Positions 1 through 64,000 of a DNA stretch of 64,000 bases are shown here, in pieces. The notes beneath the pieces were generated by a model. The model was not told the origin of the DNA, did no database searches, and saw only the letters and a program-made list of their open reading frames with translations. The DNA comes from Paracoccaceae bacterium. Lineage in GTDB: Bacteria > Pseudomonadota > Alphaproteobacteria > Rhodobacterales > Rhodobacteraceae. Each line of letters opens with the position of its first letter. Position 1 is the first letter of the stretch. Where the stretch lies: assembly GCA_947476475.1 (NCBI GenBank), contig CANJQT010000005.1:1-64000 (forward strand), read 5' to 3'. The position numbers and the translations under genes are program-made.

Positions 1-36
1 ACACCCCCGGAGTATTTGCGCCAAGATGAATGGCGA

Positions 37-567
37 TCAGAGTCTGGTCTGGAAATCTGCGAGCAGGGCACGAAAGCCGGGAATGGGCCGGGCTTCGAAC
101 TGGTCGGCGAGTCCGATGGCACCGGCAGGCAGCGGGGCGAAACCGGCGGTCAGGGCGAGGAGCGCGTAGAAGCGGCCCGAGGCGGTCGGGCAGGCCGGAA
201 TGGCGCCGTCGAGCGGGGTGACGCGCGCCGAAAGGCGTTGGTCATCCCAGATTACGTTGAAATCGCGGATCGGGCCGTCGATCATCCGGCTGGCGACCTG
301 CAGGTCACCGGGAAAGGCAAGCGGTTGCAGGGGCAGGGCATCGAGGCGGCCTCCGGGCGTGTCGAGGTAAAGGCCAGCGCCTTCGATCACGGTGAGGATG
401 CGCGAGAGGCCGGGGAAGGCGGAAAACGGGCCGTCCGAGGCGACCTCGGCAATCGACAGGCGCCAGAGGAGCGCGCCATCCTTATCGGCGCGGGCGATCT
501 CGTGCGTGATGCCGCCGCCGTTTTTCCAGGGCTGGGTCAGGAAATCTTCCGGGCGGATAATGCGCAT
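37..567 (-). CDS. hutD: HutD-family protein
   Basis: A cupin-fold HutD/Ves protein of 176 residues, found with histidine utilisation genes; its biochemical role is not firmly established. Family landmarks are PWKNGGGITHEIA near residues 13-25, WRLSIAEVASDGPFSAFPG near 35-53 and the RDFNVIWD stretch near residue 100. The frame is open up to an ATG at 612, but the family normally begins with the MRIIRPEDF stretch, so the ATG at 567 is chosen; an AAAGG lies just upstream of it. It is divergent from the hutC-like regulator with a short shared promoter region. No other hut gene is in the window; they may lie beyond the left edge. Confidence 0.85.
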   Translation of the reverse strand: MRIIRPEDFLTQPWKNGGGITHEIARADKDGALLWRLSIAEVASDGPFSAFPGLSRILTVIEGAGLYLDTPGGRLDALPLQPLAFPGDLQVASRMIDGPIRDFNVIWDDQRLSARVTPLDGAIPACPTASGRFYALLALTAGFAPLPAGAIGLADQFEARPIPGFRALLADFQTRL

Positions 568-643
568 GGGCGGGCCTTTGCCTTTGGGGCGTGCTGGGAT
601 ATGGTCAGACAAATAGCAGGTTTGGCGGGCCGGTCCATGGGCG

Positions 644-1357
644 ATGCAGATGAATGATCTTCAGGCGGACAAGGTGAGTTTCCGCGATGTGAAGGCCGAA
701 ATTCTGAAGCGTATCACCGATAGGCGCTGGGGGCCGGGGGCCTTGCTGCCGGGTGAAGTGGACTTGGCGGCAGAATTTCAGGTGGCGCGGGCAACGGTCA
801 ACCGGGCGATGCGCGAGCTGACCGAAGAAGGGATACTGGAGCGGCGCAGGAAGGCGGGAACCCGGGTGCGATCCTCGCCGCTGCGGGCGGCGCGGTTCGA
901 AATCCCGCTGGTGCGTGCCGAGATCGAGGCCACCGGGGCGGATTATGGCTATCGGCTGCTGACGCGGGGTGTTGCGGTGGCGCCTGTCGAGATGACCCGC
1001 CGTTTGTCGCTGCCCGAGGGTGGCCGGCTTTTGCATCTGACGTGTCTGCATCTGGCGAACGGGCTGCCCTATCAGCACGAAGAACGCTGGATCAACCTCG
1101 CGGCCCAGCCTGCTGCCGAGAGTGAGGATTTCAGCCAGAGTGGCCCCAATGAATGGCTGATCCACGCTGTGCCCTTTTCCGAGGTCGAGATCAGCTTTCT
1201 GGCGACTGCGGCGGCGGGCGGCGTGGCGCAAGCCTTGGGCATGGCAAAAGGCGAGCCGGTGTTCACGGTGGAACGCACTACCTGGTGGCAAGGGCAGGCC
1301 ATCACCCATGTGCGGCTGTCCTTTGCGCGCGGCCACCGGATGACCACCCGTTATTGA
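644..1357 (+). CDS. hutC: GntR/HutC-family transcriptional regulator
   Basis: A 237-residue GntR-type regulator. A winged helix-turn-helix covers about residues 10-75 (PGEVDLAAEFQVARATVNRA is the recognition region) and a UTRA ligand-binding domain covers about 95-235. HutC proteins repress histidine degradation genes and are induced by urocanate; that role is inferred here from the divergent HutD gene, not from any visible ligand signature. The start could also be the ATG at 650. The 3' end overlaps the convergent LysR gene by seven bases. Family assignment is firm, the histidine link moderate. Confidence 0.78.
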   Translation: MQMNDLQADKVSFRDVKAEILKRITDRRWGPGALLPGEVDLAAEFQVARATVNRAMRELTEEGILERRRKAGTRVRSSPLRAARFEIPLVRAEIEATGADYGYRLLTRGVAVAPVEMTRRLSLPEGGRLLHLTCLHLANGLPYQHEERWINLAAQPAAESEDFSQSGPNEWLIHAVPFSEVEISFLATAAAGGVAQALGMAKGEPVFTVERTTWWQGQAITHVRLSFARGHRMTTRY

Positions 1358-2238
1358 AAGGGCGCGTTGCTGGCGATCAACGATGCCAGCCGTTCGGCCG
1401 AAGCGGAAAGCGGATTTGCGCGGTTGTGCACCAGCGCCACCGGTTCGCCCGGTCCGGCATCGATGATGGGCCGGGTCAGCAGCGGCTGGCCATCATAGCT
1501 GTGCCCCGGCACCGGTCGGCTATAGCTTACCCCGACGCCAAGCCCGTTGGCGGCAAAGCTGCGCATCAGTTCAAGCGAGGCGACCCGTCGGGCTATCTGC
1601 GGCGCAAGGCCGGCGCGGGTGAAAAGCGCCCTCATGTGGCCGATGCTGAGGCCCTGATCAGCGAGGATCAGCGGCTGATTGGCCAGATCAGCGAGAGTGA
1701 GTGTGGCGTGCGCCCCCAACGGGTGACCCGCCGGGAGGACCGCATGGGGCTGAAGGCGCGTCAGTTCCTGGCGGACCATGGCTGCGTCCAACCCAAGATC
1801 ATATGTGATCGCAAGATCGGCGCGGCCGCGCGCAAGGTGATCGGCCAGCGCCTCGAAACCCGCCACCAGGGGGGTGATAGTGATATCCGGGCAGGCCTGT
1901 CGGGCGCGTGCCAGCAGGGGAGCAAGGATCAGGGGCGCGAGATCCTCGAAGCAGGCGAGTGTCACCGGGGCGGCGGTGGCCTCGCCCTCGGTCAGCCGGG
2001 AAAGGTCAGCAAGGATCACTTCGGCCCGGTCAAGGAAACCGCGGCCAAAGCTGGTCGGCCGCATGGGCCCGCCGGGGCGGCGCAGGAACAGGGGCTTTCC
2101 CAACTGGCCCTCCAGCTGCGCCAGCGCAACCGACAGGGCGGGCTGCGAGACATGCAGCACATCGGCGGCGATCGTCACGCTTTCGGCGCGACCGACAGCC
2201 ACCGCATATTCCAGCTGGCGCAAGGTAATGGATAGCAT
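1351..2238 (-). CDS. LysR-family transcriptional regulator
   Basis: A 295-residue LysR regulator. The N-terminal helix-turn-helix lies at about residues 1-62 (SVTIAADVLHVSQPALSVAL) and the rest is a periplasmic-binding-protein-like effector domain. It is divergent from the phytanoyl-CoA dioxygenase-like gene across an unusually AT-rich intergenic stretch (2239-2324), the usual arrangement for a LysR protein controlling its neighbour. The effector is unknown. It overlaps the end of the hutC-like gene tail to tail, so the two transcription units meet without a spacer. Confidence 0.9.
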   Translation of the reverse strand: MLSITLRQLEYAVAVGRAESVTIAADVLHVSQPALSVALAQLEGQLGKPLFLRRPGGPMRPTSFGRGFLDRAEVILADLSRLTEGEATAAPVTLACFEDLAPLILAPLLARARQACPDITITPLVAGFEALADHLARGRADLAITYDLGLDAAMVRQELTRLQPHAVLPAGHPLGAHATLTLADLANQPLILADQGLSIGHMRALFTRAGLAPQIARRVASLELMRSFAANGLGVGVSYSRPVPGHSYDGQPLLTRPIIDAGPGEPVALVHNRANPLSASAERLASLIASNAPFQ

Positions 2239-2324
2239 TTGATTATCTTCATCATTGAGATTTATTATTGGAAATTATGATGCGCCGCCGCCATCCTTTC
2301 TGCAAGCCAGAAGGAGCGCGCGAG

Positions 2325-3131
2325 ATGACCCCAGTGACCGACGAGATGATTGAAACCTATCAACGTGATGGGGTGGTGCTGATCAAGGGCCTGTGGAAGG
2401 ACTGGGTCGAGGAGATCCGCGCCGGGATCGAACGCAACATGGCCGAACCCGGCCCCTACGCCGCCGAAAACCTCAAGCCCGGCGAGGGCGGGCGCTTTTT
2501 CGACGATTATTGCAACTGGACGCGCATTCCCGAATTCGAACGAGTGATCCGCCAGTCGGATGTGGCCGAAGTGGCGGCAAGGCTGATGGGATCGCCGGTA
2601 GTGCAGATGTTCCATGACCATGTGCTGGTCAAGGAACCCGGAACATCGAAACCCACGCCGTGGCACCAGGACGGGCCTTATTATTTCGTCAAGGGAAGCC
2701 AGACGATCAGCTTCTGGTCGCCGATGGACCCGGTCAAGGAGGCGTCCTTGCGCTGTGTCGCCGGATCGCACCGCTGGCCAAAGGAAGTGCTGCCCAAACG
2801 CTGGCTGGCCGACACCAGTTTCTACCCCGACCCCGAGGCCTATATGCCGGTGCCGGACCCGGATGCGGAAGGTATGGAGGTCAGGGAATGGCAGATGGAG
2901 CCAGGCGATGCCGTGGCCTTCAACTACCAGACACTGCATGGCGCGCGCGGTAATGACTCTGCTGTTCGCCGCCGGGCCTTTTCGCTGCGGCTGGTGGGCG
3001 AGGACGCGCGCTATGTCGAACGGCCCGGTCGCACCTCGCCGCCCTATCCTGGTCATGAGATGCAGGTGGGCCAACGCCTGCGCGAAGACTGGTTCCCCTA
3101 TTTGAAGGGCGGTCCGGTCGCAGCGGAATAG
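2325..3131 (+). CDS. phytanoyl-CoA dioxygenase (PhyH) family protein
   Basis: A 268-residue non-haem Fe(II)/2-oxoglutarate-dependent dioxygenase-like protein. The metal triad can be read as His114 and Asp116 in PWHQDGPYY and His205 in YQTLHGARGN, with Arg215-217 available for 2-oxoglutarate. PhyH-family enzymes hydroxylate varied substrates, so the substrate cannot be named. The reading frame opens at 2268, but AAGGAG at 2311-2316 is eight bases from the ATG at 2325, and the protein then starts in the usual family way. It is divergent from the LysR regulator, its probable controller. A GC-rich hairpin follows the stop. Confidence 0.85.
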   Translation: MTPVTDEMIETYQRDGVVLIKGLWKDWVEEIRAGIERNMAEPGPYAAENLKPGEGGRFFDDYCNWTRIPEFERVIRQSDVAEVAARLMGSPVVQMFHDHVLVKEPGTSKPTPWHQDGPYYFVKGSQTISFWSPMDPVKEASLRCVAGSHRWPKEVLPKRWLADTSFYPDPEAYMPVPDPDAEGMEVREWQMEPGDAVAFNYQTLHGARGNDSAVRRRAFSLRLVGEDARYVERPGRTSPPYPGHEMQVGQRLREDWFPYLKGGPVAAE

Positions 3132-3161
3132 GCGAGGCTTACGCCACCTGAGGGATAAAAG

Positions 3162-3189
3162 AGGGGGCAGGCCAGGTTGGCTGCCCCCT
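3162..3189 (+). terminator. hairpin after the PhyH gene
   Basis: A nine-pair GC-rich stem (3162-3170 with 3181-3189) around a ten-base loop, 30 bases after the PhyH stop. The following T-run is short, so it is a plausible but not ideal intrinsic terminator. Confidence 0.5.
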
Positions 3190-3217
3190 TGACCCGACTC
3201 GCATTTTCTCTCATAAA
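3189..3217 (+). promoter_or_regulatory. putative promoter of the leucine degradation operon
   Basis: TTGACC at 3189-3194 is followed after 17 bases by CATAAA at 3212-3217, a reasonable sigma-70 arrangement 31 bases before the ivd start codon. The -35 overlaps the last base of the preceding hairpin. Confidence 0.45.
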
Positions 3218-3231
3218 TGAACAAATGTTCA
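3218..3231. promoter_or_regulatory. palindromic operator candidate before ivd
   Basis: TGAACAAATGTTCA is an inverted repeat with six-base arms around AA. It lies directly after the putative -10 box, over the expected transcription start, so a repressor bound there would block the operon. No regulator gene is adjacent to the operon. The form resembles TetR-type operators; that is inference. Confidence 0.5.
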
Positions 3232-3247
3232 GTTGTGAGGCGCAGCC

Positions 3248-4411
3248 ATGTTCACCGCATCCCTGAAATTCGATTTGGGCGAAGACATCGCTGCCTTGCG
3301 CGACCTGGTTCACCGATGGGCGCAAGAGCGGGTCAAACCGCTGGCCGCCGAGGTGGACCGCACCAACAGTTTCCCTGCGGTGTTTTGGCGCGAGTTGGGC
3401 GAACTGGGACTTTTGGGTATCACTGTGACCGCGGAATATGGTGGCGCGGGCATGGGCTATCTGGCGCACGCGGTCGCGGTCGAGGAACTGGCACGTGCGT
3501 CGGCCTCGGTGGCATTGTCCTATGGGGCGCATTCCAACCTGTGTCTGAACCAGATCAAGTTGAACGGATCTGACGAGCAGAAGCGCAAATACCTGCCAAA
3601 GTTGGTATCCGGCGAACATGTCGGTGCGCTGGCCATGTCGGAAACCGGGGCCGGTTCGGACGTGGTGGGAATGAAGCTGCGGGCCGAACGGCGCAACGGC
3701 TATTACGTCCTGAACGGATCGAAATACTGGATCACCAACGGGCCGGACGCGGATCTGCTGGTCGTCTATGCCAAGACCGACCCCGAGGCCGGGTCGAAAG
3801 GCATGACCGCCTTCCTGGTCGAAAAGGGCTGGAAGGGTTTCACCCAAGGGCCGCATTTCGACAAGCTGGGGATGCGGGGATCGAACACCGGCGAGCTGGT
3901 GTTTGAGAACTGCGAAGTCCCGTTCGAGAATGTTCTGGGGGCCGAGGGCAAGGGCGTGCGTGTGCTGATGTCGGGCCTTGATTTCGAACGGGTGGTCCTG
4001 TCCGGGATCGGCACCGGGATCATGGCCGCCTGTCTGGATGAGGTCATGCCCTATGTCCGCGAGCGTCAGCAGTTCGGCCAGCCGATCGGGAATTTCCAGC
4101 TGATGCAGGGCAAGATCGCCGACATGTATACCGGGCTGAACACCGCCCGCGCCTATCTTTACGAGGTGGCGAAGGCTTGCGACCGGGGGCAGGTCACGCG
4201 CCAGGACGCGGCGGCCTGCGTGCTGTACTGTTCGGAACAGGCGATGGTGCAGGCCCATCAGGCGGTGCAGGCCTTGGGCGGGGCTGGGTTCCTGAATGAC
4301 AGCGTGGTTTCAAGGCTGTTCCGGGACGCGAAGCTGATGGAGATCGGTGCGGGCACGAGCGAGATCAGGCGGATGCTGATCGGGCGGGAATTGATGGGGG
4401 CGGGGGCGTGA
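3248..4411 (+). CDS. ivd: isovaleryl-CoA dehydrogenase
   Basis: An acyl-CoA dehydrogenase of 387 residues that oxidises isovaleryl-CoA to 3-methylcrotonyl-CoA in leucine degradation, with FAD as cofactor and electron transfer flavoprotein as acceptor. Visible landmarks are [10 protein letters not shown] (flavin and substrate contact), [14 protein letters not shown] in the C-terminal helical domain and the tail [18 protein letters not shown]. Specificity follows from the context: both methylcrotonyl-CoA carboxylase subunits, HMG-CoA lyase and a methylglutaconyl-CoA hydratase lie downstream. The start codon is 31 bases after a putative promoter with a palindromic operator. Confidence 0.93.
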
Positions 4412-4863
4412 GGGGTTTTCTCGGTATACAAGCTTTGGCTTGCGTCCTGCTTACATCTACTAATGTGCTGGCGGCCGATCCCGTTGCGGTAACGCATGAT
4501 TGTCTCAGTAGACCGTTTTCAAACAACAGCGATTTCGTGGCTTGCCTTGCGCCCGCAGAACAGGCGGGAGAGCGTGTTTTCTCGAACGAGGCGCTACTTA
4601 TGCGGCTTTCCAATGACCTGAATGCTGCCACGTCGAAAGTCATAACCGCCATCAGAGCGGAATTGTCATCAAGCAAGAGAAAGCGGTTTGATAGCAGGCT
4701 CAATCATGATGGCTTCTCATTCTATGAGAAATGCATCTCGTTTCAGAAAAAAAGCGGCTCGTCGGATGACCTGACGCTTGCGCGATGCCAGTTCGATGCG
4801 GAGTTGTGGACCCTTCACTTCTTGTTCGACAACTACAAGAGGCCGTGGGAGGCAACGAAATGA
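4408..4863 (+). CDS. secreted hypothetical protein inside the leucine operon
   Basis: Not recognised. The 151-residue product begins with a signal peptide (hydrophobic stretch about residues 4-19, likely cleavage after VLA at 20-22). The mature part has four cysteines, enough for two disulfides, and its C-terminal half, with WTLHFLFD near the end, faintly recalls DUF1311/LprI-like periplasmic proteins; this is weak. It starts at a GTG overlapping the ivd stop codon, so it is translationally coupled. It is visibly AT-richer than its neighbours and has no obvious link to leucine degradation, which suggests a late insertion. Confidence 0.65.
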
Positions 4864-4909
4864 CTGGCTTTGCTTGCCGATCGGCCTTTAGCGCGAATAG
4901 GGCAATGTC

Positions 4910-6514
4910 ATGCGCCTGACCTCCTCCGCCCTCCCAACCTCCGAGACCTTCCGCGCCAACCGCGCCGCCCATCTCGCGCTGCTGGACACTGCCCGCGAAG
5001 CCGCTGCCTTCGCGGCTGCAGGCGGCGGGGACAAGGCCCTTGCCCGCCACACATCGCGCGGCAAGATGGCCCCGCGCGAGCGGGTGGCGAACCTGCTCGA
5101 CCCCGGCTCGCCGTTCCTCGAAATCGGCGCCACCGCCGCCCATGGCATGTATGGCAATGATGCCCCCGGCGCGGGGCTGATCGCCGGGATCGGCCGGGTG
5201 ATGGGGCAAGAGGTGATGGTGGTCGCCAATGACGCCACCGTGAAGGGCGGCACCTACTACCCGATGACGGTGAAGAAGCACCTGCGCGCGCAGGAAATTG
5301 CCGAACAGAACCAATTGCCCTGCGTCTATCTGGTGGACAGCGGCGGCGCCAACCTGCCCAATCAGGACGAGGTTTTCCCCGACCGCGACCATTTCGGGCG
5401 CATCTTCTTCAATCAGGCGCAGATGTCGGCCAAGGGCATCCCGCAGATCGCCGTGGTCATGGGGTCATGCACGGCCGGGGGGGCCTATGTCCCGGCGATG
5501 TCGGACGTGACGATCATCGTGAAGGATCAGGGCACCATCTTCCTGGCCGGGCCACCACTGGTCCGGGCCGCGACAGGCGAGGTGGTCAGCGCCGAAGACC
5601 TTGGCGGCGGCGATGTCCATACCCGCCTGTCCGGTGTCGCCGACTATCTGGCCGAAGATGATGCTCATGCGTTGGCGCTGGCGCGCCGGGCCGTAGGCAA
5701 CCTTAACCGCGGCAAACCCGCGACGGTTCAGTGGCAAAGCCCCGAAGACCCCGCCTATGACCCCGAGGAGATCCTCGGTATCGTTCCCGCCGACCTGCGC
5801 ACCCCCTACGACATCCGCGAGGTGATTGCGCGGATCGTCGACGGATCAAGGCTGGACGAATTCAAGGCCCGCTTCGGCGATACGCTGGTGACCGGCTTTG
5901 CCCATATCCAAGGCTGCCCGGTGGGCATCGTCGCCAACAACGGCGTGCTGTTCAGCGAGGCCGCGGTCAAGGGCGCGCATTTCGTTGAATTGTGCAGCCA
6001 GCGGTCCATCCCGTTGATATTTCTGCAAAACATCACCGGCTTCATGGTTGGCCGGAAGTACGAAAACGAAGGAATTGCCCGGCATGGCGCCAAGATGGTC
6101 ACCGCCGTCGCCACCACGTCGGTTCCGAAAATCACCTGCCTTGTCGGCGGTTCGTTCGGTGCCGGCAACTACGGCATGGCGGGCCGTGCCTTCGGCCCCC
6201 GGTTCCTGTGGACCTGGCCCAACAGCCGGATCAGCGTGATGGGCGGCGAACAGGCGGCAGGCGTGCTGGCCACCGTCCGGCGCGACGGGATCGAACGGGC
6301 AGGCGGCAGTTGGTCGCCCACGGAAGAAGCAGACTTCAAGCGCCCGACGGTCGACATGTTTGCCGAACAATCGCACCCGCTTTATGCCTCCGCCCGCCTA
6401 TGGGATGATGGCATCATTGACCCAAGGAAGACCCGGCAGGTTCTGGCGCTTTCCCTCTCGGCCGCCCTTAACGCGCCTATCGAACCGACAAGGTTCGGAT
6501 TGTTCCGGATGTAA
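4910..6514 (+). CDS. mccB: methylcrotonyl-CoA carboxylase beta (carboxyltransferase) subunit
   Basis: A 534-residue carboxyltransferase that moves the carboxyl group from biotin to 3-methylcrotonyl-CoA, giving 3-methylglutaconyl-CoA. Two crotonase-like halves are present. Typical features are [15 protein letters not shown] in the first half, and [19 protein letters not shown] and [17 protein letters not shown] in the second. The length fits MccB (LiuB) and not the longer acetyl-CoA carboxylase fusions. The biotin-carrying partner follows 43 bases downstream. The ribosome binding site is weak (AGGG about nine bases from the ATG). Confidence 0.93.
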
Positions 6515-6557
6515 CGTCAATGCGCTCCGCGCCCCCGCCACTAGCGAAGGACAGGCT

Positions 6558-8483
6558 ATGTTCCGTAAAATCCTGATCGCCAACCGGGGTGAGATTGCCT
6601 GCCGGGTGATTGATACTTGCCAACGCCTCGGGGTTGCCACTGTCGCCGTCTATTCCGACGCCGACCGCGATGCGCGCCACGTGGCGGTGGCGGATCAGGC
6701 GGTGCACATCGGCGGACCTGCACCCAAGGACAGTTACCTGAAGGGCGACACGATTATTGCCGCCGCCCGGGCTGTGGGGGCAGAGGCGATTCATCCCGGC
6801 TATGGGTTCCTGTCCGAAAACCCCGATTTCGTAGAGGCGGTGGAAGCGGCGGGGCTGGTTTTCATCGGCCCTTCGGCCCGGGCTATCCGGGCAATGGGCC
6901 TCAAAGACGCTGCCAAGGCCCTGATGGAGAAAGCGGGCGTGCCGGTGGTGCCCGGCTATCACGGGGCAGACCAGTCGGACGAGCTTCTGGCGGATCAGGC
7001 GGCGCGGATTGGCTATCCGGTCCTGATCAAGGCGGTGGCCGGTGGCGGCGGCAAGGGCATGCGCCTCGTCGAATCACCCGCGGATTTCGCTGCCAAACTG
7101 CATAGCGCCCGAGGAGAAGCCGCAACTGCCTTCGGCAATTCCGATGTGCTCGTTGAAAAATATGTTGAAAAGCCTCGTCACATCGAGATGCAGATATTTG
7201 GCGACGGGAACCGCGCGGTGCATCTGTTCGAACGCGACTGTTCGCTTCAGCGCCGCCATCAGAAAGTGATCGAGGAGGCCCCGGCGCCGGGCATGACCGC
7301 CGACATGCGTGCTGCAATGGGGCGGGCGGCCGTCAGGGCCGCCGAGGCAATCGGCTACTCTGGCGCTGGCACGGTGGAATTTATCGTGGATGCCTCGGAC
7401 GGGCTGCGCCCTGATCGCTTCTGGTTCATGGAAATGAACACACGCCTGCAGGTCGAACACCCGGTGACCGAGGCAATAACCGGCGTTGATCTGGTGGAAT
7501 GGCAGTTGCGCGTGGCCAGTGGTGAAAGTCTGCCGGCGCATCAGAAAGACCTGTCGATCAATGGCCATGCGTTCGAGGCGCGGCTTTATGCCGAAGACGT
7601 GCCCGCAGGGTTCCTGCCCGCCACCGGAAGGCTTACCCATCTTGCCTTTCCCCCGTTCGCCCGGTCTGAAACCGGGGTTCGGCCCGGCGATGCGATCAGC
7701 CCCTGGTATGATCCGATGATCGCCAAGATCATCGTCCACGCACCGACCCGCGCGGCGGCTTTGGGCCGGCTGGCGGCAGCATTGGCCGCAACCGAAGTGG
7801 CGGGATCGGTCACCAATCTTGATTTCCTTTCATCCCTTGCCCGTCATCCGGGTTTTGCGGCCGGCGACGTGGACACCGGCCTTATCGCCCGCGATCTTGA
7901 TCAACTTGTGGCGCCATTGCCGGTGCCCGCTGCCATTCCAGCGCTGGCTGTACTGGCTGCGGCCGGATTTGACCGTGTAGCCGGGCCAGACCGCGGCTTC
8001 GCGCTTTGGAAGCCGCTGCGCCAAACGGTGCAGTTCGAGACATTCGTGGCAGAGGTCGAATGTCTCGGCCACGACCAGTTCTGTGTAGCGGTGGGGAATC
8101 AGCAGACGGTGGTTGAGCGCCGTTGCGGGGACTGGTGGATTGCCGCCGAAAAACTGAAAGCCAGGCTTGTGCGCATCGGCGACGATATCAGCGTTTTTGC
8201 CGGGCGCGCCTATCACTTCCGCCTGATTGATCCGCTGGCGCGTCACAGCATCGGCCCTGCCAGCGGGCTGGCAACGTCGCCTATGCCTGGGCTGGTGAAG
8301 GCACTGTTCGTTACCCCCGGGCAAGAGGTGGAGGTCGGGGAACGGCTGGCAGTGCTGGAAGCGATGAAGATGGAACATACGCTGACAGCGGCACGGGCCG
8401 GCCGGGTGGCCGAAGTGTTTGTGGATGCGGGCGCGCAGGTTGAGGCGGGAACGGCCCTGATCCGGCTGGAGGACGAAGCATGA
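6558..8483 (+). CDS. mccA: methylcrotonyl-CoA carboxylase alpha (biotin) subunit
   Basis: A 641-residue biotin-dependent carboxylase subunit. The biotin carboxylase domain spans about residues 1-446 (FRKILIANRGEIACRVI at the start, the glycine-rich KAVAGGGGKGM ATP-grasp loop, and MEMNTRLQVEHPVTE). The C-terminal biotinyl domain carries EAMKMEHT, with biotinylated Lys604. The open frame begins at 6360 inside mccB, but AAGGA at 6547-6551 and the family N-terminus fix the ATG at 6558. Its stop overlaps the start of mvaB (ATGA). The biotin protein ligase gene lies about 20 kb downstream in the window. Confidence 0.95.
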   Translation: MFRKILIANRGEIACRVIDTCQRLGVATVAVYSDADRDARHVAVADQAVHIGGPAPKDSYLKGDTIIAAARAVGAEAIHPGYGFLSENPDFVEAVEAAGLVFIGPSARAIRAMGLKDAAKALMEKAGVPVVPGYHGADQSDELLADQAARIGYPVLIKAVAGGGGKGMRLVESPADFAAKLHSARGEAATAFGNSDVLVEKYVEKPRHIEMQIFGDGNRAVHLFERDCSLQRRHQKVIEEAPAPGMTADMRAAMGRAAVRAAEAIGYSGAGTVEFIVDASDGLRPDRFWFMEMNTRLQVEHPVTEAITGVDLVEWQLRVASGESLPAHQKDLSINGHAFEARLYAEDVPAGFLPATGRLTHLAFPPFARSETGVRPGDAISPWYDPMIAKIIVHAPTRAAALGRLAAALAATEVAGSVTNLDFLSSLARHPGFAAGDVDTGLIARDLDQLVAPLPVPAAIPALAVLAAAGFDRVAGPDRGFALWKPLRQTVQFETFVAEVECLGHDQFCVAVGNQQTVVERRCGDWWIAAEKLKARLVRIGDDISVFAGRAYHFRLIDPLARHSIGPASGLATSPMPGLVKALFVTPGQEVEVGERLAVLEAMKMEHTLTAARAGRVAEVFVDAGAQVEAGTALIRLEDEA

Positions 8484-9334
8484 AACCCTTCGTAGAGATC
8501 GTAGAGATGGGCCCGCGGGACGGCCTTCAGAACGAAGCAATGATCATCCCGACCGATCAGAAGATAGCGTTGGTAAACCTTCTTTCCGATGTCGGATTTC
8601 GTCGGATCGAAGTGGCAAGTTTTGTCAGCCCCAGATGGGTGCCGCAGATGGCCGACGGCGGTGCGGTTCTGGCGGGGATAACGCGCAGGTCCGGGGTGCG
8701 CTATGCTGCGCTGACACCGAACCTGAAGGGCTATGAGGCGGCGCGGGCGGCCAAAGCTGATGAGGTGGCAATCTTTGCTTCGGCCTCGGAGGGGTTCAGC
8801 CGTGCAAACCTGAATTGTTCGATTATGGAAAGTATTGAACGGTTCAAGCCCATAATAGACGCTGCAAAAGCCGATCATATGAGGGTACGCGGCTATGTCT
8901 CTATGGTCACGGACTGCCCGTTTGACGGGCCAGTCGCGGCCGGCGCCGTTGCCCGCGTCGTCGCAAGCCTTCGTGACCTTGGCTGCTATGAAGTAAGCCT
9001 TGGCGACACCGTAGGGCGGGGCACGCCAGACCGGATCGACGCGATGCTGGGTGTTGTATTGAATGAACTTCCGCCCGACAGGCTTGCGGGCCACTATCAC
9101 GATACCGGTGGGCGCGCTTTGGAAAATATCGAAGCCTCGCTTGCGCGGGGCCTGCGGGTGTTCGACGCGTCGGTTGGTGGCCTTGGGGGCTGCCCCTATG
9201 CGCCGGGGGCAAGGGGGAATGTGGCCACCGAGGCTGTCGATGCGTGGTTGCTGGCGTTGGGTTATGATACCGGGCTTGATCCTGCCAGACTGGCGGATGC
9301 TTCGGCGTGGGCGCGGGCGATGGTGGCCGGGTGA
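8480..9334 (+). CDS. mvaB: hydroxymethylglutaryl-CoA lyase
   Basis: A 284-residue DRE-TIM metallolyase that cleaves HMG-CoA to acetoacetate and acetyl-CoA, the last step of leucine degradation. EMGPRDGLQNE near the N-terminus holds the catalytic Arg and metal-binding Asp. GHYHDTGG gives the metal-binding histidines, and GGLGGCPYAPGARGN contains the signature catalytic cysteine of HMG-CoA lyases. It begins within the mccA stop (ATGA overlap), so it is translationally coupled to it. Confidence 0.95.
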   Translation: MKPFVEIVEMGPRDGLQNEAMIIPTDQKIALVNLLSDVGFRRIEVASFVSPRWVPQMADGGAVLAGITRRSGVRYAALTPNLKGYEAARAAKADEVAIFASASEGFSRANLNCSIMESIERFKPIIDAAKADHMRVRGYVSMVTDCPFDGPVAAGAVARVVASLRDLGCYEVSLGDTVGRGTPDRIDAMLGVVLNELPPDRLAGHYHDTGGRALENIEASLARGLRVFDASVGGLGGCPYAPGARGNVATEAVDAWLLALGYDTGLDPARLADASAWARAMVAG

Positions 9335-9356
9335 CCGGTTGTTTCGTTAAAACAGG

Positions 9357-9379
9357 CAGACCCCATTTGGGGAAATCTG
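9357..9379 (+). other. small hairpin in the mvaB-liuC gap
   Basis: CAGA and CCCC at 9357-9364 can pair with GGGG and TCTG at 9369-9379 around ATTT, with a three-base bulge. It lies just before the liuC ribosome binding site and might tune its translation or mark an RNA processing point; there is no T-run. Confidence 0.3.
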
Positions 9380-9399
9380 GCAGGGACAGGGGATGAGGA

Positions 9400-10182
9400 A
9401 TGTTTGAAACGATCAGGCTCGCCACGGATGCGCGCGGCATTGCGACACTCGGGCTGAACCGGCCCGAAAAGCATAACAGTCTGTCGGGCCTTATGATCGA
9501 AGAATTGACCCAGGCCGCTGGGCTGCTGGGGAACGATCCGCAGGTGCGTCTCGTCATCCTTGCAGCCGAGGGGGAGTCTTTCTGCGCGGGTGGGGATCTG
9601 GACTGGATGAAGGCGCAGATCGTTGGCGATGCGGCCACGCGGCGGGTCGGGGCCATGGCGCTGGCCGGGATGCTGCGCGCGCTTGACCTTATGCCCAAGC
9701 CGCTGATCGGCCGGGTGCAGGGTGCCGCTTATGGTGGGGGCGTGGGCATGATGTCGGTCTGCGATCTGGCGGTTGGCGTTTCAGGGGCGAAGTTCGGGCT
9801 GACCGAAACGAAACTGGGCCTGATCCCAGCGACCATCAGCCCCTATGTCATCGCCCGTATCGGGGTGGCGGCGGCGCGGCGTCATATGCTGGCCTCGCGC
9901 CTGTTCGGGGCCGAAGAGGCGCAGCGTATCGAACTTTTGTCCGCCATCGCCGAGCCAGAGGATCTGGATGACGCGATCATGGCAGAGGTCGAGCCATTCC
10001 TGCGCTGCGCGCCCGGTGCCGTGGCCGATGCCAAGGCGCTGATCCGTACTGTCGTGCCCCCGCCGGACGGCGTGCTGATCGATACGACGGTGGGTCTTTT
10101 GGTCAAACGCTGGGAAAGTGACGAGGCCGCCGAAGGAATCGCGGCTTTCGTTGAACGCCGCAAACCGCATTGGACGGTCTGA
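9400..10182 (+). CDS. liuC: methylglutaconyl-CoA hydratase (crotonase family)
   Basis: A 260-residue enoyl-CoA hydratase/isomerase-family protein. CAGGDLDWMK is the first oxyanion-hole region and AAYGGGVGMMSVCDLAV the second. In this operon the expected reaction is hydration of 3-methylglutaconyl-CoA to HMG-CoA, between the MccAB and MvaB steps. Sequence alone cannot separate this from other crotonases; the context makes it likely. A 65-base gap with a small hairpin separates it from mvaB. It is the last gene of the operon. Confidence 0.85.
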   Translation: MFETIRLATDARGIATLGLNRPEKHNSLSGLMIEELTQAAGLLGNDPQVRLVILAAEGESFCAGGDLDWMKAQIVGDAATRRVGAMALAGMLRALDLMPKPLIGRVQGAAYGGGVGMMSVCDLAVGVSGAKFGLTETKLGLIPATISPYVIARIGVAAARRHMLASRLFGAEEAQRIELLSAIAEPEDLDDAIMAEVEPFLRCAPGAVADAKALIRTVVPPPDGVLIDTTVGLLVKRWESDEAAEGIAAFVERRKPHWTV

Positions 10183-10215
10183 AAGACCCACGCCCGCGTC
10201 GGATTTGTACCGCAA

Positions 10216-10238
10216 GCCGCGAAAGCGGCGCGCTTTTT
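10216..10238 (+). terminator. putative terminator of the leucine operon
   Basis: GCCGC and GCGGC pair around a GAAA tetraloop (10216-10229), and a run of five T follows at 10234-10238 after GCGC. The stem is short, so termination may be partial. Confidence 0.4.
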
Positions 10239-10264
10239 CCGGCATCTTTGCCATCCGCCTTCGG

Positions 10265-10293
10265 TTGACCCCGCCATGGGCGCAGAGTAAACG
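10265..10293 (+). promoter_or_regulatory. putative nuo operon promoter
   Basis: TTGACC at 10265-10270 and TAAACG at 10288-10293 are separated by 17 bases, about 60 bases upstream of nuoA. The -10 match is weak; the location after a terminator and before a long operon is the main argument. Confidence 0.35.
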
Positions 10294-10351
10294 GGCCTAA
10301 GCCATGACACTGCGCGCGGGTGGCCCCTTGCGCGCTTGAGAGGAGCCAACA

Positions 10352-11241
<890 letters not shown>

Positions 11242-11251
11242 GGGGGAAGTG

Positions 11252-11851
11252 ATGTCTGTGCAAGAACTCTCGGACGCGATTGCCGCCGCCCGCCACGCCG
11301 ATGTGCTGGACAGCAGGATCGCCTTTGGCGAGCTGACCGTGACCGTCAAGCTGGCGTCGCTGGTTGACTTCATCGCCTGGCTGCGGGTTGACCCGGGCTG
11401 CAAATTCTCGACCCTTGTCGATATCACCGCCGTTGATCACCCCGAACGGGCAGATCGGTTCGACGTCGTCTATCACTTCCTGTCGATGTACAGGAACGCC
11501 CGCATCCGGGTCAAAGCCTCGGTGGCCGAAGATCAGATGGTGCCGACGCTGACCGACATCCATCCCACCGCCAACTGGTTTGAACGCGAAGTGTTCGACA
11601 TGTTCGGCATCATCTTCAACGGCCACCCCGATCTGCGCCGCATCCTGACGGACTACGGCTTCCGGGGATACCCTTTGCGCAAGGATTTTCCGACCACGGG
11701 TTACACCGAGGTCCGTTATGACGAGGCCGAAAAGCGCGTGGTCTATGAGCCGGTGAAGCTGGTGCAGGATTACCGGCAGTTCGACTTCATGAGCCCCTGG
11801 GAAGGTGCGCAATACATTCTTCCGGGCGACGAAAAGCAGGGGGCCAAGTGA
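11252..11851 (+). CDS. nuoC: NADH-quinone oxidoreductase subunit C
   Basis: A 199-residue 30-kDa subunit of the peripheral arm that docks against NuoD. The signature [20 protein letters not shown] and [19 protein letters not shown] is present at about residues 110-150. NuoC is separate from NuoD here, unlike the fused form of E. coli. The open frame extends a little upstream, but GAAG precedes the ATG at 252 of this kilobase. Its stop overlaps the nuoD start. Confidence 0.94.
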
Positions 11852-13086
11852 TGGACGGCGATATTCGCGTCAATACCTATGACGATGGTTCGACCGACGC
11901 CTTGCCGGGCGAACAGCGTATCCGTAACTTCAACCTGAATTTCGGCCCTCAGCATCCGGCCGCACACGGTGTGCTGCGTCTGGTTCTGGAACTGGACGGC
12001 GAGGTGGTGGAGCGCTGCGACCCGCACATCGGACTTTTGCATCGCGGCACCGAAAAGCTGATGGAAAGCCGCACCTACCTGCAGAACCTGCCCTATTTCG
12101 ACCGGCTGGATTATGTTGCGCCGATGAATCAGGAACATGCCTGGTGTCTAGCCATCGAACGGCTGACCGGGGTTCAGGTGCCGCGCCGTGCCAGCCTGAT
12201 CCGGGTGCTCTATTCTGAAATCGGCCGCATTCTGAACCACCTGCTGAACGTCACCACACAGGCCATGGACGTAGGCGCCCTGACACCGCCGCTGTGGGGC
12301 TTCGAGGAACGCGAAAAGCTGATGGTGTTCTACGAACGCGCTTCGGGCGCGCGTCTGCACGCGGCCTATTTCCGGCCCGGCGGCGTTCATCAGGACCTGC
12401 CCGACGATCTGCTGAACGATATCGAAGCCTGGACGGGGACTTTCCCCAAGGTGCTGGATGACCTAGACGGACTTTTGACCGAAAACCGCATCTTCAAGCA
12501 GCGCAACGCCGATATCGGCATCGTCACCGAGGAAGACGCGCTGGCCTGGGGCTATTCGGGCGTGATGGTGCGCGGATCGGGCATGGCCTGGGACCTGCGC
12601 CGCGCCCAGCCCTATGAATGCTACGACGAATTCGACTTCAAGATTCCGGTCGGCAAGAACGGCGACTGCTATGACCGTTACCTTTGCCGGATGGCGGAAA
12701 TGCGGGAATCGATCTCGATCATCCGTCAGGCGATTGGAAAGCTGCGCGTAGAAAAGGGCGACGTGCTGGCGCGCGGCAAGATCACGCCCCCCTCGCGGCG
12801 CGACATGAAAACCTCGATGGAAGCCCTGATCCACCATTTCAAGCTTTACACCGAAGGGTTCCACGTTCCGGCGGGTGAGGTTTATGCGGCGGTCGAGGCG
12901 CCCAAGGGCGAATTCGGCGTCTATCTGGTGGCGGACGGGACCAACAAACCCTACCGTGCCAAGATCCGCGCACCGGGCTTTCCGCACCTGCAGTCCATCG
13001 ACTGGATGGCCAAGGGTCACATGCTGGCCGACGTCGCCGCGATCATCGGCACCATGGATATCGTTTTCGGAGAGGTGGATCGGTGA
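11851..13086 (+). CDS. nuoD: NADH-quinone oxidoreductase subunit D
   Basis: A 411-residue 49-kDa subunit forming the quinone-binding pocket together with Nuo[15 protein letters not shown] and the [14 protein letters not shown] stretch near the N-terminus include the His and neighbouring residues at the quinone site. The ATG overlaps the nuoC stop, and its own stop overlaps the start of the next small gene, so all are translationally coupled. Length and motifs are typical of alphaproteobacteria. Confidence 0.95.
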
Positions 13087-13457
13087 TGTCTTTGACCACT
13101 TTTGCAATCCTGCTTTCGGCCATCGGCATTCCGATGTCATGGCAAATTGCGATTGCCTACTTCAAGGACCCCGTTGAGGGGATGAAGAAAAACCACCACC
13201 GGCTGGAATGTCTGCCATATGTGATGACAGACCGTTACGTCAGTTTCGCCTTTTTGGCGACTGCTGCGACGCTCTATCGGGATCGGGCTGTCATTGCCTT
13301 TCTGGCCGCCTGCTTTGCTTTCATGGCGCTTTCGGACACCCTTATTTACGCCCGGCGTGGCTATCCCTATCGGTCACACCTTGTTTTCGGGGTCTTGGCG
13401 GTCATTGTCGCTGCTGTTGCTACCTTCGCCAAACTGATGAACGGAGTGGCCGCCTGA
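13086..13457 (+). CDS. small membrane protein of unknown function in the nuo operon
   Basis: A 123-residue hydrophobic protein, not assigned to a known family. Hydrophobic segments lie at about residues 3-25, 52-62, 66-86 and 97-117, with a charged loop ([18 protein letters not shown]) between the first two. Both ends overlap neighbours by four bases (TGATG at the nuoD stop and at the nuoE start), so it is an integral operon member. Rhodobacter and Paracoccus nuo operons are known to carry unidentified reading frames among the core genes; this is one such gene. Confidence 0.75.
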
Positions 13458-14326
13458 TGCTTCGCCGCCTACACCACGAACAGCCGTCGGCTTTCGCCTT
13501 TACCGCTGCCAACCTCGCCTGGGCGAAGGGGCAGATCTCGAAATATCCCGAGGGCCGTCAGGCTTCGGCGATCATCCCGCTTCTGTGGCGTGCGCAGGAA
13601 CAGGAAGGCTGGCTGACCCGCCCGGCCATCGAACATATCGCCGATATGCTAGGCATGGCCTATATACGCGCGCTGGAAGTGGCGACGTTCTACTTCATGT
13701 TCCAGCTTCAGCCGGTGGGGTCGGTTGCCCATATCCAGATCTGCGGCACGACCAGTTGCCTGATCTGCGGGGCGGAGGACCTGATCAAGGTCTGCCGCGA
13801 AAAGATTTCGCCCAAAGCCCATCAATTGTCGGCCGATGGCAAATTTAGCTGGGAAGAGGTGGAATGCCTTGGCGCCTGCACCAACGCGCCCATGGCCCAG
13901 ATCGGCAAGGATTATTACGAGGATCTGACGGGTGAAAGCCTGTCTCGTCTACTGGACGAGATGGCTGCGGGCAATGTTCCGGTGCCCGGCCCGCAGAATG
14001 GGCGCTATGCGGCTGAACCGCTTTCGGGCCTGACCACGCTGACCGAGTTTGAATCGGGCCGCACCCAATATAACGGATCGGTTCAACGCGCGGTTGATAT
14101 CGGAGACAGCATCAAGCGGATCGACGGGACCGAAGTGCCGCTGCTGACTCCATGGCTTGGCAAACCTGCGGCGGCCGAGGTTGCCGCCCCCAAGGTCAAA
14201 GCAGAAGCTGCGGTGAAGGTGGCCAAGCCAAAGGCCGCTGCCAAGCCGCCCGCCTTGACCCCTGCCGCGACAGACGAAAAGCCCAAGAAGCCGCGCGCCC
14301 GCAAGGCCGCTGACAAGACCGAGTAA
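13457..14326 (+). CDS. nuoE: NADH-quinone oxidoreductase subunit E with a long C-terminal tail
   Basis: The 24-kDa subunit carrying 2Fe-2S cluster N1a. Ligands are the cysteines in [11 protein letters not shown] and [11 protein letters not shown]. The thioredoxin-like core covers about residues 15-190. The protein is long (289 residues against about 160-240 in many bacteria) because of an Ala/Lys/Pro-rich, probably disordered tail from about residue 235. The open frame reaches back to 13208, but the ATG at 13457 overlaps the previous stop and gives the family N-terminus. The next gene carries similar Ala-Lys-rich sequence and a helix-hairpin-helix end, which some relatives, as I recall, have fused to NuoE. 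Confidence 0.93.
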
Positions 14327-14362
14327 CGACTGAAAAGGACTGTCTGGCTTGCCAGATGATGG

Positions 14363-15190
14363 ATGACCAACCGAATGGATGACACCACGATCAGATCTTG
14401 CCAGCGCACCTGCTGGATGATCGCCGCCCTCGGCGGCGTAGGTCTGGCTTTGCTGTTGTCACTGGTCTGGTCGCTGCCCTTCGGCGGCGCGATGCTGGCC
14501 GGGCTGATCTTTTTCGCTGTGCTTGACCAGATTTTGCGCCGGGTTTCGTGCAAGACGAACATGCCAACGGGCGGTGCGGCCGTCCCGCAAGCGGATGCGG
14601 CACCTGCGCCACCACCGCGTCCTGTGGACCCTGTCCGGCCGGAGGCGGCTGATCCGGTCCCTGCACGCGTTACGCCGCACCCGCCGGTTGTTGCCTTGGC
14701 CCCGTCGTCGGGCGAAGTTGTTGAAGCCCCGCCGCCCGCCATGAAGCCCGCTCGGGTGAAAGCTGCCGCGAAGCCTGTGGCGAAGAAGGCCGATGCTGCG
14801 AAAAAGCCTGTCGCCAAGGCGAAGGCCGTCAAACCGACCGATGCGGATGCGGCAGGCGCCGATCACCCAGGTGCGCCACGGGCCTCTGGCCTTGCCGCTG
14901 CGATGGGGCGCACCAAGGAAGCGGCGGCCGATGCGCCCTCTGAGCCACTGCTGTTGCTTGCCCCCCGTGAAGGGGGTGCCGACGATCTGAAGCTGATCAG
15001 GGGCATTGGTCCGGCGTTGGAGAGGCTTTTGAACGATGTGGGCGTCTGGCATTTCGATCAGATTGCCAGCTGGAAGGCCCGGGACATTGCGTTTGTCGAT
15101 GACAAGATGCCAACCTTCAAGGGTCGCATCACCCGCGACGAGTGGGTCAAGCAGGCCCGGGCGCTGGCGCGTAGCGGGGGGGCGGTATGA
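14363..15190 (+). CDS. membrane-anchored helix-hairpin-helix protein in the nuo operon
   Basis: A 275-residue protein of unknown function. Two hydrophobic segments lie at about residues 14-55, then a long Ala/Pro/Lys-rich linker (about 65-200), then a conserved C-terminal module: DDLKLIRGIGPALERLLNDV is a helix-hairpin-helix, followed by GVWHFDQIASWKARDIAFVD. Similar modules are often labelled as predicted flap-endonuclease-like, but no nuclease residues are visible, and its place in a complex I operon points to assembly or a structural role. The 36-base gap before it holds a small inverted repeat, TCTGGCTTGCCAGA (14343-14356). Confidence 0.75.
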   Translation: MTNRMDDTTIRSCQRTCWMIAALGGVGLALLLSLVWSLPFGGAMLAGLIFFAVLDQILRRVSCKTNMPTGGAAVPQADAAPAPPPRPVDPVRPEAADPVPARVTPHPPVVALAPSSGEVVEAPPPAMKPARVKAAAKPVAKKADAAKKPVAKAKAVKPTDADAAGADHPGAPRASGLAAAMGRTKEAAADAPSEPLLLLAPREGGADDLKLIRGIGPALERLLNDVGVWHFDQIASWKARDIAFVDDKMPTFKGRITRDEWVKQARALARSGGAV

Positions 15191-15420
15191 CCATGGCGCG
15201 AAACACCCCTCAGGAAGACTTGGCGCGGACCGGACGGATGGTCGCCGTCATCATCGCTGTGACGATGCTTCTTTGGCTGGGTGCGCAATGGTTGGGTGGC
15301 AGGCTGGGGCTTGACCCGTCTTATGCCTTTCTTTTCGATCTTGCGGCCATGGCCGCGTTTTTCTGGTCGCTGGTTGTGCTGGCACAGCTTTGGCAGCGGC
15401 AAAAACGGGGCGGAAAATGA
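15187..15420 (+). CDS. DUF5337-type small membrane protein
   Basis: A 77-residue protein with two hydrophobic segments (about residues 18-38 and 46-67). WLGAQWLGGRLGL between the helices resembles the DUF5337 family that occurs in Rhodobacteraceae nuo operons. It overlaps the preceding stop by four bases. A role as complex I accessory or assembly factor is inferred from location only. A second ATG at 15193 is an alternative start. Confidence 0.75.
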   Translation: MTMARNTPQEDLARTGRMVAVIIAVTMLLWLGAQWLGGRLGLDPSYAFLFDLAAMAAFFWSLVVLAQLWQRQKRGGK

Positions 15421-15445
15421 CCCCGCCTGACATGAGGACAATGGA

Positions 15446-16741
15446 ATGCTGAGCGATCAGGACCGGATCTTTACCAACCTCTACGGGATGCATGACCGTT
15501 CCCTGAGGGGTGCGATGAAGCGCGGCCATTGGGATGGGACCGGCAAGATTCTGGCGCAGGGGCGGGACTGGATCGTCGAGCAGGTGAAGTCGTCGGGTCT
15601 GCGCGGGCGCGGTGGTGCGGGTTTCCCGACCGGGCTGAAGTGGAGCTTCATGCCCAAGCAGTCGGATGGCCGTCCCTCTTATCTGGTGGTCAACGCCGAC
15701 GAATCCGAACCCGGCACCTGCAAGGACCGGGAAATCATGCGCCATGATCCCCACACGCTGATCGAGGGTTGCCTGATCGCGTCTTTCGCGATGGGTGCGA
15801 ACGCCTGCTACATCTACATTCGCGGCGAATATATCCGCGAGCGCGAGGCGCTTCAGGCCGCCATTGACGAGGCTTATGACGCGGGGCTGATCGGCAAGAA
15901 TGCCTGCAAGTCGGGCTACGATTGCGACATCTATCTGCACCACGGGGCCGGGGCCTATATCTGCGGCGAGGAAACCGCGCTGCTGGAAAGCCTTGAGGGC
16001 AAGAAGGGCATGCCGCGCATGAAGCCGCCGTTCCCGGCCGGATCGGGGCTTTATGGCTGCCCGACCACGGTGAACAACGTGGAATCGATTGCGGTGGTAC
16101 CGACAATCCTGCGGCGCGGGGCTTCGTGGTTTGCGTCCTTCGGGCGGCCCAACAATACCGGGACCAAGCTGTTCGGGATTTCGGGGCACGTCAACAACCC
16201 CTGCGTGGTCGAAGAAAGCATGTCGATCACCCTGAAGGAACTGCTGGACCGGCACTGTGGCGGCGTGCGCGGCGGCTGGGGCAATATCAAGGCGGTGATC
16301 CCCGGCGGGTCATCGGTGCCGATGCTGAATGCGGCCCAGTGCGACGAGGCGATCATGGATTTCGACTGGCTGCGCGAGCAGCGGTCGGGTCTGGGCACGG
16401 CAGCGGTGATCGTGATGGATCAGTCAACCGATGTGATCAAGGCGATCTGGCGGCTGTCGAAGTTCTACAAGCATGAAAGCTGCGGCCAGTGCACGCCCTG
16501 CCGCGAAGGCACCGGCTGGATGATGCGGGTGATGGAACGGCTGGTAAAGGGCGAGGCGGAGATCGAGGAGATCGACCTTTTGCTTAGTGTGACGAAGCAG
16601 GTTGAAGGCCACACTATCTGCGCGCTGGGAGATGCCGCAGCCTGGCCGATTCAGGGGCTGATCCGTCAGTTCCGCGGCGAAATCGAGGACCGTATCAAGG
16701 CCAAGAAGACCGGTCGGATGGGGGCGATGGCGGCGGAATAG
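15446..16741 (+). CDS. nuoF: NADH-quinone oxidoreductase subunit F
   Basis: The 51-kDa subunit (431 residues) that binds NADH, FMN and 4Fe-4S cluster N3. [18 protein letters not shown] is the FMN/NADH glycine-rich region, [19 protein letters not shown] the second nucleotide motif, and the cluster ligands are the three cysteines of [12 protein letters not shown] plus the one in [13 protein letters not shown]. Length is typical. It starts 25 bases after the DUF5337 gene. Confidence 0.96.
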
Positions 16742-16746
16742 GGAAG

Positions 16747-16762
16747 TGTCCGAACTCGGACA
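16747..16762. promoter_or_regulatory. perfect inverted repeat after nuoF
   Basis: TGTCCGAACTCGGACA has seven-base arms around AC, six bases after the nuoF stop, followed by an AT-rich stretch up to the DUF3291 gene. It could be a protein-binding palindrome for an internal promoter or a short RNA hairpin. There is no T-run long enough to call it a terminator. Confidence 0.4.
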
Positions 16763-16832
16763 AATTGCCAAGCCTTTGAAATAAAACAAGAACGCGAAAA
16801 ATCTTAACCGGATTTTAGGGATTTCAGACCGA

Positions 16833-17309
16833 ATGCAGGCGCCGAGCCATCAGATTGCCCACTTCAATATCGCGCGGCTGCGCGCGATGCCGGGTGATCC
16901 ATTGGTGGCCGAGTTCATCGACAACGTTCCGAAGGTCAACAGCATTGCCGAGCGCAGTCCCGGTTTTGTCTGGCGATTGAATGACCAGTCGGCACAGGTT
17001 TCGCGGGACGTGCGCTTTCAGGCGGTGATGGATGATCCGCTGCTTGCCATTTCACTGTCGGTCTGGGAGACGGTCGAGGCGCTGGAATTCTTCGTGAAGA
17101 AGACCGTCCACGGGGCCTTCTTGCGGCGACGCGAAAGCTGGTTCGAGCCGTGGACAGGGCCTAACTACGTGATCTGGCCGGTTGCCTGCGGGCATGTGCC
17201 GACTTTGCAGGAGGGCAAGGAACGCCTTGCCGCCCTTGCGCGCCACGGTGCCAGCGAGCAGGCATTCGACTTTGCTTATACGGCAGGCAAGCAGGAGGGG
17301 GCGGCATGA
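16833..17309 (+). CDS. DUF3291 family protein
   Basis: A 158-residue soluble protein matching the DUF3291 pattern: IAHFNIARLRAMPGDP at the start, PGFVWRL near residue 45, SLSVWETVEALEFFV near residue 80 and RRESWFEP near 105. The fold is probably a dimeric alpha-beta barrel like antibiotic-biosynthesis monooxygenases, but the function is unknown. It follows a 91-base AT-rich gap containing a palindrome and may have its own promoter. It overlaps the next small gene by four bases. Confidence 0.8.
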   Translation: MQAPSHQIAHFNIARLRAMPGDPLVAEFIDNVPKVNSIAERSPGFVWRLNDQSAQVSRDVRFQAVMDDPLLAISLSVWETVEALEFFVKKTVHGAFLRRRESWFEPWTGPNYVIWPVACGHVPTLQEGKERLAALARHGASEQAFDFAYTAGKQEGAA

Positions 17310-17593
17310 TGGCCTTGCAGTTCCTGACGCCGATCATAGCCTCGGTCCTTTACGTGATCGTCTTTCAGAAGGCGGGCTTCAAGGGGGCGATGCTGGTCAT
17401 CTGCGCTGGGCCGGTCGTTGGCGCGATGCTGACGCAGCTGATGATCCGCATGATTATGGCGGGCGGCGGCGGGCCGGGCATGATGATCCTGCCGCTAATC
17501 GCAATCCCATTCGCGCTGGCGCCGCTTCTGGTGCTGGCTTTCAAATCCTGGCCGCCTGTCAGTGCGGCCCCCACTATTCGTTCGGAGAAATAA
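17306..17593 (+). CDS. small membrane protein of unknown function before nuoG
   Basis: A 95-residue hydrophobic protein with about three transmembrane segments (about residues 4-21, 27-50 and 58-80) and a glycine-rich bend (MAGGGGPGMM). Not assigned to a family. It begins inside the DUF3291 stop (ATGA) and ends three bases before nuoG, so it is co-translated with the operon. A second ATG follows directly and may be the true start. Confidence 0.65.
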   Translation: MMALQFLTPIIASVLYVIVFQKAGFKGAMLVICAGPVVGAMLTQLMIRMIMAGGGGPGMMILPLIAIPFALAPLLVLAFKSWPPVSAAPTIRSEK

Positions 17594-17596
17594 AGA

Positions 17597-19618
17597 ATGT
17601 CGAACCTCCGCAAGATCATCATCGATGATATCGAAGTCGAAGTTGATCCGAACCTGACGCTGATCCAGGCCTGCGAACAGGCGGGGGTCGAGGTGCCGCG
17701 CTTTTGCTATCACGAGCGGCTGAGCATCGCCGGGAACTGCCGGATGTGTCTGGTCGAAGTGGTGGGCGGCCCGCCGAAGCCCGCGGCATCGTGCGCGATG
17801 CAGGTCAAGGATCTGCGGCCCGGCCCGAATGGCGAGCCGTCGGTGGTGAAGACCAACTCGCCGATGGTCCGGCGCGCCCGTGAAGGGGTGATGGAGTTCC
17901 TGCTGATCAACCATCCGCTGGATTGCCCGATCTGCGATCAGGGTGGCGAATGCGATCTTCAGGATCAGGCGATGGCTTTCGGCGTTGATTTCAGCCGCTA
18001 CCGCGAGCCGAAGCGCTCAAGCGAGGATCTGAACCTTGGGCCGCTGGTTTCGACCGCGATGACGCGCTGCATTTCCTGCACGCGCTGTGTGCGTTTTACA
18101 TCGGAAGTGGCCGGGATCACCCAGATGGGCCAGACCGGGCGCGGCGAGGATGCCGAGATCACCAGCTATCTGAACATGACTTTGGACAGCAACCTGCAGG
18201 GCAATATCATTGATCTTTGCCCGGTTGGGGCGCTGACCTCGAAACCCTATGCGTTCACCGCGCGGCCGTGGGAGCTGACCAAGACCGAAAGTATCGACGT
18301 TATGGATGCCTTGGGGTCGAACATCCGTGTCGATACCAAGGGGCGCGAAGTGATGCGGATCTTGCCGCGCAACCATGATGGCGTGAACGAGGAATGGATT
18401 TCCGACAAGACCCGCTTTGTGTGGGACGGGTTGCGCCGCCAGCGGCTGGACGTGCCCTACATCCGTGAGGGCGGCAAGCTGCGCAAGGCCAGCTGGGCCG
18501 AGGCGCTGGCCGCAGCGGCGGCGGCTATTAAGGGCAGGAAGGTCGCGGGTCTGGTGGGCGATCTGGCCCCGGTCGAAGCCGCTTACAGTTTGAAGTTGTT
18601 GGTCGAAGGCCTGGGCGGTTCGGTCGAATGCCGCACGGACGGGGCGCGGCTGCCGATCGGCAACCGCTATGGCTATGCCGGTAATGCGACGATCGAGGAT
18701 ATTGACAGTGCGCAGATGATCCAGCTGATCGGCACCAACCCGCGGGTTGAAGCGCCGGTGCTGAATGCGCGGATCCGCAAGGCCTGGACCAAGGGGGCCG
18801 AGATCGGTCTGGTGGGCGAGGCGGTGGATCTGACCTATCGCTATGCCCATTTCGGGACCGACCGGGCGGCGCTGGAAAGCCTGTCGTCGCGCAAGATTTC
18901 CGAGGAAACCAAGGCCAAGCGCAGTCTGGTCATCGTGGGGCAGGGCGCCATACGCGAGGCGGACGGGGCGGCGGTTCTGGCCCATGCGATGAAGCTGGCC
19001 GAAAACAGCAATTCGAAGCTTTTGATCCTGCATACGTCGGCAAGCCGCGTGGGCGCGATGGATGTGGGTGCCGTGACCGAGGGTGGCCTTCTGGCCGCGA
19101 CTGAAGGGGCCGAGGTCATCTTCAATCTGGGGGCCGACGAGGTTGAAATCGCTGCGGGGCCGTTCGTGATCTATCAGGGCAGCCACGGCGACCGTGGGGC
19201 GATGCGGGCCGACGTGATCCTGCCGGGTGCGGCCTGGACGGAAGAAAACGGCCTTTTCGTGAACACCGAGGGTCGTCCGCAACTGGCGATGCGCGCCGGT
19301 TTCGCGCCGGGCGAGGGCAAGGAAAACTGGGCGATCCTGCGGGCCTTGTCGGCGGAACTGGGGGCGGCGTTGCCATGGGATTCGCTGGCCAGTTTGCGGC
19401 AGGCGCTGATTGCGGCACATCCGCATCTGGGGGGCATTGATCAGGTCAGCGCGAACGCGGTCCAGACCCTGCCGGTCGAGGCGATGGGCAAGGCCACATT
19501 CCGAAATGCGATCAAGGACTTCTACCTGACGAACCCGATTGCGCGGGCCAGTCAGGTGATGGCGGACCTGTCGGCGATGGCCAAGGCGCGGGCCGAAAGC
19601 CCGATGGCGGCGGAGTGA
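17597..19618 (+). CDS. nuoG: NADH-quinone oxidoreductase subunit G
   Basis: The 75-kDa iron-sulfur subunit (673 residues). The N-terminal ferredoxin-like domain has 2Fe-2S N1b ligands in [15 protein letters not shown] and [20 protein letters not shown], with an upstream His in NHPLDC, binds N5; [10 protein letters not shown] and the later DLCPVGAL cysteine bind N4. The rest is a degenerate molybdopterin oxidoreductase domain. The length matches alphaproteobacterial and mitochondrial forms rather than the longer E. coli NuoG. Confidence 0.95.
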
Positions 19619-19620
19619 CC

Positions 19621-20064
19621 ATGCAGATGGCGCGGATCACGGCGGGGATGGTTCTGACCGGCACGATGGCCGGTCTGGCCGCCTGTGCCGCTGCGCCGGA
19701 TGCAGAGGCCGGGGAAGCGGTGAAGGCCCAATACCTGTCGTCCGAAGTGATGCTGATGGGCGGTGATCTGGTACAGGCCAAGGTTGCCGCAAAGGGCAGG
19801 GACGCAGGGGCGGTGCTGGACGATTACGCGCGCTGCGTGGTGGCGGGCTTTGCCTTGAAAAACAACGCAGGTTTCGTGCGCAATGTGCGCACGCTGACCG
19901 GAAAAGAGGGTGGCATTTGGCGCGCGGATGCTGTTTACAGCGTCACGTCGGCGCTGCCCGAAGGGGTGCAGACCATCGACGCGGAAGTGACGGTGGCAGA
20001 TTGTGCTGAACGTGGCATTCCGACGGGCGAAACGCCCGCCGCCGAGATCAAGACGGGGGCCTGA
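19621..20064 (+). CDS. putative lipoprotein between nuoG and nuoH
   Basis: A 147-residue protein with a lipoprotein signal: a hydrophobic segment ending in LAAC, with Cys22 the likely lipidated residue. The mature part has two cysteines (YARC and ADC) that could form a disulfide. No family recognised. Starts at the ATG three bases after the nuoG stop; a GTG at 19615 overlapping that stop is less likely. It would act in the periplasm, an unusual place for the product of a complex I operon gene. Confidence 0.65.
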   Translation: MQMARITAGMVLTGTMAGLAACAAAPDAEAGEAVKAQYLSSEVMLMGGDLVQAKVAAKGRDAGAVLDDYARCVVAGFALKNNAGFVRNVRTLTGKEGGIWRADAVYSVTSALPEGVQTIDAEVTVADCAERGIPTGETPAAEIKTGA

Positions 20065-20091
20065 AAGGGCCGGACTGGGGACAGAGGACAA

Positions 20092-21129
20092 ATGGCAGAG
20101 TTTCTTGCAACACCTTTCGGCACTTTCCTGCTGATTGCGGTCCAGTGCCTGCTGATCATCGCCTTCGTGATGATCAGTCTGCTGTTTCTGGTTTACGGCG
20201 ACCGCAAGATCTGGGCCGCCGTGCAGATGCGGCGTGGCCCGAACGTGGTGGGCGCCTTTGGCCTGCTGCAATCGGTGGCGGATGCGCTGAAATATGTGGT
20301 CAAGGAAATTGTCGTGCCGGCTGGCGCTGACCGGTTCGTGTTTTTCCTGGCGCCGATGCTTTCGTTCGTGCTGGCGATGATCGCCTGGGCGGTGATCCCG
20401 TTCAGCGATACATGGGTTTTGTCGAACATCAATGTGGCCATCCTTTATGTCTTCGCGATTTCCTCGCTTGAGGTTTACGGCGTGATCATGGGGGGCTGGG
20501 CCTCGAACTCGAAATACCCGTTCCTGGGTTCGCTGCGGTCTGCGGCGCAGATGATTTCCTATGAAGTGTCGCTGGGCCTGATCATCATTGGCGTGGTGAT
20601 TTCCACCGGTTCCCTGAACTTCGGTGACATCGTTCGGGCGCAGTCCGGGGACTATGGGTTACTGAACTGGTACTGGCTGCCGCACCTGCCGATGGTGGCT
20701 TTGTTCTTCATATCGTCGCTGGCCGAAACCAACCGCCCGCCCTTTGACCTTCCGGAAGCGGAATCGGAACTGGTGGCGGGATATCAGGTTGAATATTCCT
20801 CGACCCCGTTCCTGTTGTTCATGGCGGGCGAATATATCGCCATCTTCCTGATGTGCGCGCTGATTTCGCTGCTGTTCTTCGGGGGTTGGCTTTCGCCGAT
20901 ACCGGGTATCCCGGACAGCCCGCTGTGGATGGTGGCGAAGATGAGCTTCTTCTTCTTCATGTTCGCCATGGTTAAGGCGATCGTGCCGCGCTACCGCTAT
21001 GACCAGCTGATGCGGATTGGCTGGAAGGTCTTCCTGCCCCTGTCGCTGGGCTGGGTGGTTCTGGTGGCGTTCCTTGCAAAATTCGAAGTGCTTGGTGGGT
21101 TTTGGGCCCGCTGGGCGATTGGGGGCTGA
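20092..21129 (+). CDS. nuoH: NADH-quinone oxidoreductase subunit H
   Basis: A 345-residue membrane subunit (about eight or nine helices) that joins the peripheral arm to the membrane arm and lines the quinone channel. [21 protein letters not shown] near residue 45 and [20 protein letters not shown] near residue 205-225 are diagnostic. Length and motifs are ordinary. Confidence 0.96.
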
Positions 21130-21131
21130 TC

Positions 21132-21635
21132 ATGGGTCCGGCACGCACGACCGACTATACCCGCGCGGCGAAATATTTCCTGCTGGCCGACTTCTGGGCC
21201 GGGCTGCGGCTGGGGCTGCGCTATTTCTTCGCACCGAAGGCCACGCTGAACTATCCGCACGAAAAGGGGCCGCTTTCCCCGCGCTTTCGTGGCGAACACG
21301 CGCTGCGCCGCTATCCGAACGGTGAGGAACGCTGCATTGCCTGCAAGCTGTGCGAGGCGATCTGCCCGGCGCAGGCGATCACCATTGATGCCGAGCCCCG
21401 CGACGACGGCAGCCGCCGCACCACGCGTTATGACATCGACATGACCAAGTGCATCTATTGCGGCTTCTGCCAAGAGGCCTGCCCGGTGGATGCGATTGTC
21501 GAAGGGCCAAATTTCGAATTCGCCACCGAGACGCGCGAAGAACTGTTCTATGACAAGGCCAGACTTCTGGCGAATGGCGACCGTTGGGAAGCCGAGATTG
21601 CGCGCAATCTCGAACTCGACGCGCCTTACCGGTAA
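21132..21635 (+). CDS. nuoI: NADH-quinone oxidoreductase subunit I
   Basis: A 167-residue ferredoxin-like subunit with 4Fe-4S clusters N6a and N6b, bound by [12 protein letters not shown] and [12 protein letters not shown] plus shared cysteines. An N-terminal amphipathic helix ([20 protein letters not shown]) lies along the membrane. The open frame starts within nuoH at 21102; the ATG at 21132 just after the nuoH stop gives the family N-terminus. Confidence 0.95.
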
Positions 21636-21644
21636 GGACAGATC

Positions 21645-22052
21645 ATGACCGAGGAATTCCAGAAACTTTTCGCGCAGATGATGGAGCAGGGCCAGCAGAT
21701 GGCACGTGCCTTCAATCCTGCGTCGGAAACGTTCAAGGCCCCCGGTTTTGACAAGATCTGGCCGACGATGCCGGCGGACATGATGGAAATGTGGTTTGGC
21801 AAGACCTTCAACCGTGAAGGTTTGGATGCCAAGACCCGGCTTTTGGTCACCATCGCCGCATTGACGGTTCTGGGCGCGCAGGGCGAGCCGCAGCTGGCGC
21901 TGACGATCCGCCATGCGCTGGAGGCAAAGGCCACCAAGCGCGAAATCGCGGAAGTGATCTATCAGATGAGCATGTTCGGCGGGCTGCCCGCCATGACCAA
22001 GGCGCTGGAAGTGGCGCAAAAGGTCTTTGACGAAACGGGAGACAGTGCATGA
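21645..22052 (+). CDS. carboxymuconolactone decarboxylase-like protein
   Basis: A 135-residue all-helical protein. Residues about 55-130 fit the carboxymuconolactone decarboxylase/AhpD fold ([20 protein letters not shown], then [20 protein letters not shown]). The redox CxxC of AhpD is absent: there is no cysteine in the protein. The N-terminal 50 residues are Met/Gln-rich and helical. Function in the nuo operon is unknown. It lies nine bases after nuoI, and its stop overlaps the nuoJ start. Confidence 0.75.
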
Positions 22053-22657
22053 CGGTCGCGGTTTTTGCCTTTTACCTTTTTGCGATAACTGCGGTGATTG
22101 CAGCACTTGGCGTGGTGATTTCGCGCAATCCGGTGCATTCGGTGCTGTGGCTGATCCTGACCTTCCTGTCGGCCTCGGGGCTGTTCGTGCTGCTGGGGGC
22201 CGAGTTCGTGGCGATGCTGCTGATCATCGTCTATGTCGGCGCGGTGGCGGTTTTGTTCCTGTTCGTGGTGATGATGCTGGACGTGGATTTCGCCGAGCTG
22301 AAGGGCGAGATGGCCAAATACATGCCGCTGGGCCTGCTGATCGGGGTGGTGGTGCTGATGCAGCTTGGCATCGTTTTCGGCGGCTGGACCACGGCGGAAA
22401 CCGCGGAAGCCGCGCGCACGGCGGTGACGCCGGACGGGGTGGAGAATACCGCCGCCATCGGCCTGCTGCTTTATGACAAATACATCCACCTATTCCAGCT
22501 GGCGGGGCTGATCCTGCTGGTGGCGATGATCGGGGCGATCGTTCTGACTTTGCGGCACAGGAAGGACGTGAAGCGCCAGAACGTGCTGCACCAGATGTGG
22601 CGCGACCCGGCCAAGGCGATGGAACTGATGGATGTGAAGCCGGGGCAGGGGCTGTGA
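22049..22657 (+). CDS. nuoJ: NADH-quinone oxidoreductase subunit J
   Basis: A 202-residue membrane subunit with five predicted helices; [20 protein letters not shown] and [20 protein letters not shown] are the conserved second and third helices. The C-terminal cytoplasmic tail ([14 protein letters not shown]) is typical of alphaproteobacteria. It overlaps both neighbours by TGATG or ATGA junctions. Confidence 0.95.
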
Positions 22658-23238
22658 TGCTGAGGATTTGCCTTGCCTTGGTGGCGCTATATCCGGGTGT
22701 GTTTTCGCAAGCTTGGGGCTGCGAACCCATGATTTTTGGTCGGTTTGCCGATACCAGCGCCTACAGCAAGCCAATAAAAATTAACCCGGACTGCAGCTTC
22801 GATCACGAGTTCGTCGTCAAAGAAGCGACTTACAAAGTATTGGCCTCTATCTCGGCGGGCGCGGTGCGTGACTTGGGAAACGGACGCGTGGCACAGCGTG
22901 TTTCTAACGGCGGGTCTTGCTCGCTAACTGAGCAGCTTCTGTTTATCGACTGTGCGACCGCGGACCTTATCGCAATCGAGGGTATCCATCCAAAAAGAGA
23001 CTGGGAAATCGGCGGTCTTTCAGAGCGCAGAGTAGAGGATATTCAGAAGCCGAAGGGGCCAATCGAACTAGGCCCCAACAGTTCGATCGCAGGGCTAGTT
23101 AAAATTGCTGAAGCGAACGGCTTCAACTACAAGCGCGACCTTGAGGACGAACTTGCGGGGCTTAAACGCAAGAACCGCTATGACCCGTTCTGCGGCTGCA
23201 AACTCTATTACCCCGACCTCGCGGAGGCATCGCAATGA
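22657..23238 (+). CDS. secreted hypothetical protein between nuoJ and nuoK
   Basis: Not recognised. The 193-residue product has a signal peptide (hydrophobic residues about 3-19, possible cleavage near AWG at 19-21). The mature part has six cysteines (GCEP, PDCSF, GSCS, DCAT, FCGC), which fits a disulfide-bonded periplasmic protein. The start ATG overlaps the nuoJ stop and the stop overlaps the nuoK start, so it sits exactly in the operon, although nuoJ and nuoK are normally adjacent. The sequence is AT-richer than its neighbours, with codon choices (aaa, tta, att) rare in the surrounding genes, which suggests acquisition. Confidence 0.65.
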
Positions 23239-23540
23239 TCACCCTGACCCACTACCTTGGCGTTGCCGCCGCTTTGTTCGTGATCGGCATCTTTGGCATC
23301 TTCCTGAACCGGAAGAACGTGATCGTCATCCTGATGTCGATCGAACTGATGCTGCTGGCGGTGAACATCAACTTCGTCGCTTTTTCGAGCTTCCTGCATG
23401 ATCTGGCCGGGCAGGTTTTCACCATGTTCGTGCTGACCGTTGCCGCCGCCGAGGCGGCGATTGGCCTTGCGATCCTTGTTTCCTTTTTCCGCAACCGCGG
23501 GACTATCGACGTCGAAGACGTCAACGTGATGAAAGGCTGA
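23235..23540 (+). CDS. nuoK: NADH-quinone oxidoreductase subunit K
   Basis: A 101-residue antiporter-like membrane subunit with three helices. [20 protein letters not shown] contains the conserved Glu of helix II, and [20 protein letters not shown] the Glu of the third helix. Starts within the stop of the orphan gene before it (ATGA). Confidence 0.96.
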
Positions 23541-23546
23541 GTTCGG

Positions 23547-25652
23547 ATGTTGCAGTTCATTCTTCTTGCACCTCTGGCGGCCGCGATCATCGCGGGGTTT
23601 GGCTGGCGGATCATCGGCGAGACGGCGGCACTGGTGCTGACCACGGGCGTGTTGTTCGCGGCTTGCGCGCTTTCGTGGGTCACGTTCCTGACCTTCGACG
23701 GGGTGACCCAGCATATCCACCTGCTTAACTGGATCCAGTCGGGCAGTCTGGACACCGAATGGTCGATCCGGTTGGACCGGCTGACGGCGATCATGCTGAT
23801 CGTGGTCAATACCGTGTCGGCGTTGGTGCATCTTTATTCCTGGGGCTACATGGCCCATGACGTGAACTGGAGCCATGACGAACGCTACAAGGCGCGGTTC
23901 TTCGCGTATCTGTCGTTCTTCACCTTTGCCATGCTGATGCTGGTGACGGCTGACAATCTGGTGCAGATGTTCTTTGGCTGGGAGGGCGTGGGCGTTGCCT
24001 CGTACCTGCTGATCGGTTTCTATTATAAGAAACCCAGCGCCAATGCGGCGGCGATCAAGGCCTTTGTGGTCAACCGGGTGGGCGACTTCGGCTTTGCGCT
24101 GGGAATTTTCGGCCTGTTCTACATGGTCGATTCCATCCGTATGGATGATGTGTTTGCGGCCGCGCCCAAGCTGGCGGAAAGCCAGATCGGGTTCCTGTGG
24201 ACCGAATGGAATGCGGCGAACCTGCTGGCGGTGTTGTTGTTCATCGGTGCGATGGGCAAGTCGGCGCAGTTGGGTCTGCACACCTGGTTGCCTGATGCGA
24301 TGGAAGGCCCGACCCCGGTTTCGGCGCTGATCCATGCGGCAACGATGGTGACGGCGGGGGTGTTCCTTGTCTGCCGGATGTCGCCCTTGTTCGAATATGC
24401 GCCCGAGGCCAAGACCTTTGTCATCTATGTGGGGGCCGCGACCGCCTTCTTTGCAGCCACCGTGGGTCTGGTGCAGAATGACATCAAACGGGTGATCGCC
24501 TATTCGACCTGTTCGCAGTTGGGCTACATGTTCGTGGCGGCAGGCGCCGGGGTTTACGGGGCGGCGATGTTCCACCTGTTCACCCATGCATTCTTCAAGG
24601 CGATGCTGTTTTTGGGCGCCGGTTCAGTCATCCATGCGATGCACCATGAGCAGGACATGCGCCATTACGGTGCCCTGCGCAAAAAGATCCCGCTGACTTT
24701 CTGGGCGATGATGATCGGCACCTTTGCGATTACCGGCGTGGGCATTCCGCTGACCCAGATCGGTTTCGCGGGCTTCCTTTCGAAGGATGCGATCATCGAG
24801 TCCGCTTATGCCAGCGGCGTTGGCTTTGCCTTCTGGGCGCTGGTGGTGGCGGCCTGCTTTACCAGCTTCTATTCCTGGCGGCTGATTTTCCTGACGTTCT
24901 ACGGTGAGGCGCGCTGGGGGCACCATGGCGGCCATGGCCACGACGACCATGCCCACGAGCCGCATGAAAGCCCAGCGGTGATGACGCTGCCTTTGGGCAT
25001 TCTTGCCCTTGGTGCGGTCTTTGCGGGCATGATCTGGTACAATGATTTCTTTGGCGATCATGCCAAGGTATCGGCCTTCTTCAATCTGGCGGAACATGAG
25101 GTTGCGGCGGCAGAAGCCACTACCGAAACCGCCACCGGCGAGGCCGCAGCAACCGAAGGTGAAGCGACCGAGGCGGCGCATGGGGCCGAAGGGGCCGCCC
25201 CGCAGGGCGCCATCTTCATGGGGGCGGACAATCATGTGATGGAAGAGGCGCACGAGGCCCCGAACTGGGTCAAGGTTTCGCCGTTCATCGCCATGGTGAT
25301 CGGTTTTGCCACCGCCTGGCTGTTCTACATCAAGAACCCGTCTTTGCCGGGGCGGCTGGCCGCACAGCAGCCGATCCTTTACCGGTTCCTCTTGAACAAA
25401 TGGTACTTCGATGAAGTCTACGACTTCCTCTTCGTCCGCAGCGCCAAAGCCTTTGGTCACTTCCTGTGGAAGAAGGGCGACGGCAATGTGATCGACGGGT
25501 CGATCAACGGTGTGGCGATGGGGATCATTCCGTTCTTTACCCGTCTGGCCGGTCGGGTGCAGTCCGGCTACCTTTTCCACTATGCATTCGCCATGGTCAT
25601 CGGCATCGCCGTTCTTCTGGTCTGGATGACGCTCTCGGGGGGCGCGCACTAA
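23547..25652 (+). CDS. nuoL: NADH-quinone oxidoreductase subunit L
   Basis: A 701-residue Mrp-antiporter-like proton-pumping subunit. [20 protein letters not shown] holds the conserved Glu, [20 protein letters not shown] the central Lys/His region, and the C-terminal long lateral helix follows. A histidine-rich loop (residues about 456-475) and an Ala/Glu/Thr-rich insertion (about 515-550) lie between the antiporter core and the lateral helix, making the protein longer than E. coli NuoL. The stop overlaps the nuoM start. Confidence 0.96.
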
Positions 25653-27190
25653 TGGGCAATCTGCTTTCCATCGTCACTTTCCTGCCCATTGTTGCGGCAT
25701 TGGTTCTGGCGCTATTCCTGCGGGGCAATGATGCGGCCGCGCAACGCAATGCCAAATGGCTGGCGCTGATCACCACGACGGCGACCTTCGTCATCTCGCT
25801 TGTGGTGCTGTGCGGCTTTGATCCGGCCAACACCGGCTTTCAGTTCGTCGAGGAGCGGCCCTGGATCATGGGGCTTAACTACAAGCTTGGCGTCGACGGG
25901 ATTTCGGTTCTGTTCGTGCTGCTGACCACATTCCTGATGCCGATCACCATCCTGTCCTGCTGGGGTGTTGAAAACCGGGTGAAGGAATACATGATCGCCT
26001 TTCTGGTGCTGGAAGGGCTGATGATCGGGGTTTTCGTGGCGCTGGATCTGGTGCTGTTCTACCTGTTCTTCGAGGCGGGTCTGATCCCGATGTTCCTGAT
26101 CATCGGTATCTGGGGCGGCAAGGAGCGGATATATGCCGCCTTCAAGTTCTTCCTATATACGTTCCTTGGTTCGGTACTGATGCTGGTCGCCATGATCGCC
26201 ATGTACCGCGATGCGGGCACGACCGATATTCCGACGCTGATGACCCATGTGTTCGCGTCTGAAACCATCAGCCTTTGGGGCTTTCCGATTGTCGGCGGGG
26301 TGCAGACGCTTTTGTTCCTGGCCTTCTTTGCCAGTTTCGCGGTGAAGATGCCGATGTGGCCGGTGCATACCTGGCTGCCGGATGCGCACGTTCAGGCGCC
26401 CACGGCGGGGTCGGTGGTGCTGGCGGCGATTTTGCTGAAGATGGGCGGTTACGGGTTCCTGCGATTCAGCCTGCCGATGTTCCCGGTGGCATCCGACCAT
26501 CTGTCGGGGCTGGTCTTCTGGATGTCGGCGATTGCGATTGTTTATACGTCACTGGTGGCGCTGGCGCAGTCGGACATGAAAAAGCTGATCGCTTATTCGT
26601 CAGTGGCGCACATGGGCTATGTGACGATGGGGATCTTTGCCGCCAATCAGCAGGGCGTTGATGGGGCGATCTTCCAGATGCTGTCGCACGGCTTCATTTC
26701 GGGGGCGTTGTTCCTTGGCGTTGGCGTCATCTATGACCGGATGCACACGCGCGAGATTGACGCTTATGGCGGTCTGGTGAACCGGATGCCGGCCTATGCG
26801 ATGATCTTCATGTTCTTCACCATGGCCAATGTGGGTCTGCCGGGCACGTCGGGCTTTGTCGGTGAATTCCTGACGCTGATGGGGATTTTCCAGGTGAATA
26901 CCTGGGCGGCGGCAGTGGCCACCAGTGGCGTCATCCTTTCGGCGGCCTATGCGCTGTGGCTTTACCGCCGGGTGGTGATGGGCGAGTTGGTCAAGGACAG
27001 CCTGAGGGGAATCAAGGACATGTCCTTGCGCGAAAAGGCGGTGATGGCGCCCCTGATCGCCATGACCCTGCTGCTGGGGATATATCCGGCGGTTGTCACC
27101 GACCGCATCGGCCCTTCGGTAGCCCAGCTTGTTGCAAACTATCATGCCGCTCTGCCCGCCGATGCGGGCGGGCAAGTGGCCAGCGAATAA
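25652..27190 (+). CDS. nuoM: NADH-quinone oxidoreductase subunit M
   Basis: A 512-residue antiporter-like subunit with about 14 helices. [20 protein letters not shown] contains the conserved Glu and [20 protein letters not shown] the conserved Lys/His region. The open frame extends back into nuoL, but the ATG at 25652 overlaps the nuoL stop and starts the usual N-terminus. Confidence 0.96.
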
Positions 27191-27202
27191 GGAAGCCCGT
27201 CC

Positions 27203-28642
27203 GTGGAACAGTTTGATTTCCCAATCGTTCTTCCCGAAATTGCGCTGTCGGTCTATGCGATGGCGGCGCTGCTGGTGGCGGTTTACACCGGAAAGGACGG
27301 GCTTGCCCGCATCGTAACCTGGGCCACCGTCGCGGTCATGCTGGCGCTGGCGGCCTGGATCGGCCTGACCGGCCGGCCCGAAGGCGTGGCCTTTGGCGGG
27401 GCGATTGTGGCGGATGCCTTTTCGCGGTTTGCGATGGTGACGATCCTGCTGGCGGCGGCAGGGGTTCTTGCGATGTGCGAATCGCATCTGCGCCAGACCG
27501 GGCAGGCGCGTTTCGAATATCCGATCCTGATCAGTCTGGCCGTAGTGGGCATGATGGTGATGGTGTCAGCCGGTGACCTTATGTCGCTTTACATGGGGCT
27601 GGAGCTGCAATCACTGGCGCTTTATGTGGTGGCGTCGTTCCGCCGCGACAATCTGAAATCGACCGAGGCCGGCCTGAAGTACTTCGTGCTTGGCGCGCTG
27701 TCGTCGGGGCTGCTGCTTTATGGCGCCTCGCTGACCTATGGGTTCACCGGGACCACCCTGTTCAGCGGCATTGCCGCGACAATTGCAGCGGGCCATGTTT
27801 CGACAGGCCTGCTGTTCGGGCTGGTGTTCCTGATCACCGGTCTGGCATTCAAGGTGTCCGCCGTGCCCTTCCACATGTGGACGCCCGACGTCTACGAAGG
27901 CGCGCCCACTCCGGTTACGGCGTTCTTTGCGACCGCGCCGAAAGTTGCCGCGATGGGGCTGTTCGCACGGGTGATGTTTGACGGGTTTGGCAATGCGGTC
28001 AGCGACTGGAGTCAGGTTGTGGCGCTTTTGGCCACGCTGTCGATGTTCCTTGGCGCGATTGCGGCGATTGGTCAGCGCGATATCAAGCGCCTGATGGCCT
28101 ATTCCTCGATCGCGCATATGGGCTTTGCGTTGGTCGGCCTTGCGGCCGGGACCGAAGGCGGGGTCAAGGCGATGCTGACCTATATGGCGGTCTATGTGGC
28201 GATGAACCTTGGCACCTTCGCCTTCATCCTGTCGATGGAGAAGGACGGGCGGCCCACGACTGACATCCAGGACCTGAACATGCTGGCCAAGCGCGAGCCG
28301 ACCAAGGCGATGGCGCTTCTGGTTCTGATGTTCTCGCTGGCGGGGGTGCCGCCGATGCTGGGCTTCTTTGCCAAGTTCGGGGTGCTGAAGGCGGCGGTGG
28401 ATGCCAACATGAGCTGGCTGGCGCTGGCGGGTGCCGTCGCGTCTGTGATCGGGGCCTTCTACTACCTGCGGCTTGTCTTCTACATGTACTTCGGCACTGA
28501 GGCCAAAGGCATGGAAAGCCGCATGGCACCGGTGCAGTGGGTCATGCTGATGGGGGCGGCGCTGGTGATGATCCTTGGCGTCGTGAACCTGTTTGGCATC
28601 GAAAATGCCGCAGCCCTGGCGGCAGAGGCCCTTGTCCGCTGA
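27203..28642 (+). CDS. nuoN: NADH-quinone oxidoreductase subunit N
   Basis: The third antiporter-like subunit, 479 residues, about 14 helices. [18 protein letters not shown] carries the conserved Glu and [20 protein letters not shown] the conserved Lys/His region. A GTG start at 27203 is preceded by AAGGAAG at the right distance. Last core complex I gene; the birA-like gene overlaps its 3' end. Confidence 0.95.
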
Positions 28643-29393
28643 TCCAAACCTTTGGCCGCAAGGCTATGCGCGCCATGTGCTGGCCGAGGTTGACAGCACC
28701 AATTCTGAAGCCGCACGTCTGGCCCAAAACCTGACCCAGCCCAGCTGGATCATGGCGCGGCGCCAGACAGCGGCGCGCGGGCGGCGCGGGAGGGTATGGA
28801 TCAGCTCCGAGGGTAATTTCGCCGCCAGCCTGCTGATGCGCCCGGCAGGTGATCCGGGGCAGGCGGCGTTGCGCAGTTTTGTGGCGGCATTGGCGCTGGC
28901 TGACGCTTTGGGAACGGTCTGCGGCCCTACGGCGCAGATCACACTAAAATGGCCCAATGACGTGTTGCTGAACGGCGGCAAGGTGGCGGGTATTCTGCTG
29001 GAAAGCGCCGGGCAGGGACGGGGCCTTAGCCATCTGATCATAGGGATCGGGGTCAACCTTGTGGCGGCCCCCCCGCCCGAAGCGGTGGAGCCGGGCGCGA
29101 TGAAGCCGGTTTCGGTGCAGAATGAAACCGGGCTGGTCATTGTGCCGGAAGAATTCCTGAATTACCTGGCAAATGCCTTTGCGCGCTGGGAGATGCAGTT
29201 CGCTGCATACGGCTTTGCGCCTATTCGCACCGCCTGGTTGCAGCGCGCGGCCCGGCTGGGGCAGAAGATCATGGCGCGGACGATGACCGAAACCATTGAA
29301 GGCACCTTCGAGACGCTGGCCGAGGACGGGTCTTTGGTGCTGAATACCGGCAATGGCCGCCGCACGCTTCCGGCGGCGGACGTGTTTTTCTGA
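28605..29393 (+). CDS. birA: biotin--[acetyl-CoA-carboxylase] ligase
   Basis: Attaches biotin to carboxylases such as acetyl-CoA carboxylase and MccA. About 262 residues: the catalytic core is seen in [19 protein letters not shown] and [20 protein letters not shown], followed by the C-terminal SH3-like domain. There is no N-terminal helix-turn-helix, so it is not a repressor, unlike E. coli BirA. The start is uncertain: ATG at 28605 lies inside nuoN, and TTG at 28632 would give an N-terminus closer to relatives. It is followed by coaX ten bases on. Confidence 0.9.
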
Positions 29394-29403
29394 AAGGGCC
29401 CCC

Positions 29404-30183
29404 ATGCTTTTGTGCATCGACTGCGGGAATACCAATACGGTCTTTTCGGTCTGGGATGGGGCGAAGTTCATCGCCATCTGGCGCATATCAACTTCGCATC
29501 TGCGTACGGCGGATGAATATTTCGTTTGGCTTTCGACGCTGATCGCGGCCGCGAAGCTGGACTTGGACGTGACGGACGCGATCATCTCTTCGACGGTGCC
29601 GCGTGTGGTTTTCAATTTGCGGGTATTGTGTGATCGCTATTTCGGGTGCCGCCCGCTGGTGGTGGGGCGGCCTGGCTGCGTGCTGCCGGTGGCGCCGCGT
29701 GTCGATCTAGGCACCACGGTCGGCCCTGACCGGCTGGTCAATACGGTAGCGGGGTTCGCGCGCCACGGCGGCGATCTGATTGTGGTGGACTTTGGCACCG
29801 CGACCACATTCGACGTGGTAGATAGCGACGGGGCCTATATTGGCGGTGCGATTGCGCCGGGCGTGAACCTGTCGCTTGAGGCGCTGCATATGGCGGCGGC
29901 CGCGCTGCCCCACGTTGATGTTACCAAACCGACGCAGGCGATCGGCACCAATACGGTTGCCTGTATGCAATCGGGCATCTACTGGGGCTACGTGGGCCTT
30001 GTCGAAGGGTTGGTCCGGCAAATCCGCGCCGAACGAGGGCGCAAGATGAAGGTGATCGGGACCGGGGGCTTGGCCTCGCTGTTCGATCAAGGCACAGAGA
30101 TATTTGACAGCATCGAAGATGATCTGACGATGCACGGGCTGGTGTTGATACACGGCCACAACAAGGAACTGGAAAAACTATGA
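29404..30183 (+). CDS. coaX: type III pantothenate kinase
   Basis: First step of coenzyme A synthesis, ATP-dependent phosphorylation of pantothenate. The 259-residue protein has the ASKHA-fold motifs LCIDCGNTNTVFSVW near the start, GPDRLVNTVAGF near residue 105, VVDFGTATTFDVV near 125 and YIGGAIAPGVNLSLEAL near 145. The open frame begins at 29353; the ATG at 29404 is the family start. Its stop overlaps the rnj start. The order nuoN-birA-coaX-rnj is conserved in this family of bacteria. Confidence 0.95.
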   Translation: MLLCIDCGNTNTVFSVWDGAKFIAIWRISTSHLRTADEYFVWLSTLIAAAKLDLDVTDAIISSTVPRVVFNLRVLCDRYFGCRPLVVGRPGCVLPVAPRVDLGTTVGPDRLVNTVAGFARHGGDLIVVDFGTATTFDVVDSDGAYIGGAIAPGVNLSLEALHMAAAALPHVDVTKPTQAIGTNTVACMQSGIYWGYVGLVEGLVRQIRAERGRKMKVIGTGGLASLFDQGTEIFDSIEDDLTMHGLVLIHGHNKELEKL

Positions 30184-31859
30184 GCAATGAACGCCTGATT
30201 TATCTGCCGTTGGGCGGTGCTGGCGAGATTGGCATGAACTGCTACGTCTATGGCTATGGTGCGCCGGGAAAGGAACGGCTGATTGTTGTCGATCTGGGCG
30301 TGGCCTTCCCGGATATGGACAGCTCGCCCGGCGTCGATCTGATCATGGCGGATGTAGCCTGGCTGGAAGCGAACCAGAAGCGGATTGAAGCGATCTTCAT
30401 CACCCATGCGCACGAAGACCATGTGGGCGGGCTGGGCCATCTGTGGCCGCGACTGCGGGTACCGGTCTATGCGCGCAAATTCACAGCGGCGATTGCCGCG
30501 ATGAAGATGGAAGAGGCGGGGCAACCGTCGGATGTGATCCGCATCGTGGCGGCGCGCCCGGAGGTGGTTACCGCGGGGCCGTTCAAGGTGCAGTTCGTGC
30601 CGGTCAGCCATTCGATCCCGGAAAGTGCGGCGCTGATCATCGACACGCCTGCCGGTCGTCTGGTTCATTCGGGCGATTTCAAGCTGGACGGGAACCCGGT
30701 GGTGGGCGAGGCGTTCGACCCCGAGGAATGGCACAAGATTGCCCACGAAGCGGGCGGGGTTCAGGCGCTGACCTGCGATTCCACCAACGTTTTTTCGCTG
30801 CATCCGGGGCGGTCGGAATCAACATTGGCCCAGCCGCTTTCGGAACTGATCGGCAAGCAGGGCGGAATGGTGGTAGCGACCACTTTCGCCTCGAACGTGG
30901 CACGACTGAAGACCCTGGCCGAGGCAGGCCGCATGGCCGGGCGGTCGATCTGCCTTTTGGGGCGGGCGATGAACAAGATGGTTACGGCGGCCCAGCAAAC
31001 CGGGATCCTGACCGGTTTTCCGCAAATCCTTACGCCGGAAGAGGCAGAGGAGGTCGGGCGCGGTAATCTGATGCTGATCGTCACCGGCAGCCAGGGCGAA
31101 CGGCGCGCCGCGTCGGCGCAGTTGTCGCGCGGAAAATATCTGGGGCATGAGCTGAAGAAGGGCGATCTGTTTCTGTTTTCGTCGAAGACGATTCCCGGCA
31201 ACGAGAAGGGCGTGATCGGCATCATGAACGCCCTGTCGGAAAAGGGTGTCGACATTGTCGATGATCAGGGTGGGCTTTACCATGTGTCGGGCCACGCCAA
31301 TCGCCCGGATCTGGAAGCGGTGCATGAACTTCTGCGCCCGAAGATACTGATCCCGATGCATGGCGAACATCGCCATTTGCGCGAACATGCGGGGCTGGCG
31401 GCGGCCAAGGGGATTGCCTCGGCGGTGGTCACCAATGGGATGATGATGTCGCTGTCGGGCGATAGACCAGTGGTGGTCGAACAGATTGAGACGGGGCGGA
31501 CATATCTGGACGGGTCGGCGATGATCGGGGCGCTGGACGGGGTGGTACGCGACAGAATCCGCATGGCGCTGAACGGGCTGGTACTGGCAACGGTTATTGT
31601 AGACGAGGACAATCAGCCGCTTGGCGATGCCTGGGTTGAACTGATGGGCCTGCCCGACGCCGGACGAAGCAAGCGCATTCTGGCCGACGAAATGGAGCGG
31701 GAGCTGTCGGATTTCCTGGGCAAGGCGCCGGCCAAGCTGGTGTCGGACGATGCAAAGCTGGAAGAAGCAATCAAGCGCAGCGTGCGCAAGGTGGCGATGG
31801 AAGAGGTCGGCAAAAAGCCCGAGGTCATTGTGGTGATCAGCCGCCTTGTTGCCGAATGA
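30180..31859 (+). CDS. rnj: ribonuclease J
   Basis: A 559-residue metallo-beta-lactamase ribonuclease with 5' exonuclease and endonuclease activity, used in mRNA decay and rRNA maturation. THAHEDHVGG near residue 78 is the metal-binding HxHxDH motif; a further ligand histidine lies in VSHSIPESAAL and SGDFKLDG, and HGEHRHLREHAGLA is in the beta-CASP part. The C-terminal domain follows about residue 460. Last gene of the long plus-strand unit, followed by a strong terminator. Confidence 0.95.
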   Translation: MSNERLIYLPLGGAGEIGMNCYVYGYGAPGKERLIVVDLGVAFPDMDSSPGVDLIMADVAWLEANQKRIEAIFITHAHEDHVGGLGHLWPRLRVPVYARKFTAAIAAMKMEEAGQPSDVIRIVAARPEVVTAGPFKVQFVPVSHSIPESAALIIDTPAGRLVHSGDFKLDGNPVVGEAFDPEEWHKIAHEAGGVQALTCDSTNVFSLHPGRSESTLAQPLSELIGKQGGMVVATTFASNVARLKTLAEAGRMAGRSICLLGRAMNKMVTAAQQTGILTGFPQILTPEEAEEVGRGNLMLIVTGSQGERRAASAQLSRGKYLGHELKKGDLFLFSSKTIPGNEKGVIGIMNALSEKGVDIVDDQGGLYHVSGHANRPDLEAVHELLRPKILIPMHGEHRHLREHAGLAAAKGIASAVVTNGMMMSLSGDRPVVVEQIETGRTYLDGSAMIGALDGVVRDRIRMALNGLVLATVIVDEDNQPLGDAWVELMGLPDAGRSKRILADEMERELSDFLGKAPAKLVSDDAKLEEAIKRSVRKVAMEEVGKKPEVIVVISRLVAE

Positions 31860-31892
31860 CGCGGGCCTGATCTACCTTTTGACTGGCTAATG

Positions 31893-31929
31893 AAAAAGCC
31901 CCGGATGCTGATCCGGGGCTTTTTTTTTT
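31893..31929. terminator. strong bidirectional terminator between rnj and the DEAD-box helicase gene
   Basis: A 14-pair stem (31893-31906 with 31911-31924) around GCTG is followed by nine T on the plus strand and, on the minus strand, by five T. It ends both rnj and the convergent helicase gene. Confidence 0.9.
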
Positions 31930-31967
31930 GGGGCCTTCGGCGCGGGGGTTGCGCACCGCTTTTCCGC

Positions 31968-33611
31968 TTAGTCGTCGTGGGGTGTTTCAACCCGTGCAAG
32001 GCCGCGCATCAGGAAGTCAGGCACATGATCGCCCATGCCGACAACCGGGGTGTCCCGGTCATCGCGGCCATGACGGCGATGATCGCGACGCGGTTCGTTG
32101 CGATTCTCTGGACGGTCATCCCGACGTGGTTCGCGGGCTTCTTCCCGTCGTGGTTCGCGCGGTTCTTCCCGTCGTGGCTCGCGGTGGTCTTCCCGGCGGG
32201 TTTCCCGAACCTCTTCGGTACGCACTTCCGGCCGGTCTTCGCGGCGTTCGCGGCGCTGGGGACGCGGGGCAGGCGCTTCGACGGCAGGTTCGGCCACAAG
32301 GATCGGCGCGACGGTGGGCAGCGGTTCCATCGCCGCTTGCTGGCCGTGCGGCTTGATCACTCGTTCGCGCTTTTCGTCGCGCGGTTTGGCCTTGGCACCG
32401 CCGCGTCCGGGGCGTTCGTCGTCCTTGCGGGCCGGGCGTTGGGCGGCTTCTGAGAGTTCGAACCCCTCGGGGATTGCGCCCCGCGGGATCGGCCTTTTTA
32501 CCAAAGCTTCGATGGCGTCGAGGTATTTCTGGTCGGACGGCGTGCAGATGGAAATGGCAACACCCTTGCGCCCGGCGCGGCCGGTGCGGCCGATGCGGTG
32601 GACGTAATCTTCGGCGTGGCTTGGCAGGTCGAAGTTGAAGACGTGGCTGACTGCGGGGATATCAAGCCCGCGCGCGGCGACGTCCGAGGCGACGAGGAAG
32701 CGCAGGCTGCCGTCGCGGAAGCCGTCCAGCGTTTTCATCCGCTGGCTTTGTTCCAGATCGCCGTGGATCGGTGCCGCATCAAGCCCGTGGGCCTTCAGCG
32801 ACTTGGCCAGAATATCCACTTCGGTCTTGCGGTTGCAAAACAGGATGGCGTTGGTGCAGGCGTCGCCTTCGGCGGCGATGATCGCGCGCAGAAGTTCACG
32901 CTTTTGCTTGGCGGTCTGATCCTTGCGGGTGGGGGCCAGTTCGATCAGCCGCTGTTCGATGGTTTCCGAGGTGGTCGCCTGACGCGCCACTTCGATTTTG
33001 ACCGGGCTGTGCAGGAACGTCTTGGTGATCCGTTCGATTTCCGGCGCCATTGTGGCGCTGAAGAACAGGGTTTGCCGGGTGAAGGGGGTCAGCTGGAAGA
33101 TGCGTTCGATATCGGGAATGAAGCCCATATCGAGCATGCGGTCGGCTTCGTCGACCACCATGATCTGCACGCCGGTCAGCAACAGCTTGCCGCGTTCGAA
33201 ATGGTCAAGCAGGCGGCCGGGGGTGGCGATCAGCACATCTACGCCACGGTCGATCAGCTTGTCTTGTTCGCCGAACGAGACGCCGCCGATCAGCAGGGCC
33301 TTGGTCAGTTTGGTGTGCTTGGCGTAGGTGTCGAAATTTTCGGCTACTTGGGCGGCCAGTTCGCGGGTCGGCGCCAGAACCAGGCTGCGCGGCATCCGCG
33401 CCCGTGCGCGGCCACGCCCAAGGCGGGTGATCATCGGCAGAACGAAACTTGCGGTTTTGCCGGTGCCAGTCTGGGCGATGCCCAGAACATCCTTGCCTTC
33501 CAGCGCAGGGGGAATGGCGCCTTCCTGGATCGGGGTCGGGGTTTCATAACCCGCTTCGACAATGGCCTTGAGGACCAGCGGGTCCAGGTTGAGATCGGAA
33601 AATTTGGTCAT
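31968..33611 (-). CDS. rhlE: DEAD-box RNA helicase (RhlE type)
   Basis: An ATP-dependent RNA helicase of 547 residues. Motifs in order: Q motif (TPIQEGAIP), Walker A AQTGTGKT, PTRELAAQV, VDEADRML, the SAT motif in FFSATMAPEI and HRIGRTGRAGRKG. After about residue 385 comes a long, highly charged Arg/Glu tail built from repeats of about eight residues (REPRREE-like), expected to be disordered and RNA-binding. Similar proteins act in ribosome assembly and cold adaptation. The 233 bases upstream (33612-33844) contain no gene. Confidence 0.93.
   Translation of the reverse strand: MTKFSDLNLDPLVLKAIVEAGYETPTPIQEGAIPPALEGKDVLGIAQTGTGKTASFVLPMITRLGRGRARARMPRSLVLAPTRELAAQVAENFDTYAKHTKLTKALLIGGVSFGEQDKLIDRGVDVLIATPGRLLDHFERGKLLLTGVQIMVVDEADRMLDMGFIPDIERIFQLTPFTRQTLFFSATMAPEIERITKTFLHSPVKIEVARQATTSETIEQRLIELAPTRKDQTAKQKRELLRAIIAAEGDACTNAILFCNRKTEVDILAKSLKAHGLDAAPIHGDLEQSQRMKTLDGFRDGSLRFLVASDVAARGLDIPAVSHVFNFDLPSHAEDYVHRIGRTGRAGRKGVAISICTPSDQKYLDAIEALVKRPIPRGAIPEGFELSEAAQRPARKDDERPGRGGAKAKPRDEKRERVIKPHGQQAAMEPLPTVAPILVAEPAVEAPAPRPQRRERREDRPEVRTEEVRETRREDHREPRREEPREPRREEAREPRRDDRPENRNEPRRDHRRHGRDDRDTPVVGMGDHVPDFLMRGLARVETPHDD
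32122..32208 (-). repeat. tandem 24-bp repeat encoding the helicase tail
   Basis: About three to four imperfect copies of a 24-base unit (TTCTTCCCGTCGTGGTTCGC on the plus strand) encode repeated eight-residue REPRREEx blocks. In-frame length means copy number can vary without a frameshift. Confidence 0.7.
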
Positions 33612-33757
33612 ATGCGTCCATCAGTCTGCGGTATCGGACCGCAAGGGTGAAGGGACGCGAATGATCGGGCGCCCCAGAGCTTTTGCCCGCCGGATGCGGG
33701 GTGGGCCCGCCCTAACGGAAAAGGCCGCAAACGTCAATCTGAAGGGCGCGCAAATGC

Positions 33758-33793
33758 GAACGCCGCTCGCGGGGGCTGATGCGAGCGGCGTTC
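33758..33793 (-). terminator. perfect 13-bp hairpin after the CTERM gene
   Basis: Arms 33758-33770 and 33781-33793 pair perfectly around a ten-base loop, about 50 bases beyond the stop of the CTERM gene read on the minus strand. No T-run follows on that strand, so it may act as an mRNA 3' stabiliser or a weak terminator. Confidence 0.55.
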
Positions 33794-33844
33794 CTCTTTG
33801 ACCATGTCGCCGGTGCGGCAGCGCTATGGTTTGGGGTGTTTGGG

Positions 33845-34354
33845 TTACGTCCGGCGGCGGCGCAGGGCAGCAGCGGCACCCAGGGCCGACAGAAGCATGA
33901 AGCCAGCTGCCGGAAGCGGGACCGGGGCGGTATCAAGCCGGATCCCGGCAAGATGGTCTGCGCTGTCGGTGCCTGACCGGTTGGTGACCAGCATGCTGAC
34001 GGTGTAGGTGCCGGGTGTGAAGTGGCGAACCCACGAGGAATAATTGCTGTTGGTCAGAGCCGCCGAGTAGTTCTGGCCAATCGAAGTGGTGGTCTGCGTC
34101 GGGAGCGAGGAGGTGCCGAACGAGACGTTGTTGACGAAGACTTCAAACTGATCGCCGGCCTTGAACCCGTCGGCCAGGGAGAGCAAGCCACCACCGGTCA
34201 GGGTGAAGGTGAAGACCTTGTAAGCCATCGTGCCGACCGCGCCGAAGGCAAAACGGTTCCAGCCGCTGTCAATGCTTAGCGTAGCTGCCGAGGCCCCACC
34301 CGAGATCAGCAGCGTGGCTGCGACCGCGAGCGCCTTGAAAGACAGATGTTTCAT
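33845..34354 (-). CDS. VPLPA-CTERM sorting domain protein
   Basis: A 169-residue exported protein. It has a signal peptide (about residues 1-23, ending GGASA) and a C-terminal sorting signal: VPLPAAGFMLLSALGAAAAL followed by RRRRT, the VPLPA-CTERM form typical of Rhodobacteraceae. Such proteins are thought to be processed by an exosortase and placed at the cell surface or in exopolysaccharide. The middle is Ser/Thr/Gly-rich and of unknown function. The frame continues upstream, but the ATG at 34354 begins the signal peptide. No exosortase gene is in the window. Confidence 0.85.
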   Translation of the reverse strand: MKHLSFKALAVAATLLISGGASAATLSIDSGWNRFAFGAVGTMAYKVFTFTLTGGGLLSLADGFKAGDQFEVFVNNVSFGTSSLPTQTTTSIGQNYSAALTNSNYSSWVRHFTPGTYTVSMLVTNRSGTDSADHLAGIRLDTAPVPLPAAGFMLLSALGAAAALRRRRT

Positions 34355-34633
34355 GATAGTTTCCGATCCCACCAAATTCGGATCCTCTATGGCAATGAAA
34401 TCGGACAAAATTTTGACGGAATTCAACTGTTTCCGCCAGCATGGATAAATCGCATTTCTTGGCGGCACTGTCGCGGAAACCTGCGGAAAAGCCCTGTGAA
34501 CTGTGGCAAAGGCCCAGCGGTTTCAGGTTGGGGAAAGGTGGAATTGCGGTGCAAATGTGATTCGATTTTTCGAAGTGCCGCAATCTTGCCGCAATTCAGG
34601 TCCGCGCGGGCGGGTTGCCGCGCGGCCCTTTGG
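34355..34633. other. 279-bp AT-richer intergenic region with nested inverted repeats
   Basis: No gene seen. The half near prfC contains GAATTGCGG (34541-34549) and its complement CCGCAATTC (34589-34597), an additional CCGCAAT at 34578-34584 that can compete for pairing, and an inner hairpin TTCGATTTTTCGAA at 34561-34574. The half near the CTERM gene must hold its promoter, but no clear -35/-10 pair is visible. Confidence 0.5.
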
Positions 34634-36241
34634 TCACACCATCATCTCTTTCGTCGCCGTAAGCTTCAGTTCCGGGTGATCGCGCACGATGCGGTCAATG
34701 TCCCACTGCAGGCGGGTGAGGTAGACGATATCGCCGTCATGGTCGTGGGCGATATGGCCCTTGTTGGCGGCGACGAACTTGTCCAGATCCGGTTTCGGCC
34801 CCGAAACCCAGCGGGCCGAGGTGAATTGCGAGCCTTCAAAGCGCACTGGCAGGGAATATTCCTGTTCGATCCGGCTGGCCAGAACCTCGAATTGCAGGGC
34901 GCCGACGACGCCGACGATGAAGCCGGAGCCGATGGCGGGTTTGAAGACCTTGGCGGCACCTTCTTCGGCGAACTGCATCAGCGCCTTTTCAAGGTGCTTG
35001 GCCTTCATCGGGTCGCCCGCGCGCACGGTTTGCAGAAGCTCGGGCGCGAAGGACGGGATGCCGGTGAAACGCAGGGATTCGCCTTCGGTCAGCGCATCGC
35101 CGATCCTGAGTTGCCCGTGGTTCGGAATGCCGATGATGTCGCCTGCCCACGCCTCTTCGGCCAGTTCGCGGTCGGCGGCCAGGAACATCACCGGGTTTGC
35201 GATTGCCATCTGCTTTTTCGAGCGGACATGCAGAAGTTTCATGCCGCGTTCAAAATGGCCCGAGGCGAGGCGGACAAAGGCCACGCGGTCGCGGTGTTTG
35301 GGGTCCATGTTGGCCTGAACCTTGAAGACAAAGCCCGCGACCTTGTCCTCTTGCGGGGCGATGGTGCGTTCGGCGGCCTTTTGCGGCTGGGGTTCGGGGC
35401 CGTATTCGCCGATTCCGGACATCAGTTCCTTGACGCCGAAGGAATTGATCGCTGACCCGAACCAGATTGGCGTCATGTGACCTTCAAGGAAGGACTGGCG
35501 ATTGAAGGCGGGGAGCAGTTCGCGTGCCATTTCCAGATCGTCGCGCAGTTTGGCCAGCAGGTCTGCGGGAACGTAGTCGGCCAGTCTGGGGTCATTCAGC
35601 CCGTCGATCTTGATGCTTTCGGCCACGCGGTTGCGGTCGGCGCGGTCCATCAGTTCCAGCCGGTCGTGCAGCATGTCGTAACAGCCGATGAAATCGCGGC
35701 CGACCCCGATGGGCCAGGATGCAGGGCTGACATCGATGGCCAGATTTTCCTGAATTTCGTCGATGATTTCGAAGGTGTCGCGGCTTTCGCGGTCCATCTT
35801 GTTACAGAAGGTCAGGATCGGCAGATCGCGCAGGCGGCAGACCTCGAACAATTTGCGGGTCTGGCTTTCCACGCCTTTCGCGCCGTCGATCACCATGATC
35901 GCGGCATCCACGGCGGTCAGCGTTCGGTAAGTGTCTTCGGAAAAATCCGAGTGACCGGGGGTGTCGACCAGATTGAAGCGGAAAGGGCCGAAGTCGAAGG
36001 ACATGGCCGAGGCGGAAACCGAAATGCCGCGTTCCTGTTCCATCTTCATGAAGTCGGACCGTGTGCGGCGGGCTTCACCTTTGGCGCGCACCTGTCCGGC
36101 CATCTGGATGGCGCCGCCGAACAGCAGGAACTTTTCGGTCAGGGTCGTCTTGCCGGCATCCGGGTGCGAAATGATCGCGAAGGTGCGTCTGCGGGCAATT
36201 TCCGGCGGCAGGGTGGGGCGGTTTGTCATCTGATCCATCAT
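34634..36241 (-). CDS. prfC: peptide chain release factor 3
   Basis: A GTPase that removes RF1 or RF2 from the ribosome after termination. 535 residues. G1 is SHPDAGKTTL near residue 25, G3 DTPGHSDF near 95 and G4 NKMDRE near 150; the EF-G-like domains follow. The open frame starts at 36337, but the cluster MMDQMTNRPTLP marks the family N-terminus, and the first of these ATGs (36241) is taken; 36238 or 36229 are possible. The ribosome binding site is weak for all. Confidence 0.93.
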   Translation of the reverse strand: MMDQMTNRPTLPPEIARRRTFAIISHPDAGKTTLTEKFLLFGGAIQMAGQVRAKGEARRTRSDFMKMEQERGISVSASAMSFDFGPFRFNLVDTPGHSDFSEDTYRTLTAVDAAIMVIDGAKGVESQTRKLFEVCRLRDLPILTFCNKMDRESRDTFEIIDEIQENLAIDVSPASWPIGVGRDFIGCYDMLHDRLELMDRADRNRVAESIKIDGLNDPRLADYVPADLLAKLRDDLEMARELLPAFNRQSFLEGHMTPIWFGSAINSFGVKELMSGIGEYGPEPQPQKAAERTIAPQEDKVAGFVFKVQANMDPKHRDRVAFVRLASGHFERGMKLLHVRSKKQMAIANPVMFLAADRELAEEAWAGDIIGIPNHGQLRIGDALTEGESLRFTGIPSFAPELLQTVRAGDPMKAKHLEKALMQFAEEGAAKVFKPAIGSGFIVGVVGALQFEVLASRIEQEYSLPVRFEGSQFTSARWVSGPKPDLDKFVAANKGHIAHDHDGDIVYLTRLQWDIDRIVRDHPELKLTATKEMMV

Positions 36242-36299
36242 GGGGGCGGGGTTTAGCCGAAGGTCGGGTGCGGCGCAATTGCGCCATGAACGCCAAGGG

Positions 36300-37301
36300 C
36301 TACTGCTGTCCGAGCAAATTGGCGCGACCGCCGGCATCGAGAACGGCGCGGGTCGCTTCGGTTCCGTAGTGCTGGCTTTGCTTCAGGCCGGGGAACCGTT
36401 CTGTCAGTTCGGCCGCCAATGTTTCGGGCAGCATGCGGACCGTGGTTTCATTGACCATCAGGCTTTCGGCCGGAATGCCTTCGGCAAAAATGATCTCGTG
36501 CCGGTCGAAGACAAGGCTGTAATAGTCTATGTAGCCGCCTTCGCGGCGCCAGACACGGTCGTCGTCAACCAGATGCTTGGCCTGCACCAGCACTTCGGCG
36601 TCATTGCCAAGGCGGTGCGGGCCACGCTGATAGATGAAGATGCGGTGATGCGGGCTGACCACGAGATCGCCCGTATTGCCAAGCGCACCCGCGGAAATGA
36701 CCACGGGCGCGAAGGATCCCGTGGCGCGCAAGGTTGCCTTTCCGATCCAGCGAACCGGCTGAGGGCCGTTGTTGCGCGTCAGGATCAGGTCGCCGGGGCG
36801 CAGGCTTTCGATCACGTCGGGGCGCCCGCCCGGACGGGTGATCATCGTGCCGGCCGCGAATGACACGCAGATCACATCCGACAGGCGCAGATTGGTGAAA
36901 TCCGTGCCGACATCGACAAGCGTATATTCAGTGCGCGGCACCATCGGGGAAAGCGGCAGCGCCAGGGTCGTCTCTGACGCAAGGTGACGCAGGGTGACAA
37001 TGGCGAGTCGTTCGCCGTCGGGGCCAAGCAGTGTCAGCAGGGCCAGCGGCTGGATCGGGTCACCGGCTGCACCAACCTCTGTTCCAGATCCCAAAAACTG
37101 CGGGCCGGCGCTTTTTGGGCCACGCGCCAGAACAAGACGTTTGGCGCGGGCTTCGGGCTTCAGGCGATAAATGTCGCCGGGCATGCAATCGCCGATTCCT
37201 CCGATCGGATCACCCAGATTGGCCCCGCCAGATACGCGTATTGCGCCGGCCGCATAGGCGGATACGGCATGGCCGGGAAGGTTTTCTGTCGGGTGGTCCA
37301 T
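36300..37301 (-). CDS. Hint-domain protein with Ser in place of the catalytic Cys
   Basis: A 333-residue protein with a hedgehog/intein (Hint) domain at about residues 145-300. The domain begins VSFAAGTMITRPGG, where Rhodobacteraceae Hint proteins usually read CFxxGTxI, so the usual nucleophilic Cys appears to be Ser; a Cys lies two residues earlier (ICVSF). SLRPGDLILTRNNGPQPVRWIG and VVSPHHRIFI, with the conserved His, match the family. Such proteins in this bacterial group are often secreted surface proteins of unknown function. No signal peptide is visible. Confidence 0.8.
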   Translation of the reverse strand: MDHPTENLPGHAVSAYAAGAIRVSGGANLGDPIGGIGDCMPGDIYRLKPEARAKRLVLARGPKSAGPQFLGSGTEVGAAGDPIQPLALLTLLGPDGERLAIVTLRHLASETTLALPLSPMVPRTEYTLVDVGTDFTNLRLSDVICVSFAAGTMITRPGGRPDVIESLRPGDLILTRNNGPQPVRWIGKATLRATGSFAPVVISAGALGNTGDLVVSPHHRIFIYQRGPHRLGNDAEVLVQAKHLVDDDRVWRREGGYIDYYSLVFDRHEIIFAEGIPAESLMVNETTVRMLPETLAAELTERFPGLKQSQHYGTEATRAVLDAGGRANLLGQQ

Positions 37302-37408
37302 CGGGTGATCCTAATGTGCGCGGGGGCAAAAGGGTCAAGCGGAAAATGGCGCGGGTCTGGTCAAATCCGGGGGTTCAGTTAGTCTGGCGACAGGAAAACG
37401 AGGTGATC

Positions 37409-38188
37409 ATGGATTTGGGTATTCGCGGACGGCGGGCTTTGGTGACGGCGGCGTCGAAAGGGTTGGGGCGAGGTTGTGCGGCGGCCTTGGCCGAGGCGGG
37501 GGTGGATCTGGTAATCAATGCCCGCGGCGCAGAGGCACTGGCCGCGACGGCCGCGGATTTGCGCGCGCGTTACAGTGTCGCCGTGACGGCGGTGGCGGGT
37601 GATATCACCGACGCGGGCGCGCGCTCAGAAGTGCTGGCGGCGGCGGGGCCTGCGGATATTCTGGTCACGAACGCCGGGGGGCCGCCGCCCGGACTTTGGT
37701 CGGACTGGACGCGCGACGATTTCATCCGGGCGTTGGATGGCAATATGCTGACGCCGATCGCGCTGATGCAGGCGATGTTGCCGGGGATGATCGCGCGAGG
37801 GTGGGGGAGGGTGGTCAATATCACATCGCAGTCGGTCAAGGCGCCGATCCCGCAACTGGGTCTGTCGAACGCGGCCCGCGCCGGGCTGACCGGCTTTGTC
37901 GGCGGTACCGCGCGGCAGGTGGCCCCGCATGGGGTGACGATCAACAACCTGCTGCCGGGGATTCACGCCACGGACCGGGCGGTGTCGCTGGATGGTCCGG
38001 TGGCAAAGGCACAGGGCATCACGCTTGAGCAGGCGGCAGCCCAGCGGGCGGCAGGCATACCTGCGCGCCGCTATGGCACGGTCGAAGAGTTTGGCGCTAT
38101 GTGTGCGTTCTTGTGTTCGCGGCACGCGGGTTACATCGTCGGCCAGAATATCCTGCTCGATGGTGGGGCGATGAATTCGACTCTTTGA
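37409..38188 (+). CDS. SDR-family protein with altered active site
   Basis: A 259-residue Rossmann-fold short-chain dehydrogenase/reductase. The nucleotide motif reads VTAASKGLGRG, with Ala-Ser instead of the usual Gly at the first positions, TNAGGPPPG is the NNAG-type motif, and the catalytic Ser is probably in NITSQSVK. Where YxxxK is expected the sequence reads PQLGLSNAARAG, lacking both Tyr and Lys. This resembles a known beta-ketoacyl-ACP-reductase-like subgroup without the usual tetrad. The upstream frame is open, but GAGG before the ATG at 37409 and the family start decide. Activity and substrate are unknown. Confidence 0.85.
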   Translation: MDLGIRGRRALVTAASKGLGRGCAAALAEAGVDLVINARGAEALAATAADLRARYSVAVTAVAGDITDAGARSEVLAAAGPADILVTNAGGPPPGLWSDWTRDDFIRALDGNMLTPIALMQAMLPGMIARGWGRVVNITSQSVKAPIPQLGLSNAARAGLTGFVGGTARQVAPHGVTINNLLPGIHATDRAVSLDGPVAKAQGITLEQAAAQRAAGIPARRYGTVEEFGAMCAFLCSRHAGYIVGQNILLDGGAMNSTL

Positions 38189-38284
38189 CGCTGGGGCGGG
38201 CGGCATGCTTGCGGCAGGGCGCCTGCCCTGCTATCGCAGGCACCAAAGCCCGAGTGTTTTCATCGGGCAAGGGGTGAGAGGCGC

Positions 38285-39367
38285 GTGAGCGAAGCAATTC
38301 CACGGCTTGAGGTGCAGAATCTGACGCGCGCGTTTGACGGGCTGCGGGTGGTGGATGACGTGTCCTTCACGATTCCGGCGGGGCAGGTGACCTGCCTTCT
38401 GGGTCCGTCGGGCTGCGGCAAGTCAACGACGCTGCGGATGATCGCTGGCGTAGACATGCAGGACAGCGGGCGGATTCTGGTTGATGGAAAGCTGATCTGC
38501 GACACGGTGTTCCGCATCCCGCCCGAGCGCCGGGCGATTGGGCTGATGTTTCAGGATTTCGCGCTGTTTCCGCATCTTTCGGTCGCCGAGAATGTGGCAT
38601 TCGGACTGCAGCGCCGGGCGCCTGACCGGGCCGCACGGGTCGCAGACCTGCTGGGGCGGGTCAAGCTTTCGGGCTTTGGCGGGAAATATCCGCATGAGCT
38701 TTCCGGGGGGGAACAGCAAAGGGTAGCGCTTGCGCGCGCCTTGGCCCCGCGTCCGCAGATCCTGTTGATGGACGAGCCGTTTTCCGGTCTGGACGAGCGG
38801 CTGCGCGACGGGATCCGCGACGACACGCTGGCGCTATTGAAGGAGGAGGGGACGGCGGTTCTTCTGGTCACCCACGAGCCGCACGAAGCGATGCGGATGG
38901 CAGACGAGATATTGCTGATGCGCGGCGGAAAGATCGTGCAGCGCGGCGCGCCTTATAACCTTTACAATGCGCCGGTGGACCGGGCGGCGGCGGCGTTTTT
39001 CAGCGATGTGAATGTGCTGAACGGCACGGTGCAAGGTGCGCTGACCCATACGCCTTTCGGCGAATTTCTTGCCCCCGGCCTGCCGGACGGCACCCAGGTG
39101 GATATCATCATCCGCCCGCAGCACCTGAAGATAGATTTCGACCGCGCCGGGCGAGGCCCTGCACCGACCCCGCAGGACGGCACCGCTGCGCGTGCGGTGG
39201 TTGAAAGGGCGCGATTCCTGGGGCGCGAAAGCCTGGTCGAATTCCGGCTGGAGGAGGGTGGGGCAAGCCTGACGGCCACGGTTCCCGCGGTCTTTCTGCC
39301 CAAGGCCGGCACGCCCATGTGGCTGATGCTGCGCCGGGACCGCTGTTTCGTCTTTCCCAGCGCCTGA
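38285..39367 (+). CDS. ABC transporter ATP-binding protein (FbpC/PotA type)
   Basis: A 360-residue importer ATPase. Walker A LLGPSGCGKST near residue 40, signature ELSGGEQQRVALARAL near 140, Walker B ILLMDEPFSGLD near 165 and the switch His in LVTHEPHEA; a TOBE domain fills about residues 240-360. The form is that of iron(III), thiamine or polyamine importers. No permease or binding protein lies nearby, so the partners must be elsewhere. Starts at GTG, with GAGAGG upstream. The 96-base gap before it holds a small GC-rich hairpin. Confidence 0.9.
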   Translation: MSEAIPRLEVQNLTRAFDGLRVVDDVSFTIPAGQVTCLLGPSGCGKSTTLRMIAGVDMQDSGRILVDGKLICDTVFRIPPERRAIGLMFQDFALFPHLSVAENVAFGLQRRAPDRAARVADLLGRVKLSGFGGKYPHELSGGEQQRVALARALAPRPQILLMDEPFSGLDERLRDGIRDDTLALLKEEGTAVLLVTHEPHEAMRMADEILLMRGGKIVQRGAPYNLYNAPVDRAAAAFFSDVNVLNGTVQGALTHTPFGEFLAPGLPDGTQVDIIIRPQHLKIDFDRAGRGPAPTPQDGTAARAVVERARFLGRESLVEFRLEEGGASLTATVPAVFLPKAGTPMWLMLRRDRCFVFPSA

Positions 39368-39397
39368 GCCACGCTTTTCATCTGCGGCGCGAGGCCG

Positions 39398-40066
39398 TCA
39401 GCCGGGCAAATGAGGTTTGTAGTCGGCCAGCGTCTTGCCCGGCTCGGGAAAGAAAACCTCTCCGGTGCGCTTCAGGTCTTGCACGAGGTCGATGCGGAAC
39501 CCACGAAAATCCTTTCGTTTTTCGCACCAGGCGGTCAGGGTCCAGACCCGTCCCCAGTATTCCAGTTGCAAGGGGCGAATACGGCGATGGCTTTCGCGCC
39601 CGGCCAGATCGCGGTAGTGCATGTCCAGCTTTTCCGACCCGGTGATGGCGGCGCGCAAGAGCGGCAGGTGCGGGGCTGCGCGGGCCGCTTCGGGGCTGGC
39701 AAAGACGAAGGTGTTGACCGGGGGAACGGCGCCAGCAGCGGGCGAGACGGCGGCTATCTTCTGACCCAGCGTATGGGCCGCGTATGACAGGCCCGGATCG
39801 GCCGCACTGGCGACCAGCGCGATCCCAAGGCGCAGGGCTTCCATTTCCTGCAAGGTCAGGGCGACCGGGGGCAGGGTGATGGGGGCCGTCAGCATGTAAC
39901 CGACGCCGCGTTCGCCTTCGACCGGCAGGCCGGACGATTGCAGTGTGGTCATATCGCGCCAGATCGTGCGGGTTGACACTTCCAGCCGCGCGGCCAGATC
40001 CGCCGCGCGGTGAAGTCTGCCATCCCGAAGGATCTGGATCAGGTCGAACAGCCGGTCAGAACGCAT
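39398..40066 (-). CDS. YafY-type WYL-domain transcriptional regulator
   Basis: A 222-residue regulator with an HTH_11 winged helix (about residues 5-58, DLAARLEVSTRTIWRDMTTL) and a C-terminal WYL-like domain (RPLQLEYWGRVWTLTAWCEK). It is downstream of, and probably cotranscribed with, the small monooxygenase-like gene; the gap is 31 bases. A perfect inverted repeat before that gene is a candidate binding site for it. Confidence 0.88.
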   Translation of the reverse strand: MRSDRLFDLIQILRDGRLHRAADLAARLEVSTRTIWRDMTTLQSSGLPVEGERGVGYMLTAPITLPPVALTLQEMEALRLGIALVASAADPGLSYAAHTLGQKIAAVSPAAGAVPPVNTFVFASPEAARAAPHLPLLRAAITGSEKLDMHYRDLAGRESHRRIRPLQLEYWGRVWTLTAWCEKRKDFRGFRIDLVQDLKRTGEVFFPEPGKTLADYKPHLPG

Positions 40067-40097
40067 CGGCAGACCGTTGCCTGACCGGACCTTGCCG

Positions 40098-40418
40098 TCA
40101 AGCGGCTTTGGCCTTCTGTTGCAACAGAACTGGCGCGTGGGACATGCGGACCGACGGCCCGTCGATCATGGCCATGAAGGGGCCGGCGCCCGGATCGGAC
40201 ATGATCTTTGCGCCCGCTGCCCTGGCTTCGGCCAGGCTGGACCAAAGCACATGGTCGGTCCAGGTTCCGTCCTCGCTTTGGGTGAGGTTGCGGGTGATGA
40301 AGCCAGGGCAGGCGGCCAGGAACTGTTCCAGGCCACGGGCCGCTACCGTGACGGCTGCGGTGCTGTGGCCGGGCAGGGTGCGGAAGGTCACGATTTCGGC
40401 GGTAATCGAATCGGTCAT
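40098..40418 (-). CDS. small ABM-like alpha-beta barrel protein
   Basis: A 106-residue protein resembling antibiotic-biosynthesis-monooxygenase-like dimeric alpha-beta barrels: EIVTFRTLPGHSTAAV at the start, FLAACPGFITRNLTQSEDGT and DHVLWSSLAEARAA. No cofactor site is evident and the function is unknown. The ATG at 40418 has an excellent ribosome binding site, AAAGGAG, eight bases upstream; the longer open frame to 40547 is not used. It is followed by the YafY-type regulator gene on the same strand. Confidence 0.78.
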   Translation of the reverse strand: MTDSITAEIVTFRTLPGHSTAAVTVAARGLEQFLAACPGFITRNLTQSEDGTWTDHVLWSSLAEARAAGAKIMSDPGAGPFMAMIDGPSVRMSHAPVLLQQKAKAA

Positions 40419-40466
40419 GGTTCGTCTCCTTTCGGGGTTTTGCATGACGGGAGGATAGTGACATGC

Positions 40467-40488
40467 AACTGACATAAACCTGTCAGTT
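40467..40488. promoter_or_regulatory. perfect inverted repeat before the ABM-like/YafY pair
   Basis: AACTGACA (40467-40474) and TGTCAGTT (40481-40488) are perfect complements around TAAACC, about 50 bases upstream of the ABM-like start codon. Beyond the arms, TGCA on the left and TTGCA on the right extend the symmetry imperfectly. A likely operator for the YafY-type regulator. Confidence 0.6.
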
Positions 40489-40615
40489 AATTGCAGGGGG
40501 AATGCCCGAAAAGTGACGGTCGCGCACACGATTCGGGCTTTGATCATGCCACTGGGTCCAATAGACGGTTAAAAGATGAATGCCGCGCTGCGCGGCTTTA
40601 CGGAGGACATGAAAA

Positions 40616-40822
40616 ATGCAGATGGGCCCATGGCAAATTCTGGTGATCGGCATCGTGGTGCTGATCCTTTTCGGCAGAGGCAAAGTCAGCAACCTGATGG
40701 GTGAGGTTGGCAAGGGTATCACCGCGTTCAAGAAGGGCGTCGCTGACGGCACCAAGGAAATTGATACCGCAGCCGCCGAGGCAGCAAAAGACGTGACCCC
40801 GACTGATAAAGACAAGGCCTGA
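40616..40822 (+). CDS. tatA: Sec-independent translocase subunit TatA
   Basis: A 68-residue TatA: one N-terminal transmembrane helix (about residues 5-21), FGRGKVSNLMGEVGKGITAFK as the hinge and amphipathic helix, and a short charged tail. It forms the pore part of the twin-arginine exporter. Preceded by GGAGG eight bases from the ATG. First gene of a tatABC operon. Confidence 0.95.
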   Translation: MQMGPWQILVIGIVVLILFGRGKVSNLMGEVGKGITAFKKGVADGTKEIDTAAAEAAKDVTPTDKDKA

Positions 40823-40862
40823 CACGATCAGGCTGACTGCTAGGAAAAGGGGCGTCTGACCC

Positions 40863-41525
40863 ATGTTTGGCGATATCGGCTGGACCGAACTTTTGTTGAT
40901 CGGCATTGTTGCGCTGATCGTTATCGGACCCGAGGACTTGCCGGAAATGTTCCGGCAGCTGGGGCGTTTCACCGCCAAGCTGCGGTCGATGTCGCGCGAG
41001 TTTTCGCGCGCCATGGAGCAGGCGGCGAAGGACGCGGGCATCAAGGATGTGGCCAAGGATATCAACGCGATAGCCTCGCCCAAGAATCTTGGAATGTCTG
41101 CGGTCAAGGATGCGGCCGATAAGTTCGAAAAGTGGGATCCGCTGAAGGCGGCCAAGGCGGCGTCTGCTGCCAAGGCCGCTTCTGCGACGCCGGTGCTGGC
41201 TGCTTCCCCGGCAGTGGCAGCCGCGCCCGTGGTGGCGGAAACGCCGCAGCCAGCCGCGCCGGAAGGTGCCGCCACGCAGGCGCTGCGGGAAAAACAGACC
41301 CAGCGAAAAGCCATCTTGCGCGAGGCGGCTGGCAAATTGAAGGCGGTTGATAGCACGGAGACTGCACCAGCAGCCGAGCTAAAACCGCGCGCAAAGGCAT
41401 CAAAGCCTGTGGCGGAACCGAAAGTGTCGGCGAGGAAGCCTGCAGCGAAAGCCGCAGATGCCGCAACGGCGCCAACTGCCAAGCCCGCGCCCAAGCCGCG
41501 CAAGAAGAAGGCGGATGAGGTATGA
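40863..41525 (+). CDS. tatB: Sec-independent translocase subunit TatB
   Basis: A 220-residue Tat[21 protein letters not shown] is the membrane helix, [15 protein letters not shown] the Gly-Pro hinge with the conserved Glu, and an amphipathic helix follows. The C-terminal 120 residues are Ala/Lys/Pro-rich and probably disordered, as usual in alphaproteobacteria. TatB and TatC form the receptor for twin-arginine signal peptides. Its stop overlaps the tatC start. Confidence 0.95.
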
Positions 41526-42382
41526 GCAAGACCGAGACGATAGACGAATCCAGTGCCCCGTTGATGGAGCATCTGAAAGAGCTGCGAAACCGCATCCTGA
41601 TTTCAATTGCGACCTATGCGGTGTTTTTCATTCTGGCCTATGTCGTCTGGCAGCCAATCTTCAACATTCTGTCGCATCCGATGTGTCAGGTGATGGCCAG
41701 CCGCGGCGAGGAATGTCGTCTGGTTCTGGTGAAGATGCAGGAAGGCTTCTTCGTGGCCATCCGCATCGCCCTTTGGGGGGGCTTCGTGATGGCCTTCCCG
41801 ATCATTGCCCACCAGTTGTGGCGTTTTGTGGCGCCGGGGCTTTACCGGGCCGAAAAGGCGGCGTTTCTGCCGTTCCTTGTCGCCTCGCCGGTGATGTTCT
41901 TTCTGGGGGCGTCGTTTGCATATTTCGTCATGCTGCCTTTCGCCTTCAACTTCTTCCTTGGTTTTGCCGATACGTTCCAGGAGCAGGCCGCCGCGGGTGG
42001 AAGCGTTCTGGGCGCGGTGCCGACAGGGGTGGTCTATCAAGGTTCGATCGAGGCCTATCTTTCGCTGACCATGACCTTCATCATGGCCTTTGGCCTGTGT
42101 TTCCAGTTACCGGTGCTGCTGACCCTGATGGGCCGAGCCGGGCTGATTTCGTCCAAGGGCCTGAAGCATACCCGCAAATACGCGGTGGTGGCTATTTTGG
42201 CAGTCGCCGCCATAGTGACGCCACCCGATGTCATGTCGCAGGCCATCGTCTTTGCCGTGGTCTATCCGCTTTACGAGATCTCGATCTTTCTAATTGCGCG
42301 CTTTGAACGCCAGCGCGAGGCCCGGGCCCGGGCCGATGGCACCTGGGTCGATGAGGACGAGGACGAGGAAGGGGCGGCATGA
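41522..42382 (+). CDS. tatC: Sec-independent translocase subunit TatC
   Basis: A 286-residue membrane protein with six helices. [14 protein letters not shown] near the start holds the signal-peptide-binding region, and [19 protein letters not shown]-like and PDVMSQ segments are conserved. The C-terminus is a charged, acidic cytoplasmic tail ([10 protein letters not shown]). Translationally coupled to both tatB and the downstream ATPase gene by ATGA overlaps. Confidence 0.95.
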
Positions 42383-43221
42383 CGGCGGACGGTCTGACCC
42401 GCATCGCTGCCGCGTTGGAGCGGCTGGCGCCTGCCCCGGCAGCGGCGCCTGACTTTAGCGAGGCCGAAGCCTTTGTCTGGCACACGTCGCCCGACCGGCT
42501 GGATCCGGTGGCCGACGTGTCGCGGGTGGATCTGTCCCTGCTGCTGGGCATAGACCGGTCGCGTGACACGCTGCTGGAAAACACCCTGCATTTCGCCCGC
42601 GGCCTTCCGGCCAACAACGCGCTTTTGTGGGGCGCACGCGGCATGGGCAAATCGAGTCTGGTGAAAGCGGTTCATGCCGAGGTGCGCAGGCGAAGCCTGC
42701 CGTTGACCATCGTCGAACTCAGCCGCGAAGATCTGCCGTCGATCGGGCGGCTTCTGGCGTTGTTGCGGATCGCGCGGGACCAGCGGTTCTTACTGTTTTG
42801 CGATGACCTGTCGTTCAGCCATGATGATCAGCATTACAAGGCGCTGAAGGCGGTTCTGGATGGCGGGATCGAGGGGCGGCCTGCCAATGTGATTTTCTAT
42901 GCCACCTCGAACCGCCGCCATCTGATGCCCCGTGACATGATCGAGAACGAAAGGTCCAGCGCCATAAACCCGTCAGAGGCGGTCGAGGAGAAGGTATCGT
43001 TATCGGACCGGTTTGGCCTGTGGCTGGGGTTTCATCCTTGCAGCCAGGACGATTATCTGGCGATGATCCGCGGCTACTGCGGCGCGCACGGGCTGGTCAT
43101 CGGCGAAGATGAATTGCGTGCCGAGGCGATTGAATGGCAGGCCACGCGCGGGGCGCGGTCGGGCCGGGTGGCCTGGCAGTTCTTTACCGATCTGGCTGCG
43201 CGCCATGGGGTGCGGATCTAG
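42379..43221 (+). CDS. DUF815-type AAA ATP-binding protein
   Basis: A 280-residue ATPase. Walker A is [17 protein letters not shown] near residue 80 and Walker [10 protein letters not shown] near 140; [13 protein letters not shown] near 180 includes a sensor-like Asn/Arg. This corresponds to the DUF815 family of AAA-like proteins of unknown function. It begins in the tatC stop codon, so it is part of the tat operon; whether it takes part in Tat export is unknown. Confidence 0.85.
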
Positions 43222-43335
43222 GTGACCCTTTGGGGTGGGCGGACAAGAGGCGACGGCCAGTCAACTGGCCTTGGGTCGCCTGTGGCCAGATGATCAGGTC
43301 TTGCACCGTTTTCACGAACGCCGCGTGGGTGCCGC

Positions 43336-43761
43336 CTATTGTTCCACGCATGCCCCGCGCAAGGAATATTGGCCTGTCCGGTCGGGGTATTCGTCTGTCC
43401 ATTGAAAGGACTTGTGACCCTTGGTCCGCACCACCAAAGACCCATTGGACCGGAAGAAGGTGAAGTTGGCTTCTGTCTCTCCGGCTTCGTCCAGCCGTCC
43501 GAGGTAGTGGATCAGGATTTGCGATCCGGTGTCATCGACTTTGATACGGCCTTTAACGCCAGGCATAGTCGCGGTGTCATCATCAATGGTGAATACCGCG
43601 TGCGGAGGAACCAGTTCTGCCAACCCCTGCGCTTTGCCGCGCGCATCGTAACCTGAAATGTCGCAGACAAGGTCATAGGCAATCGCCGCCGCTGGAGTGA
43701 GCAGGACGAATGCGACTATCGGCAGGGTGGCGAGGCGGAAGAAATTGAAAATCTGACGCAT
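43336..43761 (-). CDS. secreted hypothetical protein
   Basis: Not recognised. A 141-residue protein with a signal peptide (hydrophobic residues 7-27, ending AAAIA). The mature part has two cysteines (LVCDIS near residue 33 and GAC near the C-terminus), which could close a disulfide, and is predicted to be mostly beta. No neighbour suggests a role: tat operon genes lie on one side, convergent, and the EamA transporter gene on the other. Confidence 0.6.
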   Translation of the reverse strand: MRQIFNFFRLATLPIVAFVLLTPAAAIAYDLVCDISGYDARGKAQGLAELVPPHAVFTIDDDTATMPGVKGRIKVDDTGSQILIHYLGRLDEAGETEANFTFFRSNGSLVVRTKGHKSFQWTDEYPDRTGQYSLRGACVEQ

Positions 43762-43850
43762 TGTAAACTCCTCTCAAAATACCTGTTCATGTTTAAAGTT
43801 AGTCCCATATGCCTGCAAGTCATTGACGATGCGCAATGGCACGCGGGTCG

Positions 43851-44708
43851 TCACAGCGCCAGATAGCCAACACCTGCAAATACCAGCGCCACCGCGCCCC
43901 ATTGCGGCGGGTTCATCCTTTCCTTCAGGAAGATCCAGGCCAGCAGGATGGTGACCATCCCGAAGGTTGAAGACGTGACCGCGGCGAACTCTGGGCGGGG
44001 CAGGGTGCCTGCGAATTGAACAAGGCCCAGAGCGGTTGCGTCGCACAGCCCCATCAGGACCAGAAGAGGGTAAGGCGCGCCGCGCAGAGGGAGGGGCGCG
44101 CGCAGTGTCAGGGCCGCGCTTAGCAGGCCAAGGAAAGCGCCCACCCGCGACAGAAGGATCAGGGCGAGGCCCCCACCCTGCAGGCTTGCGGCCTGACCGA
44201 GTGCGAAGGTCAGGCCAAAACCCGCGCAAGCCGCCAGCGACCACACAAGGGCGGCCTTCAGCCGCGCGTGCCGGTCCGCACCTTTGGACGCATCGTGATC
44301 CGACAGGGCGGCATTCAGTCCAACCCCGGCGACGATGGCCAGCACCGCCAGGATTTGCGGTAGACTGGGTGGCTGTCCTTGCGCCGCCGCCCAGAGCAGT
44401 GACAACACCGGATAGGCACCTATCAGGGGGGCGACCAGCCGCACGGGCCCGATTTCGAATGCGCGATACAGGCTGTAGCCACCGCCCGCATAGGCCAAGC
44501 CAGACAGAATACCAAGCGTGGCGTTCCCGGGGCCAAGTGCCGACCAGCCGCCCGCATAGAGTGCCAGGGGAAGGATGATCAGAACGCCGCTGCCCAGCAC
44601 GGTCAGGAAGGACAGGACCGGGCCGCACCGGGCAGTGACGAAGCGCACGCAAACGTCATGCACGCCCCAACACAGGGCCGCAGCAATGCCGAAGAGGAGT
44701 GAATGCAT
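43851..44708 (-). CDS. EamA/DMT-family transporter
   Basis: A 285-residue integral membrane protein with ten predicted helices in two EamA repeats (about residues 2-135 and 150-285). The second repeat ends with TSSTFGMVTILLAWIFLKER, typical of drug/metabolite transporters. The open frame begins at 44828, but the ATG at 44708 precedes the first helix directly. It is the last gene of the minus-strand catabolic cluster after a 184-base gap, so it could export or import a substrate or product of that pathway; the substrate is unknown. Confidence 0.85.
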   Translation of the reverse strand: MHSLLFGIAAALCWGVHDVCVRFVTARCGPVLSFLTVLGSGVLIILPLALYAGGWSALGPGNATLGILSGLAYAGGGYSLYRAFEIGPVRLVAPLIGAYPVLSLLWAAAQGQPPSLPQILAVLAIVAGVGLNAALSDHDASKGADRHARLKAALVWSLAACAGFGLTFALGQAASLQGGGLALILLSRVGAFLGLLSAALTLRAPLPLRGAPYPLLVLMGLCDATALGLVQFAGTLPRPEFAAVTSSTFGMVTILLAWIFLKERMNPPQWGAVALVFAGVGYLAL

Positions 44709-44892
44709 TCCGAGATGTATCCCTGACCAAGCCGTTTTGACCTTTGGGGGAAATGGCCCGCAAGGTCCAGAGCCCACCAGCAAAGCTGCGCCCGACAAGA
44801 AAGTGCCGGGCAGGCAGCTTTTGCCCATTCTTCGCGCCCGGAGCCCGTTCCTTCGAAGGCTATGACCGCGCCGAACGCACTGGCGTTTTGCC

Positions 44893-47313
44893 TCAGGCTC
44901 TTGGGCGCTTGTCTTCTGGGTCGTGTGGCACGGTGGTGAGCAGGGTGGCCTTGCATGGAACCCCTAAGATGGAGACCTTCAATGCCAGATCCATGGCTTC
45001 GGGTTTCACATAGGCGAAGGCCAGGCTTTTCTTCACAAAATGGCCGTAACCACCCGAGGTGACGACACCAACCACGTTGTCGCCTGCTGTCACCGGTTCG
45101 CCACCGCGCGCGTCGGCGTCGGTGGTGGTGGCGACTTCAAGCTGCACCAGTTTGTAGGCTATCGGTTTACCCTTCAGTGCAAGCGTTGCCGCGCGGCCCT
45201 TGAATTCACCCTTATCCTCGGCAAGGAAGCGGGTGATATCGGCCTCGTGCATGCCGATTTCATTGGTCAGTTCGGCGCCGAGTGCGCGGTAAGTCTTTTC
45301 ATGGCGCAGGCTGTCGATGGCATAAAGGCCAAAATCGCGGATGCCATGCGCGGCCCCGGAGGCCTTGACCGCATCATACAGCGCAGCCAGCCGGTCCATC
45401 GGCACATGCAGTTCCCATCCCAGTTCACCGACGTAGGTGGCGCGAAGTGCGCGGACGGGGATGTCCGCGACCGTCATCTCTCGGGCGGTCATCCAGGGGA
45501 AGTCGGGGGCGGACAGCCGCATGTCGGTCAGGGGTTGCAGCGTCGCGCGGGAGTTGGGACCGGCCACCACCAGAACGCCGCGCTCTTCGGTCACGTTGCG
45601 CAAGGTAACCTGTTCACCTTCACGGATCGACAGGCCCAGAAGATCCTGATCGCGGGTTTCCGAGGCGATGCCCGAAACGACGTAATATTTGTCAGCGGCA
45701 AGGCGCGTGACGGTGAATTCCGCTTCGATCCTGCCCGCGTTCGACAGCATGTGGCACAGTTTTATGCCACCTTCCCGCTTGGGCAGGCTGTTGGCGAGAA
45801 GCCGGTCAAGAAATGAGGTTGCATCCGGGCCTTCGACCTCGAATTTGGCGAAACCCGACAGATCGAGGATGCCGACCGCCTCGCGTACGGCGCGGCATTC
45901 TTCGGCCACGAAGGGAAAGGCGTTCGAGCGGCGGAACCCGTGGGTTTCGTCGGCGCCGTTCGAGAACCACTTCGGCCGTTCCCAACCGGCGGTTTCGCCA
46001 TGGATAGCGCCGGCGGCCGTGAGTTTTTCGTAAAGCGGGCTGGTCCGCTTGGGTCGGCCGGCCATTCGTTCCTCGCCGGGCAGGTGGGTGACGAACATGT
46101 TGTGGTAATCATCGAAGGATTTGGCGCGGGTATAGGTCTGATCGGCGTATTTGCCGAAGCGGCGCGGATCAAGCGGGGTCATGTTGATGTCGGCTGCGCC
46201 ATGGACCATCCACTGCGCAAGATACTTGCCGCAGCCCGCGCCCTGCGCGATGCCGATCGATGCGCCGCAACAATCCCATGCGTTCCTTACGCCAGGAGTC
46301 GGGCCGACCAAGGGCAGGCCGTCAGGTGTGTGGGGAATGGCGCCGTTCACCACACGGCGGATCCCGGCCTTTTCGATTACGGGCATGCGTTCGATGACCC
46401 TCTCCAGCCAGGGTGAAAGCCTGTCTAGGTCGCCGTCAAAGAGTTCATTCGACGATGACCATTCCGGCCAGCCACCCCGATGATCCCAGGCTTCCCTGGC
46501 CGAGTGATGTTCATAGATGCCGATGAGCGCGCCCTTGCGTTCCTGGCGGTAGTAACCGGCGGTATAGCTGTCACGCATGACGGGGATTTCGACGTCACGC
46601 TCTTCAAATTCCTTGACGGATTCGGTCACCAGATACTGGTGTTCCATATTGGTAATTGGCACATCGACGCCCAGCCATCCACCGATCTGGCGGGCATAGC
46701 ACCCTGCGGCATTGACCACATGTTCGCATTCGATCTGCGTATGGTTGGCATGAACCAGAAAATGGCCATTGGGCAGTCGGTCGATGCCGGTTACCAAAGT
46801 GTCGCGGCGGATTTCGGCACCCATCTGTTTGGCGGCGGTTGCCAGCGCATTGCAGCAGCCCGCCGGATCGACGTAGCCGTCATCAAGCGTCCAGGCTGCC
46901 GCCAGAACCCCGTCGAGCGTCAGGAACGGATTAATCTTCCTGATTTCATCGGGGCCAATAACCTCCATGCGGAAGCCGACGTTTCCGGCGAAACTGGCGA
47001 CGTGGCGAAACCAGTCCACCTCTTGCGGCATTGTGGCGATGCGCAGTCCGCCACAGCCATGCCACCCGACATACTGGCCGGTCATTTCCTGCAATCTGGG
47101 GTAAAGAGTGTTTCCGTAATGGTGCAGCTTGGCGACCGTATAGCTGCCGGAGAAGCTGGGGCACTGTCCTGCCGCGTGCCAAGTGGAACCGGAGGTCAGT
47201 TCCGACTTTTCCAAAAGGGTCACATCGGTCCAGCCCTCTTCGGCCAGATGGTAGAGAAGGCCCACCCCCATCATGCCGCCGCCGATGATCACGACTTTCC
47301 GATATTCCCGCAT
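44893..47313 (-). CDS. dimethylglycine/sarcosine dehydrogenase-like flavoprotein 1
   Basis: An 806-residue two-domain enzyme. The N-terminal FAD-dependent oxidoreductase half starts VVIIGGGMMGVGLLYHLA and has TSGSTWHAAG, whose His carries covalent FAD in dimethylglycine dehydrogenase. The C-terminal half is a GcvT-like folate-binding domain (about residues 430-800; YVGELGWELHVP, KTYRALGAELTNEIG). Such enzymes oxidise N-methyl groups and pass formaldehyde to tetrahydrofolate. The start was placed at 47313 because AGGA is seven bases upstream; 47319 is an alternative. It lies 41 bases after the amidase gene in the MttB cluster. The true substrate is not known. Confidence 0.85.
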   Translation of the reverse strand: MREYRKVVIIGGGMMGVGLLYHLAEEGWTDVTLLEKSELTSGSTWHAAGQCPSFSGSYTVAKLHHYGNTLYPRLQEMTGQYVGWHGCGGLRIATMPQEVDWFRHVASFAGNVGFRMEVIGPDEIRKINPFLTLDGVLAAAWTLDDGYVDPAGCCNALATAAKQMGAEIRRDTLVTGIDRLPNGHFLVHANHTQIECEHVVNAAGCYARQIGGWLGVDVPITNMEHQYLVTESVKEFEERDVEIPVMRDSYTAGYYRQERKGALIGIYEHHSAREAWDHRGGWPEWSSSNELFDGDLDRLSPWLERVIERMPVIEKAGIRRVVNGAIPHTPDGLPLVGPTPGVRNAWDCCGASIGIAQGAGCGKYLAQWMVHGAADINMTPLDPRRFGKYADQTYTRAKSFDDYHNMFVTHLPGEERMAGRPKRTSPLYEKLTAAGAIHGETAGWERPKWFSNGADETHGFRRSNAFPFVAEECRAVREAVGILDLSGFAKFEVEGPDATSFLDRLLANSLPKREGGIKLCHMLSNAGRIEAEFTVTRLAADKYYVVSGIASETRDQDLLGLSIREGEQVTLRNVTEERGVLVVAGPNSRATLQPLTDMRLSAPDFPWMTAREMTVADIPVRALRATYVGELGWELHVPMDRLAALYDAVKASGAAHGIRDFGLYAIDSLRHEKTYRALGAELTNEIGMHEADITRFLAEDKGEFKGRAATLALKGKPIAYKLVQLEVATTTDADARGGEPVTAGDNVVGVVTSGGYGHFVKKSLAFAYVKPEAMDLALKVSILGVPCKATLLTTVPHDPEDKRPRA

Positions 47314-47354
47314 CTTCATTCCTGCTGTGGTTTGTAACGCCAATAAACTCTGTC

Positions 47355-48827
47355 TTACTTGTCCAACTTCGATACATGCAGCGGCGGGGTTCGGCCGGCC
47401 CACGGCATCGCCTGCTCAAGTTGCGCCCCCAGGCCGATCAGATGTTCCTCGTGCCCCGGCTTCGCGCCCAGTTGCACGCCGATTGGCAGCCCGTTCGAAT
47501 GCAGCGCCAGCGGCAGCGATATCGCCGGTGCGCCGCAGACATTGGCCCAGACCATGAACTGGCAGGTCTCTTGTTCGTGCTGCAGGAATTCTTCGGGCGG
47601 CACGTCGATATTCATACCGTAGACGCCATTGGGCTGCGAGACCTGCGCGCAGGTGGGCGAAAGCCAGATATCGTAATCGGCAAACCAGACGCCGATCTGT
47701 CGGCGGAAGCGGTTCAGATCCTCCATCGCCTTGAAATAGGCGTCGATGGTGCGGGCCTTGGACCATTCGTAGAACATCAGGGTGGCGCGTTCGACGGTAT
47801 CAGGGCCGACCTTGCGGCCAGACCGTTCGCCCAGGCAATCGAGGTATTTGTCGAACTGGAAATACCATAGATCGGTCAGCATCCGGTCCATTTCGACCAT
47901 GTCGAAGGTGGGCGATGCTTCTTCGACGTGGTGGCCCAGGGCTTCAAGCTGATGGGCGGTGGTTTGCACGGTGGCTGCGATTTCGCGATCTACCGGTGCG
48001 TCGATCAGGGAATGGGCTGACCATCCGATCTTCAGTCTGCGACCGGGGCCTTCAAGGTAGTCGACATAAGACCCGTGCGGGCGGCGTATGATGAATGGAT
48101 CGCCCGGGCAGGGTTTGGACAGCGATTCCAGCATTACCGCCGCGTCGCGCATGGTGCGGGTGAGGACCGAGGATTGCGCCATGCCAAAGCCGCTTTCGCT
48201 TTCGTTTGGCCCGGCAGAAACCCGCCCGCGCGACGGATGCAGGCCCACGGTGCCGCACCATGCGGCAGGACCACGGGTCGAGCCGCCTAGGTCGGAAGCA
48301 TGGGCGATCGGCACCATGCCCGAGGCGACAGCCGCCGCCGCCCCGCCGGAGGAGCCGGAAGTGGAATAGCCCAGTTTCCAGGGGTTCGAGGTGGCCCCGT
48401 ACAGCACCGTATCGGCAGACAGCGCCATAGAATATTCGGGCGTATGGCTACGACCGATCAGATTGACGCCTGAGGATTTCACCAGCCGCGCGAAGTTGTC
48501 ATCCTCGGGCACCACATAGCCTTCGCAAAGCCGCGAGGCGTTTTCGCATTTGCGGCCTCCAAAATGATTGCCCTCATCCTTAATGGCGAATGGCACACCG
48601 TAAAGCGGCCCCGGCTGCAGACCCGCTTCGGGGGTGGCAAAGCGGTCTTCATAAAGTTCGACCAGCGCATTGATGGCCGGGTTTGCCCGGTCGATGGCGG
48701 CACGGGCCGAGGCGGCCACCTCGGCCACTGTCACCTGACCTTTTGCGATCATCTCGGCCAGCGCCACCCCGTCAAGGGTCGCATATTCTGCGGCCGACAG
48801 CGTGGGCTTTGCGGCCGCATCCTTCAT
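47355..48827 (-). CDS. amidase-signature-family hydrolase
   Basis: A 490-residue amidase. The Ser-cisSer-Lys triad can be placed at the Lys in PFAIKDEGNH (about residue 85), the cis-Ser in STSGSSGGAAAAVASG (about 158-173) and the nucleophile in DLGGSTRGPAAWCG (about 180). The family hydrolyses amides; the substrate is unknown. Its start ATG overlaps the MttB-family stop (ATGA), so the two are translationally coupled, and the flavoprotein follows. The open frame upstream to 48989 is not used. An amide of a methylated amine would be a logical substrate; that is inference. Confidence 0.85.
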   Translation of the reverse strand: MKDAAAKPTLSAAEYATLDGVALAEMIAKGQVTVAEVAASARAAIDRANPAINALVELYEDRFATPEAGLQPGPLYGVPFAIKDEGNHFGGRKCENASRLCEGYVVPEDDNFARLVKSSGVNLIGRSHTPEYSMALSADTVLYGATSNPWKLGYSTSGSSGGAAAAVASGMVPIAHASDLGGSTRGPAAWCGTVGLHPSRGRVSAGPNESESGFGMAQSSVLTRTMRDAAVMLESLSKPCPGDPFIIRRPHGSYVDYLEGPGRRLKIGWSAHSLIDAPVDREIAATVQTTAHQLEALGHHVEEASPTFDMVEMDRMLTDLWYFQFDKYLDCLGERSGRKVGPDTVERATLMFYEWSKARTIDAYFKAMEDLNRFRRQIGVWFADYDIWLSPTCAQVSQPNGVYGMNIDVPPEEFLQHEQETCQFMVWANVCGAPAISLPLALHSNGLPIGVQLGAKPGHEEHLIGLGAQLEQAMPWAGRTPPLHVSKLDK

Positions 48828-50389
48828 CACTTGCGCACCATCAGTTCGCGCGGCAGGCGCACCGGAAATTTCGCGCGGATCGCATCGTCGATTTCGGTCG
48901 GGACATGGGCCGGGTAATGGGTGGACAGGATTTCTGACAGGCGCGCCTTTGCCTTGTCCAGCAGCAGGGGCTGGCCGCGTTCTTTCCATTGCTTGGGCGA
49001 GCTGCGGTCGCCCACGGTCGGATAGATGTATTCCGACTGCATCAGGTGCAGCGTCTGGCTTGAGCCGAGGAAATGGCCCGGACCGCCAAGGCAGGTTTCG
49101 CGGATCGTTTCAATGGACAGCGCCTCGTCGGTGACTTCGATCCCGCGGATCGTGCGTTGGGTTGCGCCGACGATTTCATCGTCGATGACCAGTTGTTCGG
49201 GCGAATAACCCAAGAGCGAGGCCATCATGCCGCCCGCTTCATAGATTAGGTTGGCCCCGGCATTACCCACGAGCGCGTGATTGTAGGCCTTTTCATAGCC
49301 CGACTGCACGTCAGGCACCTTGCTGTCAGTCATACCAGAGACGGTGCCGCAGGTCAGATCATAGAACTGGGTGATCTGGGCGGCGGCGGCCGAAAGCAGC
49401 GCCTGTTCCGGGCTGCCGCCCGACATGGCGCCGGTGCGCAGGTCGGAAACAAAGCAGTAGGGACCAAAGATCGCAGGGGCACCTTCCTTAACCGAATTCA
49501 CATAGATCAGGCCGGCAAGACATTCGGCGATTTCCTGAACCAGGGAACCGGCAAGGGCTGCGGGCGAGGTGGCCCCGGCCTGCCCGGCGGACACCAGAAA
49601 CACCGGCATGCCTTCGTGGACGGCCATTTCAAGGCAGAGGCAGGCGTCGGTGGCGAATTTCAAGGGTGGCACCACGAAGCAGTTCGACTGGCTGACAAAG
49701 GGGCGCGCGCGCCACTTGTCTTCGCCCCCGGCGATCATGTGCAGCATCTCGATCGAGGCGCGCATGGATGCAGTGTCGCCCCAGCTGGTTCCCACATGTT
49801 TGGCGGTGCCCATGACCGAGGCATAACAAGTGTTGAAATCCATTTCGGACGGCACGGTCAGGTCACGGCAGACCACCGTGCGCTGGAAGAAATGTATATG
49901 TTCGAGCGCATCGACGGTGCGGGCGGAATCGTAAAGATCTTTCACGGTGGAATCGCGGTACGCGCCGGTGTCGGGGTCGACAATACTGACTGCCGCGCCT
50001 GCGGTGCCGAAATGGACCTTGGCGCCCCAAGGATGCAGGTCGTGGTCCGGTGACTGGCCGTAAAGCGTGTAGTGACGGCCGGCCTTGGCGATGACATCCT
50101 CTACCAATGCGCGGGGAAAGCGCAGGCGGCCATCGTCGCCTAGGATCGCGCCGCGCTTGACCATGTGGGCCACGCCACTTTCGGGGGCGTCCGCCAGACC
50201 GATCTGTTCCAACACGTCAAGTGCTGCCCCATGGATACGCAGCACCTCGGCATCGGTCAGGGGCTTGTAGCGGCCGCCAACCATGCCGGGATGAACTGGC
50301 CGGTCGGCAATCTGCATCGGTGCCGCGCGCGCGGCCCGGCGGGCTTCGCGTCCGGAACGGCGGGGGGTTGCAGTTTCTATCAACGACAT
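48827..50389 (-). CDS. trimethylamine methyltransferase (MttB) family protein, non-pyrrolysine
   Basis: A 520-residue MttB-superfamily TIM barrel. The reading frame has no in-frame amber codon in the conserved core (GPYCFVSDLRTGAMSGGSPE near residue 330), so this is the pyrrolysine-free type, some of which demethylate quaternary amines such as glycine betaine with a corrinoid protein. No corrinoid protein or MtrH-like partner is encoded nearby. The start ATG at 50389 has GGAG nine bases upstream. A motif shared with the XRE promoter lies about 120 bases upstream. Confidence 0.85.
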   Translation of the reverse strand: MSLIETATPRRSGREARRAARAAPMQIADRPVHPGMVGGRYKPLTDAEVLRIHGAALDVLEQIGLADAPESGVAHMVKRGAILGDDGRLRFPRALVEDVIAKAGRHYTLYGQSPDHDLHPWGAKVHFGTAGAAVSIVDPDTGAYRDSTVKDLYDSARTVDALEHIHFFQRTVVCRDLTVPSEMDFNTCYASVMGTAKHVGTSWGDTASMRASIEMLHMIAGGEDKWRARPFVSQSNCFVVPPLKFATDACLCLEMAVHEGMPVFLVSAGQAGATSPAALAGSLVQEIAECLAGLIYVNSVKEGAPAIFGPYCFVSDLRTGAMSGGSPEQALLSAAAAQITQFYDLTCGTVSGMTDSKVPDVQSGYEKAYNHALVGNAGANLIYEAGGMMASLLGYSPEQLVIDDEIVGATQRTIRGIEVTDEALSIETIRETCLGGPGHFLGSSQTLHLMQSEYIYPTVGDRSSPKQWKERGQPLLLDKAKARLSEILSTHYPAHVPTEIDDAIRAKFPVRLPRELMVRK

Positions 50390-50504
50390 TGGCACTTCTC
50401 CTGCGGCCAACCACATGCCGACCCTTGCCACATGCTAGGGGCAGAGGCTTGCCAGTTGCAATCATGCGCTGGGCCAAAGGTTTGTGGTCGATTGGAGCGA
50501 ATTA

Positions 50505-50520
50505 GCACCAAGTCGCATAA
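50505..50520 (-). promoter_or_regulatory. candidate XRE-regulator site before the MttB-family gene
   Basis: On the minus strand this reads TTATGCGACTTGGTGC. It matches 15 of 16 bases with the plus-strand sequence in front of the XRE gene. It lies between the TIM-barrel gene stop (50538) and the MttB-family start (50389), so it can control an internal promoter. Confidence 0.6.
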
Positions 50521-50537
50521 AGAGGTGATGTTCGCAC

Positions 50538-51389
50538 CTATTGTGCCAGCCCTTCGCCCTGAAGCCAGCTGGCTGAGGGGAAAACATCGCGGACATCGGC
50601 CATTTCAAGCAGCAGGCCCGGCATTTGAGTAAGCGCGGTCAAAGCCCGAAACAGGCTGTGCCATCGGATGGTTCCCTGTCCGATTGCCCAGTGGCGATCT
50701 GCCCAGCCGTCGGCATCCTGAAGATGGACATGCGCCAGCGCCGCGCCCGCCGCCGCTACGAATGTGTCAACCGGCGGCGCACCGGTCGCCCCGTGGGCGT
50801 AATGTGCGTGCCCGGTGTCGAGGGATACGCGCACCGCCGGGCTGTTGAATGATTTGGCGAGCGCAACGCGTTCGGTGGGATCCTTGTCTTCGCAATTCTC
50901 GATCACCAGCATGAGGCCCTGATCTTCGGCCTGTTTCACCAGCGGACCAAGGCAGGCATGGGTCCGTTCCAGAATACCCGTACAATCGTCGTGGAATGTG
51001 CCGCGATTGTAGGAATGCCAGGTCGTGTAGGGGCTGTGAACTACCATATGCCCGCCGCCACGCCCACCCTGCATGGTGGCCAGTGCCGACAGTCCGGCGC
51101 GGAACCTCGCCTGAACAATCGCACGGATATCGGGATCGGGGGTGTCGATCATCAGCCCCTCGTAAGGCCCGTGAATGCCGACGCGGCCCCGGTGCCCGTC
51201 CAGCATCCTGCGGGCGCGGGCAGCGATGGATTTACATCGATCCGGGTCGCTGTTGCCCAGAACCACCAGATCGCGGATTTCCAGATCGCGGTCGCGTTCG
51301 AACAGGAAATTACGAAGGCCTGGCACCTGTTCAATCTCGTCGAGATGGGCGGCAAGGCCAAGGGTAGGCAGGCTGTTGGCTGTTTTCAT
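50538..51389 (-). CDS. sugar phosphate isomerase/epimerase-like TIM barrel
   Basis: A 283-residue AP-endonuclease-2/xylose-isomerase-like TIM-barrel protein. Probable metal ligands are in GGHMVVHSPY (about residue 113-122), the Glu of LVIENCED (about 161), SLDTGHAHY (about 190-198), HVHLQDADG (about 220) and the C-terminal LLLEMADV. The family isomerises or epimerises small hydroxyl- or keto-compounds; the substrate is unknown. It is 21 bases after the XRE regulator gene, so the two are likely cotranscribed, and it precedes the MttB-family gene by 148 bases. Confidence 0.82.
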   Translation of the reverse strand: MKTANSLPTLGLAAHLDEIEQVPGLRNFLFERDRDLEIRDLVVLGNSDPDRCKSIAARARRMLDGHRGRVGIHGPYEGLMIDTPDPDIRAIVQARFRAGLSALATMQGGRGGGHMVVHSPYTTWHSYNRGTFHDDCTGILERTHACLGPLVKQAEDQGLMLVIENCEDKDPTERVALAKSFNSPAVRVSLDTGHAHYAHGATGAPPVDTFVAAAGAALAHVHLQDADGWADRHWAIGQGTIRWHSLFRALTALTQMPGLLLEMADVRDVFPSASWLQGEGLAQ

Positions 51390-51410
51390 CGCAGGCTCCG
51401 GTCGGCGGAA

Positions 51411-52232
51411 TCAGAGGTGTGGGCTGAAAAATTCGTCACCTGGCCCAAGATCGTTGGTCGTGCAATAGCGGACATATTTGCCGATTTCGGGACTATCCAG
51501 CGGGAACTGACCGCAGGCGCGTAGCGCCTGACGGACATTCGGCGTCTTGCCCAGATAACGCCAGCAGGTGCGCAACGCATAGATGTCGCGCGAACTGTCT
51601 GGCGCTACGCCCACGACCAGTCCCGACATGAAGGTCAGTTCGCCATCGCCCTTGCCATATAGGATGGTAAAGAAGGTTGATGTCAGTTCCTGCGGGCGGC
51701 GTTCGATAATGGTCAGCGTGGATTGCGAGACATAGGCGATGCCCTCGTATTTCACGAACCGTGGCAGGCCTGCCGCGCCCGTAGGATAGATTTCGATGGT
51801 TTTGGTGACCAGACAGCGATCCTCCAGTGCGATGCGGGTCAGCACCCGCTGCACTTCGGGCACCTGCCGGTTGGGCTGGAAATAGCTGTGATAATAGCCC
51901 TCATACTGGCCAAGCGCCGCTATGTCCTGCGCTTCGACAAAGCTGCCCATGTATTCGCTGATCCGGTCGCGGGTACGCGCCAGTTGCGGCGGGCGCACCT
52001 TGATCAGGGCGGCGAATTCGCGGGCGGGCAGCAGGACCTCATGTTCCTCGACACCGAAAAAATCGCACAGGCGCCGCAATGTGTGCAGCGAGGGAAACGC
52101 GGTTCCGTTCAGATAGCGTTGAAGCTGGTGGCGGTTGATGCTGGCCTGGCGGCAGACTGCGGAAATCGAGCGGCCATAGCTGCACAGCAACCTCAGGTTG
52201 GGTCCAAGGTCACGGCTGGACACGGTGTTCAT
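51411..52232 (-). CDS. XRE-type helix-turn-helix regulator with C-terminal sensory domain
   Basis: A 273-residue regulator. The helix-turn-helix is at about residues 20-65 (SISAVCRQASINRHQLQRYL, FPSLHTLRRLCDFFGV) and a larger C-terminal domain of unknown fold (about 90-270) probably binds an effector. The annotated ATG lies immediately after AGGA, too close for normal initiation; a GTG three codons later (52223) would have AAGGA nine bases away and may be the true start. First gene of the minus-strand catabolic cluster. A palindrome directly before the gene suggests autoregulation. Confidence 0.82.
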   Translation of the reverse strand: MNTVSSRDLGPNLRLLCSYGRSISAVCRQASINRHQLQRYLNGTAFPSLHTLRRLCDFFGVEEHEVLLPAREFAALIKVRPPQLARTRDRISEYMGSFVEAQDIAALGQYEGYYHSYFQPNRQVPEVQRVLTRIALEDRCLVTKTIEIYPTGAAGLPRFVKYEGIAYVSQSTLTIIERRPQELTSTFFTILYGKGDGELTFMSGLVVGVAPDSSRDIYALRTCWRYLGKTPNVRQALRACGQFPLDSPEIGKYVRYCTTNDLGPGDEFFSPHL

Positions 52233-52237
52233 TCCTT

Positions 52238-52255
52238 ATGCGATTTGGTGCGCAT
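52238..52255. promoter_or_regulatory. palindromic operator candidate before the XRE gene
   Basis: ATGCG and CGCAT flank ATTTGGTG (52238-52255). Together with the two T before it the sequence gives TTATGCGATTTGGTGC, repeated with one change near 50505-50520. It lies between a possible minus-strand -10 box (TAAAAT, 52256-52261 region) and the start codon, as expected for autorepression. Confidence 0.6.
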
Positions 52256-52380
52256 TTTATCCATACCCGCGCAAAAGGGAGAAACGCAATTGGTTTGGAG
52301 TCTTGCTGCCGACGCCCTAGCCTCGCGGCAATGGCAATTTGCGTGCGGCCGCGAAAAAAAGCCTGACTACAGACTGGACC

Positions 52381-52724
52381 ATGACCCAAAAGCCCCGCGC
52401 CCGCGATCTTGGCCTGCCCTTTCCCGGCACGCCCGGCCCGTTCAATGCAATCACCGATGTGGGGGCGTGCGCGTCGGTTTCGCCAAGGTGGCTGGCCCGG
52501 CGTAAGCGGGCCCCGTGATCACCCGCCATAGCCTGAACTTGAAGGAAATGGACCCAGTCTATGAGGCTGTAGTCCAGGCAATTGACTAGGCGGTGATCAA
52601 TGCTGTCGTGCAAGGCGAGGAGGTGCCTTGCGTGACACCCGGTGGCGAGATCCGCCCGGCGATCAATATCCCCGCGCTTCTGGCGGTGATGGCCCGATAT
52701 GGTCGTGGGCAAGTCGGCCGATGA
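52381..52724 (+). pseudogene. decayed P1-family (DmpA-like) aminopeptidase
   Basis: Remnant of an L-aminopeptidase/D-esterase gene. The first 27 codons from the ATG at 52381 read MTQKPRARDLGLPF followed by GTPGPFNAITDV, the family N-terminus; a frameshift then leads to GVRVGFAKVAGPA, which also fits the family. The C-terminal end survives in another frame from 52524 (DPVYEAVVQAID, an in-frame TAG, then AVINAVVQGEEVPCVTPGGE) and stops at 52722-52724. About 250 central codons are missing. It lies in the only stretch over 300 bases without an intact gene (52233-52799); the remaining parts hold the XRE promoter and nothing else recognisable. Confidence 0.75.
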
Positions 52725-52799
52725 AGGCATGCGCCGCAGCGACATAGCAGAAGCTGAACGCAAGTCGAGGCGTTGGTCGCAATCAGGGTAAAGGTGCAG

Positions 52800-53552
52800 T
52801 CAGGCGATAAGAAGCTGTGCTTCGGTCGCCTTGATGGCTTCGGCAATCTGGGGCGGGGGGCTGCAATCGGTGACCAGTGTGGTGATGGCCGTGAAGGGGC
52901 AAACGGCGATAAGGCCACGGCGGCCGAATTTTGTGTGATCGGTAACGACGACGCGCCGTTCGCCGCGTGACAGAACCCGGCGGGCGAAGGTGGCCTCATC
53001 CAAATCGAAGTCCATAATGCCGCTGGCATCGACCGCGCCCGCCGAAATGACCGCATGGGTGACGGTGAACTGGCTGACGAAATCAAGCGCCGAAGGGCCG
53101 AAGGCGGCACCGGAATCCGGGCGCAGTTCGCCCCCGGCCATATAGACGCGGTTGCCGTTCTGGGTGGCGAGCGTGCGGGCAATGTCTGACGAATTGGTGA
53201 TGATGGTCAGTCGGCGGTGGCCGATGAGTTCGCGGGCGAGGAAACTTGTGGTGGTGCCGGTATCAAGCATGACCGACTCGCCATCGCGGATGGTGGCGGC
53301 CAGCGCGCGGGCGATGGCGCGCTTGGCGTCGGCGTTTTCACGCATGCGTCTTTGAAAGGGCGCTTCGCCCAACTGGCCCGCCAGCCCGACCGCGCCATGG
53401 ATGCGTACAAGTTGGCCGGCCTCCTCGAGCGGTTTTACGTCACGGCGGATGGTTTCCAAGGACACATCCAGCGCCTGCGCCAGCGCGGAAATTGCCATGC
53501 TGCCGCGTTCATGCAGCAGGCGCAGGATTTCGGCATCGCGTTTGGACAGCAT
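52800..53552 (-). CDS. DeoR-family transcriptional regulator
   Basis: A 250-residue DeoR/GlpR-type repressor: winged helix at about residues 3-57 (MAISALAQALDVSLETIRRD) and a C-terminal sugar-phosphate-sensing domain with VMLDTGTTTSFLA and IITNSSDIARTLA. The family usually senses a phosphorylated metabolite, which fits the divergent kinase-like gene next door. The open frame starts at 53648; the ATG at 53552 begins the normal N-terminus (MLSKRDAEILRLL). Direct repeats in the divergent promoter are candidate operators. Confidence 0.88.
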   Translation of the reverse strand: MLSKRDAEILRLLHERGSMAISALAQALDVSLETIRRDVKPLEEAGQLVRIHGAVGLAGQLGEAPFQRRMRENADAKRAIARALAATIRDGESVMLDTGTTTSFLARELIGHRRLTIITNSSDIARTLATQNGNRVYMAGGELRPDSGAAFGPSALDFVSQFTVTHAVISAGAVDASGIMDFDLDEATFARRVLSRGERRVVVTDHTKFGRRGLIAVCPFTAITTLVTDCSPPPQIAEAIKATEAQLLIA

Positions 53553-53626
53553 GATTGCCTCTGGGTGACGTGCGGCAATCTTAGGCTGGACGGCGGATCG
53601 AAAGCAAGTGTCAGGCATGATTCGGG

Positions 53627-53649
53627 CAAAATAGCCACAAAATGCCACA
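53627..53649. promoter_or_regulatory. direct repeats in the DeoR/kinase divergent promoter
   Basis: AAAATAGCCAC is followed at once by AAAATGCCAC, then A: two near-identical units about 11 bases apart, roughly one helical turn. They lie just upstream of the putative -35 box of the phosphotransferase gene and are candidate DeoR-regulator half-sites. Confidence 0.5.
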
Positions 53650-53657
53650 GAAACCGA

Positions 53658-53687
53658 TTGACAGACTCGGGTTGTAGGGCCGATCTT
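53658..53687 (+). promoter_or_regulatory. putative promoter of the phosphotransferase gene
   Basis: A perfect TTGACA at 53658-53663 with a weak GATCTT at 53682-53687 (18-base spacer), 24 bases before the start codon. Confidence 0.4.
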
Positions 53688-53710
53688 TTTGGCAAAGCGT
53701 GGGGGGATGC

Positions 53711-54589
53711 ATGTCTATCGAACGGATCAGGGGCCTGCCCTGCTGGCAGGGCGAGGTCAGCGCGACGATCCTGAAGGGCGGGCTGTCGAACGAAAGCTGG
53801 AAGGTGACGGACGGGCGGGGCGCGCATGTGGTGCGCTTCGGGATGGATTTCCCGTTCCACCACGTATTCCGCGACCGCGAGGTGATGGCGGCGCGGGCAG
53901 CGCATGCAGCGGGCTTTGCGCCGCGGGTCGATTATTCCGCGCCCGGTGTGATGGTAAGCGAGTTCCTGGGCGCGCGCACCTGGGCTGAGGCGGACATGCG
54001 GGCGGCCCCAACGCGGATCGCAGACCTGCTGCGGGATTTTCATCTGGACATGCCGGCGCATGTCACCGGGCCGGGCGCGATATTCTGGGTCTTTCATGTG
54101 GTCCGCGACTATGCCCGCACGCTTGTCGACAAGGACAGCCGTTTTTCCCCCAATCTGCCGCGGCTCTTGGCGGTCAATTCGGCGCTGGAAGCCGCGCAGG
54201 TTCCGATGCCCATTGTCTTTGGTCATCACGACCTTTTGCCCGGAAATTTTCTGGAAGATGACAGCCGCCTTTGGCTGATCGACTTTGAATATGCGGCCTT
54301 CGGCACGGCGATGTTTGATCTGGCGGGTGCGGCTGGCAACGCAGGCATGTCGACCGAAGAGGAAGAAGCGATGCTGGTTGCCTATTTTGGCCGTGCCCCC
54401 GATGCGGCGACCTGGCAGAGTTTTGCTGCGATGAAATCGGCGGCGCTGATGCGCGAGGCGATGTGGGCGATGGTGTCGGAAATCTTTCTTGCCGCCCCCG
54501 GAGCGGATTACGACGCGCATGCCCAAGAATACCTTGGCCGCCTTCAGACGGCGCTTGAAGTTTATCAGACAACCTACGGAAAGATATGA
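53711..54589 (+). CDS. choline/aminoglycoside-kinase-like phosphotransferase
   Basis: A 292-residue protein-kinase-like small-molecule kinase. LKGGLSNESWKV near residue 25 is the nucleotide loop, the catalytic loop is FGHHDLLPGNFLEDD near residue 175-190 (Asp and Asn) and WLIDFEYAAFG near 200 is the metal-binding DFG equivalent. The arrangement recalls choline/ethanolamine kinases. It is divergent from the DeoR regulator and its stop overlaps the start of flavoprotein 2, so kinase and flavoprotein are probably steps of one pathway. The substrate is unknown; an amino alcohol or its N-methyl derivative is a guess. ATG at 53699 in frame is not preferred. Confidence 0.82.
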   Translation: MSIERIRGLPCWQGEVSATILKGGLSNESWKVTDGRGAHVVRFGMDFPFHHVFRDREVMAARAAHAAGFAPRVDYSAPGVMVSEFLGARTWAEADMRAAPTRIADLLRDFHLDMPAHVTGPGAIFWVFHVVRDYARTLVDKDSRFSPNLPRLLAVNSALEAAQVPMPIVFGHHDLLPGNFLEDDSRLWLIDFEYAAFGTAMFDLAGAAGNAGMSTEEEEAMLVAYFGRAPDAATWQSFAAMKSAALMREAMWAMVSEIFLAAPGADYDAHAQEYLGRLQTALEVYQTTYGKI

Positions 54590-57030
54590 CAATGACCCTT
54601 CCAAAACAGGCTCAGATCGTCGTCATCGGCGGCGGCATCATTGGCTGTTCGACCGCCTATCATCTGGCGCGCGACCACAAGGCCGATGTTGTCCTGATCG
54701 AACAGGGAAAGCTGACATCCGGTTCGACCTGGCACGCGGCGGGGCTTGTGGGGCAGTTGCGTTCGTCGGCGTCGATCACGCGGGTGCTTAAGTATTCGGT
54801 TGATCTTTACAAGGGGCTGGCGGCCGAGACTGGGCTTGAGACTGGCTGGAAGATGAGCGGCTGCCTGCGTCTGGCCACCAACGAGGATCGCTGGACGGAA
54901 TACAAGCGGTTGGCGACGACTGCGAAAAGCTTTGGCATGGAAATGCATCTGGTGTCGCCCGCCGAAGTGAAGCGGATGTTCCCGCTGCTGGAGGTGTCGG
55001 ATCTGGTTGGCGCAAGCTGGCTGCCGACGGATGGGCAGGCCTCGCCTTCTGACATCACCCAAAGTCTGGCCAAGGGCGCGCGGATGCACGGGGCGAAGAT
55101 TTTCGAACGTGTCCGGGTTCTGGGCTTTAGCATGGAGGGGGACCGCATCACTTCGGTCAAGACCTCTGCTGGTGAGATTGCCTGCGAAAAGGTGGTGAAC
55201 TGCGCGGGCCAATGGGCGCGGCAAGTGGGGGCAATGGCGGGGATCAACGTGCCGCTGCAGGCGGTGCGTCACCAGTATATCGTGACCGAAAAGATCCCGG
55301 GGCTGGCATCCGACGCGCCGACGCTGCGCGACCCCGACCGGCGCATCTATTTCAAGGAAGAAGTTGGCGGTCTTGTCATGGGCGGCTACGAGCCGAACCC
55401 GCAGCCGCTGCCCACTGGGGACATCCCGAACGACTGGCAGTTCCATCTGTTCGAGGATGATTACGACCACTTCGAACAGCATCTGGTGCAGGCGATTGCC
55501 CGTGTGCCGGTGCTGGAAACCGTGGGCGTCAAGCAGATGATCAACGGACCGGAAAGCTTTACACCCGACGGAAACTTCATTCTGGGCGCAGCCCCGGAAT
55601 GTTCGAATATGTATGTCGGCGCCGGTTTCAACGCCTTTGGAATTGCCTCTGGCGGGGGTGCTGGTTGGGTTTTGGCCGATTGGGTCATGCGTGGCGAAGC
55701 ACCGCTTGACCTATGGAGCGTCGATATTCGCCGCTTCAGCGATATGCACCGCGACCGGGACTGGGTCAGCGCCCGCACTTGCGAGGCGTATGGCAAGCAT
55801 TACACGATCGGCTTTCCGCATGAGGAATACACCTCGGGTCGGCCCCGGATCGTGTCGCCACTTTATGAGCGGCTTAAAGGGCGCCGGGCGGTGTTCGGAT
55901 CGAAGCTGGGCTGGGAACGACCGAACTGGTTTGCGCCTGAAGGCACAGAGGCGCGCGATGTCTATTCGATGGGGCGCCAGAACTGGTTCGATGCGGTAGG
56001 TGCTGAACATCGCCACTGCCGTGAGGCGGTGGGGATATTCGATCAGTCGTCCTTCGCCAAATACGAGGTGACGGGGCACGATGCGGCGGCGGCGCTGGAT
56101 TTCGTCTGTGCGAACAATATCCTGAAAGCGCCGGGAACGCTGACCTATACCCAGCTTCTGAACACGCGCGGCGGCATCGAGGCCGACCTGACCGTGGCGC
56201 GGTTGGCCGAGGATCGGTTCTATCTGGTCACAGGTACCGGGTTCCGCACGCATGATCTGGCATGGATCCGCGAACATCTGCCCGCGAACGACGTTCAGAT
56301 CGAGGATATCACGGAAGGCTGGGGCACCCTGTCGCTGATGGGGCCGAAGGCGCGGGATGTGTTGGCACGGGTGACGGCGGCGGATGTGTCGAACGCGGCG
56401 TTCCCGTTCGGCACGGTGCGCGAGATCAGCATTGGCGGCACAATGGTCCGCGCGTTGCGCGTGACCTATGTGGGCGAACTCGGCTGGGAGTTGCATGTGC
56501 CGCTGGCGGCGACGGGGGCGGTGTTTGACGCCTTGATGGCGGCTGGGGCAGGTGTGGGGATACGGCCGCTTGGTTACCGCGCAATCGAAAGTCTGCGGCT
56601 GGAAAAAGGCTATCGTGCCTGGTCTGCGGACATTACGCCCAACGATACGCCGTTCGAAGCGGGCCTGGGGTGGGCGGTGAAGATGAAATCAGGGCGCGAC
56701 TTCATCGGGCGTGCAGCTTTGACGGCGGTGGCCGGAAAGCCGTTGGCCAAGCGGCTGGCGGGGTTCACCCTGACGGATCCTTCGGTGGTGCTGGTCGGGC
56801 GCGAGACGATTTTGCGTGACGGGCAACCGGTGGGCTATCTCACCTCGGGTGGTTATGGCTACACGATCGGGAAAAGCGTGGGCTATGGCTATGTCAGAAA
56901 CGCGGCAGGCGTGAGCGATGAGTGGCTTGGCGCGGGCCGCTATGAGTTGGTGGTGGCGTCCGAGACCTATGCGGCCGAGATCGGGATGCAACCGTTCTTT
57001 GATGCCGCCAATGCGCGGGTGAAGGGCTGA
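54586..57030 (+). CDS. dimethylglycine/sarcosine dehydrogenase-like flavoprotein 2
   Basis: An 814-residue homologue of the flavoprotein at 44893-47313. IVVIGGGIIGCSTAYHLA is the FAD dinucleotide fold, TSGSTWHAAGLVGQLRSS has the His used for covalent FAD in the family, and the C-terminal half is GcvT-like (THDLAWIREHLPAND, YVGELGWELHVP, RLEKGYRAWSADITPNDTPF). It should oxidise an N-methyl amine, probably with transfer of the one-carbon unit to folate. It begins in the phosphotransferase stop codon (ATGA). It is convergent with the soeC-like gene; GC-rich hairpins fill the gap. Confidence 0.87.
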   Translation: MTMTLPKQAQIVVIGGGIIGCSTAYHLARDHKADVVLIEQGKLTSGSTWHAAGLVGQLRSSASITRVLKYSVDLYKGLAAETGLETGWKMSGCLRLATNEDRWTEYKRLATTAKSFGMEMHLVSPAEVKRMFPLLEVSDLVGASWLPTDGQASPSDITQSLAKGARMHGAKIFERVRVLGFSMEGDRITSVKTSAGEIACEKVVNCAGQWARQVGAMAGINVPLQAVRHQYIVTEKIPGLASDAPTLRDPDRRIYFKEEVGGLVMGGYEPNPQPLPTGDIPNDWQFHLFEDDYDHFEQHLVQAIARVPVLETVGVKQMINGPESFTPDGNFILGAAPECSNMYVGAGFNAFGIASGGGAGWVLADWVMRGEAPLDLWSVDIRRFSDMHRDRDWVSARTCEAYGKHYTIGFPHEEYTSGRPRIVSPLYERLKGRRAVFGSKLGWERPNWFAPEGTEARDVYSMGRQNWFDAVGAEHRHCREAVGIFDQSSFAKYEVTGHDAAAALDFVCANNILKAPGTLTYTQLLNTRGGIEADLTVARLAEDRFYLVTGTGFRTHDLAWIREHLPANDVQIEDITEGWGTLSLMGPKARDVLARVTAADVSNAAFPFGTVREISIGGTMVRALRVTYVGELGWELHVPLAATGAVFDALMAAGAGVGIRPLGYRAIESLRLEKGYRAWSADITPNDTPFEAGLGWAVKMKSGRDFIGRAALTAVAGKPLAKRLAGFTLTDPSVVLVGRETILRDGQPVGYLTSGGYGYTIGKSVGYGYVRNAAGVSDEWLGAGRYELVVASETYAAEIGMQPFFDAANARVKG

Positions 57031-57040
57031 TCCGATTGCA

Positions 57041-57133
57041 GCCCCGCTGACGCGGGGCCACCACATTTGTCTCGCGGCCCGCCTGCGGCGGGTCCGCTCG
57101 GGGGCCTCCGGCGGGGATATTTGGGGAAGGAAA
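57041..57133. terminator. hairpin cluster between flavoprotein 2 and the soeC-like gene
   Basis: GCCCCGC and GCGGGGC pair around TGAC (57041-57058), a second GC-rich hairpin (GCCCGCC-TGC-GGCGGGT) follows, then CCTCCGGCGGGGATATTTGG near 57109-57128. No long T-run, but TATTTG follows the last GC block. It separates convergent genes and probably acts as a terminator; the last motif recurs near both ends of the window. Confidence 0.5.
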
Positions 57134-57138
57134 TGGGT

Positions 57139-58020
57139 TTAGTTGGGGCCGTAATAATGACGGACCACATGTTCGGCTTCGGCGAAGAAGAGCCAGCGCT
57201 GGATCAGAGTGCCCGCGAGGTGACAGGCGAAGGCAGGAAGGATCGAGATGGGGCCGGTCGGTAAAGCCAGGAGCAGCGCGGCGGGGGCGAGGCTGGCGAG
57301 GGCGAGGGCGATCAGCCGCAGTTTTTGCGCGTGTTTGCGCCCGACTTGATGGATCATTTCCGTAAGAATGTAGTTCTGCGCGGTGTGGGCCGGCGCGAAG
57401 GGGCGGATCTGGCCTTTGAGGCCGGTTGCCAGATTGAGGTTGGATCCGCTGGCGGCAAAGCGCCTGTCGCCCTGCCAGAAGGTCAGCGTCATCACCACGC
57501 CGAGGGCGAGGCAGAAGAGGGCAGCAATAAGACCTGCGCCCGCGAGGATTGCGCCGCCGGTGACGGCGAAGGTCAGAAAGCTGAGGGGCGTGGTCCAGTG
57601 GTGCCAACGAGGGATGGTCTTGAGTTGCGCATAGATCATCGCGGTTGAGAGAAGCGTGAGGGCCGTGAGGAGGGCGGCGGCGAGGCCGAGTGGTCCTCCC
57701 GCGAAGCTTTGATCCGCAGGGCCGAAGCTGGCCGAAAGCGCCACCGGTGCGCTGGCGGCAAGGGCGGCAACCGACGCCCAGCCTTCGCGGGATAGCCAGC
57801 TGGTGCGCCACTGGCTGAAGGCACGCAGCGCGCGCTGCGGATTGCCGAGATGGAAAGTCGAGGCGAAGAGGCCGGCGGTTGCGAGACCATAGGCCAGCGT
57901 GAAATGGGCAAGAGCTGCCGCGCCTTCCGGGCGCGCAAGGCCCGCGTCCAGCCAGAAAAGCAGGCCGAAGCCTGCGCCCGAGAGGCAGGTGAACAGGATC
58001 ACTGAGGGTGCAGGATGCAT
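57139..58020 (-). CDS. soeC: DmsC/SoeC-type membrane anchor subunit
   Basis: A 293-residue membrane protein with about eight helices, of the DmsC anchor family. It would bind quinone and link the iron-sulfur subunit to the membrane. Starts inside the soeB-like stop (ATGA). It is assigned to a SoeABC sulfite dehydrogenase rather than DMSO reductase because the large subunit has no Tat signal and the genes follow tauR and tpa. Substrate assignment is inference from context. Confidence 0.72.
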   Translation of the reverse strand: MHPAPSVILFTCLSGAGFGLLFWLDAGLARPEGAAALAHFTLAYGLATAGLFASTFHLGNPQRALRAFSQWRTSWLSREGWASVAALAASAPVALSASFGPADQSFAGGPLGLAAALLTALTLLSTAMIYAQLKTIPRWHHWTTPLSFLTFAVTGGAILAGAGLIAALFCLALGVVMTLTFWQGDRRFAASGSNLNLATGLKGQIRPFAPAHTAQNYILTEMIHQVGRKHAQKLRLIALALASLAPAALLLALPTGPISILPAFACHLAGTLIQRWLFFAEAEHVVRHYYGPN

Positions 58021-58757
58021 CAGAACTTCTCCAGCAGCCGGTCGAGCCAGCCGGCAAAGCCCGTCGCCTGAAGGTCGAGAAGCGGCGCGAGGGGCGAGGC
58101 GGTGGCGCGCGCATCCTTGGGCCGGGGGGGGAGGTATTTGTTGGTAGGACGGGTGCCCATGTCGGGCATCAGGTCGTAGCCACCGCGCTGGGCCACAAGT
58201 TGACTGACCGCGCTTTCCGGGTTTCCAAGATCGCCAAAGTGGCGGGCCCCGGTGGGGCAGGTGCGCACGCAGGCGGGTTGGCGGTCTTCCTCGGGGAGGG
58301 TGTCGTTATAAATCCGGTCGATGCAAAGGGTGCATTTCTTCATCACGCCTGCCGCGGGGTCGAGTTCGCGTGCGCCGTAGGGGCAGGCCCAGGCGCAAAG
58401 CCCGCAACCGATGCAGGCGGATTCGTTGACGAGAACGATTCCGTCCTCGGCGCGTTTGTAGCTGGCGCCGGTGGGGCAGACGGTGACGCAGGGGGCGTTG
58501 TCGCAGTGCAGGCAGGATCGGGGGAAGTTGATGATCTGGGGCGCGCCCTCGTCGGGGGTAACTTCGTAGCTGTGGACGCGGTTGAGGAAGGTGCCCGAAG
58601 GGGCGGCGCCATAGGGGTTCTGATCCGACAGGGGAGCGCCGTAGCCCTGATCGTTCCAGCCCTTGCAGGCGGTCACGCAGGCCTGACAGCCGACGCAGGT
58701 ATCAAGGTCGATGACGAGGCCGAGTTTTTTGGCGGAAGGTGGAGGGAGGTTGGTCAT
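58020..58757 (-). CDS. soeB: four-cluster ferredoxin subunit (SoeB-like)
   Basis: A 245-residue electron-transfer subunit with four 4Fe-4S clusters: CVGCQACVTACKGWN, CLHCDNAPCVTVCPTGA, CIGCGLCAWACPYGA, and CTLC with CVRTCPTGA. Family includes DmsB, PsrB and SoeB. The open frame extends to 58835, but the ATG at 58757 overlaps the stop of the large-subunit gene, which fixes the start. Electrons would run from the molybdenum subunit through these clusters to the membrane anchor. Confidence 0.85.
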   Translation of the reverse strand: MTNLPPPSAKKLGLVIDLDTCVGCQACVTACKGWNDQGYGAPLSDQNPYGAAPSGTFLNRVHSYEVTPDEGAPQIINFPRSCLHCDNAPCVTVCPTGASYKRAEDGIVLVNESACIGCGLCAWACPYGARELDPAAGVMKKCTLCIDRIYNDTLPEEDRQPACVRTCPTGARHFGDLGNPESAVSQLVAQRGGYDLMPDMGTRPTNKYLPPRPKDARATASPLAPLLDLQATGFAGWLDRLLEKF

Positions 58758-61543
58758 TGCCTGCTTCCCTTCGCGTTGGGCACCGGCGACTTGAGGGGCG
58801 GGAAGGCTGGCAGCGTCTCGGGTGGGGGGGCGCATTTTTCAACGCGCACCCGCAGGTCGAACCAGGCGGCCTGGCCGGTGACGGGATCGGAGTTGGACCA
58901 GCGCCGACCGTCGCCCCTGTCGGGGAGCAGTTCGTCGATCAGGTGATTGAGAAGGAAGCCCCTGATCGCTTCGGGCGCATCGTCGGAGAGTGCCCAGGTA
59001 CCTTTGCGCTTTCCGATCGCATTCCAGGTCCAGACGGTGTTTTCGTTCAAGGCCGCCATCAGCGCTACCGGCGCGGTTATGCTGCCCGAGGGCGAGGTGG
59101 CGCGCGCCCAGTCGCCTTCGGCGAAGCCCTGTTCGCGCCAGACCTTTTCGGGCAGATATAGCGGGTTGTGGCCGTGGATCTGCCGCAGCCAAGCGTTCTG
59201 ACTGCCCCAGGAATGGTACATGGCCATCGGGCGCTGGGTGATGGCGTGCAGGGGGAAGGCGTCACCCGCATCGTCACCGAATGGCGGATACCAGATCGGC
59301 AGCGGGTCCATCGTGGCAAGGATGCGGGCGCGCAGATGGTCGGGGGGCTGACGTTCGTGAAACCCTTCGGCTGCCAGTTGAAAGCGCCGCATCGGTTCGC
59401 AGTAGAGCTGGAAGAGATAGGGTTGGGGCTGGTCGTAAAAGCCCATCTTTACCGCCCAGTCCTGATAGGCGCGGTTCCAGGGTTTGAAAAAACGCGCCTC
59501 CTCGGGCACTTCGGCGGTGAAAAAGCCGCCAGCGGCGATATAGGCGTTCAACTGGTTGGGGTTGGGGGCGCCGCGCCCCACTGCGTCACCCGTGCCGCGA
59601 TAACCCATCAGCGGACCGACACCGGGGCGGCGCTGGTGGTTGACGATGTAATCGGCGTAGTCGCGGTACTTCGCTCGCCCGTCCTCGGTGATGAAACCGG
59701 GCAGACCAAGGCGGTTGGCCAGATCGACCAGCACTGACTGAAAGCCGCGCACATCCCGGTCTGGCTCTATCACAGGCCAGCGGATGGCGTCGGCGGCATG
59801 GTCTGCCTCGCAGATCGGCCGGTCCAGAAGGCTGATACAGTCGTGGCGTTCCAGATAGGTGGTGTCAGGCAGGATCAGGTCGGCATAGGCGACCATTTCG
59901 GAGGCATAGGCATCTGAATAGATGATGCGCGGTATCTTGTAATCACCGTTGCCGTCCTTGGCGGTCAGCATCGCCATGGTTTCGGCGGTATTCATCGACG
60001 AATTCCAGGCCATGTTGGCCATGTAAAGCATCAGCGTGTCGATCGGGTAGGGGTCACCTGCCACCGCATTGGAAATGACCATGTGCATCATCCCGTGTGC
60101 CGACAGTGGATTGTCCCAGGTAAAGCCCTTGTCGATACGCGCGGGGGTCAGGTCATCCAGTTTCAGCGCCAGATGTTCGGGCCCTTGCGGGAAGCCCAGA
60201 TGCGGACCGTCAAGCGGCCGTCCGGGCATGAAATAGCTGTGCGGGGTCGGGTGGGCATGAGCGGGCTTGGGGTAGGGCGGCTTGAAACGAAAGCCGCCCG
60301 GCACTTCGACCGTGCCCAGAAGAATCTGCAGCACATGCAGCGCGCGGGCGGTCTGAAAGCCGTTGGAATGGGCCGAAATGCCGCGCATGGCGTGGAAGCT
60401 GACGGGGCGGCCGACCATCTGCGCATGCGTCTCGCCGCGAAAATCAGTCCAGGGCTGGTCGATGGTGATGGTTTGGTTGAAAGCCACATCTGCAATTTCT
60501 GCGGCCAGCGCGCGGATGCGCTCTGCCGACACACCACAGCGATCGGCCACGGCTTCGGGCGCGTATTCGGCCGTCAGGTAGCGTTCGGCCAAATGCTGAA
60601 AGACCGTCCGGCAACCTTTCCAGGTCGCGCCAAGGTCGGGGCGTAACCCCGGCCGGTCATAGGGGACGGGCTGGCCCGTCGTGCGGTCGATGACCAAAGG
60701 CTTGCCCAGTTCATCGCGCAGCAGCAGGCCCTTTTCCTCGCCCTCTGTTTCGTCCACCAGGCAGGGGGCATTGGTGTAGCGCGCAAGGTAATCCAGGTCG
60801 ATCTTTCCGGCCTTCAGCAGTTCATGGACCAAGGCCAGAACCAGAAGCCCGTCCGTGCCCGGCGTGATGCCGATCCAGTCGTCGGCCACACCGTTATAGC
60901 CGGTGCGGACCGGGTTGATGGCCACCATCCGCCCGCCACGCGCCTTCAGCTTGCCGATGCCCATTTTGATCGGATTGCTGTCATGATCCTCGGCCACGCC
61001 GAAAAGAAGGAAGAGCTTCGTTCTGTCCCAGTCGGTCTGGCCGAACTCCCAGAAGGCGCCGCCCATCGTATAGATGCCTGCAGCGGCCATGTTGACCGAA
61101 CAAAAGCCGCCATGCGCCGCATAGTTGGGCGTGCCAAAGGACTGTGCCCACAGGCTGGTGAAACTTTGCGACTGGTCGCGCCCGGTGAAAAAGGCCAGCT
61201 TTTCAGGGGCTTTGGCGCGTAAGGGCCCAAGCCATTGGACGGCGGTGCCGAGCGCTTCTTCCCAGCTGATTTCCTCGAACGCCCCCGATCCGCGGGGGCC
61301 AACACGCCGCAAGGGCGCCCTGAGCCGCGAGGGAGCAGTGACCTGCATGATCCCAGACGCGCCCTTGGCGCAGAGTACGCCCTTGTTCACCGGATGGTCG
61401 CGGTTGCCTTCAATATAGGTGACTTTGCCAGATGTAATGTGGACATCAATCCCGCAACGGCAGGCGCACATGTAGCAGGTGGTTTTTCTCACTTCGTCCG
61501 AGACTGGCGGCGAAAGATCGGGTGTCGGCTGTTTCGGAATCAT
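58754..61543 (-). CDS. soeA: molybdopterin oxidoreductase, SoeA-like sulfite dehydrogenase large subunit
   Basis: A 929-residue bis-MGD molybdoenzyme. The 4Fe-4S ligands are Cys23, Cys26, Cys30 and Cys58 (C-x2-C-x3-C-x27-C). Cys148 in HGGFCSVNMAAAG is a plausible molybdenum ligand, unlike the Ser of DMSO reductase. No twin-arginine signal is present, so the enzyme is cytoplasmic, as SoeA is. The frame is open to an ATG at 61612 that would overlap tauR; 61543 is preferred (GGAG upstream). With tpa and tauR next to it, oxidation of sulfite from taurine is the likely job; other substrates of this family (thiosulfate, polysulfide) are not excluded. Confidence 0.72.
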   Translation of the reverse strand: MIPKQPTPDLSPPVSDEVRKTTCYMCACRCGIDVHITSGKVTYIEGNRDHPVNKGVLCAKGASGIMQVTAPSRLRAPLRRVGPRGSGAFEEISWEEALGTAVQWLGPLRAKAPEKLAFFTGRDQSQSFTSLWAQSFGTPNYAAHGGFCSVNMAAAGIYTMGGAFWEFGQTDWDRTKLFLLFGVAEDHDSNPIKMGIGKLKARGGRMVAINPVRTGYNGVADDWIGITPGTDGLLVLALVHELLKAGKIDLDYLARYTNAPCLVDETEGEEKGLLLRDELGKPLVIDRTTGQPVPYDRPGLRPDLGATWKGCRTVFQHLAERYLTAEYAPEAVADRCGVSAERIRALAAEIADVAFNQTITIDQPWTDFRGETHAQMVGRPVSFHAMRGISAHSNGFQTARALHVLQILLGTVEVPGGFRFKPPYPKPAHAHPTPHSYFMPGRPLDGPHLGFPQGPEHLALKLDDLTPARIDKGFTWDNPLSAHGMMHMVISNAVAGDPYPIDTLMLYMANMAWNSSMNTAETMAMLTAKDGNGDYKIPRIIYSDAYASEMVAYADLILPDTTYLERHDCISLLDRPICEADHAADAIRWPVIEPDRDVRGFQSVLVDLANRLGLPGFITEDGRAKYRDYADYIVNHQRRPGVGPLMGYRGTGDAVGRGAPNPNQLNAYIAAGGFFTAEVPEEARFFKPWNRAYQDWAVKMGFYDQPQPYLFQLYCEPMRRFQLAAEGFHERQPPDHLRARILATMDPLPIWYPPFGDDAGDAFPLHAITQRPMAMYHSWGSQNAWLRQIHGHNPLYLPEKVWREQGFAEGDWARATSPSGSITAPVALMAALNENTVWTWNAIGKRKGTWALSDDAPEAIRGFLLNHLIDELLPDRGDGRRWSNSDPVTGQAAWFDLRVRVEKCAPPPETLPAFPPLKSPVPNAKGSRQ

Positions 61544-61598
61544 TCCTGCTCTCCGCTGTCCGGCGATGTTCGCCGCAGTGCCTTTGCGATGCAATGAT

Positions 61599-63077
61599 TT
61601 ATGTATGGACATAACCAGACCGCGCGACTTCTTCGGCGATCAGGCTGATCCCTTCGGCGATCCGTCCCTGTGCAATCGACGAATAGGCCAGCCGATAGTA
61701 GTTTCCGGGTGCTGATGCCGGGTCAAAGAACAGCCGCCCCGGTTCAATCAGCACCCCGCGCGCCAGAAGGCGTTTGGCCAGCGCATCGCAATCCAGGCCC
61801 TCGGGTGCACGCATCCAGAAGCTTGATCCGCCAAAGGCACCGGCACCGGCCACCGTCAGGCCGGTATGCGCGATTGCCTCGTCCATTGCCTGACGGCGTC
61901 GGCGGAAACTTTGCGCCATGCGGTTGAGAAGGCTGTCATAATGCCCCAGCGCCAGAAAGTAGGCGGTTGTGCGCTGAATATGGCCGGGAGGATGGCGCAG
62001 CATGCTGGTGCGCAGGCTGCGCGCCTCGCGGATGAACGGTTCCGAAGCGACCAGATAGCCAAGCCGCAGCCCCGGAAACAAGGATTTCGAAAAGGAGCCC
62101 ACATAGATCACCCGCCCGTCCTGATCGAGGGATTTCAGCGCGGGCGAGGCGGGTTTGAGGAAGGACATCTCGAATTCATAGTCATCTTCGACGATCAGGA
62201 AATCTTCCTGCCGGGCGCGGTCCAGAAGTGCCAGCCGTCGGGCGACGGGCATGGTGGCATTGGTCGGACTCTGGTGGCTCGGGGTGGTGAAAACCACATC
62301 TGCGCGGTCGGGGATCGCCTCGGGCGGCAGGCCATCTGCATCGACGTCGACATAGGCGCGCCTGCAGGGGCGCTGGCCGAGCATTACCCGAAGTCCGCTG
62401 TAGGACGGATTTTCCTGTACGGCCAAAGTCCCTGGCCCCAACAGGATTTCGCCCGCCATCCACAGCGCATTCTGGGCGCCCATGGTCAAGAGTACCTCCT
62501 CGGGGCGGGCGGCAATGCCGCGCCGGGGCAAGATGGTGCGCAGGATATAGTCAATGAGCATCGGATCGTCGCGCGTGTAGGTGTCGGCGGTCAGTGCTTC
62601 GAAATCGCGTCGCCCCAGTGCCTGAAGCGCACATTGCCGCCAGTTCTGATGGTCAAAAAGACTGGCATCCGCCTGACCATAGATGAAGGGAAATGGGTAG
62701 GATCGCCAGTCGCCCGGCCGCGCCAGATCTGGGGCGCTGGAAAAGCGCAATCCGGTGCGGCGGTTCCAGTCGACGCCATCCTTGCGCGCCCCTGTTGCCG
62801 TGCCGAATTCGGACGGCCGAGGCGCCGCGTCCGATATGAAATAGCCGGACCGACCGCGTGGCACCAGATAATCGCCCGCCACCAGTTCCGTATAGGCCAG
62901 CGTCACGGTCAGGCGGCTGAGCCCCAGATGATCGGCAAGCCTGCGGCTTGACGGCAGCTTTTCACCCGCGCGAAACCGCCCCGACAAGATTCCATCCGCC
63001 ACCATCTGGCGGATACGCTGCTGTAGCCCCCCGCTTGCGCCGGGCGTCAGAAAGAAGCCCTCGACCGGAATTGGCAT
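61599..63077 (-). CDS. tauR: MocR-type regulator, TauR-like
   Basis: A 492-residue fusion of a GntR winged helix (about residues 15-80: GGLQQRIRQMVADGILSGRF, SRRLADHLGLSRLTVTLAYT) with a fold-type I aminotransferase domain (about 110-490; SFSKSLFPGLRLGY holds the PLP lysine). It resembles TauR, which activates taurine genes in Rhodobacter capsulatus. The frame is open to 63134, but that would start inside the hairpin after tpa; the ATG at 63077 begins MPIPVEGFFL, the family start. It lies between tpa and the soe-like genes on the same strand. Confidence 0.85.
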   Translation of the reverse strand: MPIPVEGFFLTPGASGGLQQRIRQMVADGILSGRFRAGEKLPSSRRLADHLGLSRLTVTLAYTELVAGDYLVPRGRSGYFISDAAPRPSEFGTATGARKDGVDWNRRTGLRFSSAPDLARPGDWRSYPFPFIYGQADASLFDHQNWRQCALQALGRRDFEALTADTYTRDDPMLIDYILRTILPRRGIAARPEEVLLTMGAQNALWMAGEILLGPGTLAVQENPSYSGLRVMLGQRPCRRAYVDVDADGLPPEAIPDRADVVFTTPSHQSPTNATMPVARRLALLDRARQEDFLIVEDDYEFEMSFLKPASPALKSLDQDGRVIYVGSFSKSLFPGLRLGYLVASEPFIREARSLRTSMLRHPPGHIQRTTAYFLALGHYDSLLNRMAQSFRRRRQAMDEAIAHTGLTVAGAGAFGGSSFWMRAPEGLDCDALAKRLLARGVLIEPGRLFFDPASAPGNYYRLAYSSIAQGRIAEGISLIAEEVARSGYVHT

Positions 63078-63110
63078 ATCTGGCCCTATTCTGTTCCGCA
63101 TCTGGCCATA
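63078..63110. promoter_or_regulatory. direct repeats at the tauR start, candidate TauR sites
   Basis: ATCTGGCCCTA at 63078-63088 and ATCTGGCCATA at 63100-63110 (plus strand) are direct repeats 22 bases apart, two helical turns. MocR regulators bind direct repeats, and from memory the R. capsulatus TauR repeat is CTGGAC(T/C)TAA, close to CTGGCCCTA and CTGGCCATAA. They lie directly before the chosen tauR start codon, so autoregulation is likely. Confidence 0.5.
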
Positions 63111-63117
63111 AAATGCC

Positions 63118-63147
63118 AAAAGGGCAGCCTTCACAAGCTGCCCTTTT
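63118..63147 (-). terminator. intrinsic terminator after tpa
   Basis: An 11-pair stem (63118-63128 with 63137-63147), with four A at one end and four T at the other, so it has a short T-run in both directions. Located between tpa and tauR, it should end the tpa transcript. Confidence 0.75.
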
Positions 63148-63173
63148 GTGGTGGTTCAAATATCCCGGGGTGC

Positions 63174-63194
63174 GCGAGGGGCAGCGCCCCTCGC
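63174..63194 (-). other. perfect GC-rich hairpin at the tpa stop
   Basis: GCGAGGGGC and GCCCCTCGC pair around AGC, four bases beyond the tpa stop codon. In the tpa direction it is followed by CCCCGGGATATTTG, a motif also seen near 1-17 and 57109-57126. It may be a first, weaker termination or 3'-protection element before the hairpin at 63118-63147. Confidence 0.5.
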
Positions 63195-63198
63195 TCCC

Positions 63199-64000
63199 TC
63201 AACCAAACACCTTGGTCAGCGCATTGTCGATCGCGCCGGTGATCTGGTCGATGTCATCTGCGGTGGCGATCAGCGCGGGCGACAGGCACAGGGTATTGTT
63301 CAGCCCCGGCAGCGAGCGGTTGGTCATCCCGATGATCACGCCTTGCGCGTTGCAGTCGGCGACGACGGCGGCCACCTTCTTTTCGTCCATCGGTTCCTTG
63401 GTTGCACGGTTTGCCACCAACTCCGCGCCGCAAAAAAGACCCTTGCCGCGCACATCGCCGATGACCTTGTGCTTGTCCATGAGCGCGGTCAGGTTGGCAA
63501 TGACCCGGTCGCCCATCTTCAGCGTGTTGTCCAGAAGGCCCTCGTCCTCGATGATGCGCATGTTTTCCAACGCGGCGACCGGGCCGGCGGTGCAGCCGCC
63601 GAAGGTAGAAATATCGCGGAAGTGGCTCATCGGATCGGCGGCGTTGTCTTTAAACATGTCGAACACCGCTTCGGTTGTGACGGTACAGGAGATGGCGGCA
63701 TAGCCAGAGGCAACGCCCTTGGCCATGGTGACGAAATCCGGCTTGATGCCGTAATGCTGATAACCGAACCAGGTGCCGGTGCGACCCACGCCACAGACCA
63801 CTTCGTCGATATGCAGCAGGATGTTGTATTTCTTGCAGATCTCTTGCACCCGCTCCCAATAGCCCGCGGGTGGCACGATGACGCCGCCGCCGGCGGTGAC
63901 GGGTTCCAGCACGATGGCACCAACGGTATCAGGGCCTTCGCGCAAGATCACTTCTTCGATCGCATCTGCTGCGCGCTCGCCGTAGTTTTCCACATCCCAC
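63199..64000 (-). CDS. tpa: taurine--pyruvate aminotransferase (5' end outside the window)
   Basis: The C-terminal 266 residues of a class-III PLP aminotransferase; the frame runs off the right edge. LLHIDEVVCGVGRTG holds the PLP-contacting Asp and VTMAKGVASGYAA the Schiff-base lysine. The stretches WDVENYGERAADAIEEVILR, FRDISTFGGCTAGP and NNTLCLSPALIATADDID are as in Tpa, which converts taurine and pyruvate to sulfoacetaldehyde and alanine. The adjacent TauR-like regulator supports the call. Two hairpins follow the stop. Confidence 0.85.
   Translation of the reverse strand, partial: WDVENYGERAADAIEEVILREGPDTVGAIVLEPVTAGGGVIVPPAGYWERVQEICKKYNILLHIDEVVCGVGRTGTWFGYQHYGIKPDFVTMAKGVASGYAAISCTVTTEAVFDMFKDNAADPMSHFRDISTFGGCTAGPVAALENMRIIEDEGLLDNTLKMGDRVIANLTALMDKHKVIGDVRGKGLFCGAELVANRATKEPMDEKKVAAVVADCNAQGVIIGMTNRSLPGLNNTLCLSPALIATADDIDQITGAIDNALTKVFG

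Follow-up and report, generated by a model that had tools for sequence, protein, structure and literature searches.

Unidentified reading frames occur inside the nuo/nqo operons of Alphaproteobacteria such as Paracoccus and Rhodobacter, and the Rhodobacterales include Paracoccus, a model for mitochondrial complex I. The gene described here, P0001, resembles those frames in being a lineage-specific open reading frame (ORF) between nuo genes but differs from them in that its product looks exported, is cysteine-rich, fast-evolving and patchily distributed, and has no match among the family models searched. A second point of comparison is provided by the supernumerary subunits of Paracoccus denitrificans complex I, additions to the complex I core of which the excerpt of PMC11522691 used here names four, i.e. 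NDUFS4, NDUFS6, NDUFA12 and protein L-isoaspartyl-O-methyltransferase, one of them Paracoccus-specific; in that excerpt, all four are named as families other than that of P0001. Two groups of small exported proteins also invite comparison, the Rap1a/Tai immunity proteins (PF18602) and the cysteine-containing LprI lysozyme inhibitors (PF07007), because a Rap1a-type ORF lies in the same junction, and an LprI protein in another variable junction, of a congeneric species (G003). P0001 differs from both in matching neither model, as do the other members of its family (17 and 51 rows searched), and from Rap1a/Tai also in having no effector gene beside it, its neighbors in the window being nuo genes.

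In the window, by which we mean the whole 64,000-nucleotide stretch of DNA analyzed, P0001 occupies positions 22657-23238 of the + strand, where it is flanked by nuoJ (complex I chain 6; 22049-22657, +; PF00499) and nuoK (complex I chain 4L; 23235-23540, +; PF00420), and it encodes a protein of 193 residues. The sequence-only reading that preceded this work had described an exported protein with six cysteines that splits nuoJ from nuoK and overlaps the genes at both ends, and in these respects it was accurate. The ATG of P0001 overlaps the nuoJ stop codon by one base (TGATG) and its own stop codon overlaps the nuoK start by four bases (ATGA), while an in-frame GTG three bases upstream of the ATG would, if used as the start, give a four-base overlap with nuoJ. 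A GGAGG recognized by eye within the last P0001 codons (23223-23227, +) is the probable ribosome-binding site of nuoK. Residues 1-21 (22657-22719, +) form a putative Sec signal peptide, also recognized by eye, with the mature protein starting at about C22; of seven cysteines, one lies within the signal peptide and six in the mature part. The gene is present in a single copy in its own genome. The nuo cluster of the window holds further non-nuo ORFs (16833-17309, 17306-17593, 19615-20064 and 21645-22052), which comprise one for a DUF3291 protein, two short ORFs without Pfam match and one for a CMD-family protein.

The first homologues were found genome-wide by BLAST, irrespective of their place. 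Over 394 genomes of the window's bacterial family, P0001 had matches at E ≤0.01 in 12, its own genome included; the ten matches at E ≤2.1e-4 (eight other genomes) all lay in the nuoJ-nuoK or nuoK-nuoL junction, and of three weaker matches those in G044 and G176 lay in the same junction and the one in G170 did not. Relatives from other genera reached E values down to 4e-25, and these together with purifying selection in one subfamily (see below) indicate that P0001 is a real gene, above chance. An iterated HMM search over junction ORFs, accompanied by 3590 reversed decoys, then yielded 51 members in 43 of 138 genomes. The members that entered after three or more rounds (G002, G004, G260, the second ORFs of G044 and G109, and the nuoK-nuoL copy of G326) were accepted at E ≤1e-3, compared to 0.04-1.7 for the best reversed decoys. 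Because alignments A1 to A4 include rows taken from junction ORFs, the profiles lean toward nuo-located members.

To these profiles P0001 contributed the founding row, and it belongs to the family both by its profile match (DLGxGxVxQ, DC and C-x-C) and by its place in the junction. In P0001, the first motif reads DLGNGRVAQ (residues 72-80; 22870-22896, +; alignments A1 and A5, and the hhalign comparison mentioned below), the DC comprises residues 98-99 (22948-22953, +), and the C-terminal motif reads CGCKLYYPD (residues 179-187; 23191-23217, +). The conserved cysteines are C46, C99, C179 and C181. C99 is invariant (51/51 members), C-x-C is found inside the final 60 residues of 48 of the 51, and the N-terminus is hydrophobic in 50 of 51 by a simple hydropathy rule applied to start codons that were partly chosen by hand. 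A subset of 15 members (the A2 subfamily, hereafter WWSQEG subfamily) carries the motif THISHGGE...WWSQEG and is well conserved across genera; comparison of its profile with that of the P0001 type (A5) gave 97.1% and E 5e-11, documenting that the two are related.

Over 388 whole genomes of the window's bacterial family, the A1 profile, built from the first 17 members, gave at least 47 matches at E ≤0.001 in at least 41 genomes; because few candidates were scored per genome (at most nine here and at most twelve in the search of 289 genomes described next), the whole-genome counts are lower bounds. Based on nuoK in the fetched loci and on coordinates, 45 of the 47 matches are located in the nuo cluster. 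Paralogues outside nuo were found in G027, between adk and rpsM in the ribosomal-protein operon (L160:3930-4706, -), and in G291, beside rimO and ppk2; with three profiles, both have scores far exceeding those of 1000 shuffled controls, and both genomes also keep a nuo-located copy. In a class-wide search of 289 genomes with the 51-row profile, at least two matched, i.e. the window's own and G064, and this sample gave no credible hit besides the window's genome. The G064 match (E 4e-4) was taken to be chance, lying antisense within a 416-codon ORF that by eye is cation-transporter-like.

A pattern scan of named genomes added 65 relatives, which by NCBI ranks divide into 36 Roseobacteraceae, 26 Paracoccaceae, two other Rhodobacterales and one unplaced; 16 genera are named, including Tateyamaria, Yoonia, Roseobacter, Jannaschia, Loktanella, Roseovarius, Thalassobacter and Silicimonas. 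Every one of the 65 is found in the nuo cluster; the nuoJ-nuoK junction accounts for 63 of them, L227 is located between nuoK and nuoL, and L219 beside nuoL. L219 (CAKZYL010000430.1, from a metagenome-assembled genome) shows a CMD gene, the orphan and nuoL with nuoJ and nuoK undetected between them, an order that may be an assembly artefact. Among the 43 carrier genomes of the junction search, eight have tandem copies if pairs flanking nuoK are counted: two members share one junction in G022, G044, G109, G176 and G265, and one member lies on each side of nuoK in G286, G318 and G326. The family is, then, lineage-restricted, exported-looking and cysteine-rich, its home is the loose nuoJ-nuoK junction, and P0001 is a divergent member of it. 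Its relatives are inherited at that junction, often absent, sometimes duplicated in place and rarely found in another operon.

To describe the junction itself, we surveyed 107 places taken from the listed nuoK matches, 27 being among the best 30 and 80 being further listed ones, omitting genomes already sampled and places near contig ends; the remaining three of the best 30 (G000, the window's genome, G004 and G318) are all carriers. The nuoJ-nuoK gap is 30-160 bp in 70 of these junctions and at least 350 bp in 21, while the nuoK-nuoL gap is below 30 bp in 100 of 107. A family member is present in 14 of the 107, and 14 others of at least 160 bp have no recognized member. In one of these, that of G168, all that is left of a member is a C-terminal remnant, covering positions 116-154 of the 157 in the profile (E 1e-6), and this relic indicates loss in place; some of the long junctions without a member contain other ORFs, not all of them exported-looking. 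In three genera, the junction is taken up by a different protein of 266-300 residues (L044, L087 and L145, from G261, G375 and G313, respectively), which has a hydrophobic stretch at its N-terminus and a long region rich in acidic residues and alanine; for the one such protein searched, Pfam gave only weak matches under the cut-off.

One recurrent element was seen in the RNA structure of the junction, namely a small hairpin connected with the Shine-Dalgarno sequence of nuoK in 53 of 138 junctions, compared to 11% in a shuffled control; the same test at nuoL gave 5 of 138 compared to 9%. Examples are found in L003, L005, L006, L008 and L014, and a frequent ending is CCCGGAGGG; in the window, the hairpin was not seen at 23190-23234. 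It represents a possible translational control of nuoK and fits the view that nuoK has a start signal of its own, which may explain the tolerance of the junction for extra genes. RNA structure as a target for insertion received no support from the 71 empty spacers, the mean z of which was -1.3 relative to mononucleotide shuffles, with 23% below -2.

The sequence-only reading had also called the gene AT-richer and, on this basis and that of the scarless joins, had considered insertion. The first statement is correct for third codon positions, at which the GC content (GC3) is 0.61 in P0001, 0.84 in nuoJ and 0.80 in nuoK (range 0.76-0.84 for nuoF to nuoN as tested), but much less so for total GC, in which P0001 (0.540) lies below nuoJ (0.612) and only slightly below nuoK (0.556). 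Low GC3 is also no mark of recent arrival: it is lower in the member than in its own nuoK in 46 of 51 cases (and than in its own nuoJ in 49 of 51), and as a trait common to the family it was discarded as an indication of transfer. Total GC is usually not poorer, being below the genome's own nuoK in 11 of 51 members and below its own nuoJ in 16 of 51.

The WWSQEG subfamily is under purifying selection: in a set of 59 of the 65 named loci, the median dN/dS over 43 close pairs, which overlap in loci and are not independent, was 0.156, compared to 0.019 for nuoK and 0.033 for nuoJ. Across the same number of loci (n = 59), orphan distance tracks that of nuoL (Mantel r 0.61) and that of nuoJ (r 0.49; p 0.001; nuoL versus nuoJ, r 0.67), as expected under inheritance with the operon. 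Presence is patchy on a weak tree from a 536-column alignment of conserved proteins, on which the 14 carriers in the set of 107 genomes require 13 changes, compared to 13.4 for shuffled labels; on the carrier-enriched set of 138 genomes it is slightly clustered (32 changes compared to 36.9, with 5 of 200 shuffles as low).

The comparison of close relatives that the sequence-only reading had called for shows that they are not all carriers. The five congeneric species have four states of the nuoJ-nuoK junction. The window's genome has P0001; G002 and G004 have a distant 139-residue relative (76% identical to each other); G003 has the Rap1a-type ORF, which matches PF18602 over the whole profile at E 7e-6 but with 26.9 bits lies just below the Pfam cut-off of 27.7 and has no NCBIfam match; and G001 has a 63-bp spacer. 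BLAST of P0001 gave no match at E 0.01 in any of G001 to G004. The second orphan noted earlier in the window, P0002 (4408-4863, +; 151 residues), lies between the genes for an acyl-CoA dehydrogenase and a carboxyl transferase, and this junction varies as well: in G003 it holds an LprI lysozyme inhibitor (PF07007, E 5e-16, above the cut-off), in G002 (L232) an unrelated 251-residue ORF in a 771-bp gap that has no significant Pfam match and does not look exported, and in G004 and G001 no gene, the gaps being -4 and -1 bp. P0002 has no Pfam match over the cut-off, no relative among 60 other genomes and no BLAST relation to the LprI protein of G003; by eye its cysteine spacing is LprI-like, for which the scan gives no support. 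Around both orphans we found only short repeats, none of which bounds a gene. Those near P0001 comprise two direct pairs, one of 14 nt with a single mismatch and one of 12 nt that is exact and lies inside nuoK, in addition to an inverted pair; P0002 has one inverted pair nearby. Because P0001 and P0002 have no sequence relation to one another, no common origin is shown for them and this idea was rejected, and of the proposal of a shared mechanism of insertion what stands is that both junctions vary in content within one genus.

Searches of reference libraries gave no name for the family. P0001 had nothing convincing in Pfam (best E 0.05, below the cut-off), in PHROGs, in PDB sequences, in plasmid and phage collections, or in peptide-pattern scans of genome and viral contigs; neither were relatives found in viral contigs within the patterns scanned. 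When 17 and then 51 members were searched against Pfam and NCBIfam, 17 members against PADLOC and both family profiles against PDB sequences, the outcome was again nothing convincing, and no Pfam, NCBIfam or PADLOC family was common to more than one member. We recognized no description of a nuoJ-nuoK junction gene in the literature as covered by titles and beginnings of abstracts, mostly outside subscription papers. Judged by the libraries searched, P0001 belongs to an undescribed superfamily without convincing match.

AlphaFold2 models were obtained for P0001 (pLDDT 83, pTM 0.77) and for the WWSQEG type (pLDDT 93, pTM 0.84; input alignment from 44 of the 65 named loci and seven others). The predicted fold has at least five consecutive strands followed by helices, with the C-terminal C-x-C opening a helix. 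Foldseek gave no match at E ≤0.001 in the PDB for either model or in a viral library for the WWSQEG-type model, and VIA-align gave mixed rows with best Z values of 4.9 (P0001 model) and 5.9 (WWSQEG-type model), i.e. no clear fold match. Among the tied best rows for both models is Haemophilus influenzae protein E (PDB 3zh5 and others), at rank 5 for P0001 (Z 4.5, rmsd 4.0, 90 residues aligned) and rank 1 for the WWSQEG type (Z 5.9, rmsd 4.3, 88 aligned); with Z below 8 and identities of 8-10%, this likeness may reflect a common arrangement only. The fold of the junction family is possibly new, and the lack of a fold match excludes no known family.

Our working hypothesis, which we put forward tentatively and at somewhat under an even chance, is that P0001 is a periplasmic inhibitor- or immunity-type protein parked in a loose operon junction. 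Specifically, P0001 would be expressed from the complex I transcript, with its translation coupled through the overlapping stop and start codons, so that its dose would follow that of a housekeeping operon; it would be exported by Sec and then oxidized in the periplasm, where the mature protein would consist of a largely beta domain and then helices, the segment with the C-terminal C-x-C probably being held by disulphides; and its role there would be that of a binder or inhibitor of the immunity or lysozyme-inhibitor type, shielding the envelope from an attacking or endogenous enzyme, with the nuo operon serving only as a safe and well-expressed berth. We infer coupling, export with oxidation, and the inhibitor role with certainty decreasing in that order, and the last, protective step is the weakest and a shade more tentative than the hypothesis overall. 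In favor of it are the rapid change of the protein (median dN 0.139 in the WWSQEG subfamily compared to 0.019 in nuoJ), the duplications in place and frequent absence, and the occurrence of Rap1a-type and LprI proteins in the same slots of G003; moreover, the paralogues at adk-rpsM and beside rimO and ppk2 suggest a protein not tied to complex I. Several observations argue against it. No toxin gene lies near P0001, a type VI secretion system (detected as TssK) is no commoner in carriers (7/40, G308 being left out of the 41) than in non-carriers (8/40), and the Rap1a-type ORF of G003 does not reach the Pfam cut-off. The conservation of the WWSQEG subfamily across genera is unlike an arms race, presence is slightly clustered on the 138-genome set, and neither model clearly matches an inhibitor fold or any other. 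The position in the nuo cluster of 45 of 47 matches and of 65 of 65 named loci, and the retention of a nuo copy in both genomes with a copy elsewhere, suggest instead a tie to complex I.

The most serious rival, which we place behind the inhibitor-type protein and regard as rather unlikely, is that P0001 assists complex I from the periplasm, as an accessory or assembly factor that would dock on the periplasmic face of the membrane arm (NuoJ/K/L) and stabilize or tune it in some lineages. Like a supernumerary subunit or assembly factor, P0001 is encoded together with complex I genes, almost exclusively so across the family, and its gene overlaps both nuoJ and nuoK; the correlation of its distance with those of nuoL and nuoJ and the purifying selection agree with such a role. 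By itself, the place in the nuo operon does not settle the matter, as a single ancestral position with subsequent losses would give the same picture. Against a complex I factor, matches occur in only 41 of 388 genomes of the bacterial family (a lower bound) while nuoK is present in 377 of 394, and two paralogues lie outside nuo. Nor did any residue in NuoJ, in NuoK or at the start of NuoL show an association with presence that exceeded permutation (best p 0.0013; over 60 permutations, the best p had a median of 0.0042 and a 5% quantile of 0.0005). Finally, the four supernumerary subunits listed in the excerpt of PMC11522691 are three mitochondrial-type proteins and one methyltransferase.

Less likely again, in our estimate, is another envelope function, e.g. 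in periplasmic redox, metal binding or cell-wall homeostasis, with the nuo place being inherited and uninformative on function. One ancestral place with many losses, of which the G168 relic provides an instance, explains the distribution without a functional link, and C-x-C and the other conserved cysteines would suit such a protein, but no sequence or fold match indicates one. The arrival of P0001 as a recent foreign insertion, through a mechanism targeting stop/start junctions, for which the two variable junctions within one genus, the low GC3 and the scarless joins might speak, is very improbable and largely refuted as the origin of the gene, since the same family occupies the same junction across tens of genera, low GC3 is a family trait, the phage and plasmid collections and, within the patterns scanned, the viral contigs gave no relative, neither gene is bounded by a repeat and the two orphans have no sequence relation. 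P0001 is not a one-off insertion, and the G168 relic shows loss in place, although some exchange through recombination within the flanking nuo genes may have taken place.

Extending the inhibitor-type explanation, stop/start junctions in housekeeping operons of Rhodobacterales, above all nuoJ-nuoK but also acyl-CoA dehydrogenase-carboxylase and adk-rpsM, could be exchangeable berths in which small exported proteins that inhibit envelope-attacking enzymes are lodged, together forming a dispersed, toxin-free repertoire of defence concealed within core operons, with this family as its main resident; we consider this generalization speculative and improbable as it stands. The interest of the locus lies in an undescribed, locus-bound family and a variable junction rather than in a new insertion event. 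An uncatalogued protein family resides inside one of the best-studied bacterial operons, and either complex I has a lineage-limited periplasmic accessory factor or core operons carry exchangeable envelope-protection genes for which there is no family model.
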